DNA of 44,803 bases, taken from IMG/VR virus record IMGVR_UViG_3300020401_001045, positions 1 to 44,803 of that record. One strand, 5' to 3'. The translations under genes and the position numbers were made by a program. The notes beneath the pieces were generated by a model that did not search any database, had not been told where the DNA came from, and was given only the letters and a program-made list of their open reading frames with translations. The stretch comes from a virus. Below are positions 1 through 44,803 of this stretch, in pieces. How positions within the stretch are numbered: position 1 is the stretch's first letter; each line of letters opens with the position of its first letter.

Positions 1-929
1 GTGAATAATTGTGCTGAAGGAACATATTTAGAATTGTTAGTGTCCCAACCACTCCAGGCAATACCTGCCAATGAGTCACCTGCTGAAAATTGTACTGGTG
101 TTTGTAATGAGTTATCTTTTACATTAAATTGAAACTTACTAAAGTCATTACCTGTTCCACCTACTGCAATAATTTCAATAGGCTGTGATTTATCTGTATT
201 GTATAGTTGGAATGTAGGACCAACTGAATCTGTAACTTCACCAAATTTTAATGTGTTGTTTCCTGCTAACAATCTAATCTGGTTAGCATCGAATTCTAAA
301 TTTCCGTTATCTAATTTAATTGTATTAGTAATACCATCAACTAATATTGTTGAGTCATCACCAACAAGTGTACCTTTCATTGTACCTTCAAATGTACCAT
401 CAAAAGATCCTGTTTGGTTAAACACTGGATTAATAGGTTTGAACTGTGCCGCACTGGCATTCCAAGCCAATACTTGTCCGTTGCTTGGTGCGTCAACACC
501 TGATGTACTTACGTCACCTAAATCATCAATTGATGCACTTGCTAAAGCAATCTGTGTATCAACATCATCTGCTGGTACAAATGCAGAACCGTTCCATTTT
601 AAAACTTGGTTTGATGTAGGAGGTGTTGTAGTAATGTCTACGTCAGCAATATCACCTATTGATGTGATAGTTTGTACTGAACCGTTTATCCACTTGTTTT
701 GTGCAGTATTAAAGACTAGTGCTTGGCCGTTAGTAGGAGTAGGACAATCTACGTTTGATAGGTCAGTAAGTGCTTTATCAGGGTTGATAATTTGCCCACC
801 TGTAACACCTGATTTACCAATGTATAGTTTATTAGTATCTGTAACGAAAATTGGTTCGCCGACTGCTGGATCTTGGCCAGTTAGTAACTGACGATCTGCT
901 TCTGTTCCTCTTCTAATTCTTAAAGCCAT
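1..929 (-). CDS. Tail-fibre/virion protein with MTD-like N-terminus (partial, C-terminus off window)
   Basis: An open frame runs from an ATG at 929 to the left edge without a stop, so only the first 309 residues or so are here. The N-terminus (MALRIRRGTEADRQLL, then GEPIFVTDTNKLYIG) is the short beta-rich start typical of many phage tail-fibre and tropism-determinant proteins. Three imperfect repeats with the pattern N-x-Q-(A/V)-L-x-(W/F)-N followed by an aromatic lie at about residues 70-145, as in marine T4-like fibre proteins. A strong AGGAG lies 9 nt before the ATG, and a CATAAATA late-promoter box lies upstream. The structural role is inferred from the N-terminal motif and repeats. Confidence 0.8.
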   Translation of the reverse strand, partial: MALRIRRGTEADRQLLTGQDPAVGEPIFVTDTNKLYIGKSGVTGGQIINPDKALTDLSNVDCPTPTNGQALVFNTAQNKWINGSVQTITSIGDIADVDITTTPPTSNQVLKWNGSAFVPADDVDTQIALASASIDDLGDVSTSGVDAPSNGQVLAWNASAAQFKPINPVFNQTGSFDGTFEGTMKGTLVGDDSTILVDGITNTIKLDNGNLEFDANQIRLLAGNNTLKFGEVTDSVGPTFQLYNTDKSQPIEIIAVGGTGNDFSKFQFNVKDNSLQTPVQFSAGDSLAGIAWSGWDTNNSKYVPSAQLF

Positions 930-956
930 TTAATGCAACTCCTAAGTTCTTATTAG

Positions 957-964
957 TATTTATG
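957..964 (-). promoter_or_regulatory. T4-like late promoter box CATAAATA
   Basis: The minus strand reads CATAAATA, 7 of 8 matches to the T4 late consensus TATAAATA. It lies 27 nt upstream of the fibre gene ATG in a 57-nt intergenic gap. Promoter activity is inferred from sequence and position. Confidence 0.55.
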
Positions 965-986
965 CCTTATGCAAATGTTTTATTAT

Positions 987-1304
987 TTACGATTTAGGCT
1001 TTCTTTTACGTTTTAGGAACTTTCTAGTCTCTTTTTGTATGTAATTTTTAACTCTAGCACTATCAACCTTAAATTCTACGTGTTTAATTACTGGTCCGTA
1101 TTCGTTGAATAGTGCCCTTATTTCACGTTCATAATTAGCAGGACGATCTGGTTGTTTACACTCTACAATCCACTTTTTTCCGTCTGAAAATGTTACGTGA
1201 AAAGCATCGAGGTACTCTAAAGGAATGGCCTTAACCTTTATTCCTTTGAATACCTCGGGCCAATGTTTTACGATATCATCAGGTAAAAAGACCGGTCTAC
1301 TCAC
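987..1304 (-). CDS. Conserved hypothetical protein, 105 aa
   Basis: No function is recognised. The protein is basic, with a Lys/Arg-rich C-terminus (KFLKRKRKPKS). It contains a segment like a small alpha/beta domain (YLDAFHVTFSDGKKWIVECK). It starts with GTG at 1304, overlapping the end of the upstream gene in the string GTGAGTAG, with AAGG upstream, so translational coupling is likely. It sits between the fibre gene and a 212-aa conserved protein and is probably part of the same late unit. Confidence 0.65.
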   Translation of the reverse strand: MSRPVFLPDDIVKHWPEVFKGIKVKAIPLEYLDAFHVTFSDGKKWIVECKQPDRPANYEREIRALFNEYGPVIKHVEFKVDSARVKNYIQKETRKFLKRKRKPKS

Positions 1305-1935
1305 CGTCTTTAGCCTTTGCTGTCTTCTTTTTAGTTGGCACTAATGCTTCTGCTTCTTTGCGAAGTCTTTGTGCCTCCTTGAACATAGCATCGGCGTTAG
1401 ATCTTAATGATTTTGCCAAGTCTTCATCACTTAATGCATTTGGTGTATTTGTAGCCGCTTGAGCCTCTGCCTGTACTGCTGGTGCAGATTTAGGCTTTAC
1501 TTCTTGTGCTGTCGCTACTTCTTCTGCTACTGCACTACCACTAGCAGGTGCACCTAAATGGATTTCATCAATGCTAACACCTTTTTGATCGGCAATGATC
1601 TTATTAAGTTCATTTAACTTAATTGTTTGTGTTGGCGTTGGTGTCATCTCGATATCTGTTGTTGGTACCTTCTGTAATTTACCATCAGCATGAAAAGCCG
1701 CTAACATTGTACGGCCGTCGCCTAATGTAGTTCTTCCCATTGCTTCTGCTAATTCATATACAGATTGACCTGATGATGATTCCACTAACTTCATTAAAGA
1801 GTCGTGATCAGCATCTGATAAAGATGCAGTATCTACAACTAAACAATAACCACTGTCTTGTGGAACTGTTCTATATGCAACTGCAACCTTACGTTGATTT
1901 TGTACGTATCTTCCTACGTGTTTTACTTCAGCCAT
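1297..1935 (-). CDS. Conserved T4-like marine phage protein, 212 aa
   Basis: The N-terminal 120 residues (GRYVQNQRKVAVAYRTVP..., then MTPTPTQTIKLNELNKIIA) resemble a protein carried by many T4-like marine myoviruses beside structural genes. Residues of about 125-175 are a low-complexity Ala/Pro/Glu linker, and the C-terminus is a charged helix rich in Lys. The ATG at 1935 forms a TAATG junction with the preceding gene and has GGAGGA just upstream. No enzymatic motif is visible; a structural or assembly role is only inferred from context. Confidence 0.7.
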   Translation of the reverse strand: MAEVKHVGRYVQNQRKVAVAYRTVPQDSGYCLVVDTASLSDADHDSLMKLVESSSGQSVYELAEAMGRTTLGDGRTMLAAFHADGKLQKVPTTDIEMTPTPTQTIKLNELNKIIADQKGVSIDEIHLGAPASGSAVAEEVATAQEVKPKSAPAVQAEAQAATNTPNALSDEDLAKSLRSNADAMFKEAQRLRKEAEALVPTKKKTAKAKDGE

Positions 1936-2267
1936 TATTGTCCTCCTGAAGGCGTTCCAGTCATAGCCTCTGCCGCATCTTTAGGTGATGCAGGTGCTTG
2001 ACCTGTTGCCGGAGCACCAGACTTCTGTGCTTCTTCTTGTGCTTTCGCAACTTGGTTTAGAAATGTTTCTAACTTATTGTAAGTCGTTCCAACTGCCTGC
2101 ATTTCATTTGCCTTGAAAGCACCACGTTGTGAAGCGACATCAATAATTGATCTAATAGTATTTAGATCCTGAACAGTTAAATCAACTGCTCCACCAGTTC
2201 CTGGTGCAGGTGCATCCGTTTTTGGTGCTTCTGCCGCCGCCGCTGGTTTTGTATTATCTGTCGTCAT
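1935..2267 (-). CDS. Conserved hypothetical protein with Ala/Pro-rich ends, 110 aa
   Basis: The first 27 residues and the last 30 are Ala/Pro/Gly-rich and probably disordered. The middle (VDLTVQDLNTIRSIIDVAS to about residue 80) is predicted helical, with the pattern Q-x-V-G-x-x-Y-N-K-L-x-x-F-L. Small proteins of this layout are common next to structural genes in marine T4-like phages. AAGGAG lies 8 nt before the ATG. It is the first gene after a TACAAATA late-type box and is followed by the 212-aa gene through a TAATG junction. Confidence 0.65.
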   Translation of the reverse strand: MTTDNTKPAAAAEAPKTDAPAPGTGGAVDLTVQDLNTIRSIIDVASQRGAFKANEMQAVGTTYNKLETFLNQVAKAQEEAQKSGAPATGQAPASPKDAAEAMTGTPSGGQ

Positions 2268-2301
2268 ATGACATTCTCCTTGTTTGTATATACAGTTATA
2301 C

Positions 2302-2574
2302 TTATTTGTACTTTAAATGAGGACACGCCAAAACGAAATATGAAAGTTCTTTTGGATCCTCGAAGCCTATTTTGATACTATAATTTGGTCTTGTGTTTTT
2401 TGGATTCTTCTCAAATGTTTTACCAAGGAAGTATCTATTCTTACAATTTTGGTAAACCCATTTATCAATTGCTTCTTCCAAATTGTAAGACATAGGAATC
2501 TCAATGTACTCTAAATTTTTTGTAGGTACATCAAGTTTCCTAATATTGAAATAATTTAATGGATTAGTTTTCAT
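2302..2574 (-). CDS. Conserved hypothetical protein, about 90 aa
   Basis: The frame is open further upstream, but that part overlaps the VWA gene in another frame. The ATG at 2574 lies inside the end of the VWA gene (GATGAAAACTAA), giving an 11-nt overlap. The predicted protein begins MKTNPLNYFNIRKLDVPTKN and has no recognised domain; it is basic and mixed alpha/beta. Coupling to the VWA gene is likely because there is no strong ribosome binding site of its own. Confidence 0.6.
   Translation of the reverse strand: MKTNPLNYFNIRKLDVPTKNLEYIEIPMSYNLEEAIDKWVYQNCKNRYFLGKTFEKNPKNTRPNYSIKIGFEDPKELSYFVLACPHLKYK
2303..2310 (-). promoter_or_regulatory. Possible late promoter box TACAAATA
   Basis: The minus strand reads TACAAATA, 7 of 8 to TATAAATA, 36 nt upstream of the ATG at 2267. 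It overlaps the end of the preceding gene. It is weaker than the NATAAATA boxes elsewhere. Confidence 0.35.
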
Positions 2575-3832
2575 CGTAATGAGTAGTGATTCCAAATGGT
2601 GCTTCAGTAGTCTTATCATAGTGCGAGTGGATAACAAATACTGTATCACAGTAATCTGGATCACCCCAAGTATCCCAAGGCATACCATCTGTGAACATAA
2701 TGAAACGTTTTGGTTCAATACCGTTATCCTTCATGTAATTCCAATTACACATGAAGTCAGTTCCACCACCACCTATAAGTTGATAGTTTGCCAAGTCATT
2801 GCCATTGTCAGCACTGAAGTCTTGTTCATTGTAAACCTTAGTATCAAAACACCATACCTTAATGTTATAGTCTTGATACTGACTCATAATATTTTGTACT
2901 TCTCCAAGAAATACACTTGCCTGTTCATCACCAATCGAACCTGACATATCAATTGCTATACAAATATCAATTGTTTCATCATGATTCATACCTGGAAGAA
3001 TAGCACCAGTGTGCCAGTTCTTTCTACTAGGACGTTGGAATGTAAAATCATTTTTGATTGTAGATTGTATCTGTTGTCTAAGAATCTCTCTCCAGTTCAT
3101 CTTAGGCTCAGTCATGTCCTTAATCATTCTTTCAACTTCAGCAGGTAAGTTTCCTGCACCAGCGGCCTGTGCCGCACCTAACATATTTTCTTTAATCTCA
3201 TCACGTATCTTTTTAAGTTCTTCTTTAGAATAACTAGGCTTACCTTCTTTTTTATCTTTACCTTTTTTGCTAGGAGCAGGTGAATTACCATCACTTTCTT
3301 TGTCCCAATCAATGTGTTCGTCAAGCAATTTACCTAATTGCTTTAATTCTTCTTCATCATATTTTTTATAAATCTCATCATATACTGCTTCTGAAGTCCA
3401 ACCTTCATATTTAAAGTCTTGGAAAATAGGAATGTCTTTTGGCTTTTCACCAATGTTATCTCTAACTAATGTATTGTTTACAATATAGTCCGCCGCGATA
3501 TTATGTATTTGCGGATCTCTGTCTTCACGTCTTGTCATATGATCATATACACAATGAAGTATTTCATGTGCAATAACAAATTCAATTTCTTTGTTAGACA
3601 TATTAGCAAAGAAAGGAACACTATAAAACAAGTGTCTACCATCTGTTGCCGCAGTAGGGCACCAATCTGTTGCTTCTTTAATTATTAATCTTGTAGCCAT
3701 GTTACCAAAGAAAGGATGTCTTAAAAGCAATCCTACTCTTGCTACAACTATCTTATCGAATACTTCTTTACGTAATTCGTCAGTTATTTCGATCTGTGGA
3801 GTTTCTACTTTTTCTAATGTTTCAATTGTCAT
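2564..3832 (-). CDS. VWA-domain protein with metallopeptidase-like N-terminal domain
   Basis: 422 aa. The N-terminal domain carries AHEILHCVYDH (H89, E90, H93), the zinc HExxH pattern of the putative metallopeptidase domain found in front of VWA domains (DUF2201 type). A charged linker follows at about 160-215. The C-terminal VWA-like domain has the MIDAS signature DMSGS (295-299), GGGGTDF (354-360) and TDGMP (381-385). Such proteins normally work with a MoxR-type AAA+ ATPase, and one is encoded immediately upstream in transcription order. It has its own consensus promoter and AAGGAA before the ATG. Family membership is clear; the substrate is unknown. Confidence 0.85.
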   Translation of the reverse strand: MTIETLEKVETPQIEITDELRKEVFDKIVVARVGLLLRHPFFGNMATRLIIKEATDWCPTAATDGRHLFYSVPFFANMSNKEIEFVIAHEILHCVYDHMTRREDRDPQIHNIAADYIVNNTLVRDNIGEKPKDIPIFQDFKYEGWTSEAVYDEIYKKYDEEELKQLGKLLDEHIDWDKESDGNSPAPSKKGKDKKEGKPSYSKEELKKIRDEIKENMLGAAQAAGAGNLPAEVERMIKDMTEPKMNWREILRQQIQSTIKNDFTFQRPSRKNWHTGAILPGMNHDETIDICIAIDMSGSIGDEQASVFLGEVQNIMSQYQDYNIKVWCFDTKVYNEQDFSADNGNDLANYQLIGGGGTDFMCNWNYMKDNGIEPKRFIMFTDGMPWDTWGDPDYCDTVFVIHSHYDKTTEAPFGITTHYDEN

Positions 3833-3857
3833 TGTGCCTATTCCTTATTATGTTATT

Positions 3858-3886
3858 ATAATACTATATTTAATGGAATTTGTCAA
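3858..3886 (-). promoter_or_regulatory. Sigma70-like promoter for the VWA gene
   Basis: On the minus strand the -35 is TTGACA (3881-3886) and the -10 is TATTAT (3858-3863), with a spacer of exactly 17 nt. The expected start site leaves a leader of about 20 nt containing AAGGAA before the ATG at 3832. Confidence 0.8.
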
Positions 3887-3888
3887 CC

Positions 3889-3922
3889 AAAAAGATAAGG
3901 GGGAGAACCAAAATCCTCCCCC
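3889..3922 (-). terminator. Rho-independent terminator after the MoxR-type ATPase gene
   Basis: On the minus strand GGGGGAG (3922-3916) pairs with CTCCCCC (3905-3899) around a 10-nt loop, followed by TTATCTTTTT. It lies 9 nt after the stop of the ATPase gene and just before the -35 of the next promoter, so it separates the two transcription units. Confidence 0.85.
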
Positions 3923-3930
3923 TAAATTGG

Positions 3931-5016
3931 TTAGGCTGATTGTGCCGCCGCAATATACTTTCCAAATTTTTCGTGGAATTCATCAAAACATTCGACTTCA
4001 TCCGGATCAATTGGAAGTTGATATTGAGTAAGTGCAAGTTTAATACCCATGACAACCAATTCGGTTTCAAAGTTATTCATTGCAAAACTCAAGAAGTTAT
4101 TTACTTTATCGTCAAACTTCTTATCCTTCTTATCGCAGGCTTCTTTAAGTTCATAACAAAGTGAGACTGTTAAGGAATACATGGCACTGATTTCTTTAGT
4201 CTCTAACTCCTTAACCTTACCAGACAATATGTCTGTTGGATTAGGAAGTTTTGAAGCCACCTTACGGTGTGCCATGAACTTCACAGCCAAGCCTTCGCCA
4301 ACTGCACCACTAACAAGATCTGTAGTGGTATTCTCGTCATCGTCATCCTCTAGCAGTTCGGATACGAATGACCAAGAACGAGGTGTTGCAAAAGATCTAC
4401 TTGGACTCTTAGGATCAAAGTCATACAAGTCTTTCTTTGCAAAAGTCAAATAACCTACAACGTCTTGGTGTATGTCATTAGCAACTGCCCACTGGAACCA
4501 ATCATCAAAGTCCACTTTCATTTCTAAGTGAACAAATCTGTTTGCCAACGGAGCAGGCATTCTATATACAACACCTTTATCTGCTTCTCTGTTACCTGCG
4601 GCAACAATAAGAACGTTGTCAGGAAGTTTATAAGTTCCAACCCTTCTATTAAGAATAAGTTGGTAAGCCGCGGCTTGTACTGCCGGAGCGGCCGAATTCA
4701 TTTCGTCTAAGAATAAAATAATATGCTTATGCTTCTTAGCCAATTTTTCATCTGGCAATTCAACAGGCGGTGCCCATTTCATTGTGTTATCATTTGCCGC
4801 ATAGTAAGGGATACCTTTAATGTCAGTTGGTTCCCATAATGACAATCTAATGTCTATTACTAATGCTGACATATCGTTACCAATTTGTTGAACGATATCA
4901 GACTTACCAATACCAGGTGCTCCCCAGATAAAGATTGGTCTTTGTTTTTTGAATGCCCTTGCAATCGCTTTTTTGGTTGCATTAGGCGATACTTGACGGA
5001 CTGCTAGATTTTCCAT
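3931..5016 (-). CDS. MoxR-type AAA+ ATPase
   Basis: 361 aa from the ATG at 5016, chosen because AAAAGGAG lies 7 nt upstream; in-frame ATGs at 5040 and 5073 lack this site. Walker A is GAPGIGKS (32-39), Walker B is ILFLDEMN (101-108), then sensor 1 AAGNREAD and an Arg finger in LANRF. Insertion-rich AAA+ proteins of this type remodel or activate partners that carry VWA domains, and the VWA/metallopeptidase-like gene is next door. It has its own promoter and a strong terminator. The partnership is inferred from family knowledge and adjacency. Confidence 0.88.
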   Translation of the reverse strand: MENLAVRQVSPNATKKAIARAFKKQRPIFIWGAPGIGKSDIVQQIGNDMSALVIDIRLSLWEPTDIKGIPYYAANDNTMKWAPPVELPDEKLAKKHKHIILFLDEMNSAAPAVQAAAYQLILNRRVGTYKLPDNVLIVAAGNREADKGVVYRMPAPLANRFVHLEMKVDFDDWFQWAVANDIHQDVVGYLTFAKKDLYDFDPKSPSRSFATPRSWSFVSELLEDDDDENTTTDLVSGAVGEGLAVKFMAHRKVASKLPNPTDILSGKVKELETKEISAMYSLTVSLCYELKEACDKKDKKFDDKVNNFLSFAMNNFETELVVMGIKLALTQYQLPIDPDEVECFDEFHEKFGKYIAAAQSA

Positions 5017-5063
5017 TGTTGTACTCCTTTTCTTTGTCATATTCAGTGCCTTATTATGTTTAT

Positions 5064-5092
5064 ATAATAGCACCTATTACTCAAAAGGTCAA
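5064..5092 (-). promoter_or_regulatory. Sigma70-like promoter for the MoxR-type ATPase gene
   Basis: On the minus strand the -35 is TTGACC (5087-5092) and the -10 is TATTAT (5064-5069), with a 17-nt spacer. The expected leader is about 40 nt and ends with AAAAGGAG before the ATG at 5016. Confidence 0.75.
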
Positions 5093-5111
5093 CCAGAAAA
5101 TGCAATTTTTT

Positions 5112-5142
5112 TTAAAAAAATTACCAAAATAATTGTTATTTT
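5112..5142 (-). terminator. Possible AT-only terminator after the 130-aa gene
   Basis: On the minus strand AAAATAA, loop CAA, TTATTTT (5142-5126) forms a 7-bp stem containing the stop codon of the preceding gene, followed by GGTAA and a run of seven T. The stem has no G-C pair, so strength is doubtful. Confidence 0.4.
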
Positions 5143-5528
5143 ACGTGTTCATCTGCTCTTTTTAGTGCTTTGGTAAGTCCATATTTACGGACATCTCCAC
5201 TAAAAAGGCTTAATTCTAGTGCTTTTTTCTCTTTGGTTACAATCATGCCACCACGGCCTAACCAATATGGACAGTCTATAAACTTATCCAAAAATATAAT
5301 AACCTGTGTGGTCATTTCAAAATCTTGGGGGAAAGGTATATCATAGGTTGTAAGTTCAAGTTTGCCTTTTACAAATTCAATACCATCATCTGTTAATCTT
5401 AAACCACCTTCTGATTTGTTTCTAGTATTCTGCCACCATTTAGGCATATACTCTGCTAAGGTCTGTTCGTTAACCGAAATGCCTGCTTGTTTTAGGAATA
5501 TTTTGGTATATGTTTCTTTCCAGTTCAC
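5136..5528 (-). CDS. Conserved hypothetical protein, 130 aa
   Basis: No assigned function. Recognisable stretches are GGLRLTDDGIEFVK, FIDCPYWLGRGGMIV and LFSGDVRKYGLTKAL, a pattern seen in hypothetical proteins of many marine T4-like phages. The start is GTG at 5528, overlapping the stop of the nuclease gene as GTGA, with CAGGA upstream. It is the last gene of a unit that ends at a possible terminator. Confidence 0.65.
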   Translation of the reverse strand: MNWKETYTKIFLKQAGISVNEQTLAEYMPKWWQNTRNKSEGGLRLTDDGIEFVKGKLELTTYDIPFPQDFEMTTQVIIFLDKFIDCPYWLGRGGMIVTKEKKALELSLFSGDVRKYGLTKALKRADEHVK

Positions 5529-5956
5529 TTTACCAATCCTGCTTCGATCAGTCTCTTTCTGTTCGCCAGGTGTTGTTCCTCAATTTCTTTTTTGGATTGT
5601 CCTTCGTATGGTACTGCAACAGATTCTCTGATCATCCAATCACCCATCATCATATATTGATCAGTCTTGGAATCATATATTTCAAACTTACCTAATATTC
5701 TACCAAACTTTCCTGTTGCATCTTTTATGGTGCATAATGTTTGTGTTGAACCTTTAGGTAAAAATCCTTCAACAATTTTCTTTGCATAAAGACCAAACTT
5801 CTTTTCTACTTTATCTCTTGTTCTAGATTCTGGAGTATCTATACCGTGAACCCTAACTCTTTCTTTGTGCATCCAAACACCAAATCCTAAATCAATATCA
5901 ACATCAACTGTGTCACCGTCGATGACCTTTAAAATTTTACAACGATACCTATACAT
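5525..5956 (-). CDS. Thermonuclease (staphylococcal nuclease family)
   Basis: 143 aa, close to the length of mature staphylococcal nuclease. It keeps the catalytic set in order: Asp20/Asp22, Arg35 (KERVRVHG), Asp40-Thr41, Glu43 (GIDTPESR) and Arg86 (KFGRILGKF). The family cleaves DNA and RNA using Ca2+. No signal peptide is visible, so it should act in the host cytoplasm, for example in host DNA or RNA breakdown (inference). It starts with a TAATG junction to the upstream 97-aa gene and overlaps the next gene by GTGA. Confidence 0.9.
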   Translation of the reverse strand: MYRYRCKILKVIDGDTVDVDIDLGFGVWMHKERVRVHGIDTPESRTRDKVEKKFGLYAKKIVEGFLPKGSTQTLCTIKDATGKFGRILGKFEIYDSKTDQYMMMGDWMIRESVAVPYEGQSKKEIEEQHLANRKRLIEAGLVK

Positions 5957-6249
5957 TATTTTTCCTCTTTGACTACTGTGCCTGTAGTTAGTTTATAAAC
6001 TTCAAAGTCTTTAGTTTCAAAAAGGCTGTTAAGTTTTTTCGCTAGGTTATGTGCATGACCTGGATTAGAAAAAGAAACTTTCTTATATTTAGGTCCTGGA
6101 TAGTTTGTTATCACATTACTTGTTTTTAAATTAAAGGGTTTGCCTTTATAAAAAACTGCCCATATGGCTTCACTTTGAAGAATCTGATCACTCTTGTAAT
6201 TCTTCTTATTAACGTGTTCCAATATTACTGTTGGTTTTGGTCTGCTCAT
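5956..6249 (-). CDS. Conserved hypothetical protein, 97 aa
   Basis: A small basic protein with no recognised motif beyond a mixed alpha/beta layout (ILQSEAIWAVFYKGKPFNLK, PGHAHNLAKKLNSLF). The pattern AWxVxYxGxPxNLR followed by PGHAxxLAxxLN recurs in marine phage hypotheticals. Its ATG lies in the 3' arm of a 9-bp inverted repeat, and its AGGA lies in the loop. A GATAAATA box is upstream. Function unknown. Confidence 0.6.
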   Translation of the reverse strand: MSRPKPTVILEHVNKKNYKSDQILQSEAIWAVFYKGKPFNLKTSNVITNYPGPKYKKVSFSNPGHAHNLAKKLNSLFETKDFEVYKLTTGTVVKEEK

Positions 6250-6280
6250 ATACGTAATCCTATTAATTAACTACGTATAT
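6248..6280 (-). promoter_or_regulatory. Inverted repeat around the start codon of the 97-aa gene
   Basis: The 9-nt arms ATATACGTA and TACGTATAT (6248-6256 and 6272-6280) are perfect complements with a 15-nt loop. In the mRNA the loop holds AGGA and the 3' arm contains the AUG at 6249-6247. This could modulate initiation; it is a sequence observation only. Confidence 0.4.
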
Positions 6281-6287
6281 ATTTATC
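6280..6287 (-). promoter_or_regulatory. T4-like late promoter box GATAAATA
   Basis: The minus strand reads GATAAATA, 7 of 8 to TATAAATA, 31 nt upstream of the ATG at 6249. The same octamer recurs at four other gene starts in this window. Confidence 0.55.
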
Positions 6288-6307
6288 TATAATGTGTGGA
6301 TAGAGTA

Positions 6308-6559
6308 CTATTCTTCTTTAAATCCGCCACCGTCCATAGAAACTTCAACTGGTGTTGCTTCTATTTTACCTACGGTGTTGCTTACAAATTGTTCTAAATT
6401 ACCGTGTAAACGTGCTTCTATTTCACCTATAGTAAAGGCTAATTGTTTAGCCTGTTGTAAAGGCATTCTAATCTCCTGTTGATTAGACATATCAGCACCT
6501 TTTACTTGTTCTAAAAACAGTTGTAAAGGCGTCGTATTAATAGGTTTATTTGTTTGCAT
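6308..6559 (-). CDS. Conserved hypothetical protein, 83 aa
   Basis: A short acidic, mostly helical protein. The central stretch (SNQQEIRMPLQQAKQLAFTI, then GEIEARLHGNLE) is the recognisable part and recurs in hypothetical proteins of marine T4-like phages. The ATG at 6559 lies 14 nt inside the preceding gene. No catalytic motif. Function unknown. Confidence 0.6.
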   Translation of the reverse strand: MQTNKPINTTPLQLFLEQVKGADMSNQQEIRMPLQQAKQLAFTIGEIEARLHGNLEQFVSNTVGKIEATPVEVSMDGGGFKEE

Positions 6560-7025
6560 TGGCTCTACTTAACTCCTGTCTCATTACTATTTCAGTTCTA
6601 AAAGGTCCTTTAGACTCATAGTTTTCAATAGTAACTAGTTTAGGACAAAAACTTCTTACCCAACCTTTGTCGAATCTAATGATGTAATATCCTGCACAAT
6701 ACAAACTTTTACTTTTTTTACTTTTAGTAAACAAAGGCAGTTTACGTTTTACATCATACATTTGATTAAAAGGATTAACACTAGTTGGATATGTATGTAC
6801 TTCCTTTTTCTTTTCTGTATCTTTATCGCTAATACTAGAACCCCAATTGATATCATTAAATGTGTTCTTTAGTTGTCTTTCATTTTCAAAGAAACTAGTT
6901 CCTGTGTCGCAACAATACATAAATGTTTTATCGTTGTTTTTTGTAAGTGTACCTACACGTTCACCATCTTCTTCAATTATCCAGAACTTTCCGTTAACGA
7001 TTGGATTTGCTTTTAATTTTGTCAT
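6546..7025 (-). CDS. Conserved hypothetical protein, 159 aa
   Basis: A basic protein with beta-rich N- and C-terminal parts (GKFWIIEEDGERVGTL; YYIIRFDKGWVRSFCPKL) and a charged linker at about 65-110. It has the look of a small nucleic-acid-binding or substrate-mimic protein, but no family with a known function is recognised. ATG at 7025 with GAGGT upstream; it follows the RNase H gene with a 4-nt overlap, so it may be co-expressed with replication genes. Confidence 0.65.
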   Translation of the reverse strand: MTKLKANPIVNGKFWIIEEDGERVGTLTKNNDKTFMYCCDTGTSFFENERQLKNTFNDINWGSSISDKDTEKKKEVHTYPTSVNPFNQMYDVKRKLPLFTKSKKSKSLYCAGYYIIRFDKGWVRSFCPKLVTIENYESKGPFRTEIVMRQELSRANANK

Positions 7026-8008
7026 ACTACATACCTCGCATTTAGTGGTTCACTGAAACTTTGTGCTTGTTCACTGATCTTAACCATATCATGTTTAGCA
7101 CAGAACTTCATTAGTTTAATACCAACCTGTCCTACTTCTTTAGGAGTTTCAGTGGCATCTTCGATTGTATCATTTATAATTTTTCTTATGTTTTGTGGTT
7201 GTGCAGTTAAGTCACATAAAATTACATTACGTTCATAATCCTCTAAGACTCTGTGTTCTTTGCCTTCATGATCAACCCAACGTTGTAACATCATGTTATT
7301 CCAACTGTAACCTTTTTTATCTTTATCTGCAAATGCTTCTTGTAATCCAACTTTATTTTTTGTGCCTTTTACTCTTACGCCTGGATAAGCAGAAAATACA
7401 TTATCACTTGTATCGCCTCTCATACATTTTTCAAATAATAACCATTGTGGATTAGGAGCCTCTTTGTCTTTGCCTGTTTTCTTATCAACTACACTTTTGC
7501 CTTTGTCATCAAAGTATCCTTCGTGTGTAATAGTTGTATTGCTTACACCATTGTATTGTGCAACGTTAGGTGCCACTAATTGTGCAAAGTCACCATCTGT
7601 ACTAATAATAACGTGTTCATCATTAGGATGTGCTTGTACCCAACCTGCAATCAAATCATCTGCTTCTAAGTTTTCATTGTGTAAAACTGTACAATTTGTT
7701 TTACCTACAATAAAGTCTTTGAACTCATCAAACGTTTCCCAAAATACAGTTTCTTCTTCCTGTTGTGCTTCTGTTAAAACTGCTCTTGCTTCACTTCTAT
7801 TTCTTTTGTAAGGTTCATAAAAGTCTTTACGCCAACTTCTACCTTCCAAACAAAATACAACATGATCAGCATCAAAGTCGTTCCAAGCCTTTCTAATGCT
7901 ATTGAAAGTCACGTGTAACGCCATACCAATCTTTTCATTAAGATTGCCACGTATAATGTGCCTTGCACGGAAAAATGTATTTGCGGTGTCTACGAGTATG
8001 TACTTCAT
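7022..8008 (-). CDS. rnh: T4-type RNase H / 5'-3' exonuclease (FEN family)
   Basis: 328 aa, close to T4 RNase H (305 aa). Acidic metal-binding residues of the FEN/PIN-like fold are in place: ILVDTANTFFRARH near the start, NLEADDLIAGW, and IISTDGDFAQL, followed by a helix-hairpin-helix-like region with RGDTSDNVFSAYPG. The family removes RNA primers and flaps from Okazaki fragments behind the phage fork. A perfect consensus promoter ends 6 nt before the ATG, so the mRNA may be leaderless; no Shine-Dalgarno is seen. Confidence 0.92.
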   Translation of the reverse strand: MKYILVDTANTFFRARHIIRGNLNEKIGMALHVTFNSIRKAWNDFDADHVVFCLEGRSWRKDFYEPYKRNRSEARAVLTEAQQEEETVFWETFDEFKDFIVGKTNCTVLHNENLEADDLIAGWVQAHPNDEHVIISTDGDFAQLVAPNVAQYNGVSNTTITHEGYFDDKGKSVVDKKTGKDKEAPNPQWLLFEKCMRGDTSDNVFSAYPGVRVKGTKNKVGLQEAFADKDKKGYSWNNMMLQRWVDHEGKEHRVLEDYERNVILCDLTAQPQNIRKIINDTIEDATETPKEVGQVGIKLMKFCAKHDMVKISEQAQSFSEPLNARYVV

Positions 8009-8014
8009 GCTTTT

Positions 8015-8043
8015 ATTATAACTGCCTTATGCTTTTGTGTCAA
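8015..8043 (-). promoter_or_regulatory. Consensus sigma70-like promoter for rnh (leaderless geometry)
   Basis: On the minus strand the -35 is TTGACA (8038-8043) and the -10 is TATAAT (8015-8020), with a 17-nt spacer: a perfect match. Only AAAAGC separates the -10 from the ATG at 8008, so initiation 7 nt after the -10 would fall on the A of ATG. The -35 lies in the 3' end of the oxygenase gene. Confidence 0.85.
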
Positions 8044-8761
8044 CTTCTTTTTTTTGTTTTGCTAATTCTTCTGCTCGTTTTTTGTTTATTTCATCAAGTA
8101 TTGCTTGATTCATAAAATCAACAGCCTTGAATTCGTTTTCGTCAAATGTGCCTTTTAACCTCAAATCGTATGCAATGCTCACTCGTTTTTTGGCTTCTGT
8201 GTGTTCATCAGTAAAGTGTGGACAATAACTAGGAAATAAAGTATTACCGCCTTTCTGATTAGGTAATGATATCTTGCTCAACACATCATACGGAGAATGA
8301 TATGTAGTTTTGCTTTGATAATCATCTAAATGAACATTACCACTTAAATAACTGTCTGGTTGGGAACCATGTGCATGACTTTCCATTTTTTGTCCTTGCT
8401 TAATTACATTCGCCCAGCATACAATTTTAAGTTCTTTTAATTCAACTTGTTGTGTTGTGACATATTGTAAGTAACTATATTGTAAAAATTTTAAAAGTCC
8501 TATTGCTTCAGGAACATCTTTATATCTATCAAATACATTATAGCGACCAAACCTAGTAGTAACATCATCTGGACCTAGTCCAGTGCCGCCACTATTAGCA
8601 TATTCAAATTCTTTTAGAATATTTTCTTCATCATCTTCAACGGTCTTTCTTACAATATCAACCTTCTCAGGTTCAGACCATTGTGTTAACCAAATAGGAA
8701 TATTCCAACTAGGACTAAACTCTGTTTGTGGATGAAAACTTTTTATTCTAATTAAACTCAT
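8027..8761 (-). CDS. 2OG-Fe(II) oxygenase-like protein (phage PF13759-type)
   Basis: 244 aa. The core follows the double-stranded beta-helix plan of 2-oxoglutarate/Fe(II) oxygenases: MESHAHGSQPDSYLSGNVHL, then GGNTLFPSYCPHFTDEHTEA and KKRVSIAYDL. Likely metal ligands are His129 or His131 and His182, with Arg193 for 2-oxoglutarate. Such proteins are frequent in T4-like marine phages; substrates are unknown. The C-terminus is a charged helix. Its ATG overlaps the preceding 40-aa gene as TAATG. Confidence 0.75.
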   Translation of the reverse strand: MSLIRIKSFHPQTEFSPSWNIPIWLTQWSEPEKVDIVRKTVEDDEENILKEFEYANSGGTGLGPDDVTTRFGRYNVFDRYKDVPEAIGLLKFLQYSYLQYVTTQQVELKELKIVCWANVIKQGQKMESHAHGSQPDSYLSGNVHLDDYQSKTTYHSPYDVLSKISLPNQKGGNTLFPSYCPHFTDEHTEAKKRVSIAYDLRLKGTFDENEFKAVDFMNQAILDEINKKRAEELAKQKKEVDTKA

Positions 8762-8883
8762 TACTTAATCTTCTTTCCAATATGACACATTTCTTTAAGT
8801 ATCATTCTTAAATTTCTTGCAATTTTATACAGAAAAAATACTCCTGCAATCATTATTGCAGTATCTAAATATTCAATTATCAT
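8761..8883 (-). CDS. Small single-pass membrane protein, 40 aa
   Basis: A short frame from an ATG at 8883 to TAA at 8761. It overlaps the upstream gene as ATGA and the downstream gene as TAATG, so it fits exactly between two coupled genes. The product has one hydrophobic segment (about residues 7-21, TAIMIAGVFFLYKIA) followed by a basic tail. The exact junctions are the main support. Function unknown. Confidence 0.65.
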   Translation of the reverse strand: MIIEYLDTAIMIAGVFFLYKIARNLRMILKEMCHIGKKIK

Positions 8884-9257
8884 TTTACCTCTGCTTTCCC
8901 ATCTCCGAGATTATCTGTTTTAATATAACCTGCTGGTCTGTCTGTATCTAAACCTTCTTCAGCAAGAACATTTCTTGCAATGTCCTTAAACCAACCATCA
9001 ACAATCTCTTCGTTGCTTTCACCTTTGTAACCAGCATCAATAAGTTGCTCAATAAACTCATTGTTCCAATCTAGTTCAAAGAATCCGTTTCTAATGTTTT
9101 CTTTATTAACATGAGTATTCAATACGCCTACCCATGGCTTGCCATCTTTTGTGGCCTGCTCTTTTTCTTTAGCCATCATCTCCTGATGGGTAAGTTCTCC
9201 AGGCTGTTCTTTTTTGCCTGTTAACTTGTCTTTGACTTTGTTCAAAAAGTCCTTCAT
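8880..9257 (-). CDS. Conserved hypothetical protein, 125 aa
   Basis: A soluble, charged protein. The N-terminus (KDFLNKVKDKLTGKK) is an amphipathic basic helix. The body contains PWVGVLNTHVNKENIRNGFF and FELDWNNEFIEQLIDAGY, a pattern seen in hypothetical proteins of marine T4-like phages. ATG at 9257 overlaps the upstream stop as ATGA, with GGAG 8 nt before. Function unknown. Confidence 0.65.
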   Translation of the reverse strand: MKDFLNKVKDKLTGKKEQPGELTHQEMMAKEKEQATKDGKPWVGVLNTHVNKENIRNGFFELDWNNEFIEQLIDAGYKGESNEEIVDGWFKDIARNVLAEEGLDTDRPAGYIKTDNLGDGKAEVK

Positions 9258-9598
9258 AGTTGTTCTCCGTTAATGTTCCAATCCGTTCCTTGACTCAACA
9301 CACAATATGAGTCATAAAGCGGATGGTACTCTATTATTGTATATGTTTTTGTTTTTGGGTTGATCCATATTGAAAACGGCAAGTACGCCGGTTTATCAGA
9401 TAAGCCTCCAAAACCATCTTTTACAGCCGTGGTCTGTATAGCAGTTGAAAAAAGTATTTCTCCTCTTTCAATCAGTGCTTGATCCACTTCTGGCCATGTT
9501 GAACAAATGACTGGCTTCTCATTCCATTCTGCCGCCTTTGTATCTGTAATGACGGCCACTGCCGTAAACAATACCAATATAAAAATTAATAATCTCAT
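9254..9598 (-). CDS. Secreted/periplasmic hypothetical protein, 114 aa
   Basis: The N-terminus is a signal peptide: MRLLIFILVLFTAVAVIT, then TKA as a likely cleavage site near residue 22. The mature part has two cysteines (in VICSTW and SYCVLS) that could form a disulfide in the periplasm, and a beta-rich segment (PFSIWINPKTKTYTIIEYHP). AGGAGG lies 7 nt before the ATG. It directly follows the queE gene in transcription order. Function unknown; export is inferred from the signal sequence. Confidence 0.7.
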   Translation of the reverse strand: MRLLIFILVLFTAVAVITDTKAAEWNEKPVICSTWPEVDQALIERGEILFSTAIQTTAVKDGFGGLSDKPAYLPFSIWINPKTKTYTIIEYHPLYDSYCVLSQGTDWNINGEQL

Positions 9599-9609
9599 GT
9601 CAACACCTC

Positions 9610-10512
9610 CTACGTGCCTATTGCATTACCGAATAGATACACATGGACTCTCGCCGCAACATTGTATCCTCTTTTAAACGCCTTTTCCGCAACCTCACCT
9701 GCCGTGGCAGTTTGTTCTTCTTCTCGGGCACCTGTAGGCATTATCCATACTGGCCAATCAACACCTGCATTTCTAAATTTCTCAACTGCTGACTCCATTT
9801 CATCCCATTCACGTTGTTTACTACCAACAACGAATTTTAGTTGTCCTTTCTTGCTTACTTGCAAATATTCTGCCACGTGTTCTGGCTTTATTGCTTTCTC
9901 TGGCTTTTCACCAGATACTGTAAACAATTTAGGACTACAACTAAAAAATATTTCTGTGTCAATACTTTTACCCCACTCAATAAAGTCAGGCCTTAGTTTT
10001 TGTGTACCGTTAGTCTCAAAAGTCATTGACCCAGGCAAATTATTCTGCCTTTTTAATTCTTCATATATTCCTATTGTTGCCGCCTGTCCAGTAACCATTA
10101 ATGGCTCACCTCCTGTAAAACATAAGTGTTGGTTAAACTTACTTACAGGATGTAAAAATTTACCTTCTGGATTGCTATCATTTTTTAAACAGTCAACAAT
10201 CTTATTTGCAAGGACAGTAGGAGTTTCATATCCCATCAAACTTTTAAACTTCTTTGCCCAAGTATAAGAAGAGTCACAACCTTTCTCCCATACAGGCAAG
10301 TCTTCAACCCTATCTACAGAACTTACATCAAAATCCTCAAACGGCAAATCATAAGTTTCTGGGTTTGTTGGATCTATCTGTCCAAAACCACTACATTGCA
10401 AGTTGCAAAGAAAAAATCTTATCCAAGCCGTTGGAGCACCTGTATAGTGTCCTTCACCTTGTATGCTATAAAATATCTCACTGTAATAATATTTTTTCTC
10501 TGCTTTGTCCAT
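9610..10512 (-). CDS. queE: QueE-like radical SAM 7-carboxy-7-deazaguanine synthase
   Basis: 300 aa. The start EIFYSIQGEGHYTGAPTAWI is the QueE signature. The Fe-S cysteines are C36 and C40 (LCNLQC) and probably C79 (KGCDSSYTW); an insertion of about 36 residues separates C40 and C79, where bacterial QueE has CxxC. CFTGGEPLM is the SAM-binding GGEP motif. The enzyme converts 6-carboxytetrahydropterin to 7-carboxy-7-deazaguanine. FolE, a QueD-like protein and a TGT/DpdA-like enzyme are encoded within 11 kb. The insert is shared with marine phage homologues as far as I recall. No strong ribosome binding site; coupling to the 48-aa gene is likely. Confidence 0.88.
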   Translation of the reverse strand: MDKAEKKYYYSEIFYSIQGEGHYTGAPTAWIRFFLCNLQCSGFGQIDPTNPETYDLPFEDFDVSSVDRVEDLPVWEKGCDSSYTWAKKFKSLMGYETPTVLANKIVDCLKNDSNPEGKFLHPVSKFNQHLCFTGGEPLMVTGQAATIGIYEELKRQNNLPGSMTFETNGTQKLRPDFIEWGKSIDTEIFFSCSPKLFTVSGEKPEKAIKPEHVAEYLQVSKKGQLKFVVGSKQREWDEMESAVEKFRNAGVDWPVWIMPTGAREEEQTATAGEVAEKAFKRGYNVAARVHVYLFGNAIGT

Positions 10513-10514
10513 TT

Positions 10515-10661
10515 TTAAAAAAACCTATCATATAATGCTATTATAACATGAACCGCACCATATGTAAAGAGGCAAAAAAGACTAAACTTTAGGAACTTAT
10601 TCATTCCATCATCAGCCATTACTTCCCAATGTGGCCTATCCTTTTTATTGAAAAAACCCAT
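10515..10661 (-). CDS. Small single-pass membrane protein, 48 aa
   Basis: ATG at 10661 to TAA at 10515, with GGAGG in the upstream gene's end as ribosome binding site; the upstream stop codon directly abuts this ATG. The protein has a charged N-terminal third (KKDRPHWEVMADDGMNK) and one hydrophobic segment (FLKFSLFCLFTYGAVHVIIA). It lies between the 62-aa gene and queE with 2 nt to spare. Function unknown. Confidence 0.65.
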   Translation of the reverse strand: MGFFNKKDRPHWEVMADDGMNKFLKFSLFCLFTYGAVHVIIALYDRFF

Positions 10662-10850
10662 TTAGTCCTCCAAACTTACTAAAGGCTCGTCAGTATAACT
10701 ATCATGATAATCACCACTACTCATAAATTGTCTAGTAGAAGTTTCTTTAACAAACATACCGTTTTTCTTACGATAGGTAATGAACACGGCTTTTACCACT
10801 CCGTCAGTGTCACGATCAAAATGTTCTTTCATAGGTCCTTCCTTCATCAT
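10662..10850 (-). CDS. Conserved hypothetical protein, 62 aa
   Basis: Small soluble protein with a beta-rich centre (GVVKAVFITYRKKNGMFVKE) and an acidic C-terminus. The ATG at 10850 overlaps the upstream membrane-protein gene by ATGA and has GAGGAG upstream. It contains a second ATG at residue 7. No family with known function is recognised. Confidence 0.6.
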   Translation of the reverse strand: MMKEGPMKEHFDRDTDGVVKAVFITYRKKNGMFVKETSTRQFMSSGDYHDSYTDEPLVSLED

Positions 10851-11074
10851 ACAATCTCCTCAATGATTCCTAATACTTCTGCTAAAAACAGAACGCCTCC
10901 TGCACACATTATCACAAAACCAGAATCAGCAATAAAAATATCTGAATACATATTTGCTGACCAAAGTACGTAACCTGCGTAAATTAAAAGTCCACTTGCT
11001 ACAAATCTAAATATACTTTTTACTAAACTTATAGCAAAGTGATTATCTCCTGGATCTTTTTTTGCTATCTTCAT
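10847..11074 (-). CDS. Two-pass membrane protein, 75 aa
   Basis: Two hydrophobic segments (about residues 18-40 and 50-70: FRFVASGLLIYAGYVLWSAN and FVIMCAGGVLFLAEVLGII) suggest a hairpin inner-membrane protein. It overlaps the peroxiredoxin gene upstream by ATGA. It is the first of several small membrane proteins in 10.5-12.6 kb. Function unknown. Confidence 0.65.
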   Translation of the reverse strand: MKIAKKDPGDNHFAISLVKSIFRFVASGLLIYAGYVLWSANMYSDIFIADSGFVIMCAGGVLFLAEVLGIIEEIV

Positions 11075-11616
11075 TGTACACTTTCTAAGTATGCAATCAT
11101 ACGTTCTGGAGTAGTCTGTTCGTATGGATCATCATCTTGTCCGTCATTATTGATGCCTGGCTCTTGCCACCATTTTTCAACAACGCCATCATTGATAACT
11201 GCCATATATCTCCATGACCTATTTCCAAAACCTCTGTGGTTCTTTCCAATAAGCATACCCATATATCTTGTAAAGTTTCCAGAACCATCTGGAATAACTT
11301 TTACGTTTTTAATACCTAGCACTTCTGCCCAAGCATTCATCACAAATGTATCATTTACTGAGCAACAATACACTTCGTCTACATTCATTCCTTTTATAGA
11401 ATCATAGTTGTTCTCAAACCCAGGAAGTTGATTGCTTGTACAAGTTGGTGTAAATGCACCTGGTAAACTAAAAAGAACTACTCTCTTACCTTTGAAATAA
11501 TCATCAGTAGTCTTTTCAGTCCATACACCTTCGTCGAAACTGCAACCTTGTTCCAGCACTACATCGCCTTCTCTGACTTTGAAAGTTGTTTTTGGGATAA
11601 CAAATCCTTCCGTCAT
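11071..11616 (-). CDS. Peroxiredoxin (Prx5-type)
   Basis: 181 aa. The peroxidatic motif LPGAFTPTCTSNQLPGF places the catalytic Cys at position 59 and keeps Pro52, Thr56 and the helix start of Prx5/AhpE-like redoxins. Further family features are DEVYCCSVNDTFVMNAWAE and the region before Arg (GFGNRSWRYMAVINDGVVE). It should reduce hydrogen peroxide or organic peroxides; the resolving thiol is not obvious. AAGGAG lies upstream of the ATG. It is probably an auxiliary gene supporting the host during infection (inference). Confidence 0.9.
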   Translation of the reverse strand: MTEGFVIPKTTFKVREGDVVLEQGCSFDEGVWTEKTTDDYFKGKRVVLFSLPGAFTPTCTSNQLPGFENNYDSIKGMNVDEVYCCSVNDTFVMNAWAEVLGIKNVKVIPDGSGNFTRYMGMLIGKNHRGFGNRSWRYMAVINDGVVEKWWQEPGINNDGQDDDPYEQTTPERMIAYLESVQ

Positions 11617-11825
11617 ACTTTTTCTCCTTTGTTAAAATACTTCTTACTGTACCATTTATAAAAAGCCTTGTCTGTAAACAATTCGGCTATCTCACTTGCC
11701 GGTACTTGGTCGCTCCTTATACATACTGCGAGATCTTCGTATTCGTATGTGTCGACCTTACGTGTCATTTTTTTGTCTTTATAATTCTCTGCTAATGTTT
11801 GAACCATTCTATCTGTTTTATTCAT
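11613..11825 (-). CDS. Conserved hypothetical protein, 70 aa
   Basis: Charged, probably helical protein (TLAENYKDKKMTRKVDTYEY, then AFYKWYSKKYFNKGEKV). Its ATG lies within the end of the upstream gene (8-nt overlap) and its stop overlaps the peroxiredoxin ATG. No known motif. Function unknown. Confidence 0.6.
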   Translation of the reverse strand: MNKTDRMVQTLAENYKDKKMTRKVDTYEYEDLAVCIRSDQVPASEIAELFTDKAFYKWYSKKYFNKGEKV

Positions 11826-12033
11826 TTAAATCTTTACACTTGTTACTATCACCTAGACACTCAAAAAATTTATCCATAGCACCTAGAGTATTTTCATTTT
11901 TAATAGGATTAGCATTGACAGGTTTAGAATTGTTCCATGCCATAACCATACCAAAAGTAAATACAAGTATCACAAAAATACTTGGTAAATTATCTAGTAT
12001 CATCCATTTTAAACTTTTATTTTCTTTAGGCAT
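11818..12033 (-). CDS. Single-pass membrane protein, 71 aa
   Basis: One hydrophobic segment at about residues 12-33 (ILDNLPSIFVILVFTFGMVM) after a short basic N-terminus, then a polar C-terminal tail with two cysteines (FECLGDSNKCKD). Overlaps both neighbours by 8 nt. Function unknown. Confidence 0.6.
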   Translation of the reverse strand: MPKENKSLKWMILDNLPSIFVILVFTFGMVMAWNNSKPVNANPIKNENTLGAMDKFFECLGDSNKCKDLNE

Positions 12034-12247
12034 AACTTACCCATACCACCCAAGATAGTGTAATAATAAACATTATCAATAAAGTGTGATTACCTAAATT
12101 CCAAGCACTCTTACCTACAGTGCTAGGATTTTTAGGGTCAATCATTTTTGTTTTAAAGTCTAAATCTTGCTTTACAAGTTTAGGCCCTTGGATAATATCG
12201 TTACCATATTGATCCTCAGTCTCAAACAGTTGTGGTTGATTACTCAT
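12026..12247 (-). CDS. Membrane-anchored protein, 73 aa
   Basis: A polar N-terminal 50 residues and a hydrophobic C-terminal anchor (about residues 53-72, HTLLIMFIITLSWVVWVSYA), a tail-anchored layout. AGGAGGAG lies before the ATG at 12247. It overlaps the upstream multi-span protein gene by 8 nt. Function unknown. Confidence 0.6.
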   Translation of the reverse strand: MSNQPQLFETEDQYGNDIIQGPKLVKQDLDFKTKMIDPKNPSTVGKSAWNLGNHTLLIMFIITLSWVVWVSYA

Positions 12248-12632
12248 GCTCTCCTCCTGGATCTCCTTCAGGCAAATAAACTTTAATTAATTTACCATGC
12301 TTATCTCTATACATAGTATAATTTCTGTTTCTACCTAAACTATGATAACCACTTAGAAAGTTAAAACTAGTAGGACTTCTTTCTGCTACTTTGAATGTTC
12401 CAATAGTTACTACTACCGCCGCTACAAACACAACGTGAGCAATAGCACTCACACCAAAAGCAAATACTGAGTCTGCTATTAGAATAGCAAACACCGCCGA
12501 CCACATAAATGCTAATACCTGCATCACCATGTGACGTACTTGTAAATCCGGAATGTGTCTTAATGGATTAACCCTATGATCCATAATTGCATTCCAACAG
12601 TCAAAAATAAATCTTCTCATAACAAATGCCAT
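12240..12632 (-). CDS. Multi-span membrane protein, 130 aa
   Basis: At least two long hydrophobic segments (about residues 33-55 and 60-80: VMQVLAFMWSAVFAILIADS, FGVSAIAHVVFVAAVVVTIG) with a basic N-terminus and a polar C-terminal third. GGAG lies before the ATG. It follows folE by 9 nt and so is probably transcribed from the folE promoter. Function unknown; the small membrane proteins downstream may form an envelope module with it (inference). Confidence 0.65.
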   Translation of the reverse strand: MAFVMRRFIFDCWNAIMDHRVNPLRHIPDLQVRHMVMQVLAFMWSAVFAILIADSVFAFGVSAIAHVVFVAAVVVTIGTFKVAERSPTSFNFLSGYHSLGRNRNYTMYRDKHGKLIKVYLPEGDPGGEHE

Positions 12633-12641
12633 GCCTTTCTC

Positions 12642-13325
12642 CTAACAAGCAAACTGTTGTTGCAGTTTAACGTTATCAATAAATTCTTTTTTAGTTGCTG
12701 GATCATTTTTAAATGCTCCACGTAAAACAGTAGTCTGTGTTAAAGAACTATGTGCTTTAATACCTCTGTTCTCACAACAACCGTGTGTTGCTTGTACATA
12801 CACACCAACGTGTTCACTACCAGTTTCTCTTTGTATTGCATCTGCAATCATAACATTAAGTTCTTCTTGTAGTGTTCCACGTTTCGCACACCATTGTGCA
12901 ATACGTGTATATTTGCTTAATCCTAAAAGTTTAGGACCAGCAATGATTCCAATGTATGCTACACCTTTTACTGTTTGATGATGATGTGAACATAAACTTG
13001 TAAGTTCACTTCTCACAACCAACATACCTTCATAACCGCCTTCAATGTAATTAGGAAATGCACTAGGGTTAGGCATCTTATCATATCTACCAGACATAAT
13101 CTCGTTGATATACATCTTTGCCATACGCCTAGCAGTATCCATACTGTTCGGATCTGTTTGTGTATCTATTAATAATTTTTGTAAGACATTTTCAAATGCC
13201 GGAATGGCTTCTTCGATAAGTGCTTGTTTATCGCCTTCTTCAAGCACCTCACTGATATTGTCGTTTGCCCAATACCTTATATTTTTGTCTTTAAGCCTTT
13301 GTATAATTTCTTTTGTTTTGCTCAA
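12642..13325 (-). CDS. folE: GTP cyclohydrolase I
   Basis: 227 aa. Zinc ligands are C112 and H115 (SLCSHHH) and C183 (ATHGCC), followed by the family motif GLSKYTRIAQWCAKR and NRGIKAHSSLTQT. The enzyme makes 7,8-dihydroneopterin triphosphate from GTP, the first step of both folate and 7-deazaguanine synthesis. With QueD-like, QueE and TGT/DpdA-like proteins nearby, the latter use is likely. The start is TTG at 13325 with CGGAG 8 nt upstream; there is no in-frame ATG until residue 62. A consensus promoter lies upstream. Confidence 0.93.
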   Translation of the reverse strand: MSKTKEIIQRLKDKNIRYWANDNISEVLEEGDKQALIEEAIPAFENVLQKLLIDTQTDPNSMDTARRMAKMYINEIMSGRYDKMPNPSAFPNYIEGGYEGMLVVRSELTSLCSHHHQTVKGVAYIGIIAGPKLLGLSKYTRIAQWCAKRGTLQEELNVMIADAIQRETGSEHVGVYVQATHGCCENRGIKAHSSLTQTTVLRGAFKNDPATKKEFIDNVKLQQQFAC

Positions 13326-13377
13326 TTTACTTCTCCGAGTTATAGACGAGGATGTCTCGACTTTAATTTTATAGTTT

Positions 13378-13406
13378 ACTATACAGTCTATTTAGGTTTT
13401 TGTCAA
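13378..13406 (-). promoter_or_regulatory. Sigma70-like promoter for folE
   Basis: On the minus strand the -35 is TTGACA (13401-13406) and the -10 is TATAGT (13378-13383), spaced by 17 nt. The leader is about 46 nt and contains GTCGAGACATCCTCG, a small imperfect hairpin, and CGGAG before the TTG start. Confidence 0.8.
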
Positions 13407-13431
13407 GTATTTTAGTCAATTAAAAGTACTT
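13405..13431. repeat. Imperfect AT-rich inverted repeat at a transcription-unit boundary
   Basis: The arms AAGTATTTTA and TAAAAGTACTT pair with one bulged base around a 6-nt loop. The repeat covers the stop of the 68-aa gene and touches the folE -35. It could be a weak terminator or an operator; no clear T-run follows on the minus strand. Confidence 0.35.
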
Positions 13432-13626
13432 TTTGAGCATTTCAATTTGATCGTGATACATTGAAATGATGTTCAATTCTTTTTCAATTGCTTCTAAAAT
13501 ATCCGGATGTTCCCCCACACCAGCCGCATTGTGAAAATAAACTTCAACATTTGCCTTGTGTTTTGCAATGTGACCGTTGGCGTGTTCAATCATAGCCTCT
13601 ACCATTTTATCCTTAGGATATGTCAT
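13420..13626 (-). CDS. Conserved hypothetical protein, 68 aa
   Basis: Small, mostly helical, His-rich protein (MIEHANGHIAKHKANVEVYF, then HNAAGVGEHPDILEAIEKEL). The pattern suggests a two-helix bundle. GGACAT lies upstream of the ATG. Short proteins of this type occur in marine T4-like phages. Function unknown. Confidence 0.6.
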   Translation of the reverse strand: MTYPKDKMVEAMIEHANGHIAKHKANVEVYFHNAAGVGEHPDILEAIEKELNIISMYHDQIEMLKKYF

Positions 13627-13628
13627 TT

Positions 13629-14441
13629 TTATGTCCTTTCATTTTCAATTTGCGGGATAAACTTTTCCGCAATTAATTTGTGAGTATCAATGTCATAATG
13701 TTCGTCATCAACAAAACATTGATCCTTACCTTCTGCTTTTAGAAATTGATCCACAGTCTGATGGGCCACTGTTGCATACGAACAATCTCCAAACATATTT
13801 AACTCTTTTGGCAACCACGTTTGATCGTTAATGGCAAATACTTTCAATTTTGCTTTATTTTCTTTGCATAAACGAGTCCACATATATACTTCTTTGAAAA
13901 ATGCTCTTTGGTTTGCAAGAGTCATAATTTCATGCCAAGCCTTTATTCTCTGATAACCTTCCGTTTGTAAATTTGGTTGTTCCAAATCAAAAGGTTCAAA
14001 CCTAAGTGCAATAGATGGATCTATCGCATAATCTCCTTTTACAGTGATCCTGCCGCCATCAAAACTTTTTTCATCTTCTAACCACATTTGGATATTCCAA
14101 CAATCTATCTTGTCATGGCGTTCTTCTAGCATCATGTGTCTTTCTAACGGAACTAGATTTTCATAATGACAAGGATTATGAAAACCTATTCTAAAACGAT
14201 TCCAATATGTTTGTTGTATTATTACTTCATCTATATCGGTGTAGTTTTTAAATAGAAATGCTAATCGTTCACTGTAATCATACCAACCTCTACCAGGACA
14301 AGCAAATATGGCTCCGTCCTTGTTTTGATTGTTTATGTAATATTTTGCCCAGTTGTTGTCATTCCAACGGTCACGTGTTTTATCTTTTTGTGCATAACTA
14401 TAACCAGCACTATGACTACAACCTATGACAGCAGTTCTCAT
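13629..14441 (-). CDS. SGNH/GDSL hydrolase-like protein
   Basis: 270 aa. The N-terminus MRTAVIGCSHSAGYSY resembles block I of SGNH hydrolases (G-x-S-H-S, with Ser in the nucleophile position). The C-terminus has DDEHYDIDTHKLIAEKFIPQ, matching the block V D-x-x-H catalytic pair. Block II/III Gly and Asn are not certain, so activity is unproven. It overlaps the HIT gene upstream by ATGA. It may be an esterase acting on a carbohydrate or lipid; no signal peptide is visible. Confidence 0.55.
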   Translation of the reverse strand: MRTAVIGCSHSAGYSYAQKDKTRDRWNDNNWAKYYINNQNKDGAIFACPGRGWYDYSERLAFLFKNYTDIDEVIIQQTYWNRFRIGFHNPCHYENLVPLERHMMLEERHDKIDCWNIQMWLEDEKSFDGGRITVKGDYAIDPSIALRFEPFDLEQPNLQTEGYQRIKAWHEIMTLANQRAFFKEVYMWTRLCKENKAKLKVFAINDQTWLPKELNMFGDCSYATVAHQTVDQFLKAEGKDQCFVDDEHYDIDTHKLIAEKFIPQIENERT

Positions 14442-14848
14442 TGATCAAATAACTCCATTTGTAATAGATCATTCTTTGTAGTAGTAGGTAAAAAGTAACT
14501 GTCTTTTGTATAGTTTCCTTTAGATGGAATGACGTGTCTTACTCCGCCTTTAGGATCTTCCATGTCACCTTTACGTCTTGGAATTAAATGAACGTGTGGC
14601 CACATAATAGTTTGGCCTGCATCTGCTCCAATGTTTTGTCCAATGTTGTATCCTGAACAATATTCTTTGTCTACCCAATCATAACCCCAGGCGTATGCCG
14701 CCTTGTAACATTTTGCTAAATCTTCCCAGGTTTGTGTTTTAGGTACAAAAAGAATGTGTCCTTCTGTTACTGGATATTTGTCTTTGAATACTGTAAAATC
14801 CCTTGTGTCAATTAAAACATCTTTCCAAGGTATATCTTTAAATTCCAT
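14438..14848 (-). CDS. HIT-family nucleotide hydrolase/transferase-like protein
   Basis: 136 aa. The HIT signature region reads GYNIGQNIGADAGQTIMWPHVHLIPRR. Aligned with HxHxHxx, the nucleophile His85 and the last His87 are kept, while the first His is Trp83. The N-terminus also fits (VTEGHILFVPK). HIT proteins hydrolyse nucleoside phosphoramidates or dinucleoside polyphosphates. CGGAG lies upstream of the ATG. Substrate unknown. Confidence 0.8.
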   Translation of the reverse strand: MEFKDIPWKDVLIDTRDFTVFKDKYPVTEGHILFVPKTQTWEDLAKCYKAAYAWGYDWVDKEYCSGYNIGQNIGADAGQTIMWPHVHLIPRRKGDMEDPKGGVRHVIPSKGNYTKDSYFLPTTTKNDLLQMELFDQ

Positions 14849-14866
14849 AAGTGTACTCCGTTATTG

Positions 14867-15400
14867 TTAATATTCACTTACATTTTCCCAAGGATAAACT
14901 AACCAAACATCTTCTTCTGCTTTGTTAACTGTATCTGAATAATAGTCTACTTGGTCAAATTCGCTTGATAGGTTTTCAGTAAGTGTACAGAATCTTACTG
15001 ACTTACCCCATACTTGATCCCACCATGGATCGTCTGGTAAGCAACTACCTTGCCAATCTTCTTTTAATGCTTTAAAAGTTGCTCCTGTATCATTTATATC
15101 ATCTACTATTAAAATCTTCTTGCCTCTTGCGGTTGTAGGCATTTCTCTTTCTTTTAGTCCAAATGCTTGTTCGGCCAATGCTGGGTTTGAATCAACTACC
15201 TTATCATCATCACGTAAACTAATTTTAATTGCATCTGCCGGAATGTTAAGCATATTACTTAAGATAGTAGCAGGGACATTTCCCCCTCTAGTAATGCCTA
15301 AAATAAGATCAGGTTTCCATGCACTATTATATAATTGTACGGTTATTTGATGACACATTTTTTCTATGTCGGACCAACTGTAATATTTTTTCTTAATCAA
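14867..15400 (-). CDS. Phosphoribosyltransferase-like protein (type I PRTase)
   Basis: About 177 aa from TTG at 15400, chosen because GTGGAG lies 8 nt upstream and the start overlaps the upstream stop as TTGATTAA; an ATG at 15427 is possible but lacks a good site. The PRPP loop is ILIVDDINDTGATF (96-109). LILGITRGGNVPA (32-44) is the pyrophosphate-binding loop found in xanthine/guanine PRTases. It may salvage a purine base; a role with 7-deazaguanine bases is speculative. Confidence 0.85.
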   Translation of the reverse strand: MIKKKYYSWSDIEKMCHQITVQLYNSAWKPDLILGITRGGNVPATILSNMLNIPADAIKISLRDDDKVVDSNPALAEQAFGLKEREMPTTARGKKILIVDDINDTGATFKALKEDWQGSCLPDDPWWDQVWGKSVRFCTLTENLSSEFDQVDYYSDTVNKAEEDVWLVYPWENVSEY

Positions 15401-16019
15401 AGTTTTTCTCCACTGTAATAGGTTCATTGTTGTTCTTATCAACTATAATATCAGTACCGTGTTGATCTGCATTTACAAATTTTAATGACGGTACAAACCT
15501 TGGACTACTCCTAAAGCCTGTCGCGGTATGTTGTACTTTACTTTTGAAAATACAAACCCTACCTGGAATAGGAGCGATACTAACAACTAAATGATCTGGA
15601 TCACCTTCGATGTCATTTAAAACGTATCCTTTTAAATCTTCTTTTGTTATAAAAAACTTTGTTTCACCTTTTTCGTTTGGTTCCCATTTGCTATTGCAAT
15701 AATACAATAGTGTCATATCACAATCATCATCGTGATAATAAGCATCTTCATTTGTGCTAAAGAAATTTAGATTGCTTCTCTTATATCTATAACCTTGTAA
15801 TTCATCTAATTTGTTTGTTTCTAGCCAAAGTATTTGCCATACGTTTGTATCTTCGAAACTAAAACATTGTAAACCTGTTGGTGGATTTTCTGGATTATCT
15901 TTAGTACCCCATTTGAAAGGAACATTTTGTATATCCTTTTCTAACATACTAATTAGATTAGGTTTGAAAATGTTATCATATGTAACTATCAAATCATTAA
16001 AGTAACTTGTTCTTTTCAT
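15393..16019 (-). CDS. 2OG-Fe(II) oxygenase-like protein (prolyl-4-hydroxylase type)
   Basis: 208 aa. The facial triad is visible as H96-x-D98 (YYHDDDCDMTLLYY) and H164 (SKVQHTATGF), with Arg174 (SPRFVPSLKF) for 2-oxoglutarate. W-x(4)-GETKFF and IPGRVCIFKSKVQHT are the usual strands around the site. It is unrelated in detail to the other oxygenase at 8.0-8.8 kb. The substrate is unknown; phage members may hydroxylate proteins or nucleic acids. Confidence 0.8.
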   Translation of the reverse strand: MKRTSYFNDLIVTYDNIFKPNLISMLEKDIQNVPFKWGTKDNPENPPTGLQCFSFEDTNVWQILWLETNKLDELQGYRYKRSNLNFFSTNEDAYYHDDDCDMTLLYYCNSKWEPNEKGETKFFITKEDLKGYVLNDIEGDPDHLVVSIAPIPGRVCIFKSKVQHTATGFRSSPRFVPSLKFVNADQHGTDIIVDKNNNEPITVEKNFD

Positions 16020-16450
16020 ACCGTTGCTTTATCTCTTTCAGCAAGATAAGTTTCATTGTGTATCCACTTACCATTTTTAATAAATCCCCACTCTTGTACT
16101 TTTTTGCCCATATAAAATAAACTCCAGCATGGTAGTTCGTTGCCGTTTTCATCCTTGGCAAGTTCTAGCCTATGCAGGTCTGTAGACTTACGATAGCGGA
16201 AATGACCTGGTCCTCTCCAGAACTTGCCTTCAGGGGTATGTTCATAATACCCTCCCTTGAGAATTAAAGTCGCATAATTCCAAGGATGATCATGTAAGTC
16301 GTCAAGGTCGCTTACAAGAATCTTGTGTAACGTAATGTTAAACGGAAAGTTCTTTCTATCTTTTAGAAACACGTACCACCTAATCAAATAAGGTACTTGA
16401 TTGCTTCTATCATAAATTACTCTTCTTCTATTTTTAAAAATGTTAAACAT
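16016..16450 (-). CDS. Cupin-like protein
   Basis: 144 aa from ATG at 16450; a GTG at 16465 is an alternative. The centre reads DLDDLHDHPWNYATLILKGG, then YYEHTPEG and GHFRYRKSTDLHRLEL, which fits a cupin beta-barrel with His metal ligands in HxH and a later His. Similar proteins in phages and bacteria are of unknown activity. It overlaps both neighbours slightly, and it lies beside an oxygenase and a glycosyltransferase. Confidence 0.6.
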   Translation of the reverse strand: MFNIFKNRRRVIYDRSNQVPYLIRWYVFLKDRKNFPFNITLHKILVSDLDDLHDHPWNYATLILKGGYYEHTPEGKFWRGPGHFRYRKSTDLHRLELAKDENGNELPCWSLFYMGKKVQEWGFIKNGKWIHNETYLAERDKATV

Positions 16451-16802
16451 TTTTCTTTTGTCCACTTCTATAATCGTCTTTTACTAAATTATATATCTCC
16501 ACAAATTTTTCATATTGTATTTTTAATGCAGGATAATCTTTGATCATTTCTTCTATCGTATGTTGACTTGGCCATCTGTCTTCAAAGTCAAATGAATAAC
16601 CCATATCAGCAAATCCTGTTTGTCCATTCATATCCAGTGTTATAGTACCATCATCGTTCGTCATACTATCTGTATCAAAATCTGTATTAAATGTGTATTC
16701 GGTGCCTGTGTCAGTAGTAGGGTCTAGATTTCCACAGTCTGATCCACAGTAGGTAACTGTGTATGAACTATCTGCTGATGCTATTGTAGAGTGCTTTGCC
16801 AC
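16443..16802 (-). CDS. Acidic conserved hypothetical protein, 119 aa
   Basis: Starts with GTG at 16802, with AAAGG 8 nt upstream, inside the last 35 nt of the glycosyltransferase gene. The N-terminal half is Asp/Thr-rich, beta-like and acidic (TDTGTEYTFNTDFDTDSMTN). The C-terminal half is helical (HTIEEMIKDYPALKIQYEKF). A Cys pair (CGSDC) lies near residue 20. No known family. Confidence 0.6.
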   Translation of the reverse strand: MAKHSTIASADSSYTVTYCGSDCGNLDPTTDTGTEYTFNTDFDTDSMTNDDGTITLDMNGQTGFADMGYSFDFEDRWPSQHTIEEMIKDYPALKIQYEKFVEIYNLVKDDYRSGQKKNV

Positions 16803-17838
16803 TGAAATACCTTTCTTTTAATCTTAATCTTTGTTTTTGTACATGACCTACAAAGTCTTTGTAATTTTCCATGTAATTTACAATTCTCTCAACCACAAAC
16901 TTTTTATTAAGTTTATAAGTTTCAAAATCTTTTGTCCATTCACTTGGATACTTGAATTCATCAATAGCCATTTCTTGATAACTTAATCTATCTGGAACCA
17001 TTGGCAAACATTCAACAATAGCACCTTCATACCAACTGATGCCTAAAGTTTCTTGTAGGTTTGCACTGAACATAAGTTTTGCTTCACCTAATAAGTTGTG
17101 ATATTCATTTTTACTTAATTGTTTTTCTTGACAAACAATAAATTCATATTGTGGCAAACTATCTTTTAAATCATAGAATATTTCAGGTTGTTTTTCTGGA
17201 GCAATTCTATGTGGAAATAGTATAAGGTTTTTCTTTGTCATACCTCTATACATTTCGAAACTTTTATCTAAATATTCCATAGGCCAACCAACACGTTGTA
17301 CTTTAGTCTTGTCTGTTGACAATCCTACATAGTTGCCTACTTCTTTAAATGCATCTACAAAAATGTTTATATGAAAGTCACTTGCAAAGAAGTTATTATC
17401 ATAACATTCAAACATTGAACGTTCTGCATTTCTAACCCAAGGTTTGTCCCCAATCAGTCTTCCTAAAAAGTCCGCAGGATCGTAACTGCCGGCGTGCCAC
17501 AAGCCACCCACTTTAATTTTAACTCCGAGCAGTTCAGCCATATATTTAAGTTGGATAACAGTAGGATTCCAAGCATCAGTATAAAGAAAGTAATCGCCAT
17601 CTTTAATTTCGCCATTACAAAACTTCTCCCCAATGATTTCTAGTTGTTTGCTTTTGTAAACATTTGTTCCACCAAAGTTAAGAAACGCCCCAGGTGTTGT
17701 TGCCTGAGGCGTATCTCCTCCACTAATAACTTGTACATCTTGATTAGTTGCATGACGCAGTTGCTTTGGAAGATACTCCTTCCATTGCTTTGTGTATCTA
17801 GTGTCTACTGCTTCTATGTCAACGATGTAAATTGTCAT
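16768..17838 (-). CDS. GT-B glycosyltransferase-like protein
   Basis: 356 aa. The C-terminal domain matches GT4/GT1-type sugar transferases: NLILFPHRIAPEKQPEIF, then LLGEAKLMFSANLQETLGIS and YEGAIVECLPMVPDRLSYQE, where the glutamates contact the nucleotide-sugar. The N-terminal domain (TIYIVDIEAVDTRYTKQWKE) lacks an exact family match. It could modify phage DNA, virion proteins or host surface glycans; the sequence does not decide. The SDR epimerase at 21.6-22.4 kb might supply its sugar donor (inference). Confidence 0.75.
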   Translation of the reverse strand: MTIYIVDIEAVDTRYTKQWKEYLPKQLRHATNQDVQVISGGDTPQATTPGAFLNFGGTNVYKSKQLEIIGEKFCNGEIKDGDYFLYTDAWNPTVIQLKYMAELLGVKIKVGGLWHAGSYDPADFLGRLIGDKPWVRNAERSMFECYDNNFFASDFHINIFVDAFKEVGNYVGLSTDKTKVQRVGWPMEYLDKSFEMYRGMTKKNLILFPHRIAPEKQPEIFYDLKDSLPQYEFIVCQEKQLSKNEYHNLLGEAKLMFSANLQETLGISWYEGAIVECLPMVPDRLSYQEMAIDEFKYPSEWTKDFETYKLNKKFVVERIVNYMENYKDFVGHVQKQRLRLKERYFSGKALYNSISR

Positions 17839-18041
17839 TAGTTATACCTTCTTTTATTAAACTTACGTTTTGGTTTACGTCTTACTGGCCCACGTAAGAA
17901 TGCTTGATAACTCTTACTAGACTTTTTATACAGGTCTGCTTCATCAAACCTATAACCTTCAAATCTACAGAAGTTTTCAAACTTCTCAAGGTCAGTAAAG
18001 ATTTGAACCACTTCGGGGTTATTGTCGAAATACTTACCCAC
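17838..18041 (-). CDS. Small basic conserved protein, 67 aa
   Basis: Starts at GTG 18041, selected because GAGGAG lies 8 nt upstream, and it follows the stop of the QueD-like gene. Longer in-frame starts would run inside that gene. The body (VVQIFTDLEKFENFCRFEGY) is mixed alpha/beta and the C-terminus is strongly basic (RGPVRRKPKRKFNKRRYN), which suggests nucleic-acid or acidic-protein binding. Function unknown. Confidence 0.55.
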   Translation of the reverse strand: MGKYFDNNPEVVQIFTDLEKFENFCRFEGYRFDEADLYKKSSKSYQAFLRGPVRRKPKRKFNKRRYN

Positions 18042-18057
18042 GACAGTTTCTCCTCTT

Positions 18058-18498
18058 CTACTTGTTATACTCGATATGAGCACCATTTTCTCCATCTTCA
18101 GAAATATCTATGTGAACTTCACGTCCAGGATACTTCTCATCGATCTTTGTATAAAGATCATCACTCATCATCTCACATGATTTATAATCAAGTTCTAACG
18201 TTTTGTCATCATATAACCTCTCTAACCAACGTTTAAATTGTATAAACTCTATATCTCTATCATTGTGTGTAACGGAAATTGCTACCTTAAAATGAAAGAT
18301 ATGTCTATGTGGATAACCTAAAAAACTAACATCGTCCCAGTCGCCTGTTGCTAGTTTAGGATCATCAAGTGCCGCAGGATATTTGTGGATACCTTCTTTT
18401 CTAAAAGTAACCCAAATCATTCTCTTTGCAGTATTCATAGTCTTTGCTTTCCTATCTGTTTCCATTTGTTCTTTAATTAATGTATCTGTTATACTCAT
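18058..18498 (-). CDS. queD: QueD-like T-fold protein (6-carboxytetrahydropterin synthase family)
   Basis: 146 aa from ATG 18498; ATG 18504 is also possible. The T-fold pattern is seen: EGIHKY (H38), then GYPHRHIFHFKV (H64, H66) as a possible zinc triad, IEFIQFKRWLERLY like the QueD strand-helix, and SCEMMSDDLYTKIDEKY with HIDISEDGENGAHIEY like the C-terminal Glu-containing strand. QueD converts dihydroneopterin triphosphate to 6-carboxytetrahydropterin. It is close to the TGT/DpdA-like gene in the same run. Family assignment is good by pattern but not certain at the level of activity. Confidence 0.65.
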   Translation of the reverse strand: MSITDTLIKEQMETDRKAKTMNTAKRMIWVTFRKEGIHKYPAALDDPKLATGDWDDVSFLGYPHRHIFHFKVAISVTHNDRDIEFIQFKRWLERLYDDKTLELDYKSCEMMSDDLYTKIDEKYPGREVHIDISEDGENGAHIEYNK

Positions 18499-18517
18499 TA
18501 GCATACTACCTTTTACC

Positions 18518-19033
18518 TTATTTGTCAACCTCATCTGCAGGATTATCATCATTGTATTTTGTCCAATCAGTGAACTTATCCCTGTCCAATAAATCATGAA
18601 CCTGATGAATCCAAACACCTGCATTTGAATGATCAAAATCTGCATCATCAATCTTTATACAAGCATTGTAATTTAATTCTTTTATGTGTGGAAGTTTAAC
18701 ACTGATTTGGCTTATGAAGTTTGTGTTTTGATTGAATCCCATTTCAATTACCCAATCATGATATTTTACATCATAATCTAAAGTTACCAAATATTTTTTG
18801 TTAAGTAATCCATTTACAAGATCTTCCCAATCTTCTTTAGGAACAAAACTTTGGTTAGCACCCAAGTAGATGTGATCAACATAATGTTTTTTTGCTTGTT
18901 CTAGAACTTCTTCCAAAGGCCTACAACCTACAACAAATAATGTGTCCATATCAAAAGCAGGAGTCTTTTCTACTTCAAAACCTGTGAAGTAAGTTATACC
19001 TTCTTTTGTTCCACTTGAGTACTCACGTTTCAT
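18518..19033 (-). CDS. Conserved hypothetical protein between QueD-like and TGT/DpdA-like genes, 171 aa
   Basis: No recognised domain. Stretches include TYFTGFEVEKTPAFDMDTLF, then VGCRPLEEVLEQAKKHYVDHIY and LGANQSFVPKEDWEDLVNGL; they suggest an alpha/beta fold with a conserved-looking FTGFE-x-E and IKIDDADFDHSN. Similar proteins occur in T4-like marine phages near 7-deazaguanine genes, as far as I recall. Its stop lies 20 nt before the QueD-like start. It may take part in the same pathway, but this is inference from position. Confidence 0.6.
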   Translation of the reverse strand: MKREYSSGTKEGITYFTGFEVEKTPAFDMDTLFVVGCRPLEEVLEQAKKHYVDHIYLGANQSFVPKEDWEDLVNGLLNKKYLVTLDYDVKYHDWVIEMGFNQNTNFISQISVKLPHIKELNYNACIKIDDADFDHSNAGVWIHQVHDLLDRDKFTDWTKYNDDNPADEVDK

Positions 19034-19034
19034 A

Positions 19035-19220
19035 TTATTTTTGTCCTGCTAGTTGATCTTTTACTTTTAATTTTTGTTTTTTTAAATTTACAAGATGTTC
19101 TTTTGTACTCCAAGTCCTATCACCTTGTCTTTCAAGTTCGACTTCAGATGCTTTATTATCTAAAAATCTATGTAGGTCTTGTAAACTTTTTGTTTTCTTG
19201 CTCATTCTTCCTGTTGCCAT
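19035..19220 (-). CDS. Small helical protein (YdcH/DUF465-like), 61 aa
   Basis: Two amphipathic helices (SLQDLHRFLDNKASEVELER; TKEHLVNLKKQKLKVKDQLA) resemble the short coiled-coil hairpin of YdcH/DUF465-like proteins. GAGGAGG lies 8 nt before the ATG at 19220, overlapping the end of the TGT/DpdA-like gene. Function unknown. Confidence 0.55.
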   Translation of the reverse strand: MATGRMSKKTKSLQDLHRFLDNKASEVELERQGDRTWSTKEHLVNLKKQKLKVKDQLAGQK

Positions 19221-19223
19221 TTA

Positions 19224-20684
19224 TTATACCTCCTCAAAAAGGTTAGCAAACTGTGTACTTGCGTTCACAGTCTTTTTGCCAGTTGCTCCTCTAGTTCCTA
19301 TGATACTCATCCAGAACTTAGAAAATTCTTCTATCACTGCGTTTGCTTCATCTCTGTTGTCAGTTGCGAATATTGCCTCCACAACATCTCGAAATAATAC
19401 CCTGTCAAAGGACTCTTCAACAAGCATTGCTGGAAGGATTCCTTTGTCGTATTGTCTATTTGCTTCTTGCACTGCATTAATATGACTCCAAACATTATGT
19501 CCCATTTGTATAGCATAGGAGAAACTATCCCAACTAGTTTTTCCTTCTTTACCTACTTTATTCAAATCACCTGGATTGTAAATACAGATATCTTTTGCAG
19601 TAAGTCCTTTTGTAATAGGACTATCTAAGAAACTTCTGTGTTTACCTTCACGTACAAATGCTTGACTAAAAGGAGTAGTATCAGTTGCAAGTGCCTTATC
19701 ATCAATGCTAGGCACCATTCGATACACCCATTTAGTTCTATCACTTGTTTCTAATTCACAATATATTTGTCCGTTAGCAGTTGCTAAGAATGGACTTGCA
19801 CAATCAAATGTAATTGTAAAGTTTTCATTATGATACTTTCGAACTGCTCTTTGTATGTCAGTAAGTAGTGTTGCCCATTCTAATTTACTTGTTCCTAAGA
19901 AGTGCATAAAGTCATGCACACCTTTTTCTAACAATCCATCAAAACGTAATGCAACCAATCTTTTTAATACTAGATGTACATCACACATATTCTGACCACC
20001 CATTGACCAACCATTAAAGTGTGTGCCTGGATATTTCTTAGGATCACAATAGTCTTTCATCTGTTGATACCAATCTTCAGCATCTGCATGATTTTCGCCT
20101 TGTAATACATTTAAGAACTTACAAGCACCAGTTCTATTTTGCATAAAGTAATCATTGTTTATGCGAGTGGCATTTACGGCATCTTGATAATTTGTTATTC
20201 CTGTTGCTTTTTGTCCAGCAGGTGATCTTGATACCCAAGCAGGAATATCAAGTATCATACCATAATCCATATATGCGTCCATCCAAGTAAGGACTTGTTC
20301 ACGTTTCTTTTTTGCTTTAGGGCAGTTAGGATCTTTCCAATCACCTTCCCATACACCCTTACCAATCTGGAAACCACCTGAATCACCTAACAACCAAGAA
20401 GTATTACGATCTCTATCTCTGATCATAAGTTCTTTAGGCGCATCTTTGTTTACGTCCAGTTCTGCATGACCGGCCGAGTAAAGGCTCCAATTATATTGAA
20501 AGATGCTTTTACTAGGATTTAACCAATTCATACTTTCCACATCATTTGGAAAGTTGCTAGGTATTCTAGTTTTATCTACATATTCCTCACGTCTTTGTTT
20601 ACCAATAAACGTAGCAAAGAAGCCGCTAATCGCAGGCAGGAATATTGCGTAGTCCTTTTGTTCTTTTGTTAGGTTCGTATTCAA
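19224..20684 (-). CDS. dpdA: TGT/DpdA-like 7-deazaguanine DNA transglycosylase
   Basis: 486 aa. Motifs follow the tRNA-guanine transglycosylase barrel: LLGDSGGFQIGKG (D101 starts the substrate-binding DSGGFQ), VLQGENHADAEDWYQ (about 193), FNGWSMGGQ (about 224), HFLGTS (about 261) and ITFDCASPFLATANG (D294, like the FDCxxPTR nucleophile region of TGT). Without TGT's tRNA-binding CxCxxC zinc site it fits the phage DpdA group, which exchanges guanine in DNA for preQ0-type bases. FolE, QueD-like and QueE genes are nearby. The start is TTG, overlapping the preceding stop as TTGA, with AAGGAC upstream. Confidence 0.8.
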   Translation of the reverse strand: MNTNLTKEQKDYAIFLPAISGFFATFIGKQRREEYVDKTRIPSNFPNDVESMNWLNPSKSIFQYNWSLYSAGHAELDVNKDAPKELMIRDRDRNTSWLLGDSGGFQIGKGVWEGDWKDPNCPKAKKKREQVLTWMDAYMDYGMILDIPAWVSRSPAGQKATGITNYQDAVNATRINNDYFMQNRTGACKFLNVLQGENHADAEDWYQQMKDYCDPKKYPGTHFNGWSMGGQNMCDVHLVLKRLVALRFDGLLEKGVHDFMHFLGTSKLEWATLLTDIQRAVRKYHNENFTITFDCASPFLATANGQIYCELETSDRTKWVYRMVPSIDDKALATDTTPFSQAFVREGKHRSFLDSPITKGLTAKDICIYNPGDLNKVGKEGKTSWDSFSYAIQMGHNVWSHINAVQEANRQYDKGILPAMLVEESFDRVLFRDVVEAIFATDNRDEANAVIEEFSKFWMSIIGTRGATGKKTVNASTQFANLFEEV

Positions 20685-20887
20685 TCTAAGTCCGTCCTTA
20701 TTATATGTTTTCTTAAAGCACGAACAAGTTCTTCGATTTTGTCTATAACTGAAATCATATCTTTATCAGTAATATACTTTTGCTTTTCTCTTAACTTGTC
20801 ATACTCTTTTAATGGTATAGTAACCGTACCGCCTTCGTTTTCATAACTGTCGTCCTGTGATCTAATATTTTCATCAGTCTCTGTCAT
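20681..20887 (-). CDS. Conserved hypothetical protein, 68 aa
   Basis: Acidic N-terminus followed by TVTIPLKEYDKLREKQKYIT and a helix ending VRALRKHIIRTDLD; the centre resembles the short strand-helix of small phage regulators. AGGAG lies before the ATG. Its TTGA overlap with the TGT/DpdA-like gene suggests translational coupling. It lies 7 nt after the sliding clamp gene. Function unknown. Confidence 0.55.
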   Translation of the reverse strand: MTETDENIRSQDDSYENEGGTVTIPLKEYDKLREKQKYITDKDMISVIDKIEELVRALRKHIIRTDLD

Positions 20888-20894
20888 AAAACTC

Positions 20895-21626
20895 CTATTT
20901 AGACTGAGCAGGAAGTATGTAGTTGTATTCTGTCATTCCAGAATCAACAGTAATCATCATAGCACCCTGATCAGATATTTTCATTGATAATTTGCCATCA
21001 AGTCCTAAAATTGCTTGAACCTGTGCTACTGGCCAACTCCAACTATGTTTAAGTTCTCCATTAGCATTTGTTTCAAACACAAATTGACCTGCGTGTGTAC
21101 TAGCATCACCAAAGTTAAACATTAAGTTTGTACCTTCTGATTTTACAGAAAATACTGTTTCTTCTGAGTGTGCTAAACTTTGAAACTTCATTCTTTGAAT
21201 ACTAGCCATTGACGGACTAAACTCAACGTCCCAACTAGCACCTTTAAATTTAACAGTTTTAAGTTTCTCCTCAATGATTTGTTTATTCATAAAACGATAA
21301 TCATTCTGGAAATCACCTGTTGCATTTTCAAAGTGAATATGTGTTGGAACAGTTTCTCCATTACGTTCTGCACTTACAACCTCAATCTTGCTATCCTTTT
21401 GATACTCAGGACATTTCAAGTGAAGTGCAAGTTTATCTAAATTAGGCATACCAAATACGCCTGTAAACTCTCCAACTTTGTTTTTTGTTGTAGCGGACAT
21501 AATCACCGAACGGTCTTCCGCCATACTCTCAATATTTGTAGTTGCGTCATCACTAGAAACTTTTACTAGATTCAAAAAGCCTAAACTGTGTGTATGTGCA
21601 ACAACGTCTTGTAAGATATCTTTCAT
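20895..21626 (-). CDS. 45: DNA polymerase sliding clamp (T4 gp45-like)
   Basis: 243 aa, near T4 gp45 (228 aa). Two similar halves of the clamp fold are suggested, with VGEFTGVFGMPNLDKLALHL in the first and FSPSMASIQRMKFQSLAHSE, GQFVFETNANGELKHSWSWP in the second; the C-terminus TEYNYILPAQSK fits marine T4-like clamps. In T4 the trimer tethers the polymerase and also activates late transcription. AGGAG lies before the ATG, and a perfect consensus promoter lies just upstream. Confidence 0.82.
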   Translation of the reverse strand: MKDILQDVVAHTHSLGFLNLVKVSSDDATTNIESMAEDRSVIMSATTKNKVGEFTGVFGMPNLDKLALHLKCPEYQKDSKIEVVSAERNGETVPTHIHFENATGDFQNDYRFMNKQIIEEKLKTVKFKGASWDVEFSPSMASIQRMKFQSLAHSEETVFSVKSEGTNLMFNFGDASTHAGQFVFETNANGELKHSWSWPVAQVQAILGLDGKLSMKISDQGAMMITVDSGMTEYNYILPAQSK

Positions 21627-21643
21627 TTGCCTTTACTCCTATA

Positions 21644-22402
21644 TTACATTATATTTAGATTTTCATCATTTGTCAAGTTCTTTTCTTGGCTGATGTAATC
21701 TATGATATCAATTTTTGAACGCCAACCCAACGCCCAAAGTTCTTTTGGATTGCTTTTATTGTCAATCCTCTCGTGTTTGTCACCAACCGTTTCAATATAA
21801 TCGGTGCAAAACTTCTTAGCAAGTTCTCGGATTGATTTTGACTTGCCTGTTCCTAAATCAATAACTCCACGTACATCTACGTCAGTATCAATAAGAATTC
21901 TAATTGCGTCCATGACATCATTTACATGAACAAAATCTCTATAATGGTTATTTGCATATTTTATTTCATTTCTAATTAATTTTGGAATGAACATATCTTC
22001 TCTGCCTACTCCCCCAACGATAGTTGTAAATCTTAAACCAATACTATTCTTTGGAGCCATTTCTTCTACTATGTGTTTAGAAAGTGCATACGGATTTCTT
22101 TCGGGCTCTTTTGCAGTGCTTGAAGATGCATATATAATCTTTTTATCCTTGTGTGTATCAAAAAGCCTTTTACTTGCTAATACATTATTTTCCCAATATA
22201 TTTTAGGTTGTGTAAGACTTCTTCGTACTCCGCTTTCACCTGCTAAATGAATAACTAGATCGACATCCCAATCTAGTTTACAAGTTAACAAATTGTTTTT
22301 TTCCTTCTTATCTAAACCAATTACTACATGGCCATGAGTATTTAGGTACTGAGTTAACTTTGTACCTAAAAATCCTTTATGACCTGTTAGCAATATTTTC
22401 AT
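21644..22402 (-). CDS. NAD-dependent epimerase/dehydratase (extended SDR)
   Basis: 252 aa. Rossmann motif MKILLTGHKGFLG (G7, G10, G13), IHLAGESGV, then YASSST and the catalytic Y105-x3-K109 (NPYALSKH). Later RDFVHVNDVMDAI and GVIDLGTGKSKSI match UDP-sugar epimerases, though it is shorter than GalE (about 330 aa). It probably converts a nucleotide sugar. It may feed the glycosyltransferase at 16.8-17.8 kb (inference). Confidence 0.88.
   Translation of the reverse strand: MKILLTGHKGFLGTKLTQYLNTHGHVVIGLDKKEKNNLLTCKLDWDVDLVIHLAGESGVRRSLTQPKIYWENNVLASKRLFDTHKDKKIIYASSSTAKEPERNPYALSKHIVEEMAPKNSIGLRFTTIVGGVGREDMFIPKLIRNEIKYANNHYRDFVHVNDVMDAIRILIDTDVDVRGVIDLGTGKSKSIRELAKKFCTDYIETVGDKHERIDNKSNPKELWALGWRSKIDIIDYISQEKNLTNDENLNIM
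21648..21676 (-). promoter_or_regulatory. Consensus sigma70-like promoter for the sliding clamp gene
   Basis: On the minus strand the -35 is TTGACA (21671-21676) and the -10 is TATAAT (21648-21653), with a 17-nt spacer. It lies in the 3' end of the epimerase gene. The expected leader is about 15 nt and contains AGGAG before the ATG at 21626. Confidence 0.85.
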
Positions 22403-22797
22403 TTAAATTCTTCTCTAATATATCTTTGTAGTTCGTGATCTCCTACGTTTTCAGGAATGCGTTTTTTATAAAACAATTCATAACTGTCTGAACCATACTT
22501 GCCAACTCCATATAATTTTGTAGCATCTTCTCTATCCCAAGTCATAAAATCTTTTGTCATTTGTCTTATTGTATGTTCACGTCTATTATAAAATCCTAAA
22601 CTCTTTATAACCTTAATTACAGTTGACTTTCTACTTTTTAAAAAAGACTCTGGTGTAGGCCATTTATCAAAGAATTCTGGTAACACCCTTTTAACTTGTA
22701 TTCTGCCTGTTTGGTTTAAGCATATAACACCTACAAAGTGTTGCCACAAATTATCAACTTGTTGTTGTACCATTAAATTAGGATCCATCATTTTCAT
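22399..22797 (-). CDS. MBD4-like HhH-GPD DNA glycosylase
   Basis: 132 aa. It aligns by eye with the glycosylase domain of MBD4: FVGVICLNQTGRIQVKRVLP, then LGFYNRREHTIRQM and the hairpin LYGVGKYGSDSYELF (95-109), followed by GDHELQRYI where Asp120 takes the place of the catalytic Asp of the family. MBD4 removes T or U from G mismatches; the phage substrate is unknown. It ends at the start of the epimerase gene (ATGA) and overlaps the Nfu gene by 20 nt. The start may be any of the closely spaced ATGs at 22797, 22791 and 22788. Confidence 0.75.
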   Translation of the reverse strand: MKMMDPNLMVQQQVDNLWQHFVGVICLNQTGRIQVKRVLPEFFDKWPTPESFLKSRKSTVIKVIKSLGFYNRREHTIRQMTKDFMTWDREDATKLYGVGKYGSDSYELFYKKRIPENVGDHELQRYIREEFK

Positions 22798-23173
22798 CTG
22801 GCTTATCTTTCTTTTCTACTTGTTCTAATTCTTCTAGCATTTCATCATATGACTTGCCAGGATTTTCCCAACTATTATATGCTGGCATTTGTTTATAGTA
22901 AGGATCATTGAACTCAGGATCATCAACGCCTTCTACTGCATTTACTTCTGGAACATAATGTTTAAGCATATTCTCAACACCAAGTTTAAGTGTTACAGAA
23001 CTACTTGCACAACCGGAACAAGCACCAGACATAAGCATAAGTGCAACACCGTTCTCCATATCAAAGTCTTGTAACTTAACAACACCACCATGCATTTCTA
23101 CACCAGGTTGTATATTATTTTTAACAATATGATTAATGTGTTCTACAATTTCTTCTTTTGTTCTATCAGTCAT
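22778..23173 (-). CDS. Nfu/NifU C-terminal-like Fe-S cluster scaffold
   Basis: 131 aa. IQPGVEMHGGVVKLQDFD, then GVALMLMSGACSGCASSSVT with C52-x2-C55, and LKLGVENMLKHYVPEV match the Nfu domain that holds and passes [4Fe-4S] clusters. The C-terminal 45 residues are a charged extension. Homologues occur in marine T4-like phages. It could help Fe-S enzymes such as QueE (inference). It overlaps the dexA gene by ATGA. Confidence 0.9.
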   Translation of the reverse strand: MTDRTKEEIVEHINHIVKNNIQPGVEMHGGVVKLQDFDMENGVALMLMSGACSGCASSSVTLKLGVENMLKHYVPEVNAVEGVDDPEFNDPYYKQMPAYNSWENPGKSYDEMLEELEQVEKKDKPDENDGS

Positions 23174-23706
23174 TTTTTAACTCCAAAGTGTTTAAATGTT
23201 GATTGGATACACTTTGCTTGATAATAACAGTCTGCCAAAGCATTATGTAATTCTTCTTGTATTGCTTTACGTGGATCTTGTGGCATCATACTAAACACTG
23301 TTCTACTATCTCTTATTTGCCAATAGTTCCATGGAAAGGGTTGACCCATTTGTTTATATAAATGTTCTAATATTGCATAGTCAAACAATGGACCTTGACA
23401 CCACAGTTCGCTACAACCTACTGTAAACTTATTAAGTTGCCTTAACAATTCATTTACACTTACTCTATTCTCATCACCAAGTGCTTCATCTCTGATCTTA
23501 GGATCTTGTTTACCCCACCATTCTAAAGTATTATCATCTACTGTTCTACCAAGTTCAGTCTGTTCATCTACGTTGACTCTAAGATATAAACCAGAATGTG
23601 GTTCAGCATCACTGTATGGGTCAAACTTAATTGCTCCTACTGTTAGAATAGCACAGTCATTAGTTACACCTAATGTTTCTAAATCTATCATTCCGTGTGT
23701 TGCCAT
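23170..23706 (-). CDS. dexA: DexA-like 3'-5' exonuclease (DEDDh)
   Basis: 178 aa. Exo I is MIDLETLG (D8, E10), exo II is the Asp in GPLFDYAILEHLY, and exo III is HNALADCYYQA with His and Asp of the DEDDh group. The arrangement EWWGKQDPKIRDEAL near the middle fits T4 DexA and its relatives, which degrade DNA 3'-5'. The ATG follows the 44-aa gene by 1 nt (TAGTATG). It may take part in host DNA breakdown or nucleotide recycling. Confidence 0.9.
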   Translation of the reverse strand: MATHGMIDLETLGVTNDCAILTVGAIKFDPYSDAEPHSGLYLRVNVDEQTELGRTVDDNTLEWWGKQDPKIRDEALGDENRVSVNELLRQLNKFTVGCSELWCQGPLFDYAILEHLYKQMGQPFPWNYWQIRDSRTVFSMMPQDPRKAIQEELHNALADCYYQAKCIQSTFKHFGVKK

Positions 23707-23707
23707 A

Positions 23708-23842
23708 CTACACCAACTTCATTAAAATTACAATTTGTAGAACTAAGACAGCAATCGGCACTATTGTTCTAATAAACTCCATAGTGTGATTGTATTCATC
23801 TAACTTTCTTTCAAATTTGTTTCTTTCTCTTTTTAGTTTCAT
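23708..23842 (-). CDS. Small membrane protein with basic N-terminus, 44 aa
   Basis: ATG at 23842, 1 nt after the polymerase stop, with GGAG 6 nt before; TAG at 23708, 1 nt before the dexA ATG. The first 16 residues are strongly basic (KLKRERNKFERKL) and residues of about 22-43 are hydrophobic (FIRTIVPIAVLVLQIVILMK). The tight junctions and ribosome binding site support it. Function unknown. Confidence 0.7.
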   Translation of the reverse strand: MKLKRERNKFERKLDEYNHTMEFIRTIVPIAVLVLQIVILMKLV

Positions 23843-23843
23843 A

Positions 23844-26516
23844 TTACTCTCCAAAGTCAAATAAACTGTTAAACGTATTTTTTTGTTTAGTGCTTTCTAA
23901 GTCATAACTTAAAACACCAATCAAATTCCCAAGTTTGTTATCAATGATTGTTTCTTCCATTGCTTCACCATCAAACGGAAGTTCTTTAAACCAATCTGGC
24001 AAATGCAATTCATCAGTTGGGTATGCAACACTTGTATATCCTAAAGGATTCTTTTTAAGTTTACACACAACCACTTTCATACCATCAACAATTTCCTGCG
24101 AGTATCTATCACCATTCATCTTTTTAAGTGTATTCCAATTGATACTTGCTCTTACGTGTCCTGGCATATTTGCTTTACCTTGACGTTCTTCTAACTTCTG
24201 ATAATGTCCAATCTTGTTTGCACGTTTAGGAGATCCTTTTTCATATCCCGGACGTTTCTTAAACTCTGTTCTAAATTCTGCAATAGCATCTAATATTTCT
24301 TTTTCTCCTTTTTCTTGCAATACCATAAGCAATAGTTCGCTTAAGAAGTCTTGCATAAACACCGGAGTATCAGAACGTTTTAGATCAAGACCCATTGCTT
24401 TTACTTTGCCTGGCTTGCCTTCAATATCTTTTCTGTTTCCTTCTTCATCATAAACTAGTGCCGCATATCTTTTCTTTGTAATATATAATCCACTTTCTGC
24501 TACAATTTCTCTACCAGCGGCAATTACTTCTGCTCTGCTCTTAGGACAATGGAATGCTTGATGCATAAACTTTTCAAATGTTGTGTTTGCTTCTTCACAC
24601 ACTTGATCATAAAGTTGTATTACACTATCTTTTGTCCAAGGAATTTGTTTTGCTTCTATTTCTTTCTTTAGTATAGGATATGCACTAAAGTACACTGAAT
24701 CAGTATCACCATATATAATACTTTTACCTACGTGATCATATGTACCTGTAATTACTTTATTCACTTCTGCCGCCATGTGTTTTGCGATGGCTCTACCTGT
24801 AAGTGTTGTACTTTGTCCAATACGTTTATCAAAGAATCTACAACCTGGATTAAGAATAGCACCATATAAACTATTTAGGTTAATCTTCTTAACAAGTTGT
24901 CTTTTATCCCAAAATTCTATTTCTGCCTTGTTCTCTGCATCGATGGCTTTCTTTTTCATGCCTTGCATTTCTTTACGTTCACTGTACCAACGTTTTAGTA
25001 GTCCAGGAATAACACCTTCATGCTCATATGTAAAGATAGTACCATTAGCACTCAACATCCAAGGATTGTTGCTGTCATGTATTACTTTGTAAATTTGTGC
25101 ACCACTCATTACTTCTGACTCACCATTTTCAAAGTCAACTGTGATACTGACATCTCTACGTTGCTCCATCACTGCTTCGTATTCAAGTGTGCCAAACTTA
25201 CCTTCCCAAGCACCTGCAAATGATTTCTTTTTCAAGTTCATTTGTTCTTGCACAAAATTATCTGTATGTTCAGGACGTAGTTGTCCTACAATAGTTTCTG
25301 GAGCCATGTTCAATGCTCTAATAACACTAGGATATAGACTGTTTAAGTCCATACTACCTATCCACTTATGTACTCCAATCTTAGGAAATGCAACATAGGC
25401 ACCAGCCGCCGCAGTATTTTCATCATCACGTCTTGGTCTGTTTGGAACTTGTAAGCCACGTCTATGTGCTTCATTCACAATGGCTTGTTCTGTAACTGCA
25501 ACCGCACCCATAGTGGTTTGTAGCAAAACAGTATTTGCATGAGCAAGTTCATTTGATAAATCTATGAACTTTAGTTTTTGGTCCAACTTGTCCAGTAGTG
25601 CAACGTCTTGTCTGTTGTACTCAATGAACGTTCTGAAGTCATTGTTATAAAGTTGATCGAGTGTACCTTCATACACAGTTTTCTTTTCACCAACTTCCAT
25701 TTCTCCAATGGCATCAAGTCGATAAGTGTGTCTTTCTTCATATGTGTATTTACGATATAATTCTAAACTATCTAAATGCACTCTACCTATTAGGTCATAG
25801 GTGACAAGTGTTCTTCCAAATTTTTCATATTCTCTTTTCTTAGGAAGTTGATCCCAAAGACAAAAACGTCTTGTATCATTTTTACTTAATACCCTAGCAA
25901 CACGATTTACACAATAAGGAATATCATAACCTTCACTGTTCCAACCTGAAATAATATCTGCATCATCAATCAAGTCTAAAAAAGTTTTAAGCATATCTGC
26001 TTCATCAGTAAACAGATGTGTGTTAGGAAAGTCTTTTACTTGTTCTTGTGCTTGTTCCATTGTAAGTGTCTTAGGCGGAACCGCAAGTGTTACAAGACTA
26101 TCCAACCATTGTAAGTGTACAGTGATTGCAGTAATTGGCATGAACGGATCGGCCGGATCAGCAAATCCTCTTTCAGGATCAAAGTCAGTTTCAATATCAA
26201 AGAATGCTATGTTAAGTTTTGGAGCATCATGATTTAGATAGTTTGTACTCAAACATTGGAATATAGGATTGATATCGCTTTCAAACAGATCCTTGTTTTT
26301 GTTTATTGCTAATTCTTTTCTAAAATCTTTTGTATTTTTACAAGTAATTTTATTTAGAGGATCTCCATAGATGCTTTTGTATTTGCCTCTTTGGTCACCA
26401 TAATAAAAAGTATATCTTACTGGATATTCTGTGTAGTGTCTTTTTCCATCTTCACGACGCTCGACTACCTGTATCTGATCTGCTTCACGATTAAAAAATG
26501 CGTCTACGTAACTCAT
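23844..26516 (-). CDS. 43: Family-B replicative DNA polymerase (T4 gp43-like)
   Basis: 890 aa, near T4 gp43 (898 aa). The proofreading exonuclease has FFDIET (105-110) and GWNSEGYDIPY (191-201). The polymerase has MDLNSLYPS (389-397), KKINLNSLYG (543-552) and YGDTDS (602-607). The C-terminus ends NSLFDFGE, a clamp-binding tail like that of gp43. AGGAG lies before the ATG. A small hairpin just upstream recalls the gp43 translational operator of T4. It copies the phage genome with the gp45-like clamp at 20.9 kb. Confidence 0.97.
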   Translation of the reverse strand: MSYVDAFFNREADQIQVVERREDGKRHYTEYPVRYTFYYGDQRGKYKSIYGDPLNKITCKNTKDFRKELAINKNKDLFESDINPIFQCLSTNYLNHDAPKLNIAFFDIETDFDPERGFADPADPFMPITAITVHLQWLDSLVTLAVPPKTLTMEQAQEQVKDFPNTHLFTDEADMLKTFLDLIDDADIISGWNSEGYDIPYCVNRVARVLSKNDTRRFCLWDQLPKKREYEKFGRTLVTYDLIGRVHLDSLELYRKYTYEERHTYRLDAIGEMEVGEKKTVYEGTLDQLYNNDFRTFIEYNRQDVALLDKLDQKLKFIDLSNELAHANTVLLQTTMGAVAVTEQAIVNEAHRRGLQVPNRPRRDDENTAAAGAYVAFPKIGVHKWIGSMDLNSLYPSVIRALNMAPETIVGQLRPEHTDNFVQEQMNLKKKSFAGAWEGKFGTLEYEAVMEQRRDVSITVDFENGESEVMSGAQIYKVIHDSNNPWMLSANGTIFTYEHEGVIPGLLKRWYSERKEMQGMKKKAIDAENKAEIEFWDKRQLVKKINLNSLYGAILNPGCRFFDKRIGQSTTLTGRAIAKHMAAEVNKVITGTYDHVGKSIIYGDTDSVYFSAYPILKKEIEAKQIPWTKDSVIQLYDQVCEEANTTFEKFMHQAFHCPKSRAEVIAAGREIVAESGLYITKKRYAALVYDEEGNRKDIEGKPGKVKAMGLDLKRSDTPVFMQDFLSELLLMVLQEKGEKEILDAIAEFRTEFKKRPGYEKGSPKRANKIGHYQKLEERQGKANMPGHVRASINWNTLKKMNGDRYSQEIVDGMKVVVCKLKKNPLGYTSVAYPTDELHLPDWFKELPFDGEAMEETIIDNKLGNLIGVLSYDLESTKQKNTFNSLFDFGE

Positions 26517-26533
26517 TGTTTCTCCTATATGTC

Positions 26534-26550
26534 ATTTGTGGCTGACAAAT
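26534..26550 (-). promoter_or_regulatory. Hairpin upstream of the DNA polymerase ribosome binding site
   Basis: In the minus strand ATTTGT, loop CAGCC, ACAAAT forms a 6-bp stem that ends 7 nt before AGGAG of the polymerase gene. T4 gp43 represses its own translation through a hairpin at this place; whether this one acts likewise is unknown. Confidence 0.35.
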
Positions 26551-26581
26551 ACCAAATAAAACGTTTATGGCCGTTTGTACC

Positions 26582-26875
26582 TTACTTAAAATACTCTTCT
26601 GCATCGATGGCTTTGTCATCGATCCACTTATCATAATGTGGTTTGCCTAGTCTTATGCTTGTAGACTTGACACCCCATTCGCCTAATTGCCTTTTAGTAA
26701 ACTCTGTCCAATCTTTACCAGACTTGGCACCTCGTGCCGTCCAATAGTGTATTTCATTGCCTTCATCATATAATTTATTAAGCCTTTCAATACGATCATA
26801 CCTTGGTTCACTACTTTCATAATTGTTACCATTAGTATAACATATAGTTCCGTCGATGTCAACCATGTAAATCAA
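26582..26875 (-). CDS. HAD-superfamily phosphatase-like protein, 97 aa
   Basis: The start MIYMVDIDGTIC has the DxDGT motif (D6, D8). IHYWTARGAKSGKDW gives the Thr of motif II, and the C-terminal WIDDKAIDAEEYF gives the acidic motif. It is shorter than usual HAD enzymes because it lacks a cap. The start is TTG at 26875, overlapping the upstream stop as TTGA, with AAAGGA 8 nt before. The small phosphate ester it acts on is unknown. Confidence 0.8.
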   Translation of the reverse strand: MIYMVDIDGTICYTNGNNYESSEPRYDRIERLNKLYDEGNEIHYWTARGAKSGKDWTEFTKRQLGEWGVKSTSIRLGKPHYDKWIDDKAIDAEEYFK

Positions 26876-27384
26876 TATTTGGTTCCTTTCGGTGTATCAA
26901 AAAAATGTTTATCGCCCATTGCTTCTCTTATCTTCCTAAATACCATATTATGCGGATATGTTTTATAATAATCCGTTTTGTATAGTTTTTCACTTGCCTT
27001 TTTAGTTTCTGTAAGCCTTTGTATAATGAACAATCTTATTGTAGGGTCATTTAATTCGTTTTTATAATGATCATAGTTGTATTCAATAAACAACAGATCT
27101 CTTTCTGTAAAGTATGGTGTTTTACATAATCCTATCAAATCTTGTCCTTCGTTTCTATCCTGTACGCCATGTAGTACAATCAACAATCCATGAACACCAT
27201 CATCATATGGAAAGTTTATCATGTGCTTCATGATATCCATATATTGGTCCGTGTGTATAATTGGAACTTTGGAACTGTATGCCCAAGGACATCTTGCAGT
27301 TGAACCATCCTCTGGTTGTGATAGTTCTTTTAAGTGTTTGTCTAACCAAGTATCTATTCTTTTCTTTTCTGCTTCACTTACCAT
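26872..27384 (-). CDS. Conserved hypothetical protein, 170 aa
   Basis: A soluble, mostly helical protein with IDTWLDKHLKELSQPE, then RCPWAYSSKVPIIHTDQYMD and LLFIEYNYDHYKNELNDP. It shows a conserved-looking CPWA motif and a Tyr-rich C-terminus (YKTDYYKTYPHNM). No known family is recognised, although relatives are expected in marine T4-like phages. It overlaps both neighbours by a few nt. Confidence 0.6.
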   Translation of the reverse strand: MVSEAEKKRIDTWLDKHLKELSQPEDGSTARCPWAYSSKVPIIHTDQYMDIMKHMINFPYDDGVHGLLIVLHGVQDRNEGQDLIGLCKTPYFTERDLLFIEYNYDHYKNELNDPTIRLFIIQRLTETKKASEKLYKTDYYKTYPHNMVFRKIREAMGDKHFFDTPKGTKY

Positions 27385-27614
27385 GCAATTATGATTCCGC
27401 CGATACCAACTAGTGCTAGGATTGAATTAGTAATTATTAAACTCCATTCTTTCCACATAATTGATACTGCTAACCATATAAGTCCACCACAAGCAAGTAC
27501 TAACGGGCCTATGGGATAAAGTTCTTTCTGCGTATTAATAGCAGTACCGATTATCAACACAAATGTTGCTAACCATTTTAGATAAAATGTTATATCTTTA
27601 TTTGTCTTTTCCAA
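27378..27614 (-). CDS. Three-span membrane protein, 78 aa
   Basis: Three hydrophobic segments (about residues 9-25, 33-53 and 57-77: FYLKWLATFVLIIGTAI; LYPIGPLVLACGGLIWLAVS; ITNSILALVGIGGIIIAW). The pattern resembles a small phage/bacterial membrane family (DUF6552-like by memory). It starts with TTG at 27614 inside the last 17 nt of the dsbA-like gene. Function unknown. Confidence 0.6.
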   Translation of the reverse strand: MEKTNKDITFYLKWLATFVLIIGTAINTQKELYPIGPLVLACGGLIWLAVSIMWKEWSLIITNSILALVGIGGIIIAW

Positions 27615-27858
27615 CTGTCACCACCAATGTTTCGAGATCATCAAAAGCATCAGCATGAGCCTGCCAGTCACCTTTATGTGCAATTTTAATTGCCTTATTA
27701 ATAAGTGTAGGTTTGATTTCTAGTTCTTCTGCTACTGCCTTTACTGTATCTCTTAAGCCTGTTTGTAAATCTTCAATTTCTTGCATAACTGTTGCGCCTT
27801 CGTTTACCAAACGTTCCAGTTTCGCTTTTTCGTCCGGTCCATATGTTCTATCAGACAT
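27598..27858 (-). CDS. dsbA: DsbA-like dsDNA-binding protein (T4 DsbA)
   Basis: 86 aa, near T4 DsbA (89 aa). An N-terminal helix is followed by DLQTGLRDTVKAVAEELEIK and PTLINKAIKIAHKGDWQA, which parallels the T4 protein's helical segment with the pattern E-L-G/E-x-K/N-x-L-x-K. T4 DsbA binds double-stranded DNA near late promoters. Here it has its own perfect sigma70 promoter and AGGAG, suggesting expression before the late phase. Confidence 0.75.
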   Translation of the reverse strand: MSDRTYGPDEKAKLERLVNEGATVMQEIEDLQTGLRDTVKAVAEELEIKPTLINKAIKIAHKGDWQAHADAFDDLETLVVTVGKDK

Positions 27859-27882
27859 CGTATTCTCCTAGTTTATTGTGTA

Positions 27883-27911
27883 ATTATATACTCGTGTACT
27901 ATTAATGTCAA
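27883..27911 (-). promoter_or_regulatory. Consensus sigma70-like promoter for dsbA
   Basis: On the minus strand the -35 is TTGACA (27906-27911) and the -10 is TATAAT (27883-27888), with a 17-nt spacer: a perfect match. The leader is about 18 nt with AGGAG before the ATG at 27858. It probably also serves the genes downstream to 26.6 kb. Confidence 0.88.
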
Positions 27912-27929
27912 GTTAATTTTATTTAACTT
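27910..27929. repeat. Inverted repeat next to the dsbA promoter
   Basis: AAGTTAA and TTAACTT pair perfectly around a 6-nt loop. One arm touches the -35 hexamer. It could be an operator or a weak terminator between the 28.6-kb gene and dsbA. Confidence 0.35.
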
Positions 27930-27962
27930 AATAAAAAATTGGTTAATCTGTATCTGGCTGTA

Positions 27963-28610
27963 TTATTTGGATTCTTCGTCTTTGGTTTTGTATTGCCATT
28001 CATCAGTATGGCCAACTGCCCATTTTGGTGTATTTTCAACTGTGTAATTTTGTGTGCAAACTTTGAAATCTGGAATTTTCTTTTCAGGGTGTACTAAACT
28101 TTGGTCAGTGAACACAGTCCTATTATTTGGTTGTGCGGCAAATTGACCGTTGTCTAATTTTAGTATATTGAATGTTTTGTGTTCTGGATCATGCTCGGAA
28201 AAATTTATATCAATAGTTGAATGTTGTGTATGACACGTATCGAGTGTAAACATATATTCACCCTTGTGCATTTTTTTATCTTTGCCAAAAAATTCACAGT
28301 TTGCTAACATAGGTTTTTTAATTACGGTTATATCATAATCAAAGCAATCCCAAATTTGAAGTGTATCTAAGGGCAGTTGATCATCTTTATTATAATCTTC
28401 TTTCCAAACAAATGCTGATATAGGAAGTTTGTCGTACAATGCACCATAGTCTGTAAGCAGTGTTTCAAAGTATAATGCTTTGCCCATTATACTTCTGATT
28501 GATATCCATATTCCAGGAGTAAGTTCGCCATGGCCTTTTTGATGATCGTATAGATATTCTTTTTTTACGTAAACTTCTACAGGTGGTAGGTTGTGTACTA
28601 AGAATGCCAT
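27963..28610 (-). CDS. Conserved T4-like marine phage protein, 215 aa
   Basis: Starts at ATG 28610, chosen for AAGGACG upstream; a longer frame to 28673 exists but lacks support. The sequence AFLVHNLPPVEVYVKKEYLY, GIWISIRSIMGKALYFETLL and DNGQFAAQPNNRTVF is a widely shared pattern among marine T4-like phages. It is beta-rich and soluble. Function is not known; a role in virion assembly is possible because a late-type box precedes it. Confidence 0.7.
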   Translation of the reverse strand: MAFLVHNLPPVEVYVKKEYLYDHQKGHGELTPGIWISIRSIMGKALYFETLLTDYGALYDKLPISAFVWKEDYNKDDQLPLDTLQIWDCFDYDITVIKKPMLANCEFFGKDKKMHKGEYMFTLDTCHTQHSTIDINFSEHDPEHKTFNILKLDNGQFAAQPNNRTVFTDQSLVHPEKKIPDFKVCTQNYTVENTPKWAVGHTDEWQYKTKDEESK

Positions 28611-28639
28611 TTGCGTCCTTGTTAATTTAACTAGTACAG

Positions 28640-28647
28640 TATTTATT
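28640..28647 (-). promoter_or_regulatory. T4-like late promoter box AATAAATA
   Basis: The minus strand reads AATAAATA, 7 of 8 to TATAAATA, 29 nt upstream of the ATG at 28610 in a 35-nt gap. It partly overlaps the stop of the 40-aa gene. Confidence 0.45.
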
Positions 28648-28768
28648 ATTTTTTCTTTTTCTTGCCTGCACAATGGGCCTTTTGAGAGAACCCTTTAGGG
28701 TTGGAACAGTTAATACTTTTCTTGTATTTTGCTGACCACTTTTCAGGGATTATCTCTTTTGCCCTCAT
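28646..28768 (-). CDS. Small Cys-containing conserved protein, 40 aa
   Basis: ATG 28768 overlaps the upstream stop as ATGA. The protein reads EIIPEKWSAKYKKSINCSNP followed by KGFSQKAHCAGKKKKK. The pattern KW-x3-YKxSI-x-CSNPKGFSQxAHCxG is repeatedly seen in phage proteins and often sits as a domain in longer ones, which supports this short gene. Two Cys and a His could bind metal. Function unknown. Confidence 0.75.
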   Translation of the reverse strand: MRAKEIIPEKWSAKYKKSINCSNPKGFSQKAHCAGKKKKK

Positions 28769-29268
28769 TTTGTCTTGACGTTCTTGGCTTTACCGCGTCT
28801 ATTTTTGTTTGGATCTTCGCGACGCTTACGACTTGCGGCCTTTTTACGGCCTTTTTTACCTAGTGCGTATGCTTTTGCGGCTGGTAAACACTTAGGCTTA
28901 CCTTCTTTAGAACTGCCTCTAGCACATTGTCCTCTTACTTTTCCATCAGGACCGAAACGCACCCACTTTTGTTTGAACCACTTTTTAAGGTTTTCGTTTA
29001 ATTCAACTTCTTCTGAAAATAATAAATTGCCACACTTAACACAATAGTCTACGTGTTCACGTTTAACGCAGTTGGGTACACGTTTTCCGAACATGGTTTT
29101 CATGCCCTTCTTTTCGTAACCCTTCCAACAACGTGTTCCTTCGTCTATTTCTGCATTACAATTACAATGTGGACAGTCTGGTTTGCAACCACAGTCTTCT
29201 GCTTTTACGTCAGCACCGCAACACTTGGGTGAGCAGTGGGTATCTCTTTTGAACTCTACGAAACGCAT
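28765..29268 (-). CDS. Cys-rich zinc-binding-like protein with basic C-terminal domain, 167 aa
   Basis: The N-terminus begins MRFVEFKRD, similar to the leaders of the next genes. Residues of about 12-48 hold many Cys (CSPKCCGADVKAEDCGC, then PDCPHCNC), followed by YCVKCG near residue 75, so one or more zinc sites are likely. The C-terminal half (KKWFKQKWVRFGPDGKVRGQ, then CARGSS and basic repeats) matches a domain found in many phage proteins (DUF5872-like by memory). A DNA- or capsid-associated role is plausible; function unknown. Confidence 0.7.
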   Translation of the reverse strand: MRFVEFKRDTHCSPKCCGADVKAEDCGCKPDCPHCNCNAEIDEGTRCWKGYEKKGMKTMFGKRVPNCVKREHVDYCVKCGNLLFSEEVELNENLKKWFKQKWVRFGPDGKVRGQCARGSSKEGKPKCLPAAKAYALGKKGRKKAASRKRREDPNKNRRGKAKNVKTK

Positions 29269-30203
29269 TACTTACTCTTGTTGCCCCAGTTCTTAGCACC
29301 CTTTTTTCTGCACTGAACTAAAGCACCAGAGGCGTAAGCACTTGGCCAAACTTTATATCTTGACTTTACTTTGTGATAACAAGCATCTTTCTTTTCTGCT
29401 AGTTTTTCAAACTCTTCTTCAGTAATTGCTTTACCAACAGACTCTTCTAAAGAACTGAATGATTCTTTTTTCTTTTTATTATGCTTGTCTTTGATTTTTC
29501 CTATTTCTTCTGCACTCGCACCTTTACCTGCGGCACTTTGAATCTTTTTCATACCATCTTTACCGTACTTCTTTACACCTGCACGGTACATGATACCACT
29601 TTCATCTGTTTCTTGATCTTTGCTTTCTTTCTTTGCCATCTTTGTTGCAGTGGCATACATTACTGCTTCAGCATCATCACCATAACGATCTTTAAAGTCG
29701 CCTTTGGCTTTTTTCATACCTTTGACGTACTTTTCTTTTTTCTTTTCTTCGCCTTTAGTTAATGAACGCTCAGTCTTTTTTTTAGAAAGGACTCGATTTA
29801 ATTCTTCTGCTAATTCTTCTTTGTAGTCTATGGACTCTTTTTTATCTTTTTTTGCTTCTTTATCTTTGATTGCTTTCTTCATTGGCTCTTTTTTATTGCC
29901 ATCTTTGTCCATGTCTAAGAAATCTGGTTTTGCTTTTGCTTCTGTTTGAACTTGTTCGAACTTTTGTTCATAATCCATATGATGATAAACACTGCTTAGG
30001 TAATCGCCTGCTTTTGTTATTTTAGATTGTACCCAACCTTCTAAACCTTCTTGTTCAGAAATGCCTTTTAACATTTCATGAAGTTTAATTGCATACTTTC
30101 CAATTTTGTATAACTCTGCACGAGCCATTTGCACTTCATGGTCTTTCTCAACCTTGTGTGCCAAATCCGCTAAACCTTCGTTTTTAAGTTCTTTCTCTTT
30201 CAT
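29268..30203 (-). CDS. Lys-rich late protein, 311 aa
   Basis: Very Lys/Glu-rich with helical segments (LADLAHKVEKDHEVQMARAE; LYKIGKYAIKLHEMLKGISE), a long charged middle with KK-rich linkers, and a C-terminal domain ACYHKVKSRYKVWPSAYASG followed by ALVQCRKKGAKNWGNKS that is common in marine T4-like phage proteins. The composition resembles internal or scaffold-like head proteins. No enzymatic motif. Function unknown. Confidence 0.7.
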   Translation of the reverse strand: MKEKELKNEGLADLAHKVEKDHEVQMARAELYKIGKYAIKLHEMLKGISEQEGLEGWVQSKITKAGDYLSSVYHHMDYEQKFEQVQTEAKAKPDFLDMDKDGNKKEPMKKAIKDKEAKKDKKESIDYKEELAEELNRVLSKKKTERSLTKGEEKKKEKYVKGMKKAKGDFKDRYGDDAEAVMYATATKMAKKESKDQETDESGIMYRAGVKKYGKDGMKKIQSAAGKGASAEEIGKIKDKHNKKKKESFSSLEESVGKAITEEEFEKLAEKKDACYHKVKSRYKVWPSAYASGALVQCRKKGAKNWGNKSK

Positions 30204-30211
30204 AACAGTAT

Positions 30212-30793
30212 TTACCTCTTTTGAATGTTTCCACCAAATAGACTTGCACCTTTCATATCCAGTGCATTAACGGCCGTTCCTTTAGGAGTTTTCTTTTGAT
30301 CTGCTTTAGGAACACCCTTACCGTCTTTTTTTACTTTTGCATAAGCAGTTATAGGGTTTGCCACAGTTGCTATTGCACCTGCACTAGTGGCTCCTGGTGT
30401 AGCCGCTTCTTCAACGTCCATGCTTTGTGTAACTGCTTGTTGTTGTGCTGGTTGTTGTGCCGCTTGTTTTTTAGCACCTGCTTCTGCTTGTTTTACAAGC
30501 ATCATAAACTTGTTTCTTAATGTTGTATCTGCAAGTATAGTAGATAGTTGCTTGGCAAATGGAGCAATTTGTTTGGATAAGTTTCCTGTCAAAGCACCAC
30601 CTGAGGCAAGTTTATCTAAGCCTTTTGCCATCATTCCACCTGTACCTTTTCCACCCATCTTTTGAGCCGCCATTTTAGCACCTTGACCAACTTTTTGTGC
30701 AACCTGTTTTACTGCACCAGCCGCCTTTGTTGCAGGGGCCTGTTGTTGTGCTAATGGGTTTTCACGTACCTGTGTTATTTCTCTAAGTTTCAT
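30212..30793 (-). CDS. Ala/Gln-rich late protein with MKLREI leader, 193 aa
   Basis: Starts MKLREITQVRENPLAQ. The rest is low-complexity, with Ala/Gln-rich and Gly/Lys-rich stretches (AAQKMGGKGTGGMMAKGLDK; KKQAAQQPAQQQAVTQSMD) and a short helical centre (QLSTILADTTLRNKFMMLVK). It has the composition of an internal head protein or core protein. The leader resembles those of neighbouring genes. Function unknown. Confidence 0.65.
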   Translation of the reverse strand: MKLREITQVRENPLAQQQAPATKAAGAVKQVAQKVGQGAKMAAQKMGGKGTGGMMAKGLDKLASGGALTGNLSKQIAPFAKQLSTILADTTLRNKFMMLVKQAEAGAKKQAAQQPAQQQAVTQSMDVEEAATPGATSAGAIATVANPITAYAKVKKDGKGVPKADQKKTPKGTAVNALDMKGASLFGGNIQKR

Positions 30794-30797
30794 ACTA

Positions 30798-32267
30798 CTA
30801 TTTACCTTTTTTTGCCTTCCCTCTACGCATATTTAACTGCCATTGGGCCATGCGCCTCTTCTCTCCTGAACTAGATTTAGCAATCTTACTTAATTGGCTT
30901 ATGGATGCTCCTTTTGGTATTCCAACTCTCTTGCTAAGGCCCTTACGTCCAGGCTTCTTACCATCCGCAAAGTTCTCGCTCATTATGTTTTCCAAGTATG
31001 TGTCTACCATTTTTACCAAAGCATACTCGTGATCTAGCAGACGTAGTGCATCGTATCTATGATGGCCGTTGACAATACGTCCTCTGCGGTCAACAACTAT
31101 CGGTTTGTATTCATCTAATTGAACATCTCGATATTGTTTCGCTAGTTTTCTAAAGGATCTGTCTTTTTGTACTGGTATCATGAGAGCGACTTTCATTTTA
31201 CCTAGTTTGCCATCCACGTCTTTGGAATGTATTTGCGGAGGTGCGTCACCTTTAGTAGGTTCTGGGTCAAAGTTGTGGTCTTGATAACCACTTACATCAC
31301 CAACCTTATATCCTAATCTCTTAAGGTTGGAAATCATATGTTTCTTTTCTTTTTCACCTCCAAAGAAGTTTAACATAATATCTTGGTCACCCATATTAGC
31401 ATCATCTGGATTAGTTGTTGCTATGTTGGCCATATTACGTCCTAACTTCATAAAGTCGTAATCAGTTGCATCTGAATCAACTGAAACACTATTTTGTGGA
31501 AGTGGAATTAAGTCGCCTTCGGTTGCTGGTTTTTCAAAGTATTGTTTTAGACTACTTGCAGTTCTTTCGAACTTATGATCTTTATGTTTGAATCCAACTC
31601 CGCCTGCGCCTTCCCATTTCTTAACGTTTTGTCCAAAGTCATCAATTAAAATGTTTGGAGTGCCATCTTTTTGTTTTGCGTATGCTTGTTTGTTTGCAGT
31701 AATGATAACTTTCTTAGGTGGAAATGCTTTTAAATATTTCTCAACCCAAGCACGTTTATCAGGTTCTGCTCTTGGATCATCTGCTAAAGGAGCCGACAAA
31801 ATATTATACTCACCTTTTATGTCTTTGATAATAGATAATAGTTTGTTTGCATTTTTAGTAGGTTTTAAATTAAGCCAAAAGTCTTCGGTATCTCTTACTT
31901 TCTGTAATCCTGCTTCTACATCTTTTATTTGAAACCACTTTTTAACTTTCATTAGTTTAGTCCATGCACCAAAGAAGTCAACAAGCACACCATCCATATC
32001 AACAAATATTTCACTTGCACTTGATAATTCTAACTCTTTGGCTCTTACTTCATTTAGTTTGCTTTCTGCTAAACCTAAATTAAACAATGTGTTAGGACTA
32101 GAATTTTTTCTTGCTTTTTTATTAAGTTCTGGAGGACGACCGTCCTTATCAACTTTGAAGCCAAACTTTCCTGCTTCAATAGGAATTTGATTTACGCCAA
32201 CGTCAGGCGTAGTGTTTACACCTTTAACGATTCTTCCACCATGCTCATATAGTTGACGTAATTTCAT
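30798..32267 (-). CDS. Fusion: 5'(3')-deoxyribonucleotidase-like HAD domain plus ParB-like domain, 489 aa
   Basis: After the leader MKLRQLYEHGG and a linker of 75 residues, a HAD domain follows with VDMDGVLVDFFGAW (D90, D92) and ILIDDFGQNVKKWEGAGG (about 206-223), as in NT5C-type deoxyribonucleotidases. A ParB/Srx-like domain has KPIVVDRRGRIVNGHHRYDA (about 388-407). The C-terminus is basic with GASISQLSKIAKSSSGEKRR. Nucleotidase and ParB-like activities are family inference; the reason for the fusion is unknown. It lies in the cluster of genes with similar leaders. Confidence 0.8.
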   Translation of the reverse strand: MKLRQLYEHGGRIVKGVNTTPDVGVNQIPIEAGKFGFKVDKDGRPPELNKKARKNSSPNTLFNLGLAESKLNEVRAKELELSSASEIFVDMDGVLVDFFGAWTKLMKVKKWFQIKDVEAGLQKVRDTEDFWLNLKPTKNANKLLSIIKDIKGEYNILSAPLADDPRAEPDKRAWVEKYLKAFPPKKVIITANKQAYAKQKDGTPNILIDDFGQNVKKWEGAGGVGFKHKDHKFERTASSLKQYFEKPATEGDLIPLPQNSVSVDSDATDYDFMKLGRNMANIATTNPDDANMGDQDIMLNFFGGEKEKKHMISNLKRLGYKVGDVSGYQDHNFDPEPTKGDAPPQIHSKDVDGKLGKMKVALMIPVQKDRSFRKLAKQYRDVQLDEYKPIVVDRRGRIVNGHHRYDALRLLDHEYALVKMVDTYLENIMSENFADGKKPGRKGLSKRVGIPKGASISQLSKIAKSSSGEKRRMAQWQLNMRRGKAKKGK

Positions 32268-32268
32268 T

Positions 32269-32463
32269 TTACTTGATTAACTCACAGGTTTTTGCATCGG
32301 CTGTAAGTTCTTCACCTTTTTTGTGTAACCATATGTAAGAGTAAACAATTTGTCCATCTCCTGCTACGGTACATTTTTTACCTAGTTTAACACTTGGTGG
32401 AACAATGTGTCCACTACAAGATGCTAACATCAATCCTGTTAATAATATTGCTATTGTTTTCAT
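32269..32463 (-). CDS. Small lipoprotein, 64 aa
   Basis: MKTIAILLTGLMLASCSGH has a signal peptide with lipobox LASC (C16), so the mature protein should be lipid-anchored in the periplasm or outer membrane. Three further Cys-containing stretches (KCTVAGDG, KTCELIK) could form a disulfide. Beta-rich remainder. The stop lies 2 nt before the next gene. Role unknown. Confidence 0.75.
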   Translation of the reverse strand: MKTIAILLTGLMLASCSGHIVPPSVKLGKKCTVAGDGQIVYSYIWLHKKGEELTADAKTCELIK

Positions 32464-32678
32464 TTTTTCCTTCCTCTAAAACCTGGAACGCCCTGCATAT
32501 ATGGTCTTCCAAACCATAACTTGAACCACTCTGAGTCACCAGGTTTCAAACCTAGTTCTCTTTCTTTTTGCTTGAGAGCAGTTGCAGTATGACTAATATT
32601 GATATCTTCAGCGGTAACTGGACGTTGTCCTTTATATTCTGGGATACCTGCTAATTTTTTTAAATCCGCGATATCCAT
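32460..32678 (-). CDS. Conserved hypothetical protein, 72 aa
   Basis: Starts MDIADLKKLAGIPEYKGQ, a leader-like helix typical of small marine phage proteins (x-L-x-x-L-A-G-I), and ends in a basic tail (MQGVPGFRGRKK). The middle is EDINISHTATALKQKERELG. It overlaps the lipoprotein gene by ATGA. Function unknown. Confidence 0.6.
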   Translation of the reverse strand: MDIADLKKLAGIPEYKGQRPVTAEDINISHTATALKQKERELGLKPGDSEWFKLWFGRPYMQGVPGFRGRKK

Positions 32679-32679
32679 T

Positions 32680-33564
32680 TTACCTCGCCTTTCTTATTTC
32701 TGCTTTTAATCCCAAATTTTTAAACAAAGTGTATGCAGTCTGTACACTTGTTAATGCTTTTTTAATTTCATCTATGTAGTCTGGATTATCATCTACTTTA
32801 CGCATGAACTTTTTAGCATTAATAGGATCAACAAAAAGTAAATTACCTGAGTATGCCGCTCCTGGTTTGTAGAAACTTAAGAAATGTTCTTTGCCATCTG
32901 TCCTAGCCGCAATCCAATCTAAAACTTTAAGTTTGTTTGGATCTTGCAGTTTAGGATCTGCATTATCAACTTCTTTACTTTTAAAAATATTTAATTCATT
33001 TACATCTTCACCGAGTATAGTTGACAAGTTGTCAAACATTTTCTTGGCGTAAGGTTGTGCTGATTTAGTAACTCCTTTACTAAACGCATCAAAATCATTA
33101 TCTTGTACTGCTTTTCTTAATTTACTTGCACTCATACCTGAGGCATCTTCCGCATCTGGATTTCTTGATAGTCTTTCAAACTTTATTTCTTCAAATTCAA
33201 AGAAACCATGTGCTGACTTTTGTCCGTTATACTTTTCTAAAAGAGAACCTAACTTATCTTCACCTTCAAAAAAAGTTACACTTCTATATCCTCTTCCATA
33301 CAGATCACTAGCCGCAAACATTATATTTTTAGCAAGTTCTATTTTAATATCGGGGAAACTTTTCCTTGCCCAATCTAATTTTTCATTTGGGTTAAGTGGA
33401 TCTGTTGGAAGTTTTGCTGGTCTGTCTGTTAAAAATAAAATAGCATCGCCTGGACCTTGCCTAACTGCTTCGACAAGCAATCCGTGACCAGTTGTTGCAG
33501 GATTTAATCTGCCTAATGCAAAACTGACACTTTTGTTCGGTGATGTTATTTCCCTTAAACGCAT
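32680..33564 (-). CDS. Cytidylyltransferase-like nucleotidyltransferase with MRLREI leader, 294 aa
   Basis: After MRLREITSPNKS comes SFALGRLNPATTGHGLLVEA with the GRxNPxTxGH motif (18-27) of the nucleotidylyltransferase superfamily. SGMSASKLRKAV (142-153) corresponds to the ISSTxIR-like phosphate-binding motif. The C-terminal 100 residues are an extra domain. Such enzymes transfer an adenylyl or cytidylyl group, as in NMN adenylyltransferases; the substrate here is unknown. It lies among genes with similar N-terminal leaders. Confidence 0.8.
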   Translation of the reverse strand: MRLREITSPNKSVSFALGRLNPATTGHGLLVEAVRQGPGDAILFLTDRPAKLPTDPLNPNEKLDWARKSFPDIKIELAKNIMFAASDLYGRGYRSVTFFEGEDKLGSLLEKYNGQKSAHGFFEFEEIKFERLSRNPDAEDASGMSASKLRKAVQDNDFDAFSKGVTKSAQPYAKKMFDNLSTILGEDVNELNIFKSKEVDNADPKLQDPNKLKVLDWIAARTDGKEHFLSFYKPGAAYSGNLLFVDPINAKKFMRKVDDNPDYIDEIKKALTSVQTAYTLFKNLGLKAEIRKAR

Positions 33565-33566
33565 TT

Positions 33567-33902
33567 TTAATATTCGCCTTTTTTAACTTCTTCTAGTTCT
33601 TCGTTATATATTTCTTGTACTAAAGCATCTTTATCTTCTTTTGTCAATAACTCTGTAGGGGATTTGATAATATCGTATTTTTGACAATAGTGTTGTATTG
33701 CTTTTTCTACCATTTCCTTGACGCCTTCCATGTTGTGGTCGCCTTTATCATAGTTGTCTTTTAGATTAGCCATACAAGGGAAGTACATTTTTCTATAAAA
33801 CATTGGGTCATCACGCATATGACATTTTAAGTCATCGATTATATCATAACCAATGTCTTCTTTTTTGTCTATGTCAATGTCTGTAAACTCTTTAAGTTTC
33901 AT
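33567..33902 (-). CDS. Conserved hypothetical protein with MKLKEF leader, 111 aa
   Basis: Starts MKLKEFTDIDIDKKEDIGYD, then a helical domain (DDLKCHMRDDPMFYRKMYFP; DKGDHNMEGVKEMVEKAIQH). The stretch DDPxFYRKxYFPxM is a pattern of marine T4-like phage hypotheticals. The acidic C-terminus (VQEIYNEELEEVKKGEY) is helical. Function unknown. Confidence 0.65.
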   Translation of the reverse strand: MKLKEFTDIDIDKKEDIGYDIIDDLKCHMRDDPMFYRKMYFPCMANLKDNYDKGDHNMEGVKEMVEKAIQHYCQKYDIIKSPTELLTKEDKDALVQEIYNEELEEVKKGEY

Positions 33903-33903
33903 C

Positions 33904-34263
33904 TTACCACTTTCTACAAGACCAATATCTTGCTTTTGTTCTTGGACCAGGATTATCGCAGTTATGTCTTGCTCTAAAACTTCTACGTCTTGCTGGATTT
34001 GATTTTTTAATCTTCATGTTTGGATCACCAAAGTTAACTTTTTTAACGTTTTTTGTCTTTGGATCTTTGACGTAAACTTTAAACTTCTTAACATCGCCTC
34101 TCATTGGCTTGCCTAGTTTAACTTTACGGCCTTGATATTCTGCTTCATCTACAATATCATCATCGTTGAACCATAATTCGCCGTATGCTTCATAGAAGTC
34201 ATCACCGTCGTATGTTTCTTCTTTGTATATTGACTCTGAAAGATATTCTTTAAAATTCTTCAT
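33904..34263 (-). CDS. Conserved phage protein with CTS-like leader, 119 aa
   Basis: Starts at ATG 34263 (AAGGGGA upstream); an ATG at 34296 is also in frame but lacks a site. The leader MKNFKEYLSES resembles the capsid-targeting peptide of T4 internal proteins. The body GRKVKLGKPMRGDVKKFKVY, VKKVNFGDPNMKIKKSNPAR and RRSFRARHNCDNPGPRTKAR is a widespread phage domain. A GATAAATA box precedes the gene. It is probably a late head-associated protein (inference). Confidence 0.75.
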   Translation of the reverse strand: MKNFKEYLSESIYKEETYDGDDFYEAYGELWFNDDDIVDEAEYQGRKVKLGKPMRGDVKKFKVYVKDPKTKNVKKVNFGDPNMKIKKSNPARRRSFRARHNCDNPGPRTKARYWSCRKW

Positions 34264-34286
34264 AGCGATATTCCCCTTATATAGAG

Positions 34287-34294
34287 TATTTATC
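34287..34294 (-). promoter_or_regulatory. T4-like late promoter box GATAAATA
   Basis: The minus strand reads GATAAATA, 7 of 8 to TATAAATA, 23 nt before the ATG at 34263, in a 43-nt gap between genes. Confidence 0.6.
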
Positions 34295-34306
34295 ACTATA
34301 TAGTAA

Positions 34307-34573
34307 CTAGACTGATATTTCTATATCGAAGTTATCGTACCCTAGATCGAAGAATTTGTTGGCAATATGCTCCGCTAACTTGTTGGATTCGTCCTCATCT
34401 AATGCAAAATGAGTGTCAATAGTAAGCACGGTCTTGCCACCTGTGGTATCGTATGCTGAGTATGTAGTTTCTTCTTCAACAAGTGGTAAAGTAGCACCAT
34501 TAAGCACTGATTCTACTGCTATATCGTCTATTTCTTCTTTCTTGTCGAATACAATGTTAATAAAATGGCTCAT
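34307..34573 (-). CDS. Conserved hypothetical protein, 88 aa
   Basis: Acidic alpha/beta protein with FINIVFDKKEEIDDIAVESV and VLTIDTHFALDEDESNKLAE. The order suggests a small ferredoxin-like fold with a C-terminal strand (DNFDIEISV). ATG 34573 with little spacing from the next gene. No known function. Confidence 0.6.
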   Translation of the reverse strand: MSHFINIVFDKKEEIDDIAVESVLNGATLPLVEEETTYSAYDTTGGKTVLTIDTHFALDEDESNKLAEHIANKFFDLGYDNFDIEISV

Positions 34574-34581
34574 AATTATCC

Positions 34582-34923
34582 TTAATGATTCAATAATACA
34601 CTTGTTATACTACCAGCAGTATATGATAACTTGGCTCTTATGTATGTATAATTGCCTGTAAAGTTAGCATAGACGCTCTTTGTAGCACTTGTTTCAGTAA
34701 ATTCATGCACAGTAAACCAATCACTATCAGTAGGAGTAGTAGCAAGTGTACCTTGTATAGTAATTGTACCTACAAAGTCAGTGTACGTTGCTTGTACCGT
34801 GTGTACACCGTCTGCTCTACCATAATAACCATCACCCTTGAAGTTATCTCCAGTCACAGATTGAACTGTACTGTCACCTGGGTGTGTGTTTGCTGATAAA
34901 ATTATTTCACTATTGCTCTGCAT
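34582..34923 (-). CDS. Beta-rich virion-like protein, 113 aa
   Basis: Ser/Thr-rich with alternating beta strands: SNSEIILSANTHPGDSTVQS, QATYTDFVGTITIQGTLATT and FTGNYTYIRAKLSYTAGSIT. The pattern resembles short beta-sandwich proteins of marine T4-like virions. A GATAAATA box ends 5 nt before the start, which supports late expression. Structural role is inference. Confidence 0.65.
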   Translation of the reverse strand: MQSNSEIILSANTHPGDSTVQSVTGDNFKGDGYYGRADGVHTVQATYTDFVGTITIQGTLATTPTDSDWFTVHEFTETSATKSVYANFTGNYTYIRAKLSYTAGSITSVLLNH

Positions 34924-34928
34924 AGTAT

Positions 34929-34936
34929 TATTTATC
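34929..34936 (-). promoter_or_regulatory. T4-like late promoter box GATAAATA (very close to start)
   Basis: The minus strand reads GATAAATA, ending 5 nt before the ATG at 34923. With T4 late start-site spacing, the transcript start would fall at about the ATG, so the mRNA may be leaderless, or the box may serve another downstream start. Confidence 0.5.
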
Positions 34937-34941
34937 TTAAT

Positions 34942-37182
34942 CTATGCTTCTACGAGTTTTGTTTCTTTGACCTGTAAGTCTATCTTACCATCAGTTACGT
35001 TTATGTGCAGTTTGCCACCCTTTTTAAGAGCACCAAATAGCACCATTTTACTTAGGTCAGTTTTAATCTCTTTGTCAATTACTCTTTGCAATGGTCTTGC
35101 ACCCATTTTAGCATCAAATCCTTTATCTACCAAATAGTCTATTGCTTGATCATCTATGGTTACATCAACATTTTTCTCGACTAGCATATTCTTAAGTTCA
35201 AGTAAGAACTTACCAACGATTTTAATCATTATATTCTTCTCTAATTTACCAAATGCAATTACACCATCAAGTCTATTCCTAAACTCTGGAGCAAAGAAAC
35301 GTTTAAGTTCTGTATCTTCATAGTCTACATCAAGATCTTGATTGAAGCCGATCGCATTTTTCTCAGCCTGTTCTGCACCTAAGTTTGTGGTTAGGATTAA
35401 AACTGAATTCCTTGCGTCGGCTTCCTTACCGTTGCTACCAGTAATTCTTCCGTTATCCATAATTTGTAAAAGGATAGTTGAAACATCTGGGTGTGCTTTT
35501 TCTACTTCATCAAGTAGTAATACACAGTTAGGATGTTCTTGTAATTTTGTAATTAATAGTCCTGCATTTTCTTCATATCCAACATATCCTGGAGGAGAAC
35601 CAATCAGTTTTGCTACTGCGTGTTTCTCTTGATACTCAGACATATCAAATCTAACAAGTTTAACTGACAATTCTTCTGCAAGTCTTTTAGCAGTTTCAGT
35701 TTTACCTACTCCTGTTGGACCCATAAACACAAAAGAACCTACAGGCTTGTTATCAACTTTAAGTCCTGCTTGGGCAACAAGTATCTTCTCTACAATCTCG
35801 TCAATTGCTTTCTCTTGACCAAACACAACCTTTTTAAGATTCTTATCAAGGTTAGCCAAGTTACTTGTTTCTTTTTGTTGTACTTGTTCTGGTGGAAGTT
35901 TAACTGCTTTTGCAAGTTCAAATTGTATTTCTTCTGCATCTACAATCTTATCGCCTTCAACTTTCTTTAATTTAAATCTAGCACAGGCCAAATCAATCAA
36001 GTCAATTGCTTTATCTGGAAGTTTCTTATCACTTTGATACTTAACCGAAAGTTTAATTGCATTATGTAATGCTTCTTCAGTAATATTAACTGCATGATAG
36101 TCTTCATAATACTTCTTTATACCTTTAAGTATATCTAGTGTTACTTCATTTGTAGGTTCATCAACACTTATTCTTTGGAATCTACGCATCAATGCTCTAT
36201 CTTTTTCAAAATACTTTCTATATTCTTCCCAAGTTGTTGAAGCAATAACTTTAATGTCACCTTTACCTAATGCTGGTTTCAACATATTTGCAAGATCAGT
36301 TGAACTGTTTTGTCCTCCTGCACCTGCACCACTTATCATGTGTGCTTCGTCTATGAACACAATAGTTTTACCTTGTTTTTTAATACCTGCCATTACTAAT
36401 TTGAAACGTTCTTCAAAGTCACCTCTGTATTTAGAACCAGCCAACATGGCACTTATATCTAAATTGTAAACTTTGTACTCTTGTAAAAATTCTGGAACTG
36501 CTTTATTAACAATATTAAATGCTAAACCTTCTGCAATAGCAGTCTTACCAACACCTGGATCACCTACTAATAAAACGTTGCTCTTTTGTCTACGTCCTAA
36601 TGCTAATGCAATAGATTCTAACTCTTCATTACGTCCAATAACAGGATCAATTTTGTTAGATGTTACTTCTTTGTTAAGATCTGATGTGTATTCTCTTAAT
36701 GCTCTAAGAGCCACACCTCTTAATTCTTCATCTTCGTATTGTGCATCAACTTCGCTACTAATATACTCGGCAAATTTTTCTTTCTCTACTCCACACTTTG
36801 TCATATGGTAGTATGCCCAAGACTTTTTCTCGTTCAATACACTAATGAATACATCTGTAATTTCTATTAAGTGCCTACCACTAAACAAAACCTGTGTAAA
36901 TGCTCTGTTCAAAACTCTTTCAACAGTTGCAGTCTTTTTAGGTTTGAATTTAGTTGCAGTAGTTTTAAGATCTTCACAGTCGGGCCCTTTTAAATATGCT
37001 TCAAGGCCAGTTTTCATTGCTTTGACATCAACACCATAACCGTCTACTATCTTTTCAAAGTTGTCAACACACAACATTGCATAGACCATATGCTCTAAAG
37101 TTACGTATTCATGCTTTAACTTCTTAGCATCACCTAATGCTTTATCAAAAACTAACTGTAATCCTTCACTTGGTTCTACCAT
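34942..37182 (-). CDS. clpA: ClpA-like AAA+ unfoldase
   Basis: 746 aa, near E. coli ClpA (758 aa). An N-domain (EGLQLVFDKALGDAKKLKHE; EYVTLEHMVYAML) is followed by D1 with GDPGVGKT (207-214) and FIDEAHMISGAG (276-287), and D2 with GPTGVGKT (488-495) and LLLDEVEKAHPD (555-566). The ClpP-docking loop IGF (611-613) is present in NAIGFNQDL, and the arginine finger is in APEFRNRLDG. It should unfold substrates and feed them to a host ClpP. The ATG overlaps def by 7 nt. Probably transcribed from the dnaJ promoter. Confidence 0.95.
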   Translation of the reverse strand: MVEPSEGLQLVFDKALGDAKKLKHEYVTLEHMVYAMLCVDNFEKIVDGYGVDVKAMKTGLEAYLKGPDCEDLKTTATKFKPKKTATVERVLNRAFTQVLFSGRHLIEITDVFISVLNEKKSWAYYHMTKCGVEKEKFAEYISSEVDAQYEDEELRGVALRALREYTSDLNKEVTSNKIDPVIGRNEELESIALALGRRQKSNVLLVGDPGVGKTAIAEGLAFNIVNKAVPEFLQEYKVYNLDISAMLAGSKYRGDFEERFKLVMAGIKKQGKTIVFIDEAHMISGAGAGGQNSSTDLANMLKPALGKGDIKVIASTTWEEYRKYFEKDRALMRRFQRISVDEPTNEVTLDILKGIKKYYEDYHAVNITEEALHNAIKLSVKYQSDKKLPDKAIDLIDLACARFKLKKVEGDKIVDAEEIQFELAKAVKLPPEQVQQKETSNLANLDKNLKKVVFGQEKAIDEIVEKILVAQAGLKVDNKPVGSFVFMGPTGVGKTETAKRLAEELSVKLVRFDMSEYQEKHAVAKLIGSPPGYVGYEENAGLLITKLQEHPNCVLLLDEVEKAHPDVSTILLQIMDNGRITGSNGKEADARNSVLILTTNLGAEQAEKNAIGFNQDLDVDYEDTELKRFFAPEFRNRLDGVIAFGKLEKNIMIKIVGKFLLELKNMLVEKNVDVTIDDQAIDYLVDKGFDAKMGARPLQRVIDKEIKTDLSKMVLFGALKKGGKLHINVTDGKIDLQVKETKLVEA

Positions 37183-37700
37183 TTAATATCCACCTTATAT
37201 TTTTTAAATAATTTCTTCTGCTTCTTCTTTGCCATTTCTAATCTTAACTTGCTTACTCTGTCGGTAAAGTTAATACCATACAAGTGATCATATTCATGAC
37301 CAAAGATTCTAGCATTCCAACCTAATAACTCTATTTTACATTCTTTTTTGTCTAAGTCAAGATACTCTACTACCAAACCCTTGGGTCTGTTTACCTTTAA
37401 GTATAGTCCAGGGTAACTTAAACAACCTTCAACTCCTAGTTCCATGTCTTCAGTAACTGCTTCTATCTTTGGATTGATAAGTGCTATTGGTTTTTCGTCT
37501 TCGTGATCTTTTAAACCAGTTGGCTTTATAATAAAGATTTGTGCATCAAGTTCAACTTGATTAGCGGCTAAACCAACACCGTTACTTTTTTCCATAATGC
37601 CAATCATTTCTTTGCTTACTAAATGAGGATCATGTGTAGTAAAGTCAAAAGGTTTAACCTTTTTCTCTAACCATTTATTAGGATGATAAATTAGTTTCAT
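37176..37700 (-). CDS. def: Peptide deformylase
   Basis: 174 aa. The three motifs are GVGLAANQ (41-48), EGCLS (91-95; C93 binds the metal) and HEYDH (135-139). The enzyme removes the formyl group from the N-terminal Met of new proteins. Phage deformylases are known in T4-like marine phages. The C-terminus is a Lys-rich helix. It overlaps dnaJ by 23 nt upstream and clpA by 7 nt downstream, so the three appear as one operon. Confidence 0.95.
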   Translation of the reverse strand: MKLIYHPNKWLEKKVKPFDFTTHDPHLVSKEMIGIMEKSNGVGLAANQVELDAQIFIIKPTGLKDHEDEKPIALINPKIEAVTEDMELGVEGCLSYPGLYLKVNRPKGLVVEYLDLDKKECKIELLGWNARIFGHEYDHLYGINFTDRVSKLRLEMAKKKQKKLFKKYKVDIKW

Positions 37701-38547
37701 TTTTAATCTTCTGTAATATTTCTTTCTGTGGTTCTGTTAAATTTTTTGGAACTACTCCGTTGAGCCTTAAGAATATATTGCCTTTCGCACCAGTACGATA
37801 GTCAGGAAGTCCTGCACCTGATAAACTCATTGTTGTTCCAGGTTGTGTGCCCGCCGGTACATTAATATTTAACTCTCTACCTTCAGGAGTACTTAAAGAT
37901 ACGGTTGTTCCGCACATTAAATCAAATATGTTTAAATTTTTGGTAGTCTCTAAATTTAAACCATGTACATCAAACTCTGGGTGTCTTCTATATCTTACTC
38001 TAACTATTAAATCCCCTCGTGGAAGTTGTGTAATTGAATCATCACCTAGTCCTCCAAATCTAATATTATCGCCTGCTTTTGCACCAACGGGTATATCTAT
38101 ATTAACAGTTTGTTCTTTACCTGTGTGTGTTCTAAATGTAGCAATAACACCTTTGCCTTTGTAAACATCTTGTAAGTCTATGTCACAAGCAATAGTAATA
38201 TCTCTGTTCTTTACTTGTCTTTGTCTTTGGAATGGAGAATTGCCTCCAAAAAAAGATGCAAATACATCTTCAAATCCTTGGCCATTACCCATATTAAAAT
38301 GAAATTGTTGTCCGCCCATGTTTGGATTGAATCCTGCCTGTTGCGGATCAGCAGTTCCAAACTGATCATACATCTGTTTCTTTTCTGGATTACTTAATAC
38401 TTGATATGCTTCGTTTATTTCTTTGAATTTGGTATCATCGCCACCTGTGCGATCAGGATGGTGTTGCATACTTTGTTTTTTGTATGCTTTCTTTATATCA
38501 GTATCTGATGCGTTTCGTGAAACGCCTAAAAGGTCGTAATAATCCAT
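37678..38547 (-). CDS. dnaJ: DnaJ-like co-chaperone (CbpA-type, no zinc domain)
   Basis: 289 aa. J domain DYYDLLGVSRNASDTDIKKA with HPD (30-32), a Gly/Phe/Asn-rich linker (about 75-110), then two C-terminal beta domains (ITIACDIDLQDVYKGKG; VRVRYRRHPEFDVHGLN). The zinc-finger Cys repeats of class A DnaJ are absent, so it is CbpA/DnaJB-like. It would direct host DnaK to substrates. A promoter lies so that transcription would start at the ATG itself; no ribosome binding site is seen. Confidence 0.95.
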   Translation of the reverse strand: MDYYDLLGVSRNASDTDIKKAYKKQSMQHHPDRTGGDDTKFKEINEAYQVLSNPEKKQMYDQFGTADPQQAGFNPNMGGQQFHFNMGNGQGFEDVFASFFGGNSPFQRQRQVKNRDITIACDIDLQDVYKGKGVIATFRTHTGKEQTVNIDIPVGAKAGDNIRFGGLGDDSITQLPRGDLIVRVRYRRHPEFDVHGLNLETTKNLNIFDLMCGTTVSLSTPEGRELNINVPAGTQPGTTMSLSGAGLPDYRTGAKGNIFLRLNGVVPKNLTEPQKEILQKIKNETNLSS

Positions 38548-38553
38548 AGTAAT

Positions 38554-38582
38554 AGTATATACTTATTCTAGGCGTATGTCAA
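38554..38582 (-). promoter_or_regulatory. Sigma70-like promoter for dnaJ-def-clpA (leaderless geometry)
   Basis: On the minus strand the -35 is TTGACA (38577-38582) and the -10 is TATACT (38554-38559), with a 17-nt spacer. Only ATTACT separates the -10 from the ATG at 38547, so the expected start is the A of the start codon. Confidence 0.82.
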
Positions 38583-38585
38583 CAA

Positions 38586-38942
38586 TTATTTGTCTGACTT
38601 TTTACTTGATCCAGTATATAAACCAAACCATGCCGCGCCTGCACCAACTACTATTGATACCAAACCTGATTGTTCCATTGTTGGTTGCGGTATAGCCATA
38701 TACCAAATTACTACCTTGTATAACAAATAGATATAAGTTGTAATGAATATTCTTGGAAATATTCTCCAACTGTCTACTGCTTTTGCAAGATGTATTAATT
38801 TTGCATATGGATTAGGACCTAAATCTTTTACAGAAGTGTCAACTTCTAATTCTACATTTACTTTCTTTTTGACATCTGCCACTGGCTTGCCCCCTTCTTT
38901 GGTTAATAACTTATCTTCTTTTATGACTTTACTTTTTTCCAT
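38586..38942 (-). CDS. Two-span membrane protein, holin-like, 118 aa
   Basis: A polar N-terminus of about 45 residues, then two hydrophobic segments (about 60-82 WRIFPRIFITTYIYLLYKVV and 91-111 QSGLVSIVVGAGAAWFGLYT) and a short basic tail (GSSKKSDK). This layout, and its position next to spanin and endolysin genes, suit a holin; marine phages carry similar proteins. No direct proof of pore function. Confidence 0.6.
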   Translation of the reverse strand: MEKSKVIKEDKLLTKEGGKPVADVKKKVNVELEVDTSVKDLGPNPYAKLIHLAKAVDSWRIFPRIFITTYIYLLYKVVIWYMAIPQPTMEQSGLVSIVVGAGAAWFGLYTGSSKKSDK

Positions 38943-39360
38943 TTTTTATTTTTTCTATTTCTTGTTTGTTGCTATTAATTTTATCGTTTTGTGCCTTATC
39001 AATCATTGCCTGCATTCTACGTCCTTTTTCAGCATCGCTGTCAAGGTGTAAATCTTTATTGATAATTTTTTCTAGTTTGTGTAATTTTAATCTATCGTTT
39101 GAAATATATCTCCAAACATAACCCTTCTCACTATACACACCAAATACAGTTTCTCTAAATCCTATTCTAACTATTATTGCATCTTCACCATCTAGTATAA
39201 TATGATCGCCTTCATTAAACGCAGGATTAAATTTAAATTTTAATCCACTCATTAAATTTACGGCAAAGTCTTTAAACCAAAAGACTGCTGATAGCGATAT
39301 TAAAATTGCTATCCATGGTGCTAGTACATCTGCTAGATCTAATCCTAACTGGTCAAACAT
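38929..39360 (-). CDS. MscS-like membrane protein, 143 aa
   Basis: One N-terminal hydrophobic segment (about 8-30), then VNLMSGLKFKFNPAFNEGDH with IILDGEDAIIVRIGFRETVF, which follows the pattern of the MscS pore-end and beta domain (N-x-x-SG-x3-x-F-x-P-F-x-x-GD-x-I). The rest is a charged helix. It is much shorter than MscS (286 aa) and has no normal TM1-TM2. It may form or modify a channel; activity unknown. It overlaps the holin-like gene by 14 nt. Confidence 0.6.
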   Translation of the reverse strand: MFDQLGLDLADVLAPWIAILISLSAVFWFKDFAVNLMSGLKFKFNPAFNEGDHIILDGEDAIIVRIGFRETVFGVYSEKGYVWRYISNDRLKLHKLEKIINKDLHLDSDAEKGRRMQAMIDKAQNDKINSNKQEIEKIKNGKK

Positions 39361-39361
39361 T

Positions 39362-39610
39362 TTACTTCTTCTTTTCTAACTTTTTAATTCTCGATTCCAT
39401 AGCATCTAACTTGTTCTTTAATGCTGGAAATTTCTGCATTGTCTTTTCTTCAGCAGTTAATATTTTAAGATCATATCTTTCAGCCGCCCAGTTGTACCAT
39501 GATTCCATTTTGCCATAGAACCATTTACCCATTGCTGTCTTTTTGAACCAAGCATTTGTAGCCTGTCCTAGTACGGCGCCTACTATTGATTTAATTAAGA
39601 AAAACCACAT
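39362..39610 (-). CDS. Membrane-associated protein with coiled-coil tail, 82 aa
   Basis: A hydrophobic start (WFFLIKSIVGAVLGQATNAW), an aromatic amphipathic middle (FYGKMESWYNWAAERYDLKI) and a Lys/Glu coiled-coil end (LDAMESRIKKLEKKK). A GATAAATA box lies upstream. Position in the lysis/envelope cluster. Function unknown. Confidence 0.6.
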   Translation of the reverse strand: MWFFLIKSIVGAVLGQATNAWFKKTAMGKWFYGKMESWYNWAAERYDLKILTAEEKTMQKFPALKNKLDAMESRIKKLEKKK

Positions 39611-39632
39611 ATAATATCCTTTGTTATATGTG

Positions 39633-39640
39633 TATTTATC
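39633..39640 (-). promoter_or_regulatory. T4-like late promoter box GATAAATA
   Basis: The minus strand reads GATAAATA, 23 nt before the ATG at 39610, in a 38-nt intergenic gap. It fits late expression of the envelope cluster genes. Confidence 0.6.
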
Positions 39641-39648
39641 TGGGCAGA

Positions 39649-39819
39649 TTAAAAATTACAGGATAGATTTGCTTTGGGATTGAACTCTATATCAGCGGTT
39701 TTAGGTATCGTTTGATCAGATGATACTTTTAGATCAACACCTGGATCTAAGCGACATTCTGTTTTACCAGCACAACCAGTAAGCACTAATAAAACTGCTA
39801 TGACCACAGTTTTATACAT
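39649..39819 (-). CDS. Small lipoprotein, 56 aa
   Basis: ATG 39819 to TAA 39649, directly after the o-spanin-like gene. The start MYKTVVIAVLLVLTGCAGKT has a signal peptide with lipobox LTGC (C16). Two more Cys (ECRLDP; LSCNF) could pair. The gene fills a gap in the lysis cluster, and the lipobox is the main evidence. Function unknown; possibly a second outer-membrane lysis component (inference). Confidence 0.7.
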   Translation of the reverse strand: MYKTVVIAVLLVLTGCAGKTECRLDPGVDLKVSSDQTIPKTADIEFNPKANLSCNF

Positions 39820-39821
39820 TA

Positions 39822-40217
39822 TTAGTTTTTAGATTTGTTTTTTGGACCGTTTTCTGATTCGTAGTATTCTTTATACGACTTAATTATTTCGTCTTGTTGT
39901 AGCATATATGCACGTATCTGTGCAAAGTTTTTGCTTAATGCTTCATATCCTTCGTCTGTTAATCCAAACAATACAGGATCAATGTTACCTGCTTTTAGTT
40001 TAGCAAAGACTTCATCTGCATTATCAGATGTAATTATTGTCCACTTAATTTCTTCTAGTTTTGGAGTAAGTGGCTCAGGGAGATTCAGAGGTTCTCTTTC
40101 AACTTCTGTGCTAAAGATTTCTAATTGCTTAACTGCTGTACCGCAACTAGTGAGGAACGTAGTTAGGGTTAGCAATACTAGGACAGATAGAATTGATTTC
40201 AGACTTCTTAGTTGCAT
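39822..40217 (-). CDS. o-spanin-like lipoprotein (Rz1-like), 131 aa
   Basis: N-terminal signal peptide with lipobox LTSC (C25: LTTFLTSCGTAVK), then a Pro-rich stretch (EREPLNLPEPLTPKLEEIKW) and a helical C-terminal part (LFGLTDEGYEALSKNFAQIR). It starts 71 nt inside the 3' end of the i-spanin-like gene in another frame, the arrangement typical of Rz/Rz1 pairs. It should disrupt the outer membrane at lysis with its partner. Longer than classic Rz1. Confidence 0.75.
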   Translation of the reverse strand: MQLRSLKSILSVLVLLTLTTFLTSCGTAVKQLEIFSTEVEREPLNLPEPLTPKLEEIKWTIITSDNADEVFAKLKAGNIDPVLFGLTDEGYEALSKNFAQIRAYMLQQDEIIKSYKEYYESENGPKNKSKN

Positions 40218-40632
40218 TTTTCTCTTTCTCCGTTAATGGACTTCCCATTGCAATTTCTTGACATCGCATTGCATTGTTACTTCCTTTATTAATTATCTTT
40301 TCAACCGATGATGGTCTCTTCGTTGCGAGATCACCAATATCACGTACCTCGCCTTTTCCGTTTATTTTATTGAATTTTTGATCCAAAGCCTTAAACTCGG
40401 CTTTAAGGATTAAATTTTGTTTTTCTATTTCTGCTTTAATTTTAGTCATTGCTTCAAAGTCTGCTTTCATCTGTTGAATAACTGCTTTTTGACTATCTAT
40501 ACTTTGTTCCAATTTTAGATTATTTGCTTCTGAGGTTGCCAAGTCTGCTTTTAGATTCTTTACATACATGAATCCGCCTCCAGCACCTGCTAACACTACT
40601 AACATTAATGCAATTTTTATAGAACTAAACAC
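40147..40632 (-). CDS. i-spanin-like protein (Rz-like), 161 aa
   Basis: One N-terminal membrane anchor (about 5-24, IKIALMLVVLAGAGGGFMYV), a long coiled coil to about residue 90 (LATSEANNLKLEQSIDSQKA; EAMTKIKAEIEKQNLILKAE) and a C-terminal part with Cys residues. The start is GTG at 40632 with GTGGAGG 7 nt upstream, overlapping the ACP-like stop as GTGTTTAG. With the overlapping lipoprotein it forms a two-component spanin, predicted to fuse inner and outer membranes. Confidence 0.75.
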   Translation of the reverse strand: MFSSIKIALMLVVLAGAGGGFMYVKNLKADLATSEANNLKLEQSIDSQKAVIQQMKADFEAMTKIKAEIEKQNLILKAEFKALDQKFNKINGKGEVRDIGDLATKRPSSVEKIINKGSNNAMRCQEIAMGSPLTEKEKNATKKSEINSICPSIANPNYVPH

Positions 40633-40849
40633 TCTTTGCCTCCACTAATTTAATAAAGTCGCCAACTGTTTTTACATTGGCTTCTTCTTCAGTTGAAATA
40701 GTTGTACCTGTTGCTTCTTGTATTGCAATGGTTAGTTCAACTATATCAAATTCGTCAGCACCTAAGTCATCTATTAAAGATGCACCTGGTATGACCTTAG
40801 ACACATCAACGTCTAAATGTTCTGCTATTGCTTTAACTACTTTTTCCAT
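40625..40849 (-). CDS. Acyl-carrier-protein-like protein without the attachment serine, 74 aa
   Basis: The fold and motifs match ACP (EHLDVDVSKVIPGASLIDDL, IVELTIAIQEATG, VKTVGDFIKLV). But the phosphopantetheine motif, normally DSL, reads D32-E33-F34 (GADEFDIVEL), so no Ser is present to be modified. It may be a structural mimic that binds host fatty-acid enzymes or acyl partners, or a protein with another role. The ATG is within the end of a 46-aa gene. The next gene in transcription is the i-spanin. Confidence 0.85.
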   Translation of the reverse strand: MEKVVKAIAEHLDVDVSKVIPGASLIDDLGADEFDIVELTIAIQEATGTTISTEEEANVKTVGDFIKLVEAKSV

Positions 40850-40973
40850 CTTCTTCCTCGTATCTTGCGTGTTCGCAAACCACTATCTCTATAGGTTTGT
40901 TATCACCGTCCTTGAACTCTTCGATTAATCTACCTTCATGAGCCCTACCACAATTCTGGCAAGTCTTTATCAT
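40833..40973 (-). CDS. Small zinc-ribbon-like protein, 46 aa
   Basis: ATG 40973 overlaps the endolysin stop as ATGA, and its stop lies 17 nt inside the ACP-like gene. The protein has CQNCGR near the start (C5, C8) and VVCEHARY (C33, H35), a CxxC...CxH set that could hold zinc. The overlapping junctions support it. Function unknown. Confidence 0.6.
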   Translation of the reverse strand: MIKTCQNCGRAHEGRLIEEFKDGDNKPIEIVVCEHARYEEEDGKSS

Positions 40974-41494
40974 ACAAGTTTCAATGCTTCTTCAGTGGTC
41001 TCTGTGGTTCTACGTGTCCAACCTTTGCCAAACGTTGCAAATGTACTCAGTCCTTCGTAGTATGCTTGTCTACGTTTTTGATATTCTTTGATTACTTCAG
41101 CAACACCGCCGACTTCTTCTTCATAGTTCGCTAACGCCTTAAGTGTGTTAGGACCTATTCCACCGTCTGCTACTGTTCCAATCATAGTCTGCAAATACTT
41201 TGCGGCTCTACCTGGACCAGCATTAACGCCAAAGTCGAAAATGCAAAGGTCTAAACCTCCTGGAAGGTCATCGCCTTTAATTGATTTCCAATAGTTCTTC
41301 TCATAGATAGGGGCAACATCTTCGGGAGTCAATGCTCTCATATCACTCTCATCAACTTCCTTGCCTACCCATGATTCGTAAACTCTTTTTGTAACACCCA
41401 AGTTTGTCATTCCACCTGGGTCTTTAGGGTGATTAACATAACCACCTTCATGATGTAAAATTATTTCCAAACAGTGTTTGAAATTATTCGCCAT
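40970..41494 (-). CDS. GH108-type endolysin (N-acetylmuramidase)
   Basis: 174 aa. The catalytic motif HHEGGYVNHPKDPGGMTNLG (E16) is that of glycosyl hydrolase family 108. Later IFDFGVNAGPGRAAKYLQTM and DGGIGPNTLKALAN match the peptidoglycan-binding C-terminal region. It should cleave the glycan strands of peptidoglycan at lysis. No signal peptide is seen, so access needs a holin. It follows the paralogue at 41494-42015 by a 1-nt overlap. Confidence 0.9.
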   Translation of the reverse strand: MANNFKHCLEIILHHEGGYVNHPKDPGGMTNLGVTKRVYESWVGKEVDESDMRALTPEDVAPIYEKNYWKSIKGDDLPGGLDLCIFDFGVNAGPGRAAKYLQTMIGTVADGGIGPNTLKALANYEEEVGGVAEVIKEYQKRRQAYYEGLSTFATFGKGWTRRTTETTEEALKLV

Positions 41495-42015
41495 TATACC
41501 ATTCCTTTTGCCGCGGCAGTGATTGTATCTACACGTGCCTTAAAAGCAGTCTTTTCGGATTCAGTTGCAGATGTTAATTTATCAATCCATGCTTTTCTAT
41601 GATCTTGGTATGTATCAATAGTTGCACTGATTCCTTTTTCTGCCACCATGTTTTCTAACAATCCTATTGTAATAGGACCAATCCATGTGTCTCTTTTTGC
41701 ACCAAGAACATATTGTAATTCTCTTTGTGCAATTTTTGGTTCTCTATATACTGCAAAATCAAATACGCATAAATCCATTCCCTTAGGAAGGTCATTACAC
41801 TTCATTAATTCCCAATACATTTTGTAAACACTCGCTACATCGTTCTCGGTAAATGCTTTTACTTTGTCTTTAGTAATCACTTTATTCATGTGATCTTCGT
41901 ATTCCTGTTTAGTGATACCTAAGTTGGAACACTTCTGATGGTCTGCATTATCTACAAATCCACTCTCATTTTCGAGCACAATTTTTAACGAAGGTTTAAA
42001 GTTTCCTGTTGCCAT
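41494..42015 (-). CDS. Diverged GH108-like paralogue, 173 aa
   Basis: It has the same length and layout as its neighbour: LENESGFVDNADHQKCSNLG keeps the Glu (E17) but loses the GG and DPGG motif. FDFAVYREPKIAQRELQYVL and DTWIGPITIGLLEN parallel the second half. The NxGGY changes suggest weak or altered activity. It arose by tandem duplication (inference). The catalytic ability needs testing; a virion-associated role is possible. Confidence 0.75.
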   Translation of the reverse strand: MATGNFKPSLKIVLENESGFVDNADHQKCSNLGITKQEYEDHMNKVITKDKVKAFTENDVASVYKMYWELMKCNDLPKGMDLCVFDFAVYREPKIAQRELQYVLGAKRDTWIGPITIGLLENMVAEKGISATIDTYQDHRKAWIDKLTSATESEKTAFKARVDTITAAAKGMV

Positions 42016-42017
42016 CT

Positions 42018-42722
42018 TTATCTCCTTGTTAATACTAATTGATGTCCGTTATTTTCCAGAACAATTTTTGTTCCGTACTTGGTTACATTGTAATCACCTA
42101 AATACTTTGTTAACCAAATTACTTCTGCAAAATCATTGACATTCAACGCCTCATTGATATTTATACTATCAACTTTACCAAAGTCAATCACATTGAACGA
42201 AACAGGATCAGCATATTTGTTCTTTACAGTCAAAATATCTTCCTTCATTTCGATCGATTCTGCATAACTTCTATTGAAGAAATTTTTATAATTATCCATG
42301 TTATTTTCGTTGACCTTAATACCATATGAGTCAGCGTCTAATGGAATTGCTTCAGAAAATGTTTCTAAATTTGCTGGCATACTTCTGAAGCCTTTGTAAT
42401 ATCTAAATTTGTACTCTTGATCTGTAAGTTTAGCAACACCGTCTAAAAGTTCTACTATGTTCTCTGGTGTTTTTCTGCCTCTTTCTATCTCAACAAATAC
42501 TTTGTATGTGCCATCGCTTTGTTCTCCTGATGTGCTGTCTGCATCTAAAACAAATGGATAACCTTTTTCAAAAAAGTTTTCTAAGTCTTTTGCACTTTGT
42601 TCATTGATTGTTGAAAAACTTAATACACAAATATCTTTGTCTTCTCCCATCTTTGATTTGTATGCATCAATTTCAAAGATGTTCTCAACACAATGTTCTA
42701 AATCTTTATCTCGTAATCCCAT
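42018..42722 (-). CDS. Conserved T4-like marine phage protein, 234 aa
   Basis: The start MGLRDKDLEHCVENIFEIDA with YKSKMGEDKDICVLSF and PFVLDADSTSGEQSDGTYKV is a pattern shared by many marine T4-like phages. The fold appears alpha/beta with YKVFVEIERGRKTPENIVEL. It ends 2 nt before the endolysin-like gene. A role in virion or head completion is suspected from company only; no function is known. Confidence 0.65.
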   Translation of the reverse strand: MGLRDKDLEHCVENIFEIDAYKSKMGEDKDICVLSFSTINEQSAKDLENFFEKGYPFVLDADSTSGEQSDGTYKVFVEIERGRKTPENIVELLDGVAKLTDQEYKFRYYKGFRSMPANLETFSEAIPLDADSYGIKVNENNMDNYKNFFNRSYAESIEMKEDILTVKNKYADPVSFNVIDFGKVDSININEALNVNDFAEVIWLTKYLGDYNVTKYGTKIVLENNGHQLVLTRR

Positions 42723-43255
42723 TAAACTGCTCCTGCTTCTGGTTCTGCTGGTGCCGCCGCCGCTAATTCATCTGCCGGTTGTGCCTCTGGAGTTGGGTTT
42801 GGTTGTTGTACTGCTGGATCAACTGTATTGTCCATCATTTGATTATAACCACTGTAAATGTCTGCTACTAATTTTTTAGGCATCATAATTTCAACTATCC
42901 AAATAGGTTCTCTATCTAGTCTTCCTTTTTTAGTACCAGGTCTAATATCGTCTGGAGTGCGTATTTTACGTGGCTTAATTATGCTGTCTTTTTTGTACGT
43001 TACCTTGCAGTCGTAATCTAGTAATCTCTTCCCGCCCATAGGATCTGGCATCTTTTCTCTTGGCCACATAAAAGAGCATATAATCCAATGTCTTTTAATG
43101 TTAGGACCAGATACTAGTTCGCCATCTTCCCAGTTTTTGTACACATATAAGTCTAATTCGTCTAATACTCTTTCAAAGTCCTTTAAAACAGTGAAAGAAG
43201 TATCGCTATCATATATGTTTTCTACGTTCTTAATTACGTCTAAAATGTCTTGCAT
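42722..43255 (-). CDS. Conserved T4-like marine phage protein, 177 aa
   Basis: MQDILDVIKNVENIYDSDTS, HWIICSFMWPREKMPDPMGG and IVEIMMPKKLVADIYSGY mark a conserved protein; the last 35 residues are Ala/Pro/Glu-rich and disordered. It overlaps the 234-aa gene by TAATG and is preceded by a GATAAATA box. Function unknown; late virion-related role likely from the promoter and neighbours (inference). Confidence 0.65.
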   Translation of the reverse strand: MQDILDVIKNVENIYDSDTSFTVLKDFERVLDELDLYVYKNWEDGELVSGPNIKRHWIICSFMWPREKMPDPMGGKRLLDYDCKVTYKKDSIIKPRKIRTPDDIRPGTKKGRLDREPIWIVEIMMPKKLVADIYSGYNQMMDNTVDPAVQQPNPTPEAQPADELAAAAPAEPEAGAV

Positions 43256-43280
43256 AACAGTGATTCCATATTTACATACT

Positions 43281-43288
43281 TATTTATC
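43281..43288 (-). promoter_or_regulatory. T4-like late promoter box GATAAATA
   Basis: The minus strand reads GATAAATA, 26 nt before the ATG at 43255, in the divergent gap between phoH and the 177-aa gene. Confidence 0.6.
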
Positions 43289-43341
43289 TAGTATTAGAGA
43301 TATAAACTATGATAACTTGGACCGCTAAACCGGTAAATATT

Positions 43342-43371
43342 TTTATGAAGAGGACGTATAAACTTCATAAA
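43342..43371 (+). promoter_or_regulatory. Nine-bp hairpin in the phoH leader
   Basis: TTTATGAAG (43342-43350) pairs perfectly with CTTCATAAA (43363-43371) around a 12-nt loop, 24 nt before the phoH ATG. It contains no T-run, so it is not a clear terminator; it may affect mRNA stability or translation. The upstream 80 nt hold only weak -35/-10 candidates. Confidence 0.4.
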
Positions 43372-43395
43372 GGTACACACATAAAGGAGGACTCT

Positions 43396-44118
43396 ATGGG
43401 TGCAAAAAGAAGTGCTCGAAAGAGCAGACACCACGGAAACGTGGTACAATTTCAACAATTCCTACCAAACAAACAAAAAGACGTTAAGATAATTCCAAGA
43501 AACAAAAATCAAGAAGATTATATGCTAAAACTACTAGACCTTAAGAAAGACATAGTCTTCGGGGTTGGTCCAGCAGGAACCGGTAAGACGCTAATAGCGG
43601 TACAGGTGGCTATAAAATTGTTCAAGGAAAAAGTGGTAGATAAAATCATAGTAACAAGACCAGTAGTAAGTGTAGATGAAGATTTAGGATTTTTACCAGG
43701 GTCGCTAGAAGAAAAAATGGCGCCTTGGACAAGACCTATTTTTGATGTCTTACGTGAATACTTTACTAGCAAAGAAATCAGTGGTATGATAGAAGAAGGC
43801 ATTATTGAAATATCACCATTAGCATATATGCGTGGTAGAACTTTCAAACGTGCATTTATATTAGCAGATGAAATGCAAAATACAACTGCTAATCAAATGA
43901 AGATGCTTTTGACTAGATTAGGTACAGGTTCCTTTATGGCAGTTACAGGTGACCTAGCACAGACAGACAGAATAAAGGATAATGGATTATTAGACTTTAT
44001 ACAATGTTATAGTACGCATAGCGGATCAAGTAGATTAGCAATGACTTCATTCAGTCATGTTGATATCGAAAGACATAGAGCGGTAAGAGAAGTATTAGAA
44101 ATTTATGGTGATGTTTAG
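43396..44118 (+). CDS. phoH: PhoH-like ATPase
   Basis: 240 aa from ATG 43396, chosen because AAAGGAGG lies 6 nt upstream; a longer frame to 43309 is in the leader. GVGPAGTGKTLIAVQ (Walker A 58-65) and AFILADEMQNTTANQMKMLL (Walker B) with a conserved VTGDLAQTDR and a Glu/Arg-rich end are PhoH features. PhoH occurs in many marine phages; its role is not settled but it may act in RNA handling or stress. It is the only plus-strand gene, and its stop overlaps the convergent neighbour's by a few nt. Confidence 0.93.
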   Translation: MGAKRSARKSRHHGNVVQFQQFLPNKQKDVKIIPRNKNQEDYMLKLLDLKKDIVFGVGPAGTGKTLIAVQVAIKLFKEKVVDKIIVTRPVVSVDEDLGFLPGSLEEKMAPWTRPIFDVLREYFTSKEISGMIEEGIIEISPLAYMRGRTFKRAFILADEMQNTTANQMKMLLTRLGTGSFMAVTGDLAQTDRIKDNGLLDFIQCYSTHSGSSRLAMTSFSHVDIERHRAVREVLEIYGDV

Positions 44119-44803
44119 TCGCCGGGTAAGTTTGTATCCCGAGCGTCAACTGAATATAACTTCTTTGCTTTGACCCATTTGAGCCAGCCTGCATAACTCA
44201 TCTTGTGTAGGCTGGATATGGCTAATTGACGTTTCCAAGCGGTTTCGTCAAGTTCCATAGTACGTGCTACCATAGGTGTACGTTTGAAAGGTATTGCCTG
44301 TACAATAGGCTCACCCATCTTTATCTCAGTTTTTTCTATTTTCTTTAACATTATGTTAATAGGACTTTGTGGAGCACCTAAGTCATGATCCATTAGTCCT
44401 GGTACTGCTTCCCAGTTACGTTCATGATAATACATTGGCAAATATAAAGTACTCCAACCAGGCTTGTTCCAAGTAAACCAAGGATTATCTAATTTTACTG
44501 CTCCACGAACTTTAAACTTGCCTTCCATAAACTGCCCTAACTGTCCATCAGGGTGAAATGCATCATTATATTGTTCATCACTGTATCTTGTGATTATGTG
44601 TTTTCCGTCCGGAGTAGGTTCAATAGTAATATCACACCAAGCAGGAATAACAAATCCCATGCTCATATAATCTGTAATGCCAGGACAGGCTCTAACTGTC
44701 TTATGATTATCTATATTATGTTCTGCCTTACCATCTTCAAAATAAGGACTCATCTTTTTAAACTTCTCTGGAAAAAATTTACCAGCAGGTTGTATAGGAG
44801 CAT
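44115..44803 (-). CDS. Conserved hypothetical protein (partial, N-terminus off window)
   Basis: The frame stays open to the right edge; residues before the ATG at 44753 read as protein (IQPAGKFFPEKFKK), so the true start lies beyond the window. GFVIPAWCDITIEPTPDGKH, NPWFTWNKPGWSTLYLPMYY and EIKMGEPIVQAIPFKRTPM resemble a family of phage/bacterial proteins of unknown function (DUF6065-like by memory). No active site is known. Convergent with phoH. Confidence 0.65.
   Translation of the reverse strand, partial: APIQPAGKFFPEKFKKMSPYFEDGKAEHNIDNHKTVRACPGITDYMSMGFVIPAWCDITIEPTPDGKHIITRYSDEQYNDAFHPDGQLGQFMEGKFKVRGAVKLDNPWFTWNKPGWSTLYLPMYYHERNWEAVPGLMDHDLGAPQSPINIMLKKIEKTEIKMGEPIVQAIPFKRTPMVARTMELDETAWKRQLAISSLHKMSYAGWLKWVKAKKLYSVDARDTNLPGD

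Follow-up and report, generated by a model that had tools for sequence, protein, structure and literature searches.

The interval 28765-34263 of the window (the whole 44.8-kb stretch of viral DNA analyzed here) is likely a packaged-cargo operon of a large T4-superfamily phage, whose products carry a diverged capsid-targeting/gp21 propeptide; three of these products have relatives detected in cultured-cyanophage particles, so the head of the window phage is probably loaded with ready-made enzymes. Capsid-targeting leaders on internal proteins are known from T4, and the leader described here is best read as a diverged form of that propeptide. The sequence-only reading of the region quoted six similar N-termini on consecutive genes. 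All six ORFs are present on the minus strand with exactly these starts, and they lie in one interval, but it holds nine genes, including three others (29268, 32269, and 32460; genes are designated by their first coordinate, see Table 1).

Table 1. Features of the leader cluster and its probable border
Position	Strand	Feature	Leader
28765..29268	-	Basic Cys-rich protein, 167 aa, pI 9.7	MRFVEFKRD (29242-29268)
29268..30203	-	Basic protein, 311 aa	Start MKEKELKNEG; many relatives LKE/G
30212..30793	-	Basic Ala/Gln/Lys-rich protein, 193 aa	MKLREITQVRE (30761-30793)
30353..30415	-	Module VEE/AATPGATSAGAIATVANP in the 30212 protein; gp23 N-arm copy at predicted gp21 cleavage site	
30798..32267	-	NT5C nucleotidase (residues 86-245) and ParB-like domain (~330-430), 489 aa	MKLRQLYE/H (32244-32267)
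32269..32463	-	Small lipoprotein-like ORF, signal MKTIAILLTGLMLASC; outside the proposed set	No CTS-like leader
32460..32678	-	Basic protein, 72 aa	Divergent, MDIADLKKLAGIPE/Y; relatives MDIxxLKxLAGI(N/G)E/(F/Y)
32680..33564	-	Nucleotidyl/cytidylyltransferase, 294 aa	MRLREITSPN (33535-33564); relatives M(L/F/R)LREL(F/Y)E/(A/G)
33567..33902	-	Acidic protein, 111 aa	MKLKEFTDID (33873-33902)
33904..34263	-	119-aa protein; basic C-terminal module NPARRRSFRARHNCDNPGPRTKARYWSCRKW (33907-33999)	T4-type, MKNFKEYLSE/S (34234-34263)
34307..34573	-	Acidic protein, 88 aa, MSHFINIVFDKKEE; probable cluster border	Pattern match ambiguous (may be beta-strand start)

The leader pattern M[KR][LF]x[EQ][IFLYV], composed post hoc on sequences already inspected, begins five of the nine genes and no other of the 76 predicted in the window, against 0.04 genes expected from shuffled N-termini (hypergeometric p = 7e-6 for the clustering). 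The sixth leader gene, 33904, starts with the T4-type capsid-targeting sequence MKNFKEYLSES; a GTG at 34296 would lengthen it, and the ATG at 34263 is the start kept in close relatives. The shared leader asserted from the sequence alone is thus real. Pairwise comparison of the cluster proteins revealed no significant similarity outside the leader, and its synonymous codons differ from gene to gene, which excludes a duplicated 5' end and points to selection on the leader peptide of unrelated genes. The isoelectric point is 8.9-10.3 for eight of the nine products. The acidic 33567 protein, together with the different starts of 29268 and 32460, counts against packaged cargo.

The nucleotidase/ParB fusion and the nucleotidyltransferase noted earlier were both recovered. 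Residues 87-224 of the 30798 protein match PF06941 (5'(3')-deoxyribonucleotidase, NT5C) with 36.6 bits at a curated cut-off of 24.8, and a PDB search gave weak matches to 5'(3')-deoxyribonucleotidases; residues 1-22 are disordered in the model. The 32680 protein matches the phrog_3041 profile (E=1e-32) with a conserved GRxNPxTxGH motif, and a PDB search with its profile gave no match. The remaining cluster proteins have no Pfam match above the family cut-off. The leader MDIADLKKLAGIPE of the 32460 protein is similar to the C-terminus of the gp22 scaffold, IVDIRRLAGLK; since the generic xxLAG motif is not clearly enriched genome-wide in the two longest relatives, G1 and G2, we regard this gp22-like LAGI peptide as a side note.

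The capsid-targeting sequence of T4 IPI, IPII, and IPIII is N-terminal, about 10-19 residues long, with hydrophobic residues spaced by three and (L/I)xE before a small residue, and it is attached to unrelated basic proteins; the cluster proteins are likewise mostly basic. Residues 4 and 7 are important for targeting in T4 (PMC9026906), and equivalents at 3/6 or 4/7 are present in the six window leaders. The window forms are bracketed by IPII/IPIII (MKTYQEFIAEA), IPI (MKTFKEFTSTTTPVSTITEA), and gp24 (MAKINELLRES). In particular, the 33904 leader is very near MKTYQEFIAE/A of IPII/IPIII, relatives of 30212 such as MKLREITESKIVTE/N resemble MKTFKEFTSTTTPVSTITE/A of IPI, and the short aliphatic gp24 N-terminus with its L-x-E end, MAKINELLRE/S, is the nearest T4 look-alike of MKLRELFE/A, although gp24 is a capsid vertex protein and the window proteins give no sign of homology to it. 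In contrast to the T4 internal proteins, the window leaders are for the most part shorter by one or two residues (MKLRQLYE), with aliphatic residues often in place of aromatic ones, and several lack the Glu; the cargo includes nucleotide-metabolism enzymes, larger than the T4 proteins, and one family bears a copy of the gp23 arm.

The suggested T4 capsid-targeting character is partly supported, by the unrelated proteins, the hydrophobic spacing, and the (L/I)xE of relatives, but a canonical gp21-type site stands at the expected place only in the window proteins 30798 (LYE/H) and 33904 (LSE/S). A clean (L/I)xE is missing there from four of the six leaders, which argues against packaged cargo: the site in 30212, VRE/N, is weak, Glu is gone from the nucleotidyltransferase (EITSPN), Asp stands in its place in 33567, and MRFVEFKRD of 28765 has no cleavage site. 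Many relatives of 33567 also have Asp or no acid at this position, and those of 28765 show leader swaps, e.g. MLLRELIE/GTRCW.

Comparison with relatives sets the cluster apart from its surroundings. Its nine adjoining families begin with a hydrophobic leader, with a gp21-type (L/I/V/M/F)xE site soon after the start, or with both, whereas flanking families mostly do not. The mean fraction of proteins with LxE by residue 18 is 0.78 in these nine and 0.24 in the twenty families that flank them (p=3e-4). Families in which 10% or more of the orthologues show capsid-targeting geometry number 7/9 in the cluster versus 0/20 in the flanks (p=2e-5); counted by N-termini, the geometry is present in 91 of 276 versus 1 of 395 elsewhere. 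The leader ends with (L/I)xE in most relatives of both enzyme families, and Glu8 of the nucleotidase/ParB protein is an invariant column across 19 diverse orthologues. At the nucleotidyltransferase leader position, MKSFSAFLTEA or MKNFSSFLTEA is found in cultured phages. The cultured pelagiphage HTVC008M and Melnitz carry the related cluster, but it is missing from the syntenic position in Atu_ph07, whose polymerase places it near the window phage. When the whole of G1 and G2 was scanned, unrelated genes matched the leader pattern too, so the leader by itself does not separate such genes cleanly across a genome.

The search for gp21 that had been proposed succeeded in G1 and G2, both of which encode the gp21 (S77) prohead protease and gp23, but not in the 44.8-kb window, a fragment in which no gp21, gp23, or head genes were recognized. 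Leaders recur in head regions, as MKLQEVF on a gene of the G2 head locus and as MKINQIVTE in G1, distant from clp. Two observations on G1 count against packaged cargo: the leader-bearing proteins of its head region have no assigned function, and its cluster lies ~110 kb away from the head genes. A search for TATAAATA late promoters yielded one match versus six expected, that is, no enrichment.

The virion evidence is that of published S-CREM2 and S-SM1 proteomics, re-read here for homologues of the cluster proteins and for their leaders. In S-CREM2, the T4-derived capsid-targeting motif is found in 6 of 28 virion-associated versus 3 of 167 undetected proteins (p=3e-4), while the broader leader pattern gives p=0.06. 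Cluster proteins have three homologues in S-CREM2, the counterparts of the nucleotidyltransferase, 28765, and 29268, and each of the three was detected in virions. Candidate processing sites in S-CREM2 proteins are LTE/A in gp154, LEE/F in gp6, and LTE/E in gp14. The 28765 protein has two modules (residues ~41-76 and ~93-164) in common with virion-detected S-CREM2 gp160, and the C-terminal module KSRYKVWPSAYASGALVxCRKxGAKNWG of 29268 (residues 259-311, 29271-29429) is 75% identical to it. T4-like leaders of the form MKxFxxFLxE are carried by several cyanophage virion enzymes (the S-CREM2 SAM hydrolase, APH kinase, Cas9, and cytidylyltransferase, and S-SM1 T4-GC190), and their nucleotidyltransferase and gp160-type modules are homologous to those of the cluster, although these phages are from Kyanoviridae. 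The virion-detected cytidyltransferase T4-GC190 has a clear capsid-targeting start, MKKFSAFLNEA, and the S-CRM01 kinase starts with MISFDQFLSE; an S-CRM01 kinase is cited as virion-detected in PMC10665884. A capsid-targeting sequence goes unmentioned in the S-CREM2 sections consulted, and among the papers listed for capsid targeting together with cyanophages none describes one in cyanophages.

An unlikely alternative is that these proteins are virion components whose leader is an uncleaved head-core interaction helix or a remnant, several of them being co-purifying cytoplasmic enzymes. It would account for the frequent loss of the cleavage Glu in the window leaders, and the S-CREM2 authors themselves warn of possible co-purification of abundant enzymes with virions; moreover, Asp at position 10 in T4 stops processing while targeting persists, and by analogy targeting could persist in the window leaders without the Glu. 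However, in nearly every family the majority of members retain the early (L/I/V/M/F)xE site, and no nucleotidase/ParB orthologue in the set departs from the Glu, which an uncleaved leader can hardly explain.

It is quite improbable that the leader is a docking peptide for another phage protein, such as the neighboring Clp ATPase or DnaJ, serving cytoplasmic folding or turnover rather than the capsid. Short N-terminal peptides are typical adaptor sites, and ClpB-like and DnaJ-like genes adjoin the cluster in the window (34942-38547) and in the relatives G1, G2, and G3. Nevertheless, the leaders in the G1 and G2 head regions are far from clp, the Glu position obeys gp21 rules in most relatives, and cluster homologues are detected in cyanophage virions. 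Finally, chance likeness of AT-rich gene starts (ATGAAA...) or paralogy from a common ancestor, suggested by the commonness of MK starts among phage proteins and the loose consensus first proposed, is very unlikely and already disfavored by the shuffling expectation, the end of similarity at the leader, and the block conservation among relatives.

An observation new to this study concerns the 30212 family, in which the N-arm of the phage's own gp23 is copied at the predicted cleavage site (VEE/AATPGATSAGAIATVANP, compared with LNE/TATAGSTSAGNVATLNR in G1 gp23). In G1 and G2, a search with the phage's own arm ranks gp23 first and the 30212 family member next, and the copy tracks the gp23 of its lineage: TATAGxTSAGxxAT in the window group and GFTGAAAPxGPxAG(F/Y)DP in cyanophages. 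In HTVC008M no arm copy exceeds the null, and in Melnitz it only equals the null maximum. It is possible, though somewhat short of an even chance, that one cargo protein per phage is a coat-protein mimic whose second signal docks it on the capsid lattice, or has it co-processed with the lattice, and evolves in step with that lattice.

From these comparisons we infer targeting, cleavage, packaging, and injection in the window phage as follows. Through a short propeptide at its N-terminus, related to the T4 capsid-targeting sequence but diverged from it, each internal head protein would bind the prohead core, and gp21 would cut after (L/I)xE in most family members. The mature, mostly basic proteins (nucleotidase/ParB, nucleotidyltransferase, and Cys-rich and Lys/Arg-rich modules) would remain in the head with the DNA and could pass from it into the host. 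Through its arm copy, the 30212 protein probably docks on the capsid lattice or is processed with it. Delivery of enzymes with phage DNA also characterizes polyvalent multidomain proteins such as P1 DarB (PMC5512222), a likeness of idea, the window having many small separate proteins with a common leader instead.

If the packaged-cargo reading is true, a common route for loading enzymes into the head unites large uncultured phages with cultured cyano- and pelagiphages, including nucleotidyltransferases, nucleotidase/ParB, SAM hydrolase, kinase, and even Cas9. Host-takeover and counter-defence proteins could then act as soon as infection begins. Virion cargo could be predicted from the leader sequence alone, even in genomes whose genes are mostly unknown, and cargo might dock through the gp23-arm copy. 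A further suggestion of this reading is that the cyanophage annotation 'major head protein' covers some cargo proteins.

The window belongs to a large phage of the T4 superfamily, represented by a 44.8-kb record, whose best cultured polymerase matches are Sinorhizobium phage Phosso and Agrobacterium phage Atu_ph07 (47-51% identity). All six N-termini that the sequence-only reading had quoted as a shared capsid-targeting-like leader were found, on the minus strand. The six genes are clustered but do not form an unbroken series as claimed, since the interval 28765-34263 holds nine genes, eight of them encoding basic proteins. No other window gene matches a pattern describing five of the leaders (0.04 expected from shuffled N-termini); this pattern was devised after the sequences had been seen, and the evolutionary tests therefore weigh more.

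The starts MKLREIT, MRLREIT, MKLKEFT and MKLRQLY differ in synonymous codons and in upstream sequences, and comparison of the cluster proteins with each other revealed no significant similarity outside the leader, which points to selection on the peptide. N-termini of relatives were gathered from viral contigs, and every window gene with at least 8 distinct orthologous N-termini was scored. Nine adjacent families (28765-34573) stand out, with a mean fraction of early (L/I/V/M/F)xE of 0.78 versus 0.24 elsewhere; the leader geometry occurs in 91 of their 276 N-termini versus 1 of 395 in other families. The match of gene 34307 may have another cause, a beta-strand start; with this gene left out, six of eight cluster families still pass. 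Most nucleotidyltransferases (gene 32680) begin with M(L/F/R/K/Q)LR(E/Q/H)(L/I/V/M)(F/Y/T/S)E; the next residue varies but tends to be small. Most nucleotidase/ParB proteins (gene 30798) begin with M(K/R)xxx(L/I/F)xE, where Glu8 is an invariant column of a 19-member alignment and residues 2-7 vary. In the 28765 family the leader precedes differing cores (MLLRELIE/GTRCW, MRWNEIEE/GTRCW, MKISELLE/QKRDTHC, slash marking the predicted gp21 cut), an instance of leader swapping.

Propeptides of T4 internal proteins comprise 10-19 residues, with residues 4 and 7 serving targeting and 8 and 10 serving processing by gp21, which cleaves after (L/I)xE; Asp at position 10 blocks processing and still allows targeting (PMC9026906). 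The window leaders fall within the range of T4 forms (IPII/IPIII MKTYQEFIAEA, IPI MKTFKEFTSTTTPVSTITEA, gp24 MAKINELLRES). However, three of the six (28765, 32680 and 33567) lack a usable gp21 site at the expected place, and that of 30212 is weak (VRE/N). Of the relatives, G1 (268 kb) and G2 (200 kb) are the longest; both encode gp21 and gp23 and have leader-like starts in their head regions. The possibly incomplete G3 (157 kb) gave no match to either protein. A 188-aa G1 protein outside the cluster has a near-perfect T4-type leader, MKTFADYLTES, and weakly matches a virion structural PHROG. Some orthologues of 33904 carry, in place of the leader, another short peptide, (D/E)IxxLxxLAGI(x)E; it resembles the C-terminus of scaffold protein gp22 (IVDIRRLAGLK) and is possibly a further core-binding signal.

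The nucleotidase/ParB fusion was confirmed: 30798 has an NT5C nucleotidase domain, which passes the Pfam cut-off, together with a ParB-like domain. In the AlphaFold model the nucleotidase region has pLDDT ~87, the overall pTM of 0.39 makes the domain arrangement unreliable, and the first 22 residues are disordered, as an accessible propeptide should be. In G1 the ParB-like module (GHHRYDAL) sits on the nucleotidyltransferase instead, which shows that domains have been shuffled within the leader-bearing cluster.

The Kyanoviridae have a related cluster, flanked by the gp41 and gp61 genes; its proteins begin, for example, with MQGFKTFLSEA, MKKFSEIIEA or MKNFKNHIAEE in Melnitz and with MKSFSAFLTEA in ACG-2014g. 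The published virion proteome of cyanophage S-CREM2 comprises 52 proteins (PMC10665884). A motif derived from T4 IPIII alone was found in 6 of 28 virion-associated proteins that the authors do not list as structural, versus 3 of 167 undetected ones (p=3e-4; p=0.06 for a looser leader pattern): SAM hydrolase (MKDFDSFLEE), gp13 (MKDLHSFLTE), APH kinase (MKRFDAFLTE), cytidylyltransferase (MKNFSSFLTE), gp136 (MQTFSMFFSE) and Cas9 (RFASFMAEA near residues 18-26). All three S-CREM2 proteins similar to cluster proteins were virion-detected (chance 0.013): the nucleotidyltransferase gp154; gp111, which has one module in common with 29268; and gp160, in which the C-terminal module of 29268 (75% identity across 53 residues) occurs along with the two modules of 28765. 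Co-purification with virions is possible, as the S-CREM2 authors warn; they also cite an S-CRM01 kinase as found in virions, and the start of the S-CRM01 kinase is MISFDQFLSE. T4-GC190 of S-SM1 (MKKFSAFLNEA) was detected in purified virions (PMC3037559). The Cas9 peptide, which resembles the T4 capsid-targeting sequence, recurs as FxxF(L/I/M)xEA or LDSFIKEAA at ~residues 18-27 in same-position ORFs of four related cyanophages, which suggests that phage-borne Cas9 may be packaged.

The 30212 family contains a segment, xxE/(T/A)AT(A/P)G(A/S)TSAGx(I/V)A, near-identical to the part of gp23 that spans the predicted gp21 cut in G1 (LNE/TATAGSTSAGNVATLNR) and G2, and confined to gp23 and this family among their predicted genes. 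Each phage's own gp23 arm was aligned locally with six-frame open segments and compared with the maximum of 12 shuffled arms per genome. After gp23 itself, the top match was a cluster protein in G1 (63 versus 45), G2 (58 versus 44), S-CREM2 (gp160, 95 versus 50) and S-SM1 (T4-GC426, 62 versus 47); Melnitz merely tied the null (41), and the scan of HTVC008M found no arm copy. Scores are high inside a lineage and low across lineages, so that gp23 and its copy covary. Homologues in cyanophages carry the annotation 'major head protein', and gp160 matches the profile of that name, phrog_696, via the arm segment; the label appears to be due to the arm copy, the proteins themselves not being full-length capsid proteins.

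Coordinates of individual features in the window and in related phage records
Source	Position	Feature
Window	30798-32267	ParB-like module on nucleotidase
Window	32269-32463	64-aa lipoprotein-like ORF (lipobox LASC) inside the cluster, without leader
Window	32460-32678	(D/E)IxxLxxLAGI(x)E as N-terminus of 32460
Window	40970-41494, 41494-42015	adjacent ORFs with similar N-termini, resembling tandem muramidase-type paralogues, one diverged
G1	36252-38084	(D/E)IxxLxxLAGI(x)E
G1	40337-40903 (L103:2337-2903)	188-aa protein with T4-type leader
G1	98391-99494	gp22
G1	L112:1283-3223	ParB-like module on nucleotidyltransferase
Relatives	L010, L068, L085	(D/E)IxxLxxLAGI(x)E
S-CREM2	L143:7704-10313	Cas9 (gp12), peptide at ~residues 18-27
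Four related cyanophages	L146:3022-3345, L147:2843-3171, L148:2816-3144, L149:2738-3072	ORFs with the Cas9-type peptide
Cyanophage	L137:12634-13188	'major head protein'
S-SM1	L153:7805-8353	'major head protein' (T4-GC426)
S-CREM2	L142:33343-34236	'major head protein' (gp160)

In the literature searched, which includes few subscription journals, no description of capsid-targeting sequences in cyanophages was found. From the leader, its conservation, gp21 and gp23 in relatives and the virion homologues, we infer targeting, cleavage and packaging in the window phage: the stretch is most likely a cargo operon, whose products would be directed to the prohead by a diverged capsid-targeting sequence that gp21 would trim in most relatives.
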